Assembly: GCA_025927955.1 (NCBI GenBank)
Contig: JAICKK010000005.1
Coordinates: forward strand, 1 to 48,631
Length of the DNA: 48,631 nt
From: Nocardioidaceae bacterium
GTDB taxonomy: Bacteria; Actinomycetota; Actinomycetes; Propionibacteriales; Nocardioidaceae
Reading direction: 5' to 3'
Positions 1-48,631 of this stretch are shown piece by piece. A program made the position numbers and the translations under genes. A model generated the notes under the pieces. That model did not search any database. It saw only the letters and a list, made by a program, of their open reading frames with translations, and was not told where the DNA came from. Every line of letters begins with the position of its first letter. Positions within the stretch are counted from its first letter, which is position 1.

Positions 1-1230
1 CCGGTCTACTACTGGCTCGTCGGTACGGCGGGCAGGGCACTGCACGGCACCGCGGCGGTCGACGCCATGCGGGCCGCGTCGGCGCTGCTGTGCGCCGCCT
101 TCGTGCTGCTCGCCGGGTGGAGCCTGTCGCGCTGGGCGCGGACCGTGTGGCCGTCGGTCGCGCTCGTCGGCTGCCTCACGCCGGTGCTGGTCTACAGCTC
201 GGTCGTGGTGGCGCCCAACGCACTGGAGATCGTCGCCGCCGTCTCGGTGTGGGCCGCGCTGGGAGGTCTGTGCGCTCGCGGCGTGACGGCGAGGGCCGAG
301 CGGACCCTGCTGTGGGCCGCGGTGCCCGGCGCCGTCGTCCTCGCGAACGTGCGCAGCCTCGGGATCCCGTTCCTCGGGGTCATCGTGCTGACCGTGCTCC
401 TGCTCCTGGGCCGCGCCGGCGTCGCCGGGCTGCTGCGTCGGCACGCCCGGACCGTGGCCGCGTGCGGCACGATGGTCGGCGCGGCCGTCGCGGCCGGTGC
501 CTGGTGGCTGGTGACCGCGGCCCCGAACGGGCTCGAGCAGCACCTCGGCAACCGCGGTGCGGTGGCGGGCACCCTGGTACAGCTCCCGGTGTGGGTGCTG
601 CAGACCGTCGGCGCCGCCCCCGGCCGGCGGGACCCCGCGCCCGGCCTGACGTACCTGCTGTGCGGCGGTCTGCTCGCGGGACTCGTGGTCCTGGCGCTGC
701 GTCGCGCCGAGCCGCGGCTGCGCCTGGCGGTCGAGGGCGTCGCCGTGCTGTCCCTGGCCGTGCCCGTGGTGCTGACCCTGCGCACCTACCGCGACGTCGG
801 CGTCATCTGGCAGGGCCGCTACGGCATGCCGCTCAGCCTGGGCGTGCTGCTGCTCGCCGGGCTGGCCCTGGACCGGGCAGGCACGCTTCGGCACCCGGGT
901 CGCCGGGTGCTCGCCGCCGCCGGAGCCCTGTTCGCGGCCGGCCAGGCCGCGGCGGTGCTCCACGTCCTGCGCCTGGAGGCCCGGACCAGCCCCTCGCCCG
1001 CCGCGGGGCTCTGGCACCCACCGAGCGAGCTGGTCGTGGTCGCGCTCACGGTGCTGGGGTGGCTGCTGGTCGCGGCGTCGCTGCCGGCCCGCGACCCACC
1101 GTGCCGGTGGCCGGCCGTCGGCACGAGCCGGAGCCCGCCGCCTCCCGCAGCGGGGCTCAGGAGCGCTTGGTCACGTAGCCGTCGACAAGCTCCCCGGCCA
1201 GCTGCTCGAGGAACAGGCCCACGTCGGTGA
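1..1230 (+). CDS. Multi-pass membrane protein (DUF2142 / glycosyltransferase-39-like), 5' end outside window
   Basis: Frame 1 is open from base 1 (PVYYWLVGTAGRALHG...) with many hydrophobic helices. The 3' tail overlaps the convergent gene, so the true stop is uncertain. Confidence 0.6.
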   Translation, partial: PVYYWLVGTAGRALHGTAAVDAMRAASALLCAAFVLLAGWSLSRWARTVWPSVALVGCLTPVLVYSSVVVAPNALEIVAAVSVWAALGGLCARGVTARAERTLLWAAVPGAVVLANVRSLGIPFLGVIVLTVLLLLGRAGVAGLLRRHARTVAACGTMVGAAVAAGAWWLVTAAPNGLEQHLGNRGAVAGTLVQLPVWVLQTVGAAPGRRDPAPGLTYLLCGGLLAGLVVLALRRAEPRLRLAVEGVAVLSLAVPVVLTLRTYRDVGVIWQGRYGMPLSLGVLLLAGLALDRAGTLRHPGRRVLAAAGALFAAGQAAAVLHVLRLEARTSPSPAAGLWHPPSELVVVALTVLGWLLVAASLPARDPPCRWPAVGTSRSPPPPAAGLRSAWSRSRRQAPRPAARGTGPRR

Positions 1231-2401
1231 CGATGCCCCGCGCCTGCGACGAGCCGCGGTCGGCCAGCTTGGTGACCGTGGCGGGGTTGATGTCCACGCA
1301 GACCAGGGGGATGGAGGCGGGCAGGATGTTGCCGGTCCCGACCGAGTGCAGCATGGTCGCGACCATCAGGCAGAACCCCACGCCGGTCAGCTCCGCACGC
1401 ATCGCGCGCTGGCCCTCGATGACGTCGGTGTAGACGTCGGGCAGGGGACCGTCGTCCCGGACCGAGCCGACCAGGACGTACCTCTTGCCGCCGGTCACCA
1501 GCGCGTGCATGATGCCGCCCTGCAGGACACCCTGCTCGACGGCCGCCCGGATGGACCCCGCCTTGCGGATCGTGTTCAGCGCGCGGATGTGGTGCTCGTG
1601 CCCGTGCTCGACGCCCCGCGCCTGGGCCAGGTCCACACCCAGCGACGTCCCGTACAGGGCGGACTCGATGTCGTGGGTGGCCAGCGCGTTCCCGGCGAAC
1701 AGCACGTCGACGAACCCGGCCCGGACCAGCGCGACCATGGCGGGCGCCGCGCCGGTGTGCACGACGCCGGGTCCGCCCACCCACAGCAGCTTGCGGCCGG
1801 CCGCCTTCGCCTCCCGCATGCCGTCGGCCACCTGGCGCACCAGCACCGCCTGCGGCTTCTCGCTGGACACGTCGGACTCCATGAAGCCGAACGACCCCTC
1901 GGCCTTGGTCATCACCGGCGCGTCCACGCGCAGCCCCGAGGCTCCGCAGACGACCCTCATCCCGGCCTTCACGTCCGACATGGGCAGGGTGTACACGCGG
2001 ACCTCGTCACCGGAGCCGTCGACGACCAGCCCGCAGTCCATCTCCGGGTTGTCCACCGGCACCCATCGCCCGTCCAGGCGCACCCGGGTGGCCAGGTTGG
2101 TGGTGGAGTAGAACGAGTCCGGGAAGACGCCGTCGACCTCGCAGAGGGCCGTCTGCGCCTCGCCCGGGTCGACGGCGTTGACGCCCCGGCTCTGCAGCCG
2201 CATCAGGAGCCGCTGGAGGTTCTCGTCGTCGGCGGCGGAGATCGTGATGGTCGCGCTGGACAGCTCGGCCGCCTCGTGACCCACGTCGAAGCGGTCGATG
2301 ACCCAGTCGCCGCCGTAGTCCCTGATGTCGTCGAGGACACGGGACAAGATGCCGGTGTCGATCAGGTGACCGGAGATCTCGACGGTCTCGCTCTCGGACA
2401 C
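1157..2401 (-). CDS. TIGR00300 / LOR-SDH family protein (ornithine cyclodeaminase-type)
   Basis: 414 aa, GTG start. MSESETVEISGHLIDTGILSRVLDDI...GGDWVIDRFDVG...LWVGGPGVVHTGAAPAM...GNALATHDIESALYGTSLG...GSVRDDGPLPDV matches my knowledge of the LOR/SDH conserved family. Confidence 0.85.
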   Translation of the reverse strand: MSESETVEISGHLIDTGILSRVLDDIRDYGGDWVIDRFDVGHEAAELSSATITISAADDENLQRLLMRLQSRGVNAVDPGEAQTALCEVDGVFPDSFYSTTNLATRVRLDGRWVPVDNPEMDCGLVVDGSGDEVRVYTLPMSDVKAGMRVVCGASGLRVDAPVMTKAEGSFGFMESDVSSEKPQAVLVRQVADGMREAKAAGRKLLWVGGPGVVHTGAAPAMVALVRAGFVDVLFAGNALATHDIESALYGTSLGVDLAQARGVEHGHEHHIRALNTIRKAGSIRAAVEQGVLQGGIMHALVTGGKRYVLVGSVRDDGPLPDVYTDVIEGQRAMRAELTGVGFCLMVATMLHSVGTGNILPASIPLVCVDINPATVTKLADRGSSQARGIVTDVGLFLEQLAGELVDGYVTKRS

Positions 2402-2440
2402 GGCACTCCTCGCAGACGTCGGGCTGGGCCGCTTGGGAGG

Positions 2441-2968
2441 CTACACAACCGCCCCGTCGTCGCCGTCGTCGCGTGGCTCGCGCGGCATGGTGGCGACCAG
2501 GAACACGAAGCCGCCCAGGAACGCCATCACCAGCAGCGCCGGCGCCCACGTCGGCAGGGTCCAGCGGAGCAGCACGCTCACGAACATCGCCACCGGCGGC
2601 ACGAGCACGCCCAGCCACGCCAGACGCCGGGCCGGCGTGCCCTTCGGCAACGGCGGCGGAGGCGGGGGCACGAAGTGGTCGTCGTCATGGCGGCGGTGCG
2701 GCGAGGCAGCCCCGACCTCGTCGGAGTACGCGTCGAGGAACGAGCGGTCGAAGGCGGAGCCGCGGCCGGCGGTCGCCGGCGGGTCGACCGGCTCGTCGAC
2801 CACCTGGCCGGGCGAGGACCAGGAGTCGCCGAGCCGTGGACGCTCGCCGTAGTTCTCGACGATCGCACGCCAGGCGGCGTCCTCGTCGAGGGGCGCGTCG
2901 GGGTCCGCCGGGCCGTCGGGAGGGCCGTGCGCGGCGTCGTCGCGGGGGAAGTCGTCGGAAGGAGTCAT
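2441..2968 (-). CDS. Hypothetical membrane protein (acidic N-terminus, two C-terminal TM helices)
   Basis: 175 aa. Start codon overlaps the stop of the upstream hydrolase gene (ATGA, 2965-2968). Confidence 0.7.
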   Translation of the reverse strand: MTPSDDFPRDDAAHGPPDGPADPDAPLDEDAAWRAIVENYGERPRLGDSWSSPGQVVDEPVDPPATAGRGSAFDRSFLDAYSDEVGAASPHRRHDDDHFVPPPPPPLPKGTPARRLAWLGVLVPPVAMFVSVLLRWTLPTWAPALLVMAFLGGFVFLVATMPREPRDDGDDGAVV

Positions 2969-3732
2969 CTGGTCACTCGTCGCACGAAGGAGGCAGACTC
3001 CTCGAAGATCGACGAGGCGTCGTGGTCGAGCGTAGCCACGTGGTAGCTGTTCTCAAGGACCCGCTCCTTCAGGTCCAGCGACGACACGGTCGCGCGTAGC
3101 ACCCGGACCGACGAGGCGTCCACGACGTGGTCGACCGCGGAGCGGAACAGCAGGATCGGCTGGGTGACCCTCGGCAGGTCGGGACGCAGCCGCTTCCAGC
3201 CGCTCATCATCGAGTGTGCGGCCTTCAGCGGCGTGCGGGAGTAGGCGTGCTCCTCGACGCCCGGCTTGCGGATGTCGTTGCCGATGGCCGGGAACGAGGG
3301 CACCAGGTGCTGGAGCAGCGGCAGCGCGAGGACGTCCTTTCGCTCGGTGTGGACCGCCGGGTTGACCAGCACCAGGCCCGCCACGTCCCGGTTGCGGTGG
3401 GCCGCGAGCCGCAGCGCCAGCGCACCCCCCATGGACAGGCCGCCGACGACGACCTTGTCGGTGTCGGCGCGCAGCTTCTCGAAGGCGCCCTCCACCTCGC
3501 TGTACCAGTCCTCCCAGCGGGTGCGGTTCAGGTCCTGCCAGGTCGTGCCGTGACCCGGCAGCAGGGGGACGGAGACCCCGAGGCCCTGGGCGGCCAGGTG
3601 CCGGCCCCACGGCACCACCGAGCTGGGCGTGCCCGTGAAGCCATGGACGAGCAGCACGCCGACCCGCCGTCCGTCGTCGGCGGCCGGCACCGCCTCGGCG
3701 TGGAACGGCTCGGCCGCTGGGTCGACGTGCAC
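2965..3732 (-). CDS. Alpha/beta hydrolase (carboxylesterase type)
   Basis: VLLVHGFTGTPSSVVPWGRHLA, GGLSMGG nucleophile elbow, C-terminal His. GTG start at 3732 preceded by AGGAG. The longer listed ORF (to 5565) is an N-terminal over-extension. Confidence 0.85.
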   Translation of the reverse strand: MHVDPAAEPFHAEAVPAADDGRRVGVLLVHGFTGTPSSVVPWGRHLAAQGLGVSVPLLPGHGTTWQDLNRTRWEDWYSEVEGAFEKLRADTDKVVVGGLSMGGALALRLAAHRNRDVAGLVLVNPAVHTERKDVLALPLLQHLVPSFPAIGNDIRKPGVEEHAYSRTPLKAAHSMMSGWKRLRPDLPRVTQPILLFRSAVDHVVDASSVRVLRATVSSLDLKERVLENSYHVATLDHDASSIFEESASFVRRVTR

Positions 3733-3876
3733 GGGACTCTCCTGACGGGGCGTGCCGGGGCACGGGTGGTGTTGAATGAGGTCGCCGGCCGAACCGGGCC
3801 GACGGTCGGTGCACGAATCGTCGCACGCGGCAGTCGCGAGGGCTAGGGTTTCGCCCAGCAAGAGAGAGGTCCGCCG

Positions 3877-4638
3877 TTGTTCTACTGGCTGCTCAAGTGG
3901 GTGCTCGTCGGCCCCCTCCTCAAGCTGGTCTTCCGGCCCCAGACCGAGGGCGCCACTCACGTGCCCGCGACCGGGCCCGCGATCCTCGCGAGCAACCACC
4001 TGTCCTACGCCGACTGGCTCTTCATGCCGCTGACCCTGCCACGGCGGGTGACGTTCGTGGCGAAGGCCGAGTACTTCACCAGTCCCGGTCTCAAGGGCTG
4101 GTTCCAGAAGAAGTTCTTCTCCGGCGCCGGCCAGGTGCCCATCGACCGGTCGGGCGCCAGTGCCGCCGAAGGCGCGCTGGCCGCGGCGAAGAGGATCCTG
4201 GCCAGGGGCGAGCTGTTCGGCATCTACCCGGAGGGCACCCGCTCCCACGACGGCCGGCTCTACCGCGGACGGACCGGCGTGGCCCGCCTGGCCCTGGAGA
4301 CCGGCGTCCCGGTGGTCCCGGTCGCCGTGCTCGGCACCGACGTGGTGGCGCCGCCGGGGAAGAAGTTCGGGGCGGTCGTGCGGCCCGTGGTGCGGTTCGG
4401 CGAGCCGCTCGACTTCTCGCGCTACGAGGGCCTGGAGAACGACCGCTTCATCCTGCGGTCGATCACCGACGAGATCATGTACGAGATCATGCGGCTCTCC
4501 GGCCAGGAGTACGTCGACGTGTACTCCACCCGGGCCAAGGCGCTGGACAAGGAGGCGAGGACGCCGGCTGCCGGCGTTTCCGAGGGCGGTGCCGGCGACG
4601 TCGGGGGCCCGGGGAGCGCCGAGCTCAAGGCCTCCTGA
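3877..4638 (+). CDS. 1-acyl-sn-glycerol-3-phosphate acyltransferase (PlsC family)
   Basis: SNHLSYADW (NHX4D-like) and FGIYPEGTRSHDGRLYRGRTGVARLA motifs. TTG start with AGAGAGAGG upstream. Confidence 0.85.
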   Translation: MFYWLLKWVLVGPLLKLVFRPQTEGATHVPATGPAILASNHLSYADWLFMPLTLPRRVTFVAKAEYFTSPGLKGWFQKKFFSGAGQVPIDRSGASAAEGALAAAKRILARGELFGIYPEGTRSHDGRLYRGRTGVARLALETGVPVVPVAVLGTDVVAPPGKKFGAVVRPVVRFGEPLDFSRYEGLENDRFILRSITDEIMYEIMRLSGQEYVDVYSTRAKALDKEARTPAAGVSEGGAGDVGGPGSAELKAS

Positions 4639-4641
4639 CCC

Positions 4642-5874
4642 GTGCCGCGGCGGACGCAGGGCCCGCTCGGCCTCGTGGACCCGGTGGCGGCCCAGATGCA
4701 GACCACCCTCTTCCGGGCCCTCGCGGTGCTGCGCGTGGTGGTCGCCGCCTACGCCGTGGTGCTGGACGTCAGCCGGTGGCGCGACTTCGAGCGACCGCTG
4801 CTCGGCTGGGTGGTCGTCGGCGTCGTGGTGACGTGGACGCTCGTCGCGGGGTGGGCCTACGACGCACCCCGACGGCGCACCACCACCCTGCTCGTGCTGG
4901 ACCTCGCGGTCACCGCCGGCACGCTGCTGGCGACGCCGTGGGTCGAGGGGGAGGCGATGCTCGCCCGGCACGCCGCGACGCTGCCGTCCTTCTGGGTGGT
5001 CGCCGCCGTCCTGGCCTGGGCGATCGCCCGAGGCTGGCCCGGGGGAGTGGGGGTCGCCGTGGTCGTGTCGGCGCTGGACCTCTCGGCGCGCACCCACCCG
5101 ACCGGCACCACCTGGGGCAACATCTTCCTCCTGCTGCTCGCCGGTGGCGTGGTGGGCTACTCCGCGGGACTCGTCGCGGAGGCGAGCGAGGCACGGGCCG
5201 AGGCGGAGCGGGTCGCGGCCGCGCTCGCCGAGCGGGCCCGGCTGGCCAGGGCCGTGCACGACGGCGTGCTGCAGGTGCTGGCCCTGGTGCAACGTCGCGG
5301 CGCAGAGGCCGGCGGGGAGGCCGCCGAGCTCGGCCGTCTCGCGGGCGAGCAGGAGACCGCGCTGCGGGCGCTGGTCCAGGGCGCGTCCGCCACGGCCGGC
5401 GCCGTCCCGCTCCCGGCGGGGGAGGACCTCACCGAGGCCCTGGCCCGGCTGGCCTCCGAGCGGGTCACCGTCTCGGGTCCCGCCGCGCCCGTCCGGCTCC
5501 CCCGCCGCGCAGTGGACGAGCTCACCGCAGCGGTCCGGGCCTGCCTGGACAACGTGTCCCGTCACGCCGGTGCGCAGGCGCGCGCCTGGGTGCTGGTCGA
5601 GGGCGGCGCGGAGTCCGTGGCGGTCACGGTCCGCGACGACGGACCGGGGATCGCGCCGGGCCGGCTCGAGGCGGCCGTCGCGGAGGGCCGGATGGGCGTC
5701 GACGGGTCGATCCGGGGACGGCTCGCCGACCTCGGCGGCGCGGCCCGGTTGGTCACCGCGCCCGGTGAGGGGACCGAGTGGCGGTTGGTCGTTCCCGCAC
5801 GCCAGGGTCGGGGTCGGGCACGCGAGGCGCCCACTGGAAGTGGTTCTCGAGGTCGTCGACCGCCGTCAGCGTGA
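4642..5874 (+). CDS. Sensor histidine kinase, MacS-like (DUF5931 N-terminus, HisKA_3-type H box)
   Basis: N-terminal TM helices, ERARLARAVHDGVLQVLALVQ H box, CLDNVSRHAGA...VRDDGPGIAPGRL ATPase motifs. Confidence 0.8.
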   Translation: MPRRTQGPLGLVDPVAAQMQTTLFRALAVLRVVVAAYAVVLDVSRWRDFERPLLGWVVVGVVVTWTLVAGWAYDAPRRRTTTLLVLDLAVTAGTLLATPWVEGEAMLARHAATLPSFWVVAAVLAWAIARGWPGGVGVAVVVSALDLSARTHPTGTTWGNIFLLLLAGGVVGYSAGLVAEASEARAEAERVAAALAERARLARAVHDGVLQVLALVQRRGAEAGGEAAELGRLAGEQETALRALVQGASATAGAVPLPAGEDLTEALARLASERVTVSGPAAPVRLPRRAVDELTAAVRACLDNVSRHAGAQARAWVLVEGGAESVAVTVRDDGPGIAPGRLEAAVAEGRMGVDGSIRGRLADLGGAARLVTAPGEGTEWRLVVPARQGRGRAREAPTGSGSRGRRPPSA

Positions 5875-6301
5875 GGCCGAGCCGGTTGCAGAGCTCCACG
5901 GCCCGCCGGTTGCGTCGGCTCACCCGCAGGCTCATCGTGCGCCCCTGGTCGGCGCACTGCGCGAGGAGGTCTGCGAAGACGCGGGTGCCGAGCCCGTGCG
6001 AGCGGTACCGGGGCAGCAGCGTCACGTCCACGACGTGGGTCGTCGTCTCGTCGTGGTGGAGGTACAGGCGGCCCGCCGGCTCGCCGTCCTCGACCACGAC
6101 GTACCGCTGGTGGCCGGGGTACTTCTGGGCGAAGCGGCGTTCCTGGGCGATGTGCTGGATCCGCAGCACGTGCTGGGCCAGGTTCTGGTTGGGCAGCGCG
6201 GCGACCTCGTCGGCCCAGGTCGTGCAGAAGACGTCGTAGAGGAACGCGTCGTCCGAGGCCCGGGCCGGCCTCAGGTACGACTGTCTCCCCATCGAAGTCA
6301 T
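5753..6301 (-). CDS. GNAT family N-acetyltransferase
   Basis: YLRPARASDDAFLYDVF...LLPRYRSHGLGTRVFADLLAQC...SLRVSRRNRRAVELCNRLG. Start taken at MTSMGRQ (6301). 3' tail overlaps the kinase tail by 122 bp. Confidence 0.8.
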   Translation of the reverse strand: MTSMGRQSYLRPARASDDAFLYDVFCTTWADEVAALPNQNLAQHVLRIQHIAQERRFAQKYPGHQRYVVVEDGEPAGRLYLHHDETTTHVVDVTLLPRYRSHGLGTRVFADLLAQCADQGRTMSLRVSRRNRRAVELCNRLGLTLTAVDDLENHFQWAPRVPDPDPGVRERPTATRSPHRAR

Positions 6302-6390
6302 CCGCCTCACGCTCCTTCTTGCACCGAGTATCGGTGCCCGAGGAGCGCAAGTTGAACCGAACACCGGGTTGAAATCTAAATTTGTCCTTG

Positions 6391-6462
6391 CCGGTGCCGG
6401 TGTCGGTGCCGGTGCCGCCGCCCGGTGCCGCCGCCCGGTGCCGCCGCCCGGTGCCGCCGCCT
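6391..6462. repeat. Short tandem repeats: 4 x 6 bp (C/T)CGGTG then 4 x 13 bp GGTGCCGCCGCC(C/T)
   Basis: Hexamers at 6391, 6397, 6403, 6409. 13-mers at 6411, 6424, 6437, 6450. Directly abuts the predicted -10 TAGCCT (6462-6467). Confidence 0.9.
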
Positions 6463-6474
6463 AGCCTGGATGCC

Positions 6475-7020
6475 GTGACCATCCACCGGGAGCACCCCTT
6501 CGCCGACCCCGAGCCGCAGCGCGACCCGGTCCGCCGGCTGCGGGCGCGGCTCGGCGGGGCGGTGTCGCTGTGGACCACGGGGTCCGGCGCCGACCGCGCT
6601 GGCCTCACCGTCTCGTCGCTGCTCGTGGCGCCGGGGGACCCGGGTCGGGTGCTGGGTCTGCTCGACCCGGACTCCGAGCTGGTGGCCGGCCTGGAGGTCA
6701 CCGGCACGGCGGTCGTGCAGCTGCTGCACTGGCGGCACCGGGACCTGGCGGACGCCTTCGCGGGCGTCGCGCCGGCGCCCGGCGGGCCGTTCCGGCTCGC
6801 GGAGTGGGAGGAGACGGCCTGGGGGCCGCTGCTGCCGGACGTGTCCGCCTGGGCCGGCGTCCGGCTCGCCAGCCCCGGCCGCCCGGTCGGCTGGTCGCTG
6901 CTGGTCGAGGCGGACATCGAGCGCGTTGCCCTCGCCGGTGAGGCGGGGGAGGAGCCGTCCGGACCGCTGGTGCACCGGCGCGGCCGCTACCTGCGACCCG
7001 ACGCCGTCCCGCCTGGGTAG
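6475..7020 (+). CDS. Flavin reductase-like domain protein
   Basis: [56 protein letters not shown] at 6475 chosen because TAGCCT + 7 nt precedes it and the longer ORF runs through the tandem repeat. Confidence 0.7.
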   Translation: MTIHREHPFADPEPQRDPVRRLRARLGGAVSLWTTGSGADRAGLTVSSLLVAPGDPGRVLGLLDPDSELVAGLEVTGTAVVQLLHWRHRDLADAFAGVAPAPGGPFRLAEWEETAWGPLLPDVSAWAGVRLASPGRPVGWSLLVEADIERVALAGEAGEEPSGPLVHRRGRYLRPDAVPPG

Positions 7021-7029
7021 CCTTCGACG

Positions 7030-7731
7030 GTGGACGGGTGGGTGGACGGCCGGGTGGAGGGTCGGGTGGAGGGGTCCGGCGAGGTCACGGTGATGGTCGT
7101 CGACGACCACCCGATGTGGCGTGAGGCCGTGGCCCGGGACCTGGCGCAGGGGGGCTACCGCGTCGTGGCCACCGCCGCCGACGGTCGCGAGGCGCTGACC
7201 CGGGCCGCGGCGACCCGGCCCAGGGTGGTGGTCCTGGACCTCCAGATCCCGCCGCCCGACGGTGTCGAGGTGACCGCCGGGCTGGTGGCGGCCGACCCGA
7301 CCGTGCGGGTCCTGGTGCTGTCCGCCTCCGGGGAGCAGGCCGACGTGCTCGAGGCGGTCAAGGCGGGCGCGACCGGCTACCTGGTGAAGTCCGCGTCCCG
7401 GGAGGAGCTGCTCGCCGCGGTGGGCAGGGTGGCCACCGGCGACGCGGTGTTCACCGCCGGCCTGGCCGGGCTGGTGCTGGGCGAGTACCGCCGGCTCTCC
7501 GACGCGCCCGCCGCGTCGAGCGGCGCGGACACACCGCGGCTGACCGAGCGCGAGACCGAGGTGCTGCGGCTGGTGGCCACCGGCCTGTCCTACCGGCAGA
7601 TCGCCGAGCGGCTGGTGCTCTCGCACCGGACCGTGCAGAACCACGTGCAGAACACCCTGCGCAAGCTGCAGCTGCACAACCGCGTGCAGCTGGTCCGCTA
7701 CGCGATCGAACGGGGCCTCGACCAGGAGTGA
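7030..7731 (+). CDS. LuxR/NarL-family response regulator (probable partner of the 4642-5874 kinase)
   Basis: Receiver VMVVDDHPMWREAV...VVVLDLQIP...GATGYLVKSASREEL. C-terminal HTH LTERETEVLRLVATGLSYRQIAERLVLSHRTVQNHVQN. Confidence 0.9.
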   Translation: MDGWVDGRVEGRVEGSGEVTVMVVDDHPMWREAVARDLAQGGYRVVATAADGREALTRAAATRPRVVVLDLQIPPPDGVEVTAGLVAADPTVRVLVLSASGEQADVLEAVKAGATGYLVKSASREELLAAVGRVATGDAVFTAGLAGLVLGEYRRLSDAPAASSGADTPRLTERETEVLRLVATGLSYRQIAERLVLSHRTVQNHVQNTLRKLQLHNRVQLVRYAIERGLDQE

Positions 7732-7758
7732 GCCGGTCCGTGGGCGGCCGGCGGCCCC

Positions 7759-10302
7759 TCACGGGCCGAACGTGGCGACCGCCGCGAGCCACGCCCCGGT
7801 CACGGTGCCCGTGGCGGCGTCACCGCCTGGAGCGGGGAGGTCGTAGGCGCGACCCAGGTAGCGGCTGCCGACCGCGTAGGAGCCGAGGTCGGTCCACCCG
7901 CTCGTCCACGTCGGGTTCGCCGTCCCGGCGGGGACCGATACGGCACCGAAGGCGACCTCGTTGCCTGCCGTGGCCTGCGCGGTGCCGGAGCTGAAGCTCG
8001 TCCCGCCGCCGGTGGCGGTCGACGCCTGGTCGAGCCGGGTGGCCCCGCTGAACTCCTCACCACCCATGCGGTACCCGGCGGCGGACGGGAAGGTGACGCT
8101 GATCTTGTCGTTGACCGCCAGCGGGCCGGCGGCGACACCGCTGAGGAGCAGGAGCCTGTTGCCGGCACTGTCCGCGACGTCGGCGGCGGACGTGTACGTG
8201 GTGCCGGAAGGGTCGGTGGCGTGCACCGCCCCGGTGGCGGCGGTGCCGTTGAGCTGGAGGGTGAGCACGACCAGGTCGCCGGCCCGGACGCCCGCGCTCC
8301 TCCACACGGTGATGGAGCCGGCCGTCTTCGTGCTCGTCGCGTAGTTGTTCGCGATCGACGACACCAGCTTCGGCGGCGTCGCGGTCCCCGTGGTGGCGTT
8401 GACGTCCTGGGTGGTGGTGCCGGTGAGGCCGCTGGTGTCGGTGACCGTCACCTGGAGGGTGTAGGTGCCGGCGGTGCCGTAGGTGTGGGTGGCGGTGGCG
8501 TCGGCCTGCGGTCCGAGGGTGGTGCCGTCGCCGAAGTCGAAGGTGTAGGTGAGCGCCTGGCCCTGTGGGTCGGTGCTGGCGGTGGCGTCGGCGGTCACGT
8601 TCAGCGGTGTGGTGCCGCTGGTGGGGCTGACGGTGAGCCGGGCCGTGGGCGCGGCCGGCGGAGGCGGGGTGTCGGCGGTGGTGACCGTGCGGGTGGCGGT
8701 GCCGGTGAGGCCGCTGGTGTCGGTGACCGTCACCTGGAGGGTGTAGGTGCCGGCGGTGCCGTAGGTGTGGGTGGCGGTGGCGTCGGCCTGAGGCCCGAGG
8801 GTGCTGCCGTCGCCGAAGTCGAAGGTGTAGGTGAGCGCCTGGCCCTGTGGGTCGGTGCTGGCGGTGGCGTCGGCGGTCACGTTGAGCGGTGTGGTGCCGC
8901 TGGTGGGGCTGACGGTGAGCCGGGCCGTGGGCGCGGCGGGCGTCGACCCCGAGGGCTGGAACTCGTAGGCGCCGAGGTCGTCGAACAGCCGTGGCCCGGT
9001 GGCGTAGGAGTTGTCGGCGGAGGGGTCGCGAACCCGCGCGTTCCCCAGGATGTCGTGGTCCTGCGCGCCGGACACCCCCGAGTCGCCCCGGTCGATGGCG
9101 GGTGAGCCGTCGAGGAGCTGCAGGTTCCCGGAGCCCGCGGCGACGAACCTCGGGTCGCCCTGGACGCCGTCGGCCTCCTGCCCGGTCGCCGCCTGCATCG
9201 CGGCCAGGCTGCTGTAGGCGGACCCGAACGTGTACATGTTGCCGGGCTTCGACAGCCACACGAGGTTGTGGTCCACCGTGGTCGAGGAGGGTGCGGAGTC
9301 CCAGATGCCGATGTTGCCGGTCCGGCGCGAGCAGGAGATGCCGTTGTAGGCCGGGTACACCGCGTTGTCGACCGCGACGTTGTCCTCGACCACGTAGCTG
9401 CCCGACGTGCCCTCGACGTTGATGCCGCTCGTGCAGTTGTGGTAGACGGTGTTGCCGATCAGCCGACCGCCGGTGACGTTGTAGTCGTCGATGCCGTGGT
9501 CCCCGTTGTCGTACGTCACATTGAGGGCGGCGAGGTTGTTGTTGCCACCGGTGTAGAAGTTGATGCCGGTGTCCTCGTTGTCGTGGGTGACGTTGCGCAG
9601 GATCGTGTTGCCCGGGGCGATGACGTCGATCCCGTTGGCGTTGCGACGCCATCCTTCGGCGTTCCAGGTGGACGTGTTGTCCGCGATCAGGTTCGACGTG
9701 CTGGTGCCCGCGACGTAGATGCCGTGCGAGCTGTTGTGGTCCAGGGTGTTCCCGAGGATCTGGGAGCTGCTCGTGGACCGGACGCTGAGCCCTGGAGCGG
9801 TCGCCCCGCTCCGGGGCTGACCGGCGTTGCGGACGGTGCAGCCGGACACGGTGAGGTGGTTGCTGCCGGACAGGTAGACACCGTCGTTGACCGTCTGCGC
9901 GAAGGTCAGGTCCGAGAGCACCACGTAGCTCTTGGAAGAGACGTAGGCGCCGTAGCTCACGCCCGTCCCGATCGTCGGGTCCTTGCCGGGCCACGCCGTG
10001 ACGGTGACCGGCGCGGACGCCGTCCCCGAGACCGACGGCTTGATGGTCTCGGCGTACGTGCCGTCGCCTATGTAGAGGGTGGAGCCGGGCTGGAGCAGGC
10101 TGACTCCCTTGACGATCGTGCAGAGCGGTACGTCGGGGGAAGCCGGGCCGCTGTCGGTGCACGCGCTCATCGTCTTGTCGACGTAGAGGTCGGTCTGGGT
10201 CGCGGTGGCGCGCGCCGGCGCCAGCAGGGGAGCCATCGCGCACGATGCCAGCAGCAGCAGCGTCGCGATCGGACGCGCGCCCTTCGTCCATGCACCTGGC
10301 AT
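7759..10302 (-). CDS. Secreted right-handed parallel beta-helix protein with two PKD domains
   Basis: Signal peptide MPGAWTKGARPIATLLLLASCAMAPLLAPARATA. Beta-helix repeats (NTLDHNSSHGIYV, NVTHDNEDTGINF, NTVYHNCTSGINV). Two PKD units (SGTTPLNVTADATASTDPQGQALTYTFDFGDG). Start ATG at 10302. Confidence 0.85.
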   Translation of the reverse strand: MPGAWTKGARPIATLLLLASCAMAPLLAPARATATQTDLYVDKTMSACTDSGPASPDVPLCTIVKGVSLLQPGSTLYIGDGTYAETIKPSVSGTASAPVTVTAWPGKDPTIGTGVSYGAYVSSKSYVVLSDLTFAQTVNDGVYLSGSNHLTVSGCTVRNAGQPRSGATAPGLSVRSTSSSQILGNTLDHNSSHGIYVAGTSTSNLIADNTSTWNAEGWRRNANGIDVIAPGNTILRNVTHDNEDTGINFYTGGNNNLAALNVTYDNGDHGIDDYNVTGGRLIGNTVYHNCTSGINVEGTSGSYVVEDNVAVDNAVYPAYNGISCSRRTGNIGIWDSAPSSTTVDHNLVWLSKPGNMYTFGSAYSSLAAMQAATGQEADGVQGDPRFVAAGSGNLQLLDGSPAIDRGDSGVSGAQDHDILGNARVRDPSADNSYATGPRLFDDLGAYEFQPSGSTPAAPTARLTVSPTSGTTPLNVTADATASTDPQGQALTYTFDFGDGSTLGPQADATATHTYGTAGTYTLQVTVTDTSGLTGTATRTVTTADTPPPPAAPTARLTVSPTSGTTPLNVTADATASTDPQGQALTYTFDFGDGTTLGPQADATATHTYGTAGTYTLQVTVTDTSGLTGTTTQDVNATTGTATPPKLVSSIANNYATSTKTAGSITVWRSAGVRAGDLVVLTLQLNGTAATGAVHATDPSGTTYTSAADVADSAGNRLLLLSGVAAGPLAVNDKISVTFPSAAGYRMGGEEFSGATRLDQASTATGGGTSFSSGTAQATAGNEVAFGAVSVPAGTANPTWTSGWTDLGSYAVGSRYLGRAYDLPAPGGDAATGTVTGAWLAAVATFGP
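8417..8938. repeat. Intragenic direct repeat encoding the two PKD domains
   Basis: About 239 bp copies at 8417-8655 and 8699-8937, period 282 bp, differing at only a few positions by eye. Confidence 0.9.
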
Positions 10303-10440
10303 GACTGTTCCCCGTCGCCTGGACCCCCCAGTCCCGTTGCGCAACCAAACGTAGGGAACCGGGGCGGGCGCGACATCGTCCAGCTGACGTAGCCGGCGTA
10401 CGACGGGTGGACGAGGGCGCCGCCCTCCTATGCTCAGCAG

Positions 10441-11403
10441 GTGCCCGCCGACCCGCTGCTGAGCATCGCCGAGGAGCTGTACTCCCTGGCGCCGGGGGAG
10501 TTCACCGGCACCCGCAACGAGTGGGCCAGGCAGACCAGGGCCGACGGCGACCGGGAGCTCGCCGAGCGGGTCACCGCGCTGCGGCGGCCCTCGACCGCGG
10601 CCTGGGTGGTGAACATGCTGATGCGCCACCAGGCCGAGCAGATGACCCAGGTGCTCGACCTCGGCGCCTCCCTGCGCCGGGCGCAGGCCGACCTCGACGG
10701 CGACGCCCTCCGGGAGCTCACCCGCCAGCGCCGCCGGCTCACCACGGTGCTCACCCAGCAGGGCCGTGAGCTGGCTCGCGACCTGGGCCAGAAGGTCACC
10801 GGCTCGGTGGCCGAGCAGGTGGAGGACACCCTGCACGCCGCGATGGTCGACGAGGGCGCCGCCGCCGCGGTCCGCTCCGGCATGCTGGTCGCCGCGCTCA
10901 CCGCCACCGGGGTCGAGCAGGCCGACGTGGCCGATGCCCTCGCGGTGCCCGCGGCGCTGGGCCTGGCGCCCCGGGCGCGGACCCGGCCGCCCGCCCGGCG
11001 CACCGCCCTGCACGCCGTACCCGAGAAGCCGCAGGCCAGCGGGGATCCCGACGACCCCGGCGACGCCACGCGCGCGCGGGAGCGGGAGCAGGCCGAGGCG
11101 CGGCGCCGGGCTCGGCAGCAGGCGCTCGACGAGGCGCGGGCGGCCGCGGACGAGGAGAAGCGGCGGCTGCGCAAGGCGCGCAAGAGGGTGAGCCGGCTCG
11201 AGGCACGCACGCTGCAGGTCGCCGACGAGCTCGAGCAGCTGCGCGGCCGCGCGGCCGAGCTCGAGCACGAGCTGGACACGCTCGACGAGCGGTCCGACCG
11301 CGCCCGGGCCCGCCGGGACCGGGTGGAGGAGCGCTACGCGCAGGCCCAGGACGCGCTGTCGGCGGCGGAGACGTCGCTCGACGAGGCCGCGAAGGACGGC
11401 TGA
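10441..11403 (+). CDS. Coiled-coil hypothetical protein
   Basis: GTG start six nt after TATGCT. Long charged heptad-like C-terminus (AREREQAEARRRARQQALDEARAAADEEKRRLRKARKRVSRLEARTLQVADELEQL). Confidence 0.75.
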   Translation: MPADPLLSIAEELYSLAPGEFTGTRNEWARQTRADGDRELAERVTALRRPSTAAWVVNMLMRHQAEQMTQVLDLGASLRRAQADLDGDALRELTRQRRRLTTVLTQQGRELARDLGQKVTGSVAEQVEDTLHAAMVDEGAAAAVRSGMLVAALTATGVEQADVADALAVPAALGLAPRARTRPPARRTALHAVPEKPQASGDPDDPGDATRAREREQAEARRRARQQALDEARAAADEEKRRLRKARKRVSRLEARTLQVADELEQLRGRAAELEHELDTLDERSDRARARRDRVEERYAQAQDALSAAETSLDEAAKDG

Positions 11404-11541
11404 GCCGGCAGCCGGGCACGCCCGTCATTTGAACGATCGAAGGCCGTTGGCCCGACCCGTCGCCGATCGCCTAGGGTCGGTGGGCGAACCGGGAGACGGT
11501 CCCGGGCCGGCGGACATCGAGCGATGCGAGGAGAACACGAC

Positions 11542-12570
11542 ATGCGCGTGGGAGTGCTGACCGGTGGGGGCGACTGTCCGGGCCTCAACGCGGTGATCCG
11601 GGCGGTCGTGCGCAAGGGCATCGGGGAGTACGGGTTCGACTTCGTCGGCTTCCGCGACGGCTGGCGGGGACCGCTGGAGAACGTCACCATGCCGCTCGGG
11701 ATCGACGAGGTACGCGGGATCCTGCCCCGCGGCGGCACCGTCTTGAAGTCGTCGCGGACCAACCCGTTCAAGATCGACGGCGGCGTCGAGCGGATCAAGG
11801 ACAACCTGGCCGCCAACGACGTGGACGCGCTGGTCGCCATCGGCGGCGAGGACACCTTGGGCGTCGCCACCAAGCTGGCGGCGCTCGACGTCAACGTGGT
11901 GGGCGTCCCCAAGACCATCGACAACGACCTGTCGGGCACCGACTTCACCTTCGGCTTCGACACCGCGGTCAACATCGCGATGGAGGCCATCGACCGGCTG
12001 CACACCACTGCCGAGTCCCACCACCGGGTGCTCGTCGTCGAGGTGATGGGCCGCCACGCCGGATGGATCGCGCTGCACGCCGGCATCGCCGGCGGCGCCA
12101 ACGTGGTGCTGATCCCCGAGCAGCCCTTCGACATCGGACGCGTCTGCGAGTACGTCGAGAAGCGGTTCGAGTCGCACTACTCCCCGATCATCGTGGTCTC
12201 CGAGGGGGCGGTGCCCGTGGAGGGCGGCGACATGACGGTGGCCAGCGGCGAGCTCGACGCGTTCGGGCACGTCCGGCTCGGCGGCATCGGCGACCGGCTC
12301 GCCGGGGAGATCGAGCAGCGCACCGGCAAGGAGGCGCGCGCCGTGGTGCTCGGCCACGTCCAGCGCGGCGGCACCCCGACCGCCTTCGACCGGTGGCTGG
12401 CCACGCGCTTCGGCCTGCACGCCATCACCGCCGTGGCCGAGAAGGACTACGGCAAGATGGTCGCCCTGCGCGGGACCGACATCGTGCGCGTGCCGCTGTC
12501 GGAGGGCACCGGCGAGCTCAAGCTCGTCAAGCCCGAGCAGTACGCCGAGGCCCAGGTGTTCTTCGGCTGA
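11542..12570 (+). CDS. 6-phosphofructokinase (PfkA family), predicted PPi-dependent
   Basis: MRVGVLTGGGDCPGLNAVIR...GGEDTLG...PKTIDNDL...VEVMGRHAGWIALHAG. GAGGAG ribosome-binding site upstream. Confidence 0.9.
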   Translation: MRVGVLTGGGDCPGLNAVIRAVVRKGIGEYGFDFVGFRDGWRGPLENVTMPLGIDEVRGILPRGGTVLKSSRTNPFKIDGGVERIKDNLAANDVDALVAIGGEDTLGVATKLAALDVNVVGVPKTIDNDLSGTDFTFGFDTAVNIAMEAIDRLHTTAESHHRVLVVEVMGRHAGWIALHAGIAGGANVVLIPEQPFDIGRVCEYVEKRFESHYSPIIVVSEGAVPVEGGDMTVASGELDAFGHVRLGGIGDRLAGEIEQRTGKEARAVVLGHVQRGGTPTAFDRWLATRFGLHAITAVAEKDYGKMVALRGTDIVRVPLSEGTGELKLVKPEQYAEAQVFFG

Positions 12571-12650
12571 CCTCGAGCTCTCGACCGGGCCGCAGGCGTC
12601 CTGTGGACGGGGTCCGCAGGACGTCGGCGGGAGTCCCTACGGTGGGAGCC

Positions 12651-14846
<2,196 letters not shown>

Positions 14847-14856
14847 CCGGCTCCCG

Positions 14857-15771
14857 TCAGTGGTGCAGCCGACGGGTCAGGCGCAGGGACGTGGTCTCCG
14901 GCTGGTAGCCGAGCGCCGCGTTGACGGCGAGCATCGGGGCGTTCCCGGAGTCGTAGGCCGTCCAGGCGCGCACGACACCGACCTCCGCCAGCGCGTTGAG
15001 CGTGCGGCGCTTCACCCAGCCGGCGAGGCCGCGGCCGCGGTACGCGGGGTGCGTCGCGGTCATGCTGCTCCACGACCGCCCGCCGTCGCGGTCGACCTGG
15101 ACGCTGCTGAAGGCGGCCAGCACCGGGCCTCCGCGCTCGTCGGCCAGCAGGCCCCAGGACAGCTCCGGGGCGTTGTCGGGGCTGTCCCACCAGTCGGCCC
15201 GCAGCTGCTGCATGGTGTAGTGCCACGAGAGCCCGCTGGGGTCGTCGGACGCCGCCAGGTTGTGCGTGTCCAGCAGCATCCGCAGGTTCCGCATGGCCTC
15301 GAGGGGGACCGCGCGCAGGCCGAGCGGCGGGGGGCCGACGCGGGCGACGGTGCGTGGGTCCACGACCGAGACGTGCCGCTCGCCGTCCGGCACGAACCCG
15401 TACCGCACCGCGAAGGACACCGAGACCGGGTCGCCGTTGCCGACCGCTCGCAGCGCGACCACGTCGGGGAAGGCCGTCGCGGCGGCGCGCAGCAGCGCGC
15501 TTCCCACCCCTCGGCTGCCGCGGTCGGGGTGCACCTCGACGGTGAGGAAGACCGAGGGGTCGTGGCCGTCGATCGCGCGGCCCGTCGCGATGCCGGAGAC
15601 CTCGCCGTCCAGGATCGCGACCCAGCGGCGCCGGCCGAGCACGCCGTCCCTGCGGAGGTCCGCCGCGGCCCGGGCTCGGGACCGGACGAGGTACGGCACG
15701 GCCCGGGTCCAGATCGCCCCGATCGCCGTGGCGTCACTGCGGTGGGCGTCTCGCACCGTCACCTCGGCCAC
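14857..15771 (-). CDS. GNAT family N-acetyltransferase (two GNAT domains)
   Basis: TVEVHPDRGSRGVGSALLRAAA in the N-terminal half; TATHPAYRGRGLAGWVKRRTL in the C-terminal half. Start assigned to GTG 15771. Confidence 0.75.
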   Translation of the reverse strand: MAEVTVRDAHRSDATAIGAIWTRAVPYLVRSRARAAADLRRDGVLGRRRWVAILDGEVSGIATGRAIDGHDPSVFLTVEVHPDRGSRGVGSALLRAAATAFPDVVALRAVGNGDPVSVSFAVRYGFVPDGERHVSVVDPRTVARVGPPPLGLRAVPLEAMRNLRMLLDTHNLAASDDPSGLSWHYTMQQLRADWWDSPDNAPELSWGLLADERGGPVLAAFSSVQVDRDGGRSWSSMTATHPAYRGRGLAGWVKRRTLNALAEVGVVRAWTAYDSGNAPMLAVNAALGYQPETTSLRLTRRLHH

Positions 15772-15805
15772 CGTCGGAGCATACCGGGCGTCGTAGTCTG
15801 GACCG

Positions 15806-17170
15806 GTGAGCCGAGCGCCCGTCCCCGAGCTGACCGCCCTGCATGCCAGGGGGGCCGCGCAGCAGCCCCACTGGCCGGACCAGGCCGGGGTGGACCGTGC
15901 CGTCGCCAGGCTCCGCGGCGTGCCGCCGCTGGTGTTCGCGGGCGAGTGCGACGAGCTCAAGACCAAGCTGGCAGCGGTCGCCCGCGGCGAGGCGTTCCTG
16001 CTCCAGGGTGGGGACTGCGCGGAGACGTTCGAGGGCGTCACCGCGGACAACGTGCGCAACAAGCTGCGGGTGCTGCTGCAGATGGCGGTGGTGCTGACCT
16101 ACGCCGCGTCGGTCCCGGTCGTGAAGCTGGGACGGCTGGCCGGTCAGTACGCCAAGCCCCGCTCCGCCGACGAGGAGACGCGAGACGGTGTCACCCTCCC
16201 GGCCTACCGCGGTGACGCGGTGAACGGCTTCGAGTTCACCGCGGAGTCGAGGGTCCCCGACCCGCAGCGGCTGGTCGAGGTCTACCACTCCTCGGCGGCC
16301 ACGCTGAACCTCGTGCGAGCCTTCGTGACCGGTGGCTACGCCGACCTGCGCCAGGTGCACACCTGGAACACCGACTTCGTGAGGTCCTCACCGGTGGGCC
16401 GCCGCTACGAGAAGGTCGCCGCGGAGATCGACCGGGCGCTCACCTTCATGCAGGCCATCGGAGCCGACCCCGACGAGTTCCACCGCGTCGACTTCCACTC
16501 CAGCCACGAGGCGCTCATCCTCGAGTACGAGCACGCACTGACCCGGATCGACTCACGCACCCAGCGCCCGTACGACGTGTCCGCCCACTTCCTGTGGATC
16601 GGGGAGCGCACCCGCCAGATCGACGGTGCACACGTGGAGCTGCTCTCGCACATCGAGAACCCGATCGGGGTCAAGCTCGGACCCACCACGAGCCCGGACG
16701 ACGCCATCGCGCTGGCCGAGAGGCTCAACCCCGCCAACGAGCCGGGGCGGCTGACGTTCGTCACGCGCATGGGCGCCGGGCGGATCCGCGACCGGCTGCC
16801 GAACCTCGTCGAGAAGGTCACCGCTGCCGGCGTGTCGGCGGCGTGGGTCTGCGACCCGATGCACGGCAACACCTTCGAGGCCTCCTCGGGCTACAAGACC
16901 CGGCGCTTCGACGACGTGATCGCGGAGGTGCAGGGCTTCTTCGACGTGCACCGCTCGCTGGGCACCTGGCCCGGCGGCGTGCACGTCGAGCTCACCGGCG
17001 ACGACGTCACCGAGTGCGTCGGCGGGGGCGAGGCCCTGCTCGAGGGAGACCTGGGCAACCGCTACGAGTCGGCGTGCGACCCGCGCCTGAACCGGGTGCA
17101 GTCCCTCGAGCTCGCGTTCCTCGTCGCCGAGATGCTGCGCGAGGCCACGCCGACCCACACGCCGGCATGA
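15806..17170 (+). CDS. aroG: Class II 3-deoxy-7-phosphoheptulonate (DAHP) synthase
   Basis: LLQGGDCAETFEGVTADNVRNKLRVLLQMA, PVVKLGRLAGQYAKPRS, WVCDPMHGNT, GGVHVELTGDDVTECVGG; typical plant/actinobacterial class II enzyme. Confidence 0.95.
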   Translation: MSRAPVPELTALHARGAAQQPHWPDQAGVDRAVARLRGVPPLVFAGECDELKTKLAAVARGEAFLLQGGDCAETFEGVTADNVRNKLRVLLQMAVVLTYAASVPVVKLGRLAGQYAKPRSADEETRDGVTLPAYRGDAVNGFEFTAESRVPDPQRLVEVYHSSAATLNLVRAFVTGGYADLRQVHTWNTDFVRSSPVGRRYEKVAAEIDRALTFMQAIGADPDEFHRVDFHSSHEALILEYEHALTRIDSRTQRPYDVSAHFLWIGERTRQIDGAHVELLSHIENPIGVKLGPTTSPDDAIALAERLNPANEPGRLTFVTRMGAGRIRDRLPNLVEKVTAAGVSAAWVCDPMHGNTFEASSGYKTRRFDDVIAEVQGFFDVHRSLGTWPGGVHVELTGDDVTECVGGGEALLEGDLGNRYESACDPRLNRVQSLELAFLVAEMLREATPTHTPA

Positions 17171-18159
17171 TCGACCTGCGCAGCGACACGGTCACCCGGC
17201 CGACCGAGGCGATGCGGAGGGCGATGGCCTCCGCGGAGGTGGGCGACGACGTGTACGGCGAGGACCCGACGGTGCGGGCGCTCGAGGCCCGGGTCGCGGG
17301 CCTGTTCGGGAAGCAGGCCGCGCTGTTCACGCCCACCGGGTCGATGGCGAACGTGCTCGCCGTGCGCTCGCTCGTCGGGGTGGGCGAGGAGGTGCTGTGC
17401 GAGGCGTCGGCGCACATCGCCCGCGCCGAGCTCGGCGCCCACGGCGCGTTCACCGGGCTGACCATGCGCACCTGGATCGGCCGCCCGGTGGACCTCGCGG
17501 CGGTCGAGACGCTGTTCGCTCCCGACATGGGCCCGTTCTTCGTGGCCACCCGGGCGGTCTCGATGGAGAACACCCACAACTTCGGTGGGGGAGCGGTCAC
17601 GCCGATCGAGCAGATGCGAGCTGTCCGCGGCTTCGCCGACGAGCGGGGCATCGGCGTGCACCTCGACGGCGCGCGGATCTGGAACGCGCACGTCGCCACC
17701 GGCACCCCGCTGCAGGAGTACGGCGCGACCGCAGACGTCCTGGCCGTCTGCCTGAGCAAGGGTCTCGGGGCGCCGGTCGGCTCGCTCGTGGTGGGCGGCA
17801 CCGAGGTGATCGCGGAGGCGCGGGTCTGGCGCAAGCGGCTCGGCGGTGGGATGCGCCAGGTCGGCGTGCTCGCCGCCGCCGGGCTGCACGCGCTCGAGCA
17901 TCATGTCGAACGGCTCGCCGAGGACCACGAGAACGCCCGCCTGCTGGCCGACGCGTGCGGCCTCGACCCCGCGTCGGTGGACACCAACATCGTCGTCGTC
18001 GACGTACCCGACGCGCCCGCGGTCGTGGCGGCCGCCCGGGAGCACGACGTCCTGGTCTCGGCCGTCGGGCCCCGAGCGCTCCGGCTGGTCACCCACCTCG
18101 ACGTGACGCGCCCGGACGCCGAGGCCGCCGCGGGCGTCCTGTCCAAGCTGCTCGCCTGA
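17167..18159 (+). CDS. Low-specificity L-threonine aldolase family protein
   Basis: MIDLRSDTVTRPTEAMRRAMASAEVGDDVYGEDPTVRALE...SKGLGAPVGS PLP lysine region. ATGA overlap with aroG. Confidence 0.9.
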   Translation: MIDLRSDTVTRPTEAMRRAMASAEVGDDVYGEDPTVRALEARVAGLFGKQAALFTPTGSMANVLAVRSLVGVGEEVLCEASAHIARAELGAHGAFTGLTMRTWIGRPVDLAAVETLFAPDMGPFFVATRAVSMENTHNFGGGAVTPIEQMRAVRGFADERGIGVHLDGARIWNAHVATGTPLQEYGATADVLAVCLSKGLGAPVGSLVVGGTEVIAEARVWRKRLGGGMRQVGVLAAAGLHALEHHVERLAEDHENARLLADACGLDPASVDTNIVVVDVPDAPAVVAAAREHDVLVSAVGPRALRLVTHLDVTRPDAEAAAGVLSKLLA

Positions 18160-18171
18160 CCGACCCCGAGT

Positions 18172-18331
18172 TGGTTGAGGTGCCAAAGCCCCGCGCTGGT
18201 TGAGGTGCCCGAGCCCCCAGGGCGAGGGCCTCGAAACCACCCGCACCCACGCGCAGACCCGACCGCGGACAGCCTCCGCGCGGACGTGGCGATGGTTTCG
18301 AGGCCTCGGCTGGCGCCTCGGCTGCTCAACC
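18172..18331. repeat. Imperfect long inverted repeat plus short direct repeat between convergent genes
   Basis: Direct repeat TGGTTGAGGTGCC at 18172 and 18197. Arms GGTTGAG...CCTCGAAACC (18198-18238) and GGTTTCGAGG...CTCAACC (18294-18331). Confidence 0.8.
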
Positions 18332-18348
18332 GAGGGGAGGCCGGCGGC

Positions 18349-19416
18349 TCAGACGGTCAGGGACGGAGCGATCGCCTTGATGCGCGTGGCGGCGTCGACG
18401 CGGCCCACGACCGGCGGCAGCCGGCGCACGGCCTGGGCCAGGGCACGCAGGTCGGCGCCGAACAGCGCCTGGGGGCCGTCGCACAGCGCGGCCTCCGGGT
18501 CGGGGTGGACGTCCACGATCACGCCGTCCGCGCCGACCGCGATCGCGGCCCGGGACAGCGGCACCACGAGGTCCCTTCGGCCGGCCGCGTGGGACGGGTC
18601 GACGATGACGGGGAGGTGGCTGGTCGCCTGCACCACGGGAACCGCGGAGATGTCGAGGGTGTTGCGGGTGGCCTGCTCGAAGGTGCGGATCCCCCGCTCG
18701 CACAGCACGATGTCGAGGTTGCCGCGCTGTGCGACGTACTCGGCCGCCATCAGCCACTCCTCGACGGTGGCGGTCATCCCGCGCTTGAGCAGCACCGGCT
18801 TCCCGGCCTTCCCGACGGCCTGCAGCAGCCCGAAGTTGGCCATGTTGCGGGTGCCGACCTGCAGCATGTCGGCGTGCTCGGCGACGACGGCGACGTCGCG
18901 GGCGTCCACGACCTCGGTGACGATCGGCAGACCGGTCGCCTCGCGCACCGCGGAGAGGATCTCCAGGCCCTCGATCCCCAGCCCCTGGAAGGCGTACGGC
19001 GAGGTGCGGGGCTTGAAGGCGCCGCCGCGCAGCATCGTCGCGCCCGCGGCGCGGGCCATCTCGGCCGCCTCGAGCGTCTGGGCCGTCGACTCCACCGCAC
19101 ACGGACCCGCGATGAACGTGAAGGTCTCGGGCCCCACGGGGACGCTGTGTCCCGGACCGGCGACCCAGACCGTGCTGCGGCCCGCGTGGTGCTGACGGCT
19201 GACGAGCTTGTAGGGGTCGGAGATGCGGTGGACGTCGGCGACCCCGGCCATGCTCCGCAGGTTCAGGTGGTGGAATGAGTCGACGTCCCCGACCAGGCCG
19301 ATGATCGTGCGGACCACGCCCCGGCTGACGAACGCCTCGCCGCCGGCGCTCTCGACCTTCTCGACCACGCGCGCGACGTCCTCGTCGGTGGCCTCCGGCG
19401 TCATGACGACGACCAT
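18349..19416 (-). CDS. aroF: Class I (AroF/TM0343-type) 3-deoxy-7-phosphoheptulonate synthase
   Basis: FTFIAGPCAVES, LRGGAFKPRTSPYAFQGLG, LLKRGMTATVEEWLMAAEY, VDPSHAAGRRDLV. Confidence 0.93.
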   Translation of the reverse strand: MVVVMTPEATDEDVARVVEKVESAGGEAFVSRGVVRTIIGLVGDVDSFHHLNLRSMAGVADVHRISDPYKLVSRQHHAGRSTVWVAGPGHSVPVGPETFTFIAGPCAVESTAQTLEAAEMARAAGATMLRGGAFKPRTSPYAFQGLGIEGLEILSAVREATGLPIVTEVVDARDVAVVAEHADMLQVGTRNMANFGLLQAVGKAGKPVLLKRGMTATVEEWLMAAEYVAQRGNLDIVLCERGIRTFEQATRNTLDISAVPVVQATSHLPVIVDPSHAAGRRDLVVPLSRAAIAVGADGVIVDVHPDPEAALCDGPQALFGADLRALAQAVRRLPPVVGRVDAATRIKAIAPSLTV

Positions 19417-19490
19417 GGCTGTTCCTCTCTCGCGCTGATGCGCTGCTGGTGCGGTGCTCCCGGTCCGGACACCGGCGCCGCGCAAGCGAG

Positions 19491-19519
19491 ACGCCCCTGC
19501 CGCGGGGGGCCAGGGGCGT
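19491..19519 (-). terminator. Attenuator terminator hairpin upstream of aroF
   Basis: Perfect 9-bp stem ACGCCCCTG / CAGGGGCGT separated by 11 nt. Lies between the leader ORF and aroF. Confidence 0.7.
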
Positions 19520-19541
19520 CGGATTCTGGTGCGCGGTGGAC

Positions 19542-19607
19542 CTACCGGTCCGCCCGCTCGGATGCCCCGGGCGAGTGGCCGAAGAAATAGGTCCGGTTCT
19601 CGTGCAC
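19542..19607 (-). CDS. Putative 21-aa leader peptide (V/M)HENRTYFFGHSPGASERADR*, aroF attenuator
   Basis: Minus-strand GTGCACGAGAACCGGACCTATTTCTTCGGCCAC...CGGTAG read directly. Consecutive Tyr-Phe-Phe codons. -10 TAGGGT 6 nt before GTG. Confidence 0.7.
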   Translation of the reverse strand: MHENRTYFFGHSPGASERADR

Positions 19608-19669
19608 GGCAGCACCCTAGCCGCGAACCGTCCGCTGCGTGGTCCCTCGATCCAGCATGCGGACGGGAG

Positions 19670-19960
19670 TCACTCGGAGCGCTGGAAGAGCCGCCAGACG
19701 CCGGACCGCCCGGGCACCGACGGCCGGGGGTCGCGCTGCGCCGGCACCGCGGAGCTCTCGTCCCGGACCTTCTCCGAGGGCACCCAGGCCAGTCGTCCGG
19801 CCGCCTGCACGAGGGTCTCCTCGCCGTGCCGGGCGGTCCGGGTGCGCAGCGCCGTGCCGGTCACGGTGGCCCGGCCGAGCTCCACCAGGACCCGCCGGAT
19901 CCCCGGCTGGTCTGCGCTACCCACTGGTCCCGCCCTGTCCCTCTCTGCCCCCACGGCCAT
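19670..19960 (-). CDS. Small hypothetical protein
   Basis: 96 aa ORF between aroF leader and pknL-like gene; contains RRVLVELGRATVTGTALRTRTA...ETLVQAAGRLAWVPSEKVRD. No family recognised. Confidence 0.45.
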   Translation of the reverse strand: MAVGAERDRAGPVGSADQPGIRRVLVELGRATVTGTALRTRTARHGEETLVQAAGRLAWVPSEKVRDESSAVPAQRDPRPSVPGRSGVWRLFQRSE

Positions 19961-20053
19961 GACAGCCGCGTCCCCAGAGCATGGTTACCCTCTGGCCCCG
20001 TCGGCATGCGTGCCGGACACCCAAGGACGCCCGGCGCTCGCCCCGCTCGACCG

Positions 20054-22084
20054 CTACACCACGTAGATCGTGACGGTGCTGCCCCGCGGCACCCGGGTGC
20101 CCGAGCCGGGGTCCTGGTTGACCACGAGGCCGAGGCCGATGTAGTAGGCGACCTTGGTGGTCCGGACCTCGAACCCGGCGGCCCGCAGGGTGGCGGTGGC
20201 CTTGGCGGCGCTCATCCGCCTGACCTCGGGGATCTCGACGAGCACCGGCCCCTTGGAGACCACCAGCCGCACGGTGTCACCACGGAACAGGTGGCCTCGG
20301 TGCGGAGTCTGCGAAACGACGTCGCCCGTGGGGACCGTGTCGCTGTTCTCATGGGTGGTGTCCACCTCGAGCCCGAGCCTGTGCAGCGCCCCCGCCGCGT
20401 CCTTCGCGTCCTGTCCGACGAACCCGGGGACCTTGATCGGCCGGGGCCCCTTGCTGACGGTGACGTCGACCGCCGTGCCGCGGCGCAGACGCGTCCCCGC
20501 CCCGGGGTCCGAGCGCAGCACGCTGCCCTTGGCCACGTGCGTCGACCAGGCGTACGACGCGTCGCCGTAGCCCAGCCTCGCCTTCTGCAGAGCGGCCTGT
20601 GCCGCATCCAGGCCGAGACCGGCCAAGTGGGGGACGGCGTGCCGCTCCGGGCCTCGGGACACGACGGCCGTGAGCGTGCCGTGACGCACGATGTGCTCCC
20701 CGGGTGCGGGGTCGGTGCTCACCACGGATCCGGCCGGGACCGTCTCGGACCAGCTGCGTGCGGCCACGTGGAACGACAGCCCGTCCGCGCGGGCCTTGGC
20801 GGCGGCGGCCCGGGCGCTGAGGTCGATCACTCCCGGGGTCGAGGTGTAGCGGCCCGAGCCGAACCACCAGCTCCCGGCCCCGGTGGCGACGGCCAGCACC
20901 AGCACCAGGCCGAGCAGCAGGGGACCCCGGCGGGACCGTCGTGGGCGACGCCCGGGACGGCGTGCGCCGCGTCGGCCCGGGCCGCCACCACCCGAGGCCG
21001 GGGCGCTGATCACGCTGGTCTCGTCGGCCGGACGCGCGGCTCCCGCCCGCATCGACCCCGCCGTGCCCACCGCCCCGACAGCCTGGGCGGGGCTGAGGAT
21101 GGTCTGCACGTGGTCGGGGTCGTCGTCGCCGACGTAGTCGATGTACTCGCGGTCGAGCGGCCCCGGACGCTGGACCGGGACGGTCGGCGTGAGGTCGGCG
21201 GTCAGCTCCGGGTCGTCGGCCACGTGGTGGTCGAGCGCGGCCCGGACCCGCCGCACCTGGTGCAGCATCACGCGGGCGTCGGGGGGGCGGAGGTCGCGCT
21301 CGCGCGCGGTGGCCCGGGCGACCAGCGCGTCGACGTACGGCGGGATGCCGGAGGCCCGCTGCGAGGGCGGGGGGACGTCCTCGTGGACGTGCTTGTAGGC
21401 GACCTGGATGGGGGAGTCGCCCTCGTGCGGCTTGCGACCGGTGAGCATCTCGTAGAGCACGACGCCCGCGGCGTACACGTCGGAGCGGGCGTCGGCGCGC
21501 CCGTCGACGACGAGCTCGGGCGAGAGGTAGGAGACGGTGCCGATCAGGACGCCACCGGTCGCGGTGTGCTGGGTCTCGGCGCTGACGGCCCGGGCCAGGC
21601 CGAAGTCGGCCACCTTCACGATGCGGTCGTCGTCGGAGAGCAGCACGTTCTCGGGCTTCACGTCGCGGTGGATCATGCCCGCCTGGTGCGCCGAGCCGAG
21701 CGCGGAGAGCACCGGGTCCAGCAGCGCGAGGGCCTGGCGCGGCGGGAGGGGCGCGCGGCTGCGGATGACGTCGCGCAGGGTGTGCCCCGGCACGTACTCC
21801 ATGGCGAGGAACAAGGTGCCGTCGTCGTCGCCCTGGTCGAAGACGGAGACGACGTGCGGGTGCGAGAGCCGAGCCGCCGAGCGCGCCTCCCGGACGAAGC
21901 GTCCGGCGAAGTCGTCGTCGTCGCCGAGCCCGGCGTGCATGACCTTGAGCGCGCACAGTCGGTCCAGCCTCAGGTCGGTGGCCTCGTAGACCGTGGCCAT
22001 GCCTCCGCGGGCGATGCGGGGACCGACGCGGTAGCGACCGTCGAGCAGGCGCCCGATCATGGGGTCGGCGACAGTCCGGTCCAC
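20054..22084 (-). CDS. pknL: Serine/threonine protein kinase with four PASTA repeats (PknL-like by position)
   Basis: GRYRVGPRIARGGMATVYEATDLRLDR, HRDVKPENVLL, DFGLA, one TM segment, then PASTA repeats at the C-terminus. Confidence 0.88.
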   Translation of the reverse strand: MDRTVADPMIGRLLDGRYRVGPRIARGGMATVYEATDLRLDRLCALKVMHAGLGDDDDFAGRFVREARSAARLSHPHVVSVFDQGDDDGTLFLAMEYVPGHTLRDVIRSRAPLPPRQALALLDPVLSALGSAHQAGMIHRDVKPENVLLSDDDRIVKVADFGLARAVSAETQHTATGGVLIGTVSYLSPELVVDGRADARSDVYAAGVVLYEMLTGRKPHEGDSPIQVAYKHVHEDVPPPSQRASGIPPYVDALVARATARERDLRPPDARVMLHQVRRVRAALDHHVADDPELTADLTPTVPVQRPGPLDREYIDYVGDDDPDHVQTILSPAQAVGAVGTAGSMRAGAARPADETSVISAPASGGGGPGRRGARRPGRRPRRSRRGPLLLGLVLVLAVATGAGSWWFGSGRYTSTPGVIDLSARAAAAKARADGLSFHVAARSWSETVPAGSVVSTDPAPGEHIVRHGTLTAVVSRGPERHAVPHLAGLGLDAAQAALQKARLGYGDASYAWSTHVAKGSVLRSDPGAGTRLRRGTAVDVTVSKGPRPIKVPGFVGQDAKDAAGALHRLGLEVDTTHENSDTVPTGDVVSQTPHRGHLFRGDTVRLVVSKGPVLVEIPEVRRMSAAKATATLRAAGFEVRTTKVAYYIGLGLVVNQDPGSGTRVPRGSTVTIYVV

Positions 22085-22106
22085 GACGCTCGTCCTCCGT
22101 AGCCGC

Positions 22107-22127
22107 CCAGGGAGGGGAAGGTCCTGG
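22107..22127 (-). ncRNA. 5'UTR hairpin CCAGG-ACCTTCCCCTC-CCTGG upstream of the PASTA kinase
   Basis: Minus-strand reading; lies between -10 TAGAAT (22141-22146) and the GTG start at 22084. Confidence 0.45.
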
Positions 22128-22229
22128 CACGACAGGGGCGATTCTAGGTGTGCGGTGACCGGTTCCCCGGCCGTGCGCAGCGGTCGGCGTGGCGCGTCTG
22201 ACGCCCCCGGGCCGGCCCGCGGGCACCGG

Positions 22230-23237
22230 TCAGGACGGGTCCCAGCCGTGCCGCAGCCGGTGGCGCAGGGCGGTGACGTTGCGGGTGTAGCGCCTGGTGT
22301 CGCGGTACATGCCGTGCTCCTGCAGCGCGCCCAGGCCCTGGTAGTAGGCGGCCACCGACCGGCGCCAGGAGGTCTGGCCGCGGAGCACCCGGAACAGCAC
22401 CACGCCGGCGGTCACGTTGTCGTGCAGGGAGTAGAGGTTGAGCCGCCGGTCGACGTACGTCGACATCCAGCGCCCGGTGTCGGGCATCACCTGCAGGGCA
22501 CCGACCGCGCCGGCCGAGGAGATCCGGCGCTGCTGCCACCCCGACTCCTGCCAGGCGATCGCCAGTGCGGAGGCGGGCTCCATGTCGTGACGCCGCGCGG
22601 TGCGCACGATCACGCGGCGCACGGTGGCCCGGCTGGCGTCGGCCTGGCGCCAGGGGTGCCGGTGCCGGTGGTGAGCCGGTGGGTGGCGCGGCAGCGCGTG
22701 GCGGTGGTGGCGCGCCCCGTGGGTCCGCTGCGGCCTGTGGGTCGCATGGGCCCTGTGGGCGCGACGGGCGTGGTGCCTGGCGTGGTGGGCATGGCCGGCG
22801 TGGTGCCGCCGTGCGTGAGGCACCGCCGCGAGGACGACCGGGACGCGCACGTGCTCGCCGACGTACAGCGTGCCGCGACTCCCCAGATGGTTGAGCGAGC
22901 GCAGCTCGCGGGTCCAGGCGTGGAAGCGGACGGCGAGGCCGGTGGCGGTGTCGCCGGGCCGGACCCGGTAGTGCACCAGCCGCCGGCCCGGGTGGCCGGG
23001 CCAGCGGTGCGGGTGCGCGGAGACCAGCCTCAGCGTCGGGCTCGCTGCTGCGGACGCCGCCCCGGGGGTGACCGGCCCCACAGCGGTCACCGGGCCCGGC
23101 GAGCCGAGCGCGAGCACGCTGACGGCGGTCGCCGACGCGAGGCTCACGGTGGCCAGCCGCAGCCAGCGGCGCGCCACCTGCATGCGGCGTGCGGGGACGG
23201 GGGCCGGGGGGTTCGGACGTGCGGTGGAGGGGGTCAC
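22230..23237 (-). CDS. Secreted LysM + SLT lytic transglycosylase with His/Arg-rich linker
   Basis: LysM-like VHYRVRPGDTATGLAVRFHAWTRELRSLN. SLT domain ALAIAWQESGWQQRRISSAGAVGALQVMPDTGRW. Confidence 0.85.
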   Translation of the reverse strand: MTPSTARPNPPAPVPARRMQVARRWLRLATVSLASATAVSVLALGSPGPVTAVGPVTPGAASAAASPTLRLVSAHPHRWPGHPGRRLVHYRVRPGDTATGLAVRFHAWTRELRSLNHLGSRGTLYVGEHVRVPVVLAAVPHARRHHAGHAHHARHHARRAHRAHATHRPQRTHGARHHRHALPRHPPAHHRHRHPWRQADASRATVRRVIVRTARRHDMEPASALAIAWQESGWQQRRISSAGAVGALQVMPDTGRWMSTYVDRRLNLYSLHDNVTAGVVLFRVLRGQTSWRRSVAAYYQGLGALQEHGMYRDTRRYTRNVTALRHRLRHGWDPS

Positions 23238-23314
23238 CTGCGCACTCTCGGTCGGAGGTCGGGAGCGGATCCAAGTATCCGACTGTGGCTGATGTGGCTG
23301 CTGTGGTCAAGAGC

Positions 23315-23369
23315 ACCGCCCGTCCACCGCCCGTCCACCGGCCGCCCACCGCCCGCCGACCGCCCGTGG
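23315..23369. repeat. Five imperfect 11-bp tandem repeats (ACCGCCCGTCC)
   Basis: Units start at 23315, 23326, 23337, 23348, 23359, between divergent genes. Confidence 0.85.
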
Positions 23370-23381
23370 CACAGTGGTCGC

Positions 23382-23759
23382 GTGGAGGAAACGCGTGCAC
23401 CCGAGACCACCGACCTCGGCGCCCTCGTCGGTGACTGGCTCGACTGGAGCGGCGCCGCCGAGCTGCTCCACGTCAGCGTCAGCAAGGTCCGCCAGCTCAT
23501 CCGCGAGCACCAGCTGGCGGCCGCCGTCCCCGCTCCCGGGGCGGGCCAGCAGGTGCCCGCGGCGTTCATCGCCGACGGCCAGGTCGTCAAGGGCGTCCCG
23601 GGCGTGCTGACGGTCCTGCACGACGGGGGGTACGACGACCGGGAGATCCTGGCCTGGCTCTTCACGGCCGACGACTCGCTGCCCGGGCGACCCGTGGACG
23701 CCCTACGGGAGAACCGCGGCTCGGAGGTCAAGCGGCGCGCTCAGGCGATGGCGCTGTGA
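23382..23759 (+). CDS. Rv2175c-family wHTH DNA-binding protein
   Basis: DWLDWSGAAELLHVSVSKVRQLIREHQLAAAVPAPGAGQQVPAAFIADGQVVKGVPGVLTVLHDGGYDDREILAWLF; next to the pknL-like locus as in mycobacteria. Confidence 0.88.
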   Translation: MEETRAPETTDLGALVGDWLDWSGAAELLHVSVSKVRQLIREHQLAAAVPAPGAGQQVPAAFIADGQVVKGVPGVLTVLHDGGYDDREILAWLFTADDSLPGRPVDALRENRGSEVKRRAQAMAL

Positions 23760-23844
23760 GGGCTCGTGCCGCCGACGGCCGGGTCGCGAAAATGCCGGAC
23801 CCGGGGCCTGTCGGTCCCGGGGGGACGGCGCTAGCCTCGGTGTC

Positions 23845-23880
23845 GTGAAGGACTAGCGGGCGGTCTCGGCGGTCCTTCAC
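23845..23880 (+). other. 9-bp perfect inverted repeat GTGAAGGAC...GTCCTTCAC upstream of barstar-like gene
   Basis: Arms 23845-23853 and 23872-23880. TAGCCT lies just upstream (23832-23837). Confidence 0.7.
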
Positions 23881-23923
23881 CGCTGTGCCGCCCCTGGTCG
23901 AAGGCAGCGACCCAGGGACGGCA

Positions 23924-24367
23924 ATGAGCGGACTCGCAGCACTCCTGGCGGGGCACAACCCGCCCGACCTCTACCAGTGGCACAGTGCCGCGCACGTGCC
24001 CGACATCCAGCATGCGGTCGAGCACGCCGGCTGGCGGTTCGTCCACGTCGACGGCTGGACCGTCGAGGACAAGGAGTCGTTCCTCAAGTCCGTCGTGGGG
24101 GCCCTGGAGCTCGAGGACGACCGGGGTGCGAGCTTCGACGCGCTCTCGGACTGCCTGGGGGAGCTCGACGACGCTCGCAGCGAGGGGATCGTGCTGCTGT
24201 GGGACGGGTGGAGCCCGCTGGCCCGGCACGACGAGCGGGCCTTCCACGTCGCGCTCAGCGTCCTCGGCGGCCGGTGCCACGCCGACCGCGGGTGCCGCTT
24301 CGCCGTGCTGCTGCGGGGCGAGGGGCCCCACCTCGACCTGCCCGAGCTGCCCGCCAAGGCCTGCTGA
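23924..24367 (+). CDS. Barstar-family protein (ribonuclease-inhibitor fold)
   Basis: FVHVDGWTVEDKESFLKSVVGALELEDDRGASFDALSDCLGELD...GIVLLWDGW resembles the barstar family (K..F...DAL.DCL.D). Confidence 0.75.
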   Translation: MSGLAALLAGHNPPDLYQWHSAAHVPDIQHAVEHAGWRFVHVDGWTVEDKESFLKSVVGALELEDDRGASFDALSDCLGELDDARSEGIVLLWDGWSPLARHDERAFHVALSVLGGRCHADRGCRFAVLLRGEGPHLDLPELPAKAC

Positions 24368-24430
24368 GCGCCACCGCCGGGGGGCGGACATGGCCGGTCC
24401 AGCGTCCCCGCCGCACCTATGCTGTTGCGT

Positions 24431-25348
24431 ATGGTGCTCGGAACCCCCTCGTCCCACCCCGCTGTCAGCGCTCCGAGCGTCAGCGACCTGATCGCGACGG
24501 GGGAGCGGTCGATCTCCTTCGAGTTCTTCCCGCCCAAGGACGAGGCCGGGGAGCGCGGACTGTGGACGGCGCTGCGCGAGCTCGAGGCGCTCCGCCCGAC
24601 CTTCGTGTCCGTGACCTACGGCGCCGGCGGCTCGACCCGCGAGCTGACGACTCGGCTCACCGAGGCGATCGCGACGCAGACGACGCTGACCCCGATGGCG
24701 CACCTGACCTGTGTGGGCCACTCCCGCGAGGACCTCCGCGCCGTGATCGGCTCCTACGCGGCGGCCGGGGTGCGCAACGTGCTCGCGCTGCGCGGTGACC
24801 CGCCGGGCGGTCCCGGCACTGCGTGGACGGCCACCGCAGGTGGGCTCAGCTACGCCACCGAGCTCATCGAGCTCGTCCGGTCGCTCGGCGACTTCTGCGT
24901 CGGCGCCGCTGCCTTCCCGCAGGGTCACCGCGAGGCGCCCAGCCTGGAGGCCGACGCCCGGGTGCTGCGAGCCAAGCAGGACGCCGGTGCCGGGTTCGCG
25001 GTCACCGAGCTGTTCTTCCGGGTGGAGGACTACTTCGCGCTGCTGGAGCGGTGCCGCCGGGTCGGTGTGACGATCCCGGTCCTGCCCGGGATCATGCCGA
25101 TCACCAGCCTGCCGCAGATCCGGCGGATGAGCGAGCTGTCCGGTCGCGAGCTGCCCGACGAGGTCGTCGAGCGGGTCTCGCGCTTCGAGGGCGACCAGGC
25201 CGCCGTGCGCGCCGAGGGCATCGCGATCGCGACCGAGATGTGCGACCGGCTGCTCGCGGGAGGGGCTCCCGGGCTGCACTTCTACACGCTGAACAGGTCG
25301 CGGGCGACGCGGGACATCTTCGCGGGGCTGCGCTCGACGGTGGCCTGA
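24431..25348 (+). CDS. metF: Methylenetetrahydrofolate reductase
   Basis: ISFEFFPPKDEAGERGL, VTYGAGGSTRELT, HLTCVGHSREDL, NVLALRGDPPGG, HFYTLNRS. ATG 24431 preferred (leaderless, TATGCT + 7 nt). Confidence 0.92.
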   Translation: MVLGTPSSHPAVSAPSVSDLIATGERSISFEFFPPKDEAGERGLWTALRELEALRPTFVSVTYGAGGSTRELTTRLTEAIATQTTLTPMAHLTCVGHSREDLRAVIGSYAAAGVRNVLALRGDPPGGPGTAWTATAGGLSYATELIELVRSLGDFCVGAAAFPQGHREAPSLEADARVLRAKQDAGAGFAVTELFFRVEDYFALLERCRRVGVTIPVLPGIMPITSLPQIRRMSELSGRELPDEVVERVSRFEGDQAAVRAEGIAIATEMCDRLLAGGAPGLHFYTLNRSRATRDIFAGLRSTVA

Positions 25349-25354
25349 GCCGCG

Positions 25355-26656
25355 TCAGGCGGGCCCGATCCGCGCCGCCACGACGGCCGCCGACAGCCCG
25401 ACGAAGGGCAGGCCGGCGCCGGCCGCGGCGTGCGCTCCGGCGAGGTGCAGCCCGTCGTACGGCGGGCCGGCGAGCTTGCGGTCCACGGTGCCGCGTCCGC
25501 GCCACAGCACGCCGTACGGCGAGCCGGCCAGCGCCTGCGTCTGGGCGAGGGGCGCGCGGTCGACCCGCACCTCGACCCGGCCGCGTACGTCGATGCCGCG
25601 TCGGGCCAGCGTCGCCACGACGTCCTCGGCCACGGCGCCGCGTGCCAGGACGGTCCACGCGGCGGCGCCCTCGGGTGCCCGGCCCCCGGTGCGCACCACG
25701 AGCATCGGGTCGCCGTGGAGCACCACCTCGGCGGCCAGCCCGGGGACGTCGCCGACCAGGCCCAGGTGGCTGACGGACGGCGGCGGCGCCGGGGTGGAGC
25801 GGCGCGCGTGGCGGGCCAGCGCCGGCAGGGTCGCGGGGTCGACCGCGCACACCACCTCCTCGGCGTCCAGCGGCCCGGCGTCGGTGTCCACCCCGACCAC
25901 CCGCCCCGCCCGCAGGCGCAGGTCTCGCACGGCCGTCCCGAGGAGCACGTCCACCCGCCGCTCGGCCAGCCGCCTGCCCATCGCGGCGGCCAGCGCCCCG
26001 AGACCTCCGGGGACGGTCCAGAGGCCGAAGCTCTGCTCGACGTAGGCCACCATGCCCGCCCAGGCGGGCGTCCGTCGGGGGTCCTGCCCGTCGAGCCGCG
26101 CCGGGAACAGGGCCAGCTCGCGCAGCCGCTCGTCGGGCAGCACCCGCGCGGCCTCCCGCTGCAGGGACGCCCGCGAGCGCAGGGTCGCGACCGCGCGCGG
26201 GTCGGCGTGCTCCCGGGACCACGGGTGCTCCAGGTACGAGCGCCGCAGCAGGTCCCAGGTCTCGGCGAAGCCGTGCACGTAGTCCACCCACACCCGTCCC
26301 AGCCTCCCGCCCAGCGCGGCCTCGACGGCGTCGAGCTGGCCCGCGCGGCCGCCCGACGGCAACGCCAGTCGCGTGCCGTCGGGGAACCGGTGCTCGCGCA
26401 GCGGGTCCACAGGGACGAGCTCGAGCTCCCGCTCCAACGGACGCCCGGACTTGCGGAACAGGTCACGCAGCACCGCCGGCAGCGCCGTCGCCGTGGGGCC
26501 GGCGTCCCACCGGAAGCCGTCGCGCTCGACGAACCCGACGGCGCCGCCGAGCCGGCCGCGCCTCTCCACCACGGTGACGCGGTGGCCGAGCTTGGCCAGC
26601 CGCGCCGCCGTCGCGGTGCCGCCGAAGCCGCCTCCCACCACCACGACCCGCGACAT
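25355..26656 (-). CDS. Phytoene desaturase-like FAD-dependent oxidoreductase
   Basis: MSRVVVVGGGFGGTATAARLAKLGHRVTVVERRGRLGGAVG dinucleotide motif; GLHLAGAHAAAGAGLPFVGLSAAVVA C-terminal FAD motif. Confidence 0.87.
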   Translation of the reverse strand: MSRVVVVGGGFGGTATAARLAKLGHRVTVVERRGRLGGAVGFVERDGFRWDAGPTATALPAVLRDLFRKSGRPLERELELVPVDPLREHRFPDGTRLALPSGGRAGQLDAVEAALGGRLGRVWVDYVHGFAETWDLLRRSYLEHPWSREHADPRAVATLRSRASLQREAARVLPDERLRELALFPARLDGQDPRRTPAWAGMVAYVEQSFGLWTVPGGLGALAAAMGRRLAERRVDVLLGTAVRDLRLRAGRVVGVDTDAGPLDAEEVVCAVDPATLPALARHARRSTPAPPPSVSHLGLVGDVPGLAAEVVLHGDPMLVVRTGGRAPEGAAAWTVLARGAVAEDVVATLARRGIDVRGRVEVRVDRAPLAQTQALAGSPYGVLWRGRGTVDRKLAGPPYDGLHLAGAHAAAGAGLPFVGLSAAVVAARIGPA

Positions 26657-26731
26657 GCGCCGCACCCTAACGATGCCCGCCGGCATGAGGGCCGGGCAGG
26701 TGGGCTGCCCACCGGTCCACCGTGCCGCCCC

Positions 26732-26775
26732 GCCCTAGCCCCGCCCTAGCCCGGCCCTAGCCCGGCCCTAGCCCA
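26732..26775. repeat. Four 11-bp tandem repeats GCCCTAGCCC(C/G/A)
   Basis: Units at 26732, 26743, 26754, 26765. Last copy contains the stop codon of the YbaK gene. Confidence 0.95.
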
Positions 26776-27271
26776 CCTCGGTCTCGACGGCTCCGGTCAG
26801 GGCGACCAGCTCGTCGAAGGTGGTCGCGAACACCGCGGCGGGATGGCCGGCGGCGGCCCAGACCACGGCGTACCTGCGCAGCCAGGGGTCGATGTAGGTG
26901 GGGACCGGCGCGGGGTGCCCGATCGGGGAGACCCCGCCGATGACCTGGCCGGTGTGCGTGCGCACGAAGTCGGGCTTCGCCCGCCGCAGCGCGGGCACGC
27001 CGATCCGCGCGGCGGCCTCCGGGGCGTCGACCCGGTGGGCGCCGGAGGTCAGGATCAGCACGGGGGAGCCGTCCGCGTCGAAGAGCAGGCTGTTGGCGAT
27101 CGCGCCGACCTCGCAGCCGAGCGCCGCGGCGGCCAGCGCGGCGGTGTGCACCGACTCCGGGAGCACGCGGATCTCGCCGTGCCCACCGCGCGCCTCCAGC
27201 TCGGCACGGAAGCGGGCGACCGCCGGCGGCTCTGGGGTCGGCTGTGTGCTCTGGTCGGGGAGGGAGGCCAT
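26768..27271 (-). CDS. YbaK/EbsC-family aminoacyl-tRNA deacylase
   Basis: LGCEVGAIANSLLFDADGSPVLILTSGAHRVD...KPDFVRTHTGQVIGGVSPIGHPAPVPTYID. Confidence 0.9.
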   Translation of the reverse strand: MASLPDQSTQPTPEPPAVARFRAELEARGGHGEIRVLPESVHTAALAAAALGCEVGAIANSLLFDADGSPVLILTSGAHRVDAPEAAARIGVPALRRAKPDFVRTHTGQVIGGVSPIGHPAPVPTYIDPWLRRYAVVWAAAGHPAAVFATTFDELVALTGAVETEVG

Positions 27272-27412
27272 GTCGGCGACCCTAGCGACCCCTGCCGGCG
27301 GGTCGACGGGGCGTTCGGCCGCCGTCTCGCGGAAGGGAGCCGAGCCGTCGAGGCAGGAGCCCGGTTCCGGGGTTGACGAGGTGTCGGGGGGCGGGTGTAC
27401 CTTCACAGGAGT

Positions 27413-27428
27413 TCGAACAGGTGTTCGA
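27413..27428 (+). promoter_or_regulatory. LexA/SOS box TCGAACAGGTGTTCGA
   Basis: Perfect 6+4+6 palindrome TCGAAC-N4-GTTCGA. TTGACG (27373-27378) and TACCTT (27398-27403) just upstream. Confidence 0.9.
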
Positions 27429-27449
27429 CCGCCCGGGAAGGAGAGCGCG

Positions 27450-27821
27450 ATGCGACGGTACGACGACCCCGTGGACGTGCGGAGGGGGCGGGTGGCCGGC
27501 ACGGGCGGCGGCCCGGTCGAGGGACCGGAGCAGTTCGTGTGGCACGGCCGGCTCTGGAAGGTGCACACGGTCCTCGCCCAGTGGGTCGAGACCGGGGCGT
27601 GGTGGCACTCCGGCGGTGTGCAGGCCGCGCTCGGGGCCGACCCCGCCGGCAGCGACGACGAGTCACCCGTCATCGGTGCGGCCACCGACCTCGCCGCCGA
27701 GCGCGAGGTCTGGCGCGTGGAGGCCGGACGTGGCAGGTCGGTCGAGTCCGGTCGGGGCGTCTTCGACCTGGTCTTCGACTGGGCCGACGGCGGCTGGCGA
27801 CTCACCCGATGCCTGGACTGA
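27450..27821 (+). CDS. DUF6504-type protein, first gene of SOS operon
   Basis: MRRYDDPVDVRRG...PEQFVWHGRLWKVHTVLAQWVETGAWW; located upstream of dnaE2-type gene. Confidence 0.75.
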   Translation: MRRYDDPVDVRRGRVAGTGGGPVEGPEQFVWHGRLWKVHTVLAQWVETGAWWHSGGVQAALGADPAGSDDESPVIGAATDLAAEREVWRVEAGRGRSVESGRGVFDLVFDWADGGWRLTRCLD

Positions 27822-27856
27822 CCCGGATGGCGACGACAACCCGCAGAGGCGACGAC

Positions 27857-28360
27857 ATGACCCCTCCGAGGCACGCCACCCCGGCTCACCACCCGGGCTC
27901 CCGCAGCGCTCTCGACCTGCCCGCGGCCACGCACTCCTACCTTGCCCGGGCCGCGGCCTCGCTGCGGGAGGCGATGACCACCCCCGAGGTGCCGATGCGC
28001 TACGCCTGCGCCCACGTCGCCGCACTGCGCGCCACCGCGGCACTGCTCGCGGCGCGGGCCACGCCCGCTCCGGCGCCGCGCCGCGGCCGGCAGCAGCGCA
28101 ACGCCTGGGTGCTCCTCGCGGAGGTCGCTCCCGAGCTCGCGGAGTGGGCCTCGTTCTTCGCCGCCGGTGCCGCCAAGCGAGCCGCCGCGGAGTCCGGGTC
28201 ACGGCGTGCCGTCACCGAGCGGGAGGCCGACGACCTGGTGCGCGACGCCGACCGGTTCCTCGGCCTGGTCGAGGAGTCCCTCGGCATGACCCGCCACGTG
28301 CCGCTCCAGGAGCACCTGCCGTGCTCCGTGCACCCGGCACCGGTCTCCCGGTCCGCGTGA
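27857..28360 (+). CDS. SAV_6107-type HEPN domain protein
   Basis: Helical protein (YLARAAASLREAMTTPEVPMRYACAHVAALRATAALLAARA). Stop overlaps next start (TGATG). Confidence 0.7.
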   Translation: MTPPRHATPAHHPGSRSALDLPAATHSYLARAAASLREAMTTPEVPMRYACAHVAALRATAALLAARATPAPAPRRGRQQRNAWVLLAEVAPELAEWASFFAAGAAKRAAAESGSRRAVTEREADDLVRDADRFLGLVEESLGMTRHVPLQEHLPCSVHPAPVSRSA

Positions 28361-31300
28361 TGCCCGACCCGTTCGTGCACCTCCACGTGGCGTCCGGCTA
28401 CTCCCTGCAGTACGGCGCCTCCCACCCGCACGTGCTCGTCGAGCGGGCCGTCGAGCAGGAGATGGACGTCCTGGCCCTCACCGACCGGGACGGCACCTAT
28501 GGTGCGGTGCGGTTCGCGAAGGCGTGCCTGCAGGGCGGCGTGCGCCCGGTCCTCGGGGTGGACCTGGCCTTCTCCGGTTCGTCTGCGGTCTGGCGGGTGC
28601 CCACCGAGGAGCGGTCGCGGACGAGCCGGAGGAACCCGGTGCGGGGCGGCGCGTTCCGTGAGCGGGACCTGCCTCGGGTGACGTTCCTGGCCGGCAGCCG
28701 GCGCGGCTGGGCGGCGGTCTGCCGGCTGGTGTCGGCGACCCATCTCGCGGGGGAGCGCGGTGTCCCGGTCAGCACCCTGGACCTGGTCGCCGAGCACGTC
28801 ACCGGCCGGGTCGGCCCCGGTGACGTGCTGGTCCTGCTCGGCCCCGCCTCCGAGCTGGGCCGGGCCGCGACCCTGCGCCGGGAGGATCTCGCCCGAGCGG
28901 TCCTGCACTCCTGGCTCGACATCGTCGACCGCTCCGACCTGCTCGTCGAGCTGGTCTCCCACCGGCTGCCCGGCGCGGGGCCCGGGTCCGCGCCGCACGC
29001 CGCCCGGATGGCAGGGGTGGCCCGGTCGGCGGGTCTGGAGGTGGTGCTGACCAACGCCGTCCGCTACGCCGACCGCATGGACGCGCCGACGGTCGACGTG
29101 CTCGACGCCGCGCGTCGTCTGGTCCCGCTCGGCTCCCCCGAGCTCAGGACCGACCCCTGGACCGATCGTGGGGCCGACCCGAGGCGCGTCGGCTCCGGTC
29201 GAGGCAACGCCGAGGGCTTCTTGAAGTCCGGCAAGCAGATGGTCGAGGTGGCCGAGGAGATCTGCCGCTACGCCGGCCTCGGCTCCGACCCGGGCCGGGA
29301 GGCGCGCCGGCTGCTTGCCCGCACCCGCACCGTCGCGGAGCGCTGCGCCCTCGACCCACGCGCCGACCTCGGGCTGGGGGAGGTGCACTTCCCCGAGCTC
29401 GACCTGCTCACCGCCGGCGAGCCGTCCGGGCAGCGGGCCGGGAGCGCCGCCGCGGGTGCCGCCGACGCCGTGCTGCGGGCCCGCTGCGAGGCCGGTGTCG
29501 GACGTCGCTACGGCCACGCCCCGAGGGCACGGATCTGGAAGCGGCTCGACGACGAGCTGCAGATCGTCTCCGGGCTCGGCTACGCCTCCTACTTCCTCAC
29601 CGTCGCCGACGTCACCGACCTGGTCAGGGACATGGGGGTGCGCTGCGCGGCCCGCGGCTCCGGTGCCGGCAGCCTGGTCAACTACCTGCTCGGTGTGTCC
29701 GGTGTCGACCCGTTGCGCCATGACCTGCTCATGGAGCGGTTCCTCTCCCCGCTGCGGCAGGCGCTCCCGGACATCGACATCGACGTGGAGTCCGCCCGCC
29801 GGCTCGACGTCTACAAGGCGATCCTCGACCGCTACGGCGGGGAGCGATGCGTGTGCGTCTCGATGATGGACACCTACCGGGTCCGGCACGCCGTGCGTGA
29901 CGTCGGTGCCGCGCTCGGCATGCCGGTCGGGGAGATCGACGCGATCGCCAAGGCCTTCCCGCACATCCGGGCCCGCGACGCCCGGGTCGCGTTGCGCGAC
30001 CTCCCCGAGCTGCGGGCCTCCGGACTCGGGGAGCAGCGGCTCGACCTGCTGTTCCGGCTCGTCGAGCGCCTCGACGGCCTGCCGCGGCACGTCGCGATGC
30101 ACCCCTGCGGCGTGCTGCTCTCCGACGCGACCCTGCTCGACCGCACGCCGGTCGAGGCGTCGTACGCCGGGTTCCCGATGAGCCAGTTCGACAAGGACGA
30201 CGTCGAGGACCTCGGTCTGCTCAAGCTCGACGTGCTCGGCATCCGCATGCAGTCGTCGATGGCCCACGCCGTCGCCGAGATCGAGCGGCTGGAAGGGGTG
30301 CACATCGACGTCGACGACGAGGACCAGGTGCCGTTCGACGACGAGCCGACGTTCCGGCTGATCTCCGAGTCGAGGACCCTCGGCTGCTTCCAGATCGAGT
30401 CGCCGGGACAGCGCGAGCTCGTGGGCAAGTCCGGCATCGAGTCGTTCGAGGACATCATCACCGACATCTCGCTGTTCCGTCCGGGTCCCGTCAAGAGCGA
30501 CATGGTCACGCCCTACCTCGAGGCCAAGCAGGGCTGGCGCGCGCCGCACTACCTCCACGAGGACCTGCGCCCGATCCTCCGTTCGACGCACGGCGTCGTG
30601 GTGTTCCACGAGCAGGTCATCGAGATCATCGCCCGGTTCACCGGCTGCACCCTCGCCGAGGCCGACGAGGCACGTCGCGCGCTCGGCGACGTCGAGGGGA
30701 TGGCCGAGGTCAGGGTGTGGTTCTTCCCGCGGGCGATGGCCGCGGGCTACTCCCGGCAGGTCGCCGAGCGGATCTGGACGGTCCTCGCGGCGTTCGCGTC
30801 GTTCGGCTTCTGCAAGGCGCACGCCGCGGCGTTCGCGCTGCCGACCTACCAGTCCGCCTGGCTCAAGGCCCACTACCCGGCGCACTTCCTGGCCGGCGTG
30901 CTCACCCACGACCCCGGGATGTACCCGAAGCGGCTGATCCTCGACGACGCCCGCCAGCACGGCATCGCGGTGCTCGGCCTCGACGTCAACCGCAGCGACA
31001 AGGCCTACGTCGTGGAGTGCACCGACACCCGCGAGCGGAGCGAGCCTGGGTGTGGGAACGACGAGTCGGCCGAGCGGAGCTCGTCCACGCCTGCCGGGGG
31101 GTTCTCGGGGGACGGAGCCCCTCGAGGGTGGGGCATCCGGCTCGCTCTCTCGGAGGTCAAGGGCATCTCCGAGGCGGAGGTGGACCGGATCGTCGCGGCC
31201 GGGCCCTACCAGTCGCTGACCGACTTCTGGCAGCGCGCCCAGGTGTCCCGCCCGGTGCTCGAGCGGCTGGTGCTCGCCGGCGGGTTCGACGCGGTCTACG

Positions 31301-32511
31301 GCATCGGGTCGCCGATCGGGGTGCGCCGCCGCGGCCGGGTCAGCCGCCGCGACCTGCTGCTCCAGGTCGCGGACCTCGACCGGCACGGCCGGGCCGTCGA
31401 CCGCGCCGCCCGGGGCCGGGGCCGCGGGCTGACGAGCCGGGGCGCGCCCTCGGCGGGAGGGGCGGCGGCCGCCGAGCGGGCCGAGGACGCCACCAGCCGC
31501 AACAGCTCCGACGACCGGGTCCGGGCACGCGAGCGCGCCCGGCACCCGAGCCGGGAGGGACAGCACCGGGAGCTGCCGTGGGACTCCGCCCGGGACGGGC
31601 GGTCGGTGCACCCCGCTCGCCAGCAGGTGGGGGTCTGGGAGCAGGCTGCTCGGCAGTCGCAGGCGACCGCGACGGCGGCGCCGGTGAGGTCGGTCCAGCT
31701 CGCCCTCGACCTCGGCGACACCCCGGTCGACGGGGAGGTCAGCGGACTGCCGGAGATGAGCGCCTCCGAGCGGGTCCGCGCCGAGCTGGAGATCCTCGGC
31801 CTCGACGCCAGCCGGCACGTCGTGGACTTCTACACGCCGTTCCTCGACGCGATCGGGGTGACCCGGTCCGTCGAGCTGCTCGAGCGGCACAGCCGGTCCG
31901 AGCTGCTGGTCGCCGGGGTGAAGGTCGCCACCCAGACCCCGCCGATCCGGTCCGGGCGCCGGGTCGTGTTCCTCACCCTCGACGACGCGACCGGACCGGT
32001 GGACGCGACCTTCTTCGAGGACGCGCAAGGACCCTATGCCGCCACGGTGTTCCACTCCTGGCTGTTGGTGGTGCGGGGAGTGCTGCGTCGCACCGGGCGG
32101 CGCGGCGTCTCGCTGCGGGCGACGGGCTGCTGGGAGATGCCCGCGCTGCACGAGGTCTGGCAGCGCGGCGGTCTGGACGCGGTCGGCCGGGTCATGGCCG
32201 CCACCCCCGCCGGGTTCGGCGCGGCGGTCACCGAGGAGGCCGTCCACGGCGCCGCCGAGAGCCGACGCCGTCCTGAGCCTGTCGAAGGGTCGAGCCGGCC
32301 GGTGGTGGCCAAGCCGACGACGGACGCCGGCCCCGGACCCACCGGTCGCGGCGGCAGCGCCGCCGGTGGCATGGGCCGGCGACGGGTGCTGGTGCACTCC
32401 AGCGGCTTCACGATGTCGCCCTACGCCGACATCAAGCCCGCCGGCGAGGACCCGAAGACCGCCGCTCCGCGCAAGCTGTGGCACTCCTCCCCGGGAAGCT
32501 CCGGTGGCTAG
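28360..32511 (+). CDS. dnaE2: Error-prone DNA polymerase III alpha subunit (DnaE2-type)
   Basis: PHP domain FVHLHVASGYSLQYGASHP; ARGSGAGSLVNYLLGV; PDIDIDVESARR; FQIESPGQRELVGK; FGFCKAHAAAFA; C-terminal OB-fold. Confidence 0.9.
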   Translation: MPDPFVHLHVASGYSLQYGASHPHVLVERAVEQEMDVLALTDRDGTYGAVRFAKACLQGGVRPVLGVDLAFSGSSAVWRVPTEERSRTSRRNPVRGGAFRERDLPRVTFLAGSRRGWAAVCRLVSATHLAGERGVPVSTLDLVAEHVTGRVGPGDVLVLLGPASELGRAATLRREDLARAVLHSWLDIVDRSDLLVELVSHRLPGAGPGSAPHAARMAGVARSAGLEVVLTNAVRYADRMDAPTVDVLDAARRLVPLGSPELRTDPWTDRGADPRRVGSGRGNAEGFLKSGKQMVEVAEEICRYAGLGSDPGREARRLLARTRTVAERCALDPRADLGLGEVHFPELDLLTAGEPSGQRAGSAAAGAADAVLRARCEAGVGRRYGHAPRARIWKRLDDELQIVSGLGYASYFLTVADVTDLVRDMGVRCAARGSGAGSLVNYLLGVSGVDPLRHDLLMERFLSPLRQALPDIDIDVESARRLDVYKAILDRYGGERCVCVSMMDTYRVRHAVRDVGAALGMPVGEIDAIAKAFPHIRARDARVALRDLPELRASGLGEQRLDLLFRLVERLDGLPRHVAMHPCGVLLSDATLLDRTPVEASYAGFPMSQFDKDDVEDLGLLKLDVLGIRMQSSMAHAVAEIERLEGVHIDVDDEDQVPFDDEPTFRLISESRTLGCFQIESPGQRELVGKSGIESFEDIITDISLFRPGPVKSDMVTPYLEAKQGWRAPHYLHEDLRPILRSTHGVVVFHEQVIEIIARFTGCTLAEADEARRALGDVEGMAEVRVWFFPRAMAAGYSRQVAERIWTVLAAFASFGFCKAHAAAFALPTYQSAWLKAHYPAHFLAGVLTHDPGMYPKRLILDDARQHGIAVLGLDVNRSDKAYVVECTDTRERSEPGCGNDESAERSSSTPAGGFSGDGAPRGWGIRLALSEVKGISEAEVDRIVAAGPYQSLTDFWQRAQVSRPVLERLVLAGGFDAVYGIGSPIGVRRRGRVSRRDLLLQVADLDRHGRAVDRAARGRGRGLTSRGAPSAGGAAAAERAEDATSRNSSDDRVRARERARHPSREGQHRELPWDSARDGRSVHPARQQVGVWEQAARQSQATATAAPVRSVQLALDLGDTPVDGEVSGLPEMSASERVRAELEILGLDASRHVVDFYTPFLDAIGVTRSVELLERHSRSELLVAGVKVATQTPPIRSGRRVVFLTLDDATGPVDATFFEDAQGPYAATVFHSWLLVVRGVLRRTGRRGVSLRATGCWEMPALHEVWQRGGLDAVGRVMAATPAGFGAAVTEEAVHGAAESRRRPEPVEGSSRPVVAKPTTDAGPGPTGRGGSAAGGMGRRRVLVHSSGFTMSPYADIKPAGEDPKTAAPRKLWHSSPGSSGG
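31024..31045 (+). repeat. Dispersed short repeat GACAC(C/G)CGCGAGCGGAGCGAGC, copy inside dnaE2
   Basis: 22 bp, one mismatch to 46339-46360. Confidence 0.85.
32270..32289 (+). repeat. GTCCTGAGCCTGTCGAAGGG element inside dnaE2 (translated PEPVEG)
   Basis: I recognise CCTTCGACAGGCTCAGGAC as a common dispersed element in GC-rich genomes. Confidence 0.65.
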
Positions 32512-32619
32512 GACACGCCCTAGTACCGCGGCCGGCACTAAGGGGCGCCGTGCACCCGACGAGCGGCTGCGACCCGGGAGTGGGACGGGAGCCCCGAGCC
32601 ACGCCATAGGGTGGGCGGC

Positions 32620-33408
32620 ATGTCAGGCGACCCGGGTCCTCCACTGGGCCAGACGAGCCTCCAGCGCCGCAGCGCCGCTCGTACGGCGGTGGTGTGGGAC
32701 GCGCTGCGCGAGGTGCTCGAGGACCACGGGGGAGACCACGGCGGGGGCCACGCGGCGTCCGTGGTCGACATCGGTGGCGGCACCGGCGGGTTCGCCGTTC
32801 GGGTCGCCGAGCTCGGCCACCGGGTCGTGGTCGTCGACCCCAGCCCGGACGCCCTGGCGATCCTGGCGCGCCGCGCCGACGAGGCGGGCGTCGCCGGCCT
32901 GGTCACCGGACGGCAGGGTGACCTGGCCGGCCTGCCCGACCTGCTGCCCGACCTGCTGCCCGCGGGAGGGGCCGACGTGGTGCTCTGCCACGGGGTCCTG
33001 GAGATCGTGGAGGACCCGGTCGCTGCCCTGGCCACCCTCGCCGCGGTGCTCCGCCCCGGCGGCACCCTCAGCCTGCTGGTCAACCAGCGCCATGCCGCGG
33101 TCGTCGCCCGGGCGATGGCGGGCCACTTCGTCGCGGCCCGGTCGCTGCTCGACGCGACGCAGCCCGGAGCCGGCGGACCGAACCGCCGCTTCACCGCCGA
33201 CGAGGTCACCGCGGTGCTCGACGGCGCCGGGTTCGAGACCCGGTCCATGCATGCGGTCCGGGTGTTCGTCGACCTGGTCCCCAGCTCGCTGGTGGACCTC
33301 GAGCCGGGTGCCGCCCAGGCCCTGGTCGACCTGGAGCGCGCGGTGGCCGACCGACCCGAGTACCTCACGCTGGGCACCCAGGTCCACGCGCTGGCCCTCC
33401 GCCGCTGA
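32620..33408 (+). CDS. Class I SAM-dependent methyltransferase
   Basis: VVDIGGGTGGFAVRVAELGHRVVVVDPSPDAL...LCHGVLEIVEDPVAAL...LRPGGTLSLLV. ATG 32620 preferred (TAGGGT + 7 nt). Confidence 0.87.
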   Translation: MSGDPGPPLGQTSLQRRSAARTAVVWDALREVLEDHGGDHGGGHAASVVDIGGGTGGFAVRVAELGHRVVVVDPSPDALAILARRADEAGVAGLVTGRQGDLAGLPDLLPDLLPAGGADVVLCHGVLEIVEDPVAALATLAAVLRPGGTLSLLVNQRHAAVVARAMAGHFVAARSLLDATQPGAGGPNRRFTADEVTAVLDGAGFETRSMHAVRVFVDLVPSSLVDLEPGAAQALVDLERAVADRPEYLTLGTQVHALALRR

Positions 33409-33438
33409 GCGGGTCCCCGACGGGTCCGGACGAGGCGG

Positions 33439-34650
33439 ATGACCCCGCGGGAGGCGTCCTGGGAGTGCCCGGTGCTGCACGTCGATATGGACGCGTTCTA
33501 CGCCTCGGTGGCGACCCGGGACCGGCCCGAGCTGCACGACCTGCCCGTCGTCGTGGGCGGTGGGTACCGCGGGGTGGTGCTCTCGGCCAGCTACCCGGCT
33601 CGCGCGTACGGCGTGCGGTCCGCGATGCCGATGACCCGCGCCCGGCGTCTGTGCCCACAGGCCGTGGTGCTGACGCCGACCGCCGAGACCTACGCCGACT
33701 TCGAGATGGTCTCGCGGTCGGTGATGGAGACCCTCCGCCAGGTCACCCCGCTCGTCGAGGTGGTCTCCCTGGATGAGGCCTTCCTCGACGTGTCGGGATC
33801 CGTGCGGCGCCTGGGCTCGCCGTACTCCGTCGCCGAGCGGCTGCGCGCCCGGGTCCACGACGAGCAGGCCATCACGTGCTCGGTGGGGATGGCCGGCACG
33901 GTCGCGGTCGCCAAGCTCGCCAGCCGGCGTGCCAAGCCCGACGGCATCGTCGTGGTGCCGCCCTCGGAGGTGACCGCGTTCCTGCACCCGCTCGACGTCG
34001 GGGAGCTGTGGGGGGTCGGGGAGAGGACCGCCGAGCTGCTCCACCGGCTCGGTCTGGTCACCGTGGGCGACGTCGCGCACACGCCGCTGACCACCCTGCA
34101 GCGGGCGGTCGGGGCCGGCATGGCGCGCCAGCTGCACGAGCTCGCCTGGGGGCAGGACCGCCGGGCGGTGACCCCACGGCGCGGGCCCGACGAGCCCGAC
34201 AAGAGCATGGGGGCCGACGAGACGTTCGGCCGGGACACCGACGACCGGGCGGTCGTGCTCCGCGAGATCCTGCGGCTCTCGGCCAAGGTCGCCGGCCGGA
34301 TGCGCGCCGCGCGGGTCGCCGGGCGCACGGTGACCGTCAAGGTCCGCTTCGCCGACTTCACCACGCTCACCCGGGCCAGGACCCGTCCCGAGGCCACCGA
34401 CGTGACCCAGGAGATCTACCGGACCGCCAGCGAGCTGTTCCTCGGGCTCGGGTTGCAGCGGGCCAGGATCCGCCTGGTGGGGGTCCGGGTCGAGGGCCTG
34501 GTCCCGCGGGCCACCGTGCAGCGCCAGCTCGTGCTCGGCGAGCGCGAGCACGGATGGTCGGAGGCGGACGGCGCGGTGGACCGGGCCAGGCAACGGTTCG
34601 GCGACCGCGCGGTTCGACCGGCTACCCTGCTCGGGAGTGACCGTGCCTAG
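33439..34650 (+). CDS. dinB: Y-family DNA polymerase IV
   Basis: VLHVDMDAFYASV, VVVGGGYRGVVLSASYPARAYGVRSAMP, EVVSLDEAFLDVS. Confidence 0.93.
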   Translation: MTPREASWECPVLHVDMDAFYASVATRDRPELHDLPVVVGGGYRGVVLSASYPARAYGVRSAMPMTRARRLCPQAVVLTPTAETYADFEMVSRSVMETLRQVTPLVEVVSLDEAFLDVSGSVRRLGSPYSVAERLRARVHDEQAITCSVGMAGTVAVAKLASRRAKPDGIVVVPPSEVTAFLHPLDVGELWGVGERTAELLHRLGLVTVGDVAHTPLTTLQRAVGAGMARQLHELAWGQDRRAVTPRRGPDEPDKSMGADETFGRDTDDRAVVLREILRLSAKVAGRMRAARVAGRTVTVKVRFADFTTLTRARTRPEATDVTQEIYRTASELFLGLGLQRARIRLVGVRVEGLVPRATVQRQLVLGEREHGWSEADGAVDRARQRFGDRAVRPATLLGSDRA

Positions 34651-34752
34651 GTGACCGATCCTGGCGGTCCGGTCGCCGGTTCTCGGGGAAGGTCGGCGGA
34701 TGCGACGCAGACACGACAGACGGAGCAGGTGGGCACGGCCCGGACATGACAG

Positions 34753-34782
34753 CGGCCCCGAGTCCGCTGGGGACCGGGGCCG
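34753..34782 (+). terminator. Terminator-like hairpin downstream of dinB
   Basis: CGGCCCCG...CGGGGCCG inverted repeat; a second hairpin GCACCGT...ACGGTGC at 34870-34892. Confidence 0.55.
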
Positions 34783-34947
34783 CCGTGGCCGGGGCATCGG
34801 GGGGCAGATGATCCGGCTCCGCGAGGGGCAGGGGGGCTTGCACTCCCGCGGGGGTCTCTCCCGGCCGGCGCACCGTCTCCCAGGAACGGTGCGTCAGCGC
34901 GGGAAGTCACCAGGAGTCTCGGCGTGGACCGGGGGCCCGCTAGATAG

Positions 34948-34984
34948 CCCGTTCGGGTCATTCGACGCCACCCGTTCGGGTGGT
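34948..34984 (+). promoter_or_regulatory. Twin palindromes CCCGTTCGGGT x2, candidate operator upstream of rsiG-whiG
   Basis: Copies at 34948-34958 and 34971-34981. Second sits in a larger palindrome CCACCCGTTCGGGTGG (34969-34984). Confidence 0.5.
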
Positions 34985-35112
34985 TCAGGCGCTCGCGGGC
35001 TGGGCAGAACGCTCAATCGCGACAAGGCAGAGGTACAGAAGACGAGAATAGGGCTCGACATCAGAGGTCCCCTCGGGAGCATGGGGGACGGGACATCGGA
35101 GACGTCGACACC

Positions 35113-35658
35113 ATGAGCTCGCCCGCAGACGACGACGGCAGACATGCCCTCAGCGAGGTCGCCCCTCCGCCGGACACCTGGGAGCATCTGTCCCTCGACG
35201 ACCTGAGGCGCTACCGCCGCCAGCTCGCCGACGAGGAGGAGAAGGTCTCCTACTGGCGGCGGCTCGTGCACGCGCGCATCGACGTCCTGGAGGCCGAGTC
35301 GCACCAGGAGCGCCCGCTGACGATCAAGGAGCTGGTCAGGGTGCTGGGGGACACGGGCACGGGCCGCAACCGCCACGCGCTGGTCAGCGTGCGGGCGGCC
35401 GACGACCTGCCCGAGCTGCCGGCGCTGCACGACATGTGGGTCACCGAGGTCGACAGCCACGACCCCGAGGCCCTCGGGGAGGCGGTGCGTCGGCTGCGCT
35501 CCGCGGAGGCGCAGCTCACCGACTACCGCAAGGCGCTGCACGTGCGGCTCGACGAGGCGACCGCGGAGCTCATCGTGCGCTACCGCGCGGACCCCACCAG
35601 CGCGCTGGTCGCGTTCGCCAGCCCGCACAGCGGAGCCACCCGGGGAGGAGCGGCATGA
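35113..35658 (+). CDS. rsiG: RsiG-like anti-sigma factor with two c-di-GMP-type motifs
   Basis: EEKVSYWRRLVHARID and EAQLTDYRKALHVRLD both fit E(X)3[S/T](X)2R(X)3H(X)3D, close to the Streptomyces RsiG motif E(X)3S(X)2R(X)3Q(X)3D. Overlaps whiG-like gene. Confidence 0.75.
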   Translation: MSSPADDDGRHALSEVAPPPDTWEHLSLDDLRRYRRQLADEEEKVSYWRRLVHARIDVLEAESHQERPLTIKELVRVLGDTGTGRNRHALVSVRAADDLPELPALHDMWVTEVDSHDPEALGEAVRRLRSAEAQLTDYRKALHVRLDEATAELIVRYRADPTSALVAFASPHSGATRGGAA

Positions 35659-36380
35659 GCCCGAGCGAGGACCTCGACCAGATCTGGCGAGACTTCCGTG
35701 CCACGAACGACCCCGGGCTGCGCAACCGGCTGGTGCTGCAGTACTCCCCCCTCGTCAAGTACGTCGCGGGACGGTTGCGGACCCGGATGCCGGAGTCGGT
35801 CGAGCAGGACGACCTGGTCTCCGACGGGGTGCTCGGGCTGATGGACGCCATCGAGCGCTTCGAGCCCGCGCGCGGGCTGTCCTTCCAGACCTTCGCGGTG
35901 CCCCGCATCCGCGGCGCCATCATCGACGGCATGCGGGCGATGGACATCGTGCCGCGCTCCGTGCGGGACAAGCTGCGCGTGGTCACCCGTGCCCAGGCCT
36001 CGCTGGAGGAGCGGCTGGGCCGCGTGCCGGAGGACGTCGAGGTGGCCCGTGAGGTCGGGATCCCGGTCCAGCAGCTGCGCGACCTGAGCCGCAAGGCCAG
36101 CTCGAGCCACGCCAACCTCGACGACTTCGACCTCGCCGACGAGCTGTCCTCGGCGGCCGACCACAGCCTCGAGCAGGGGGACGTCAGGGCGTCCCTGATG
36201 CAGGTCGTGGACCAGCTCGGCGAACGGCACCGTGTCGTCATCGCGCTCTACTACTTCGAGGGCCTGACCCTCGCCGAGATCGGGCAGGTCCTCGGCGTCA
36301 CCGAGTCCCGCGTCAGCCAGGTGCACCGCCGGGCCACCACCGTCATGAGGCAGCGCCTGGTCGAGCTCGAGTCGGTGTGA
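35655..36380 (+). CDS. whiG: WhiG/FliA-family RNA polymerase sigma factor
   Basis: QYSPLVKYVAGRLRTRMPESVEQDDLVSDGVLGLMDAIERFEPARGLSFQTFAVPRIRGAIIDGMR...DIVPRSVRDK...LTLAEIGQVLGVTESRVSQVHRRA. Confidence 0.92.
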   Translation: MSPSEDLDQIWRDFRATNDPGLRNRLVLQYSPLVKYVAGRLRTRMPESVEQDDLVSDGVLGLMDAIERFEPARGLSFQTFAVPRIRGAIIDGMRAMDIVPRSVRDKLRVVTRAQASLEERLGRVPEDVEVAREVGIPVQQLRDLSRKASSSHANLDDFDLADELSSAADHSLEQGDVRASLMQVVDQLGERHRVVIALYYFEGLTLAEIGQVLGVTESRVSQVHRRATTVMRQRLVELESV

Positions 36381-36473
36381 GGAGGCCGTTTTTCCGCCGA
36401 TTTCCCGGCGCGGGTACCGGTTGCCAAACCGGCTGCCTAGACTGAGACCAGGATTTGTTGGCGGGAGGACATC

Positions 36474-36923
36474 GTGCCGCTCTCGGAAGAAGAGTTGCGT
36501 CTGCTCGAGCAGATGGAACGAGCTTTGGTCGCCGAGGACCCGAAGCTCGCGTCCACCCTGCGGGGGACGACGTTGCGGGCGACTGCGCGCCGGAGGGCGC
36601 TGCTCGCGGGCCTGGCCTTCGTGGTGGGTGTCGGGGTGCTGATGACCGGTGCGGTCACCCGGGTGGTGGCCGTGGGCATCGTCGGCTTCGTGGTGATGCT
36701 GGCCTCGGCCTACGTCGCCTTGACCTCGTGGCGCAACCAGAACAGCGCCCCCGACAAGCCGGCGTCGCCCGCCGGCTCCGCACCCAACCTGACGGTGGTC
36801 GAGGGCGGCCGGGCGCGCAAGCGGCTCGGCCGTGGCCACCGCGGCCGCTCGCGCACGCACGGCTCGATGATGGAGCGCTTCGAGGAGCGCTGGCGCCGGC
36901 GCCGCGACCAGAACGGCTTCTGA
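36474..36923 (+). CDS. DUF3040 domain membrane protein
   Basis: MPLSEEELRLLEQMERALVAEDPKLASTLRG plus two TM helices. Confidence 0.88.
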   Translation: MPLSEEELRLLEQMERALVAEDPKLASTLRGTTLRATARRRALLAGLAFVVGVGVLMTGAVTRVVAVGIVGFVVMLASAYVALTSWRNQNSAPDKPASPAGSAPNLTVVEGGRARKRLGRGHRGRSRTHGSMMERFEERWRRRRDQNGF

Positions 36924-36985
36924 CCCCGCTCCGAGCCTCGGCCCGGTGCCCGCTCAGGGAACCCCGGCCGACCAGGACAGGCCGG

Positions 36986-39475
36986 TCAGACGGCCCGGTC
37001 GACGGCGGGGCCGCGCCGGTCCGGGCCGCTCCGGGTGTGCCGGGTCACCCTCGTCCGGGACGCCGGGAGCAGGGACGCCGGCAGCCAGGCGGCCCGCCAC
37101 CGCCGACGGGGTCCCGCACCCGCCCCGAGCGCCGCCTCGCACGTCGCCACCAGCGCGCGCACCTCGTCCGCCGTCGTGGCACCCACCGGGAGCGAGCGGG
37201 CGTACCTGGCCCGCTCGACCAGCTCGACCAGCCGGTCGAGGGCCGCGACCGCCTCCGGCGCCGCCGCCGACCCCCGTGCCGTGCGGCCCGACGTGGCGCC
37301 GGGCGCACCCGGCCTGCCGAACGCGCCGGCCAGCGCCCGGGCCAGCCCCCGCACGGTGAGCCGGGCGTCCCACGGCACCGCCAGGTCGACGGCGGTGTCG
37401 TGGAGCTCGCGCCACCCGGCCTCGACCCACGACGCCGGGTCGTCACCGGCCCGCCAACGCCGGCGCCGGGACAGTGCACGCAGACCCCGGGGACCGAGCG
37501 CGACGGCGGCCACCAGGAGGAGGCAGACCAGGCCCACCAGGGGTGCCGGGCCGTGCGAGGTCGAGGTCGCCCGGGGCGAACCGTTGGTGCCCAGGTCCCG
37601 GTGCGGCTGGGCGGCCCGGCTGGGGAGCGCCGGTGAGACCGGCCGGCTCGTCGGCGTCGTGGGGACCGCCTGCGGCAGCTGCTGGTCGGTGTAGGAGGGC
37701 ACCGCGCCGCTGCGGTCCTGCGGCGTGGGCTCGAAGCGCACCCAGCCGACCCCGGCGAAGTACATCTCCGGCCACGCGTGCAGGTCGTGGCTGCTGTAGG
37801 TCCAGGTGTCGGTCGCGGTGTCCCGCTCCGGTCGCAGGAAGCCGACCGCCACCCGGGAGGGGATGCCCAGCGCCCGGCCCATCGCCGCCATCGCCGCCGC
37901 GAACTGCTCGCAGTAGCCGACCCGGCCGTGGGGGCCCGGGGTGAGGAAGGTGACCAGGTCGTCGGTGCCGTTGCCGGGCGCGCGCCGCAAGGAGTACCGG
38001 AAGCCGCCGCCGACCCGGAACCAGTCCTGCAGGGCCACCGCCTGCTCGAACTTGCTGGACCGGCCGCGGGTCACCCTCTCCGCGAGCCGGCGGATGCTGC
38101 TGGGGAAGTTGCGCGGGAGCGCGGTGTTCGGCGTGAACACCGCCAGCGGCGCGGCGCCGGCGTCGCTGAGCTGGGCGGCGGTGGGGGTGATCTGCAGGTA
38201 GTGCGTGCGGTAGGAGAGCCCGGCGGCCGTCTGGCCGGAAGCCGCGCTGAGGAAGTCCAGGGTGCTGGTGTCGTACCGCCAGTCGCCCGGTGCGTCGACG
38301 GAGGTCACGGGGTACGGCGTGGGCAGCCACCGGGACGAGAAGAGGCGGCTGACCGTGATCCGCGCGACCTGCGGCGCTCGGCGCACCGAGGTGCCGAGCC
38401 CCGGCGGGGTGAGGGCCTGGCCGTCGGCGCGCTGCTTGCGCGGGATGGTGCGGGTGGACGGGCGCCAGGCGGTGCCGTCGAAGTTGTTGAGCACCGTCAG
38501 CCGCAGGTAGGACGGGTCCGGGTCCGCGGTGGTGATGGTCACCAGGCCGACGTCGGCCCCGCGCACCAGGTCGCGCTTGAGGTCCACCATCGGGTTGGAC
38601 AGCGACACCGAGCCTCCGGTGCCGTTGCCCGGCCCGCCGGTGCCGGGGAACAGCCGCAGGTCGAAGGTGGGGACCAGCAGCGGCGCCACCACGGCCAGGG
38701 CCGTCGCGGTGAGCCCGATGCGGCGGGCCGAGCTCCAGGTGCCGCCGCCGACGCCGTCGCGGCTGACGTCCCAGGGTGCCCGGCGCGGGCTCAGCCGGCG
38801 TCCCCAGTGCTCGAGCCGCTCGGCGTGGTCGGCGGCGACGAGCGCGAGGAAGCACAGTGCGGCCGCGGCGAAGGCGACCCACGAGACGCCGCCGAGGATG
38901 CTCACCGGCGCGGTGTAGGCCGCCAGCAGCGGCAGCCCGGCCAGCGGTGCCCGCCGCAGCCCGACGGCCAGGAGGTCGACGAGCACCGCCGTCAGGGCAC
39001 CGGTGAGGATCAGCAGCGGGTAGAACTGCGGCGCCGACGCCGGGACCGGCGAGGAGTAGACCTGCGCGGCGACGCCGGAGGCGTGCACCGCGTGCACCAT
39101 CTGCCGCAGCGACTCACCCGACGGCAGCCACCCGCCGAGCGCGGAGGCGGACGCCAGCCGGTGATGCAGCCACAGGGCGAGGACCAGGAGCTGTCCGAGA
39201 GCCACCAGGACCGGCGGCACCCGGGCCGCGCGCAGCAGCGTGCCGACGACCGCGACCATCACGCAGGCGGCGAACAGGGGCACCAGGAAGCCGGCCGGCT
39301 GCTCGGCGAACCCGGCCCACGCCAGCAGCGTGACGAACGTGGCCAGCCCCGCCAGCAGGGACCGGACCAGGGTGACGCACGCCGCGTCCCACCCCCGGCT
39401 CACGGCCGAGGTCACGCCCGGGCCCACTTGCGCGCTCACCTCCGGCGTCACGTGCGCGCTCACGGCGGGCCCCAT
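36986..39475 (-). CDS. Transglutaminase-like membrane protein (DUF3488/TgpA type)
   Basis: GYCEQFAAAMAAMGRALGIPSRVAVGFLRPERD...SSHDLHAWPEMYFAGVGWVRFEPTP catalytic Cys-His-Asp region with N-terminal TM helices. Confidence 0.88.
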   Translation of the reverse strand: MGPAVSAHVTPEVSAQVGPGVTSAVSRGWDAACVTLVRSLLAGLATFVTLLAWAGFAEQPAGFLVPLFAACVMVAVVGTLLRAARVPPVLVALGQLLVLALWLHHRLASASALGGWLPSGESLRQMVHAVHASGVAAQVYSSPVPASAPQFYPLLILTGALTAVLVDLLAVGLRRAPLAGLPLLAAYTAPVSILGGVSWVAFAAAALCFLALVAADHAERLEHWGRRLSPRRAPWDVSRDGVGGGTWSSARRIGLTATALAVVAPLLVPTFDLRLFPGTGGPGNGTGGSVSLSNPMVDLKRDLVRGADVGLVTITTADPDPSYLRLTVLNNFDGTAWRPSTRTIPRKQRADGQALTPPGLGTSVRRAPQVARITVSRLFSSRWLPTPYPVTSVDAPGDWRYDTSTLDFLSAASGQTAAGLSYRTHYLQITPTAAQLSDAGAAPLAVFTPNTALPRNFPSSIRRLAERVTRGRSSKFEQAVALQDWFRVGGGFRYSLRRAPGNGTDDLVTFLTPGPHGRVGYCEQFAAAMAAMGRALGIPSRVAVGFLRPERDTATDTWTYSSHDLHAWPEMYFAGVGWVRFEPTPQDRSGAVPSYTDQQLPQAVPTTPTSRPVSPALPSRAAQPHRDLGTNGSPRATSTSHGPAPLVGLVCLLLVAAVALGPRGLRALSRRRRWRAGDDPASWVEAGWRELHDTAVDLAVPWDARLTVRGLARALAGAFGRPGAPGATSGRTARGSAAAPEAVAALDRLVELVERARYARSLPVGATTADEVRALVATCEAALGAGAGPRRRWRAAWLPASLLPASRTRVTRHTRSGPDRRGPAVDRAV

Positions 39476-40794
39476 GACGGGGCCGCCGACGGGGCCGCCG
39501 CGACCGGTCCGGGGCCCGGCCGGCCCGAGCCGCTGCGCCGGGCGGCGCCCAGCTCCTGCCAGACCGAGGCGAGCGGGTCGCCGGGCGTGGCCGCGACCGC
39601 TCGCCACCCGTTGGCCCCCAGCCACGCGGTGGTGCGAGCCGCCGCGGAGCCAGGTCCGGAGCCCGCGCCGCCCCGGCCGTCGGTGCTCCAGGCGGCCACG
39701 TCCAGCACGACCGCCAGCGCGCCCGACGCGGAGTGCCGCATCCGGCTCAACGCGGCGCTGTCCCGCTCGTCGAGGTCGCCGAGCACCGCGATCAGCAGAC
39801 CCGAGTGGGCCGACTCCGAGAGCCACGGCGTGTCGATCACGGTGGCCGGGGTCTCGACGAGCATCGCGAGGGACTCCAGCAGGGGGGCGGCCTCGGCGCT
39901 GGGCTGGCCGTGCTCGTGCCACGTCCCGTGGGGACCCTGGTCCTGCGCGGTGACCAGGCGCACCGTGAACCCCCGCTGCACCAGGTGGACGGCCGCGGAC
40001 GCCGCGACGCTCACCGCGTGCTCAAGCGACGAGGCCGCGCCGATGCCGCGGTGGCTGAACCGCCGGTTGTCCAGGAACAGCGTGGCGCGCGACTGCCACG
40101 GCTGCTCCTCGCGTCGTACCATCAGGGCGCCCGCGTGCGCGCTGCTGCGCCAGTGCACCCGGCGCAGGTCGTCGCCGCGGTGGTACTCCCGCACGGTCAC
40201 GTCCTCGGCGCTGCCGCTGGCGAAGGCCCGCGGACGGTTGTCACCCGACCCGGTCCACGCGCCCGACAGCGGTATCGGCGGCAGGGGCAGCACCCTCGGG
40301 GTGACGACGAGCATCGACCGGCTCGAGAAGGTGCGCCGTACCTCGACCAGCCCGAAGGGGTCGCTCAGCCGGGCCTCGAGCGGACCCACCACGTAGCGTC
40401 CACGGACCTCCGACCGGACGGCGTAGGAGACGGTGCGTGACCATCGCGGACCCATCCGGTCGACCATGAACCGCGGCCGGACGCCGAGCACGTAGGGGAT
40501 CTGGTCCTCCAGCAGGAGCACGCCGGTGGGCATCCTCCCGTCGTGGCTGAGGTCCAGCTGGACCCTGGCCTGCTGCCCGGCGGACACCTGGGAGGGCAGC
40601 AGCGTGCGGACCAGGCCGAGCCGGTAGCGGCTGCGCGCCACGAAGAACACCGTCGCGAGCGGGACGAGGACCAGCAGTGCGCCGACGCGGACCAGCTCCG
40701 GGTAGCCCAGGAAGAGCGCGAACACGAACGCCGTTCCGCCGGCGGCCAGGAAGCCGCGGCCACGGGTGGTCAGCGACCCGAGGGCCTCACGCAT
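39460..40794 (-). CDS. DUF58 domain protein
   Basis: VREYHRGDDLRRVHWRSSAHAGALMVRREEQPW signature; N-terminal TM helices; overlaps transglutaminase gene. Confidence 0.9.
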   Translation of the reverse strand: MREALGSLTTRGRGFLAAGGTAFVFALFLGYPELVRVGALLVLVPLATVFFVARSRYRLGLVRTLLPSQVSAGQQARVQLDLSHDGRMPTGVLLLEDQIPYVLGVRPRFMVDRMGPRWSRTVSYAVRSEVRGRYVVGPLEARLSDPFGLVEVRRTFSSRSMLVVTPRVLPLPPIPLSGAWTGSGDNRPRAFASGSAEDVTVREYHRGDDLRRVHWRSSAHAGALMVRREEQPWQSRATLFLDNRRFSHRGIGAASSLEHAVSVAASAAVHLVQRGFTVRLVTAQDQGPHGTWHEHGQPSAEAAPLLESLAMLVETPATVIDTPWLSESAHSGLLIAVLGDLDERDSAALSRMRHSASGALAVVLDVAAWSTDGRGGAGSGPGSAAARTTAWLGANGWRAVAATPGDPLASVWQELGAARRSGSGRPGPGPVAAAPSAAPSWGPP

Positions 40795-40821
40795 GCCTGT
40801 CCCCTCTCCGTCCCGGGCGCC

Positions 40822-41826
40822 TCAGGGCGTACGGCGCCGCGACTCCGGCATCGGGACCCCGGCGACGATCTGGCGCACGGCGGCCTCCGGGGTGCGACCG
40901 CTCATCGAGGCCTCGACCGTGGTGAGCAGCCGGTGGGCCAGCACCTGCTCGGTCAGCTCCAGGATGTCGTCGGGCACGACGTAGTCGCGTCCCGACAGGG
41001 CCGCGGACGCCTTCGCCGCCCGGACCAGGTGCAGCGTCGCGCGCGGCGAGGCGCCCAGCATCAGCTCGGGGGAGCGGCGGGTGGCCGTCGCGATCGCGAC
41101 GGCGTAGCGCTGCACGACCTGAGAGACGTGCACCTGCCCGACGATGTCGACGAGTTTGCGGATCTCCGCGGCGTCCGCCACCGGCTCCAGGTCGTCGAGC
41201 GGGTTGGCCCAGGTGTGCGTGTCCAGCATCGCGATCTCGGCAGTCTCGACGGGATAGCCCATGGACACGCGCGCGGTGAACCGGTCGCGCTGGGCCTCCG
41301 GGAGCGCGTAGGTGCCCTCCATCTCGATCGGGTTCTGGGTGGCGATCACCATGAACGGCGACTCCAGGACGTACGTCGTCCCGTCGACCGTGACCTGGCG
41401 CTCCTCCATGCACTCGAGCATCGCGGACTGGGTCTTGGGGGAGGCCCGGTTGATCTCGTCGCCGACCACGATGTTGGCGAAGATCCCGCCGGGCCGGAAC
41501 TCGAACTGGCGGGTGTCCTGGTTGAACACCGACACGCCCGTGACGTCGGAGGGCAGCAGGTCGGGCGTGAACTGGATGCGGCGCACGGTGCAGTCGATGC
41601 TGCGCGCCAGGGCCTTGCTCAGCATCGTCTTGCCGACCCCGGGGACGTCCTCGATCAAGAGGTGGCCCTCGGACAGCAGCACGACGAGGGCGAGCTTGGC
41701 GACCTCCGGCTTGCCCTCGATGACCTTCTCGATGCTCGCCCGGATGCGGCCCGCGACCCGGCCCAGGGTGTCCAGGTCGGCGGCGCCCCGGGCAGGCAGG
41801 GGTCCGCGCTCGTGCGTCGACGTCAC
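40822..41826 (-). CDS. MoxR-family AAA+ ATPase
   Basis: LIEDVPGVGKTMLSKALARSIDCTVRRIQFTPDLLPSDVTG...GDEINRASPKTQSAMLECMEERQVTVDG. Confidence 0.93.
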   Translation of the reverse strand: MTSTHERGPLPARGAADLDTLGRVAGRIRASIEKVIEGKPEVAKLALVVLLSEGHLLIEDVPGVGKTMLSKALARSIDCTVRRIQFTPDLLPSDVTGVSVFNQDTRQFEFRPGGIFANIVVGDEINRASPKTQSAMLECMEERQVTVDGTTYVLESPFMVIATQNPIEMEGTYALPEAQRDRFTARVSMGYPVETAEIAMLDTHTWANPLDDLEPVADAAEIRKLVDIVGQVHVSQVVQRYAVAIATATRRSPELMLGASPRATLHLVRAAKASAALSGRDYVVPDDILELTEQVLAHRLLTTVEASMSGRTPEAAVRQIVAGVPMPESRRRTP

Positions 41827-42019
41827 GTCGATCAGTCAACCTCATCGCTCAAGGGGCTGTCACCGGAACGAGGCGCCCGGCCCGGCGGCCGCTCCACCAC
41901 GCCCCACCTCTCTCTCCACGGGCCAGGGGGCGCGCGGGTTCACCGCGGCCCGCCCGCGCGATGTCGGCGGACCTGGGACCGCGCGTCCCGGATCGGCGCC
42001 TCGCCACCCGTCGAAATGG

Positions 42020-42061
42020 TTGACGGTGGTGTGTTGTGGAGTAGAGTGGAGCGCAGTGGAG
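42020..42061 (+). promoter_or_regulatory. mraZ promoter with four 10-bp-phased MraZ-type boxes
   Basis: GTGG(T/A)G at 42026, 42036, 42046, 42056. TTGACG (42020-42025) - N16 - TAGAGT (42042-42047). Confidence 0.8.
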
Positions 42062-42101
42062 GATAGGGAAGCAACTTCCCGTCAACCAGGGGAGGCGTGC
42101 G

Positions 42102-42530
42102 GTGTTCTTCGGCACCTACACCCCCCGGCTCGACGAGAAGGGCCGCCTGTTCCTCCCGGCGAAGTTCCGTGACGAGCTGGCGGAGGGACTCGTGGTCACT
42201 CGAGGGCAGGAACGCTGCCTCTACGTGTGGTCCATGGAGGAGTTCGGCAAGCTCACCGAGCGGCTGCGCGAGGCACCGGTGACCAACAAGGCCACCCGCG
42301 ACTACGTGCGGATGTTCTTCGCGGGCGCCTCCAACGAGACGCCCGACAAGCAGGGCCGCATCACCGTGCCGCCGATGCTGCGTGAGTACGCCTCACTCCA
42401 GCGCGACTGCATCGTGATCGGCGCGATGAACCGGATCGAGATCTGGGACGCCACCTCGTGGCAGACCTACTCGGACGAGCAGGAACAGGCGTTCGCGGAC
42501 CTCTCCGACGAGGTCTTCCCGGGCGTGTGA
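42102..42530 (+). CDS. mraZ: Transcriptional regulator MraZ
   Basis: [43 protein letters not shown]...[20 protein letters not shown]. Confidence 0.96.
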
Positions 42531-42595
42531 GCACCCACCAGCACCACACAGCACCACTCGTTACCGCCCAGCACCACCCGGCTGCACGGCCGACG

Positions 42596-42700
42596 TCCTC
42601 GGACCAGGTCTCGCGTCCGCTCCACCGCCCGTCTGGCACACCTTCCCCGGTGCCAGAAGGACTTCCCGCAAGCGGAGCGGACGGGGACCTGGTCCGAGGA
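42596..42700 (+). ncRNA. mraW-type structured RNA leader upstream of rsmH
   Basis: Nested perfect helices: 42596-42609/42687-42700 (14 bp), 42615-42623/42674-42682 (9 bp), 42632-42639/42650-42657 (8 bp). Apical loop contains CUUCCCC. Confidence 0.75.
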
Positions 42701-42719
42701 GCCGGGCAGCCGAGCCCAG

Positions 42720-42759
42720 ACCAGCAGCGACCAGCAGCGACCAGCAACGACCGGCAGCA
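42720..42759 (+). repeat. Four 10-bp tandem repeats ACCAGCAGCG
   Basis: Units at 42720, 42730, 42740, 42750 (last two degenerate). Confidence 0.85.
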
Positions 42760-42786
42760 CCCGTTCCTCTCGGCAAGGTCGACCTC

Positions 42787-42918
42787 ATGACGCTCCTGCT
42801 CCCCGGACAGCCGGCCCCCGGCCGTCCCGCCTCTCCCGAGGTGTCCTCGCGGACCCGGCGGGGGCGGGTCCGGTTCCCGTCCTCCTGCTGCTCGTCCACC
42901 TGGCGGGCTAGCCGGTGA
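42787..42918 (+). CDS. Candidate 43-aa small ORF coupled to rsmH
   Basis: ATG at 42787, [46 protein letters not shown] overlaps the rsmH GTG (GTGA, 42915-42918). Confidence 0.4.
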
Positions 42919-43904
42919 CCAGCGACCGGCCCGCCGCCGCCCATGTGCCGGTCCTCCTCGACCGCGTGCTGGCCCTGCTGCGCCCCGCCCTGGAGCCGCG
43001 CCCCGGGTCCGGACGCGACGACACGGTCCTCGTCGACGCGACCCTCGGCCTGGGCGGGCACGCCGAGGCGGTGCTCCGGCACTGTCCGCGAGCCCGGCTC
43101 ATCGGGATCGACCGCGACGTGCACGCCCTGGAGCGGACCCGGGAGCGACTCGCGCCGTACGGCGAGCGGGTCAGCCTCGTGCACGCGGTGTACGACGAGA
43201 TCGCCGACGTGCTGGCCGAGCGGGGGCTGCCCTTCGTCGACGGCGTGCTGTTCGACCTCGGCGTCTCCTCCATGCAGCTCGACCTGCGCGAGCGGGGGTT
43301 CGCCTACGCCGAGGACGCGCCCCTCGACATGCGCATGGACGACACCGCCGGGCGCACGGCCGCCGACGTGCTCAACGGCTACCCGGTCCACGAGCTGGCC
43401 CGGATCCTGCGCGACTACGGCGAGGAGCGGTTCGCCCGCCGCATCGCCGAGGGCGTCGTGCGCGAGCGCGAGCGGGAGCCGTTCACGGGGTCCGCCCGGC
43501 TGGTCGAGCTGCTCTACCGGGTGATCCCGGCGCCGGCGCGGCGCACCGGCGGCCACCCGGCGAAGCGCACGTTCCAGGCCCTCCGGATCGAGGTCAACGA
43601 CGAGCTCGGCGTCCTGCGCCGCGCACTCCCGGCGGCCCTCGAGGCGATCGGCGTCGGTGGCCGCGTGGTGGTGATGTCCTACCACTCGCTCGAGGACCGG
43701 ATCACCAAGCAGGTCCTCGCCCGGGCGACCCGCAGCGACGTGCCGCCGGACCTGCCGTTCGTCCCCGAGGGGAGCGAGCCGCGGCTGCGGCTGCTCACCC
43801 GGGGTGCCGAGCGCGCCGGGGCTGACGAGATCGAGCAGAACCCACGCGCCGCGTCGGTCCGGCTGCGGGCCGCCGAGCGGGTCCGCGAGGGCGCGGTCGC
43901 ATGA
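42915..43904 (+). CDS. rsmH: 16S rRNA (cytosine(1402)-N(4))-methyltransferase RsmH
   Basis: [71 protein letters not shown]. Confidence 0.96.
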
Positions 43905-43956
43905 GCACCCGCATGAGCAGCCCGCACGGCCAGATCCCCAGCGGAAGGGAACCCAG

Positions 43957-44523
43957 ATGAGCACGCAGGTCAACCAGGTCCGGAGCCGGGTCCCCCGCGT
44001 CGCCGGGGCGGCCGTCGAGCGGGCCCGGCTCACGCTCGTGCCGCGAGCGCGGCGGCCCGGCACGCGCGTGCCCTTCGTGGTGCTCGTCTCCCTCCTGCTG
44101 CTCGGCGGCATCGGCGGCCTGCTGTGCTTCAACACCTCCATGCAGCAGGCGTCGTTCACCGCCACCGCGCTCGAGAGCCGTGCGCAGTCCCTCAACGCCC
44201 GGCGGCAGGGGCTGCAGATGCAGGTCGACAGCCTTCGGGACCCGCAGCGGGTCGCGCTCGAGGCCAGGCGCCTGGGCATGGTGCCCGCCGCCGACCCGGC
44301 CTTCATCCGCCTCGGCGACGGCAAGGTCCTCGGCAAGGCGGTGCCGGCCACCGGCCTGGACGCCGTACGGCTGACGCCGCTGCCCACCCGCAAGCCCAGG
44401 GACCTGCGGACCAGGACGGTCAAGGTGCGGGCCGAGGTCTCGGCCAAGAAGCAGGCCGCCGACGGCGCGGCGGCGGCGGCACCGGCAGGGCAGACCGGTA
44501 CAAAGAAGAGCCACGTCCGCTAG
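43957..44523 (+). CDS. ftsL: FtsL-like septum-formation protein
   Basis: Single TM (VPFVVLVSLLLLGGIGGLLCFNTSMQQASFTATALESRAQSLNARRQGLQMQVDSLRDPQRVALEARRLGMVPA), positioned between rsmH and ftsI. Confidence 0.75.
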   Translation: MSTQVNQVRSRVPRVAGAAVERARLTLVPRARRPGTRVPFVVLVSLLLLGGIGGLLCFNTSMQQASFTATALESRAQSLNARRQGLQMQVDSLRDPQRVALEARRLGMVPAADPAFIRLGDGKVLGKAVPATGLDAVRLTPLPTRKPRDLRTRTVKVRAEVSAKKQAADGAAAAAPAGQTGTKKSHVR

Positions 44524-44538
44524 CAGGGGAGTACAGCG

Positions 44539-46323
44539 TTGAGCCAGGGCAGCCGCCCCCGACCGGCAGTGCGCCGCCGCCGCGCACGGGCCCGTCGCGG
44601 CACCTCGCTCCTGCGGCTGCGGATCGGGTTCATCCTCATCGCGATGGTGCTGTCGGTGTTCGCCGTCCGCCTCTTCCAGCTCCAAGGGGTCGACGCCGCG
44701 GCCTACGTCGCCAAGGCCCGCGCGGAGGGCGTGGTCACCGTGACGCTGCCCGCGACCCGGGGGACCATCACCGACCGCAACGGCGTCGCGCTGGCCGACT
44801 CCGTCGACGGGCTGATGCTGGTCGCCGACCCGACCCTGACCACCAGGCACGCGAGCCAGATCGCCACGATCATCGCCCATCGGCTGCACCTGGACTACTT
44901 CGACCTGCTCCAGCGGCTGCGCAGGAGCGGCACCCACTTCCAGTACCTCGCCCGCCGGATCCCCGCCACCCGGGCGACCGCGGTGCTGACCGCCATCGAG
45001 AAGCGGGGGTTCACCGGCGTCTACACCCGCAGGGACCCGGTGCGGTCCTACCCCGCGAAGGACGTCGCCGCCAACCTCGTCGGCTTCACCAACGCCATGG
45101 GCCAGGCCGGCGAGGGCGCCGAGCTGATGTTCGACAAGTCGCTGGCCGGACGGGACGGCCGGGCCACCTACGAGGTCGGTGGCGGCAACCGCATCCCCCT
45201 CGGCGACAACAGCACCGTGCCGCCCCACAGCGGGTCGGACCTGAGGCTGACCATCGACCGTGACGTCCAGTGGTACACCCAGCGGGTCCTGCGAGACGCC
45301 GTCGAGCACGCCAACGGGCTCTCCGGCGCGGCCGTGGTCATGGACACCCACACCGGCCAGCTGCTGGCGGTGGCCGACTACCCCACCTTCGACGCCAACA
45401 ACCCGACGGCCTCTCCCGACTCCGACCTCGGCACCCGCGCGCTGCGCGACGTCTACGAGCCCGGCTCGGTGATGAAGGTGCTCACGACGGCGGCGCTGCT
45501 CGACGCGGGCAAGGTGACCCCCCGCACCAAGATCGTGGTGCCGCCGACGCTGCCGTCCAGCGACCACGTCATCCACGACGACATCGCCCACGGCACGCTG
45601 CACCTGACGCTGGCCGGGGCGCTGGCCAAGTCGTCGAACATCGGGACCGCGCTCGCCGCGCGCCAGTTCACCCCCCGGCAGCTCTACGACTACCTGCACC
45701 GGTTCGGGCTGGGGCAGACCACGAACCTCGGCGTCAACGGCGAGGCCGCGGGCGTGCTGGCGGACCCCTCGACCTGGATGCAGATCCGGCAGGACAACAT
45801 CGCCTTCGGCCAGGGGGTCTCGGTCAACGCGGTCCAGATGGCGGCGGCCGTCAACACCATCGCCAACGGCGGCGTCTACGTCGCACCGAGCATCGTCAAG
45901 GGCCGGGCGAGGACCAACTCCGGGCAGGTCGTGGGCTCCGACACCACCACCGAGCACCGGGTCGTGAGCCGGCGCGCGGCGGCCCAGGAGACGCGGATGA
46001 TGGAGACGGTGACGATGCCCGGCGGCACCGCCCCCAACACCGCGATCAGCGGCTACCTGCTGGCCGGCAAGACCGGCACGGCGCAGCGCATCGGCCCGAA
46101 GTGCCACTGCTACGACGGCAGCCGCACGGTGTCCTTCGTCGGCTTCGCACCCGCCGACAAGCCGCGGTTCCTCGTCTACGCCGTTGTGCAGAGGCCCCGC
46201 AACGGCGGGTTCGGCGCCACCGTGGCGGGACCGGTCGTCGACGACGTGATGAAGTACGTGCTGCAGAAGTACGCCGTGCCGCCCACCGGCCGGTCGGTCC
46301 CGAAGCTCCCGCTCACCTGGTGA
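44539..46323 (+). CDS. ftsI: Peptidoglycan transpeptidase FtsI/PBP3
   Basis: [34 protein letters not shown] (SxxK), KSSNIGTA (SSN), [11 protein letters not shown] (KTG). TTG start. Confidence 0.94.
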
Positions 46324-46385
46324 TCCGACCGCGCGCCGGACACGCGCGAGCGGAGCGAGCGCAACCAGCCGGTACTCTCTGCGGC

Positions 46386-47912
46386 GTGTCCGCCCCCGCC
46401 CCCCTGCGTCCTGCCCGGCCGGTGCAGACGCCGCTGGGGCGGGTCGCCGAGTGGCTGGGCGACGCGCTGCTGGACACCCGCGGCGCGCTGGACGGCGTCG
46501 GCGTCACCGGCATCTCCATCAGCTCCGCGCGCACCCGCCCGGGGGACCTGTACGTCGCGCCGCCCGGGGCGCGCGCGCACGGCGCGGCGTTCGCGGGGCA
46601 GGCGGCGGCCGCCGGCGCGGTCGCCGTCCTGACCGACCCGGACGGGATGCCGCTCGTCGGCACCGACGTGCCCGTCCTGGTGGTCGAGCGGCCGCGCGCG
46701 GTGCTCGGCGAGCTGGCCGCCCGCGTCTACGGCCGTCCCGCCCGCCGGCTGCGGCTGATGGCGGTGACCGGCACGCAGGGCAAGACCACCACGACCCGGC
46801 TGGCGGAGGCCTCGCTGACCGCGGCGGGGGTCCCGGCCGCGGTCGTCGGCACGGTGGGCACGCGCATCGGGGGGATCGAGGTCAAGACCTCGCTCACCAC
46901 GCCGGAGGCGCCCGACCTCCAGGCGCTGTTCGCGGTGATGGCCGAGCGCGAGGTGGTCGCCTGCGCGATGGAGGTCTCCAGCCACGCGCTGGTGATGGGC
47001 CGGGTGGACGGCGTCGTCTTCGACCTGGCCTGCTTCACCAACCTGGGCCGGGACCACCTCGACTTCCACGCCGACGTCGAGGACTACTTCGCGGCCAAGG
47101 CCATGCTGTTCACCCCCGAGCGCTGCCGCCGGGCGCTGGTCAACGTCGACGACGAGCACGGTCGCCGGCTGGCGGCCGAGGCGTCGGTGCCGGTGCGCAC
47201 CTTCTCGACGACCGGTCGCGCCGCGGACTGGTGGGCCGACGACGTCCGGCTGGAGCCGACCGGCTCCCGGTTCACCGTCCGGGGCCCCGCCGGAGAGGCG
47301 ATCGCCGCGCACGTGCCGCTCACCGGCGACTTCAACGTGTCCAACGCGCTGTGCGCCCTCGCCGGGGTGGCCGAGCTCGGTCTCGACGCCGAGGCGGTCG
47401 CCGCCGCGATGGGCTCGGCCGGTGGCGTGCCCGGACGCCTCGAGCAGGTCGACGCCGGGCAGGGGTTCCTGGCCGTCGTCGACTACGCGCACAAGCCGGA
47501 TGCGGTGACCGCGGCGCTCGGCGCCCTGCGGCCGCTCACCACCGGGCGCCTCGTGGTCGTGATCGGCGCCGGCGGCGAGCGGGACAGCGGGAAGCGTCCG
47601 CTGATGGGCGAGATCGCGGGCCGACTCGCCGACGTCGTGGTGGTCACCGACGACAACCCCCGCGCCGAGGACCCGGCGCAGATCCGCGCCCAGGTCCGGG
47701 CCGGGGCCGAGCGGGTGCCCGCCGCCGAGCGGGCGGAGGTCCACGAGGTCGGCGACCGGCGGGCCGCGATCCGGCTCGCGGTCGGCATCGCCCGAGCCGG
47801 GGACACCGTGCTCGTCGCCGGCAAGGGGCACGAGAGCGGCCAGGAGGTCGCGGGGTCGACGTACCCGTTCGACGACCGAGAGGTGCTGCGCGAGGAGCTG
47901 AGGGCGCGATGA
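46386..47912 (+). CDS. murE: UDP-N-acetylmuramoyl-tripeptide synthetase MurE
   Basis: [69 protein letters not shown] 46386 follows TACTCT + 7 nt. Confidence 0.94.
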
Positions 47913-48631
47913 TCGCGATGACCCTGTCCGAGATCGCCGAGACGGTGGGCGGCGTCGTGGTGAACGACGTCGGCGGCATGGTGTCCGGCCCGGCGTTCGT
48001 GGACAGCCGCAGCCCCGAGCGCAGCGGGCTGTTCGTCGCGGTCGTGGGGGAGCGGGTCGACGGCCACGACTACGTCGAGCAGGCGCTCGAGGGCGGTGCG
48101 GTGGCGGTCCTCTCCACCCGCGACACCGGCAAGCCCGGCGTCGTCGTGGCCGACGCCGTGGTGGCCCTCGGACGGCTGGCGCGGCACGTGCTGGGCCGGC
48201 TCACCGGCCTGCGGGTGGTCGCGCTCACCGGCTCCCAGGGCAAGACGGGCACCAAGGACCTGCTGGCCCAGGTCCTCGCCTCGCACGAGACCACCGTGGC
48301 CACCCACGGCTCGTTCAACAACGAGATCGGCCTGCCGCTGACCGTGCTGCGCGCGGACAGCGGCACCCGGTTCCTGGTGCTCGAGATGGGCGCCCGGCAC
48401 ATGGGCGACCTGAGGGCGTCGTGCGAGACGGCGTCTCCGGACGTCTCCGTGGTGCTCAACGTCGGCAAGGCGCACCTCGGGGAGTTCGGGTCCCGCGAGG
48501 CCATCGCGTCGGCCAAGGGAGAGCTGGTCGAGGCGCTGGGGGAGCGCGGCGTCGCGGTGCTCAACGCCGACGACCCGCTGGTGGCGGCGATGGCGTCGCG
48601 CACGACGGCGCGCACGGTCACCTTCGGGACC
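47909..48631 (+). CDS. murF: UDP-N-acetylmuramoyl-tripeptide-D-alanyl-D-alanine ligase MurF, truncated by window end
   Basis: [18 protein letters not shown]...[20 protein letters not shown]...[13 protein letters not shown]...[11 protein letters not shown]; start overlaps murE stop. Confidence 0.93.

What the first reader, a model, noticed from the sequence alone, without database searches (positions are those of the whole stretch)
34948..36380. RsiG-like c-di-GMP anti-sigma factor overlapping a WhiG/FliA sigma factor, with a double [S/T]-R-H-D motif
The gene before the WhiG/FliA-type sigma factor encodes a short helical protein with EEKVSYWRRLVHARID and EAQLTDYRKALHVRLD. Both fit E(X)3[S/T](X)2R(X)3H(X)3D. 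From memory, Streptomyces RsiG holds WhiG when bound to c-di-GMP and uses two copies of E(X)3S(X)2R(X)3Q(X)3D. Here the Q position is His in both copies. The two genes overlap by 4 nt (ATGA at 35655), implying translational coupling and 1:1 production. In an organism that probably does not form Streptomyces-like spores, the switch may control motility or another program. The His substitution could change c-di-GMP stoichiometry or affinity.
Basis: partly seen in the sequence, partly recalled or inferred. Interest (0 to 1): 0.8.

Follow-up and report, generated by a model that had tools for sequence, protein, structure and literature searches.

The report
A soil-type actinobacterium carries a divergent version of the known c-di-GMP-controlled RsiG/WhiG sigma-factor switch, and promoter evidence suggests that here it controls secreted matrix-degrading enzymes, c-di-GMP enzymes and small RNAs rather than spores or flagella.

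Summary
The gene at 35113-35658 is an RsiG (Pfam PF22802), with two E(X)3[S/T](X)2R(X)3H(X)3D motifs. It overlaps by 4 nt a WhiG-type sigma gene (35655-36380) that keeps the c-di-GMP-contacting K/G/R.

The double His is not a local mutation. It marks a well-supported RsiG subfamily ('B', 98/99), distinct from canonical RsiG. Published His-type RsiG of Conexibacter, a homodimer and so also His/His, binds c-di-GMP, so the substitution probably does not change stoichiometry.

This sigma is not the flagellar one. A separate FliA, lacking K/G/R, tracks flagella in 5 of 7 congeners, while rsiG-whiG is in 7 of 7. Outside the genus, subfamily B lies in or beside type IV pilus, GGDEF and chemotaxis genes.

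Those loci share a promoter, TCAAG-N16-CCGAT, absent from the sampled canonical-RsiG loci. In the window's genus it precedes secreted Exo_endo_phos (nuclease-like) proteins, other secreted hydrolases, a GGDEF gene, and a conserved structured small RNA divergent from rsiG.

Best reading: c-di-GMP-armed RsiG holds WhiG; low c-di-GMP frees it to switch on a secreted-hydrolase and small-RNA programme. The switch core is strongly supported by homology. The regulon is inferred. Nothing was tested biochemically.

The parts
35113..35658 (+). [quoted passage not shown]
   Evidence: Pfam PF22802 75.6 bits; phmmer to 6pfj RsiG 4.2e-7; Foldseek top 4 hits all RsiG, prob 1.00; tree
35236..35283 (+). motif 1 E42-S46-R49-H53-D57 in helix 28-64
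   Evidence: sequence; invariant in alignment A1; AF2 helix
35506..35553 (+). motif 2 E132-T136-R139-H143-D147 in helix 118-159
   Evidence: sequence; invariant in A1; AF2 helix
35655..36380 (+). WhiG/FliA-family sigma factor, 241 aa, start overlaps rsiG stop (ATGA)
   Evidence: TIGR02479 226 bits over cut-off 189.6; 6pfv WhiG 3.5e-63
35757..35774 (+). K35-YVA-G39-R40 = S. venezuelae WhiG K57/G61/R62, the c-di-GMP contacts
   Evidence: alignment; role from PMC8325347
34918..34944 (-). WhiG-type promoter of the divergent small RNA (TCTAG-N17-CCGAG; consensus TCAAG-N15..17-CCGAT)
   Evidence: conserved in 7/7 genomes; PWM trained on other genera, p 0.003-0.017 in all seven
34742..34924 (-). structured small RNA: hairpin, two C-rich-loop hairpins (CCCCCC), terminator-like hairpin; coordinates are the model match, the transcript would start near 34910
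34944..34961 (.). palindrome (consensus ATAGTCCGAACGGACTAT) between the small-RNA promoter and rsiG, possible operator
   Evidence: alignment of 7 genomes

Best explanation
rsiG and whiG are a co-transcribed, translationally coupled anti-sigma/sigma pair. RsiG forms the antiparallel helical hairpin that cradles two c-di-GMP molecules. In that armed state it holds WhiG through sigma2/sigma4, with the nucleotide also touching WhiG K35/G39/R40. When c-di-GMP falls, WhiG is released and reads promoters of the form TCAAG-N16-CCGAT. In this Nocardioidaceae genus those promoters lie ahead of secreted Exo_endo_phos (DNase-I-fold) proteins, other secreted hydrolases, a GGDEF gene, and small RNAs with two C-rich loops, one of them divergent from rsiG. 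I infer that low c-di-GMP switches on a programme that dissolves or remodels the extracellular matrix and uses the C-rich RNAs to repress other messages. Shown here: homology, motif and contact residues, fold, synteny, a separate flagellar sigma, and promoter conservation. Inferred: c-di-GMP binding, sigma sequestration, which sigma reads the promoter, small-RNA expression, and the dispersal role.
For: RsiG family and fold. WhiG family. K/G/R conserved in all RsiG-linked sigmas aligned, GRE in both flagellar FliAs aligned. Overlapping start. 7-33 GGDEF genes in each of 7 genomes, so c-di-GMP is probably made. FlhA and FliA present together in G000, G001, G003, G004, G006 and absent together in G002 and G005, which keep rsiG-whiG. 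Promoter: in subfamily-B loci 8 of 10 exact TCAAG-Nx-CCGAT (x = 8-26) have x = 16, reversed and scrambled controls 0; in the A-labelled locus set the only N16 hits (5) fall in B or C loci. Exact site ahead of Exo_endo_phos genes in G000 (two), G001, G003, G004 (two) and G006. PWM trained only on other genera scores 6 of 8 such upstreams at p<=0.0065. Same promoter before metalloprotease-like (G003, G006), PIEDY-type secreted (G001, G002, G004), GH26 (G002) and GGDEF (G000:C34) genes. Small RNA.
Against: No binding, interaction or expression data exist for these proteins. Genome-wide the exact TCAAG-N15/16-CCGATR excess is modest (52 hits against 38 for the reversed control), so many hits are noise and the regulon rests on gene-family recurrence noticed after the search. 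G001's main Exo_endo_phos pair has no site, and G002 has no relative of that query. Flagellar FliA seems to read a similar promoter (TCAGG-N15), so cross-talk is possible. In the window's own genome the small-RNA promoter has two mismatches. AF2 confidence is moderate (pLDDT 70). PF03372 covers phosphatases and lipases as well as nucleases.
Confidence: 0.68

Rival explanations
1. It is the motility switch: WhiG here drives flagellar genes and RsiG plays the part of FlgM.
For: WhiG belongs to the FliA clade; flagella genes occur in 5 of 7 congeners.
Against: A second FliA-like sigma is present in exactly the five genomes with FlhA, next to flgL/csrA-like genes in G000. It lacks K/G/R, and flagellar loci carry TCAGG-N15-CCGAT sites. 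rsiG-whiG persists in the two genomes without FlhA.
Confidence: 0.07
2. RsiG-B no longer responds to c-di-GMP: the His/His and Thr changes abolish or alter ligand binding, and it is a constitutive anti-sigma or senses something else.
For: Motif 2 is altered (T, H; F in family f16), and sister group C loses the motif-2 Asp in many members.
Against: Guanine-reading R and D are kept in both motifs in all 15 B members. His-type RsiG of Conexibacter binds c-di-GMP specifically (PMC8325347). WhiG keeps all three contacts.
Confidence: 0.12
3. The pair is a c-di-GMP switch, but TCAAG-N16-CCGAT promoters and the small RNA belong to another sigma or regulator, so the regulon is different.
For: Sigma assignment is by association only; genome-wide excess is small.
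Against: The motif concentrates in B/C RsiG loci and not in canonical ones. Its form matches the FliA/WhiG promoter class. It occurs in G002 and G005, where WhiG is the only sigma over the FliA/WhiG cut-off and no FliA is found.
Confidence: 0.15
4. It is an ordinary RsiG-WhiG sporulation switch as in Streptomyces.
For: Neighbour gene 36474-36923 is an SCO2097-family 'morphological protein'.
Against: That neighbour lies by position in what looks like the general dcw-region synteny (inference). The RsiG belongs to a separate subfamily from the Streptomyces one (100/100), and predicted targets are secreted hydrolases.
Confidence: 0.05

Closest known systems
[quoted passage not shown] PMC8325347)
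   Same: Twin E(X)3S(X)2R(X)3Q(X)3D-type motifs on two antiparallel helices, same fold by Foldseek, WhiG K57/G61/R62 conserved
   Different: Streptomyces belongs to another subfamily (A; Q/Q or H/Q); here H/H with Thr in motif 2, genes overlap, target promoter TCAAG-N16-CCGAT, predicted targets not sporulation
Rubrobacter radiotolerans (RsiG)2-(c-di-GMP)2-WhiG, type IV pilus switch (PMC8325347)
   Same: Non-sporulation use; pilus and DGC/PDE gene links recur around subfamily B in other genera
   Different: Rubrobacter RsiG is a single-motif homodimer; the window's genus has no PilM and its predicted targets are secreted hydrolases and small RNAs
Conexibacter woesei RsiG (single motif, His; PMC8325347)
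   Same: His at the stacking position and measured c-di-GMP binding
   Different: Homodimer of the single-motif class; Ser in its motif
6C / B11 small RNA of actinobacteria (RF01066; B11 in PMC10470900)
   Same: Two hairpins with C-rich loops
   Different: Below Rfam's gathering score (20 against 47 bits for the G005 copies, no match for the window copy); extra 5' hairpin; WhiG-type promoter; divergent from rsiG

Membership tests
RsiG (PF22802) | Pfam profile over cut-off | tested here: met
   75.6 bits against 27
RsiG | Two E(X)3S(X)2R(X)3Q(X)3D motifs, strict form (not required by the 2021 paper, which allows Q/H) | tested here: not met
   S->T in motif 2, Q->H in both; the paper's relaxed [Q/H] form is met in motif 1 and met but for Thr in motif 2
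RsiG | E, R and D contact residues in both motifs | tested here: met
RsiG | Antiparallel two-helix hairpin as in 6pfj/6pfv | tested here: met
   AF2 helices 28-64 and 118-159, pLDDT 70; Foldseek prob 1.00, TM about 0.5, next hit 0.15
RsiG | Binds c-di-GMP and sequesters WhiG only when bound | not testable with these tools
   needs FP/ITC and pull-down
WhiG/FliA sigma | TIGR02479 subfamily cut-off | tested here: met
   226.1 against 189.6 bits
WhiG/FliA sigma | NCBIfam WhiG equivalog NF004935 cut-off | tested here: not met
   265.6 against 343 bits, so not a strict Streptomyces-type WhiG
RsiG-partnered WhiG | K57/G61/R62 c-di-GMP contacts | tested here: met
   K35/G39/R40
Flagellar FliA switch | Occurs with flagellar genes | tested here: not met
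   present in G002 and G005 without FlhA or FliA
6C RNA (RF01066) | Gathering score 47 | tested here: not met
   no match for the window copy; 20 bits for two G005 copies
6C RNA | Two hairpins with C-rich loops | tested here: met

The most novel reading that the evidence does not exclude
A divergent RsiG subfamily not described in the papers read here runs a c-di-GMP switch that, in Nocardioidaceae without PilM-type pili, was rewired to a dispersal-type regulon. Released WhiG turns on secreted nuclease-like and other hydrolytic enzymes, c-di-GMP enzymes, and a family of 6C-like small RNAs, one encoded back to back with rsiG-whiG, so that second messenger, sigma factor and small RNA form one circuit.
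Probability: 0.5. Interest if true: 0.78.

Novelty: new variant of a known kind. Interest (0 to 1): 0.66.

Why it matters
RsiG-WhiG was described in 2021 as the only known sigma/anti-sigma pair targeted by c-di-GMP, with two known outputs (spores, type IV pili). A second major twin-motif subfamily with its own promoter class would extend the switch to a third output and link c-di-GMP to a small-RNA layer in actinobacteria. The promoter (TCAAG-N16-CCGAT) and the natural His/His and His/Phe variants give directly testable predictions about ligand stacking and regulon evolution.

Tried and rejected
The classical flagellar promoter TAAA-N14-16-GCCGATAA has no exact hit in seven genomes and only three one-mismatch hits; the -35 had to be re-derived as TCAAG from pilus loci of other genera. 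PilM-type pili as the target in the window's genus: PF11104 absent from all seven genomes. GGDEF genes as a general target: no exact N15 or N16 site in 30 GGDEF loci, though one exact site precedes the G000:C34 GGDEF gene and one TAAAG variant precedes the G004:C50 GGDEF-EAL gene. Autoregulation of rsiG-whiG in this genus: no good plus-strand site in six of seven, borderline in G006, unlike group C, where a site often lies just ahead of the rsiG-like gene. Rfam naming of the small RNA: no match at the window. The label set C is not monophyletic in the tree, so C is a genomic context, not a clade.

Full report
Observation. The ORF 35113-35658 (181 aa) and the sigma ORF 35655-36380 overlap by ATGA. 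The two motifs are exactly as described, with His at the stacking position of both and Thr for Ser in motif 2. Pfam calls the first protein RsiG (PF22802, 75.6 bits). phmmer finds S. venezuelae RsiG and the Rubrobacter RsiG chains in the PDB. The second is a FliA/WhiG-family sigma (TIGR02479 over cut-off; under NCBI's strict WhiG equivalog cut-off), closest in the PDB to S. venezuelae WhiG. An AF2 model gives helices 28-64 and 118-159, each holding one motif (pLDDT 70). Foldseek's first four hits are RsiG chains with probability 1.00; the fifth is unrelated at 0.15.

What was known. PMC8325347 gives the structures, the motif roles, the spread of RsiG in Actinobacteria, and the type IV pilus output in Rubrobacter. 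It notes Q->H only in motif 1 and a second RsiG copy only in Acidothermus. It measured c-di-GMP binding for the His-type RsiG of C. woesei, which is of the homodimeric single-motif class, so an effectively His/His site already works in vitro.

A separate subfamily. PF22802 is in 7 of 7 members of the genus but in none of the other genera of the family in the first sample; a wider sample found one more in the family, G201. In a class-wide sample 129 of 395 genomes have it. Reading 66 loci gave a clean split. Canonical group A has SY(V/L)RR and mostly Q in motif 2. A second group with SYWRR is separated with 100/100 support. Within it, B (98/99) holds the window, Nocardioides relatives and family f16. 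The rest ('C', not monophyletic) mostly lies between crp-like and nth genes. Stacking residues are H/H in B of Nocardioidaceae, H/F in B of f16, mostly Q/H in C with the motif-2 Asp often lost, and mostly Q/Q in A. Several genomes carry both A and C copies (for example G063, G069, G071, G085), more second copies than the paper's search found.

Context. Outside the window's genus, B sits between pilT and pilB (L111, L112, L013; in L014 directly after pilT), with pilM/N/O, prepilin peptidase and a WhiG within a few kb in f16; beside prepilin peptidase and GGDEF with whiG next to it in N. rubriscoriae (L016); or beside GGDEF with whiG and chemotaxis genes (L015). Gene names here are mine, read from sequence signatures, except where Pfam is cited. 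In the window's genus the order is dinB - small RNA (minus) - rsiG - whiG - DUF3040; G001 has a GGDEF gene in dinB's place.

Not the flagellar sigma. FlhA is in G000, G001, G003, G004, G006 and absent in G002 and G005. A second FliA-like sigma follows the same pattern. It has GRE where every RsiG-linked sigma aligned has KGR, and flagellar loci show TCAGG-N15-CCGAT.

Promoter. The classical consensus is absent. Scanning the pilus loci gave TCAAG-N16-CCGAT ahead of pilM, prepilin peptidase, GGDEF and whiG genes. In 91.6 kb of B loci, 8 of 10 exact matches over 19 spacer lengths have 16 bases; reversed and scrambled controls give none. In 251 kb labelled as the A set, the only N16 matches fall in the five B or C loci mixed in. 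In C loci it often lies just ahead of the rsiG-like gene, which suggests sigma-driven feedback there.

Regulon in the genus. TCAAG-N15/16-CCGATR gives 52 hits in seven genomes against 38 for the reversed pattern, so single hits mean little. But N16 hits recur before the same gene families: secreted Exo_endo_phos proteins (PF03372) in G000 twice, G003, G004 twice and G006, plus one in G001 recognised by sequence; a secreted metalloprotease-like family in G003 and G006; a secreted PIEDY..YQPQT family in G001, G002, G004 (one of these sites, G004, has spacer 15); a conserved small protein of about 90 aa in G005 and G006; GH26 in G002; GGDEF in G000. A weight matrix trained only on other genera scores 6 of 8 Exo_endo_phos upstreams at p 0.0005-0.0065. 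Spacer sequences differ between orthologues while -35 and -10 stay.

Small RNA. The rsiG upstream region holds a conserved minus-strand element in all seven genomes: promoter (p 0.003-0.017 in each), a 5' hairpin, two hairpins with C-rich loops, and a terminator-like hairpin. The window copy folds with z = -3.6. On nine sequences, 9 pairs show changes on both sides, 0 of 500 shuffles reach this, and sliding the partners drops pairing from 92% to 31-49%. A covariance model finds two tandem copies in G005, each with its own exact TCAAG-N16-CCGAT. It resembles 6C/B11, whose C-rich loops repress messages with G tracts (PMC10470900), but it is under Rfam's cut-off, so I do not file it as 6C.

Mechanism and limits. 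Most likely c-di-GMP-armed RsiG holds WhiG, and a fall in c-di-GMP frees WhiG for hydrolase, c-di-GMP-enzyme and small-RNA promoters. The first half follows from homology to a solved system; the second is promoter inference. No protein was assayed, the sigma-promoter link is by association, and Exo_endo_phos covers several activities. The dispersal idea is my inference.

Noticed in passing
window 34742-34924 (-): Conserved structured small RNA with two C-rich loops, divergent from rsiG, with a WhiG-type promoter; no Rfam family reaches threshold.
   Followed up: yes
L172 (G005:C16) 4363-4718: Two tandem paralogues of that small RNA, each with an exact TCAAG-N16-CCGAT promoter; weak CcsR1 and 6C matches below gathering.
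   Followed up: partly
L113-L122, L124-L129: RsiG-like 'C' genes, mostly between crp-like and nth genes in many actinobacterial families, often beside a canonical RsiG elsewhere in the same genome; motif-2 Asp often lost; a TCAAG promoter often lies just ahead of the gene.
   Followed up: partly
window 34944-34961: Palindrome ATAGTCCGAACGGACTAT (window copy degenerate) between the small-RNA promoter and rsiG, conserved in most congeners: possible operator.
   Followed up: no
L047/L123 (G201): Nocardioidaceae RsiG-like protein next to a divergent whiG with degenerate motif 1 (Cys for Ser, Glu for Gln/His): may have lost c-di-GMP binding.
   Followed up: no
L182 3105-3371 and L173 about 3733: Conserved small protein of about 90 aa with the promoter in front in two genomes; no family assigned.
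   Followed up: no
L015: MAG contig labelled Acidobacteria carries a Nocardioidaceae-like rsiG-whiG with chemotaxis genes; the label is probably wrong or the contig misbinned.
   Followed up: no
L087-L094, L105, L184: Flagellar promoters of this genus look like TCAGG-N15-CCGAT, different from the TCAAG-N16 class.
   Followed up: partly
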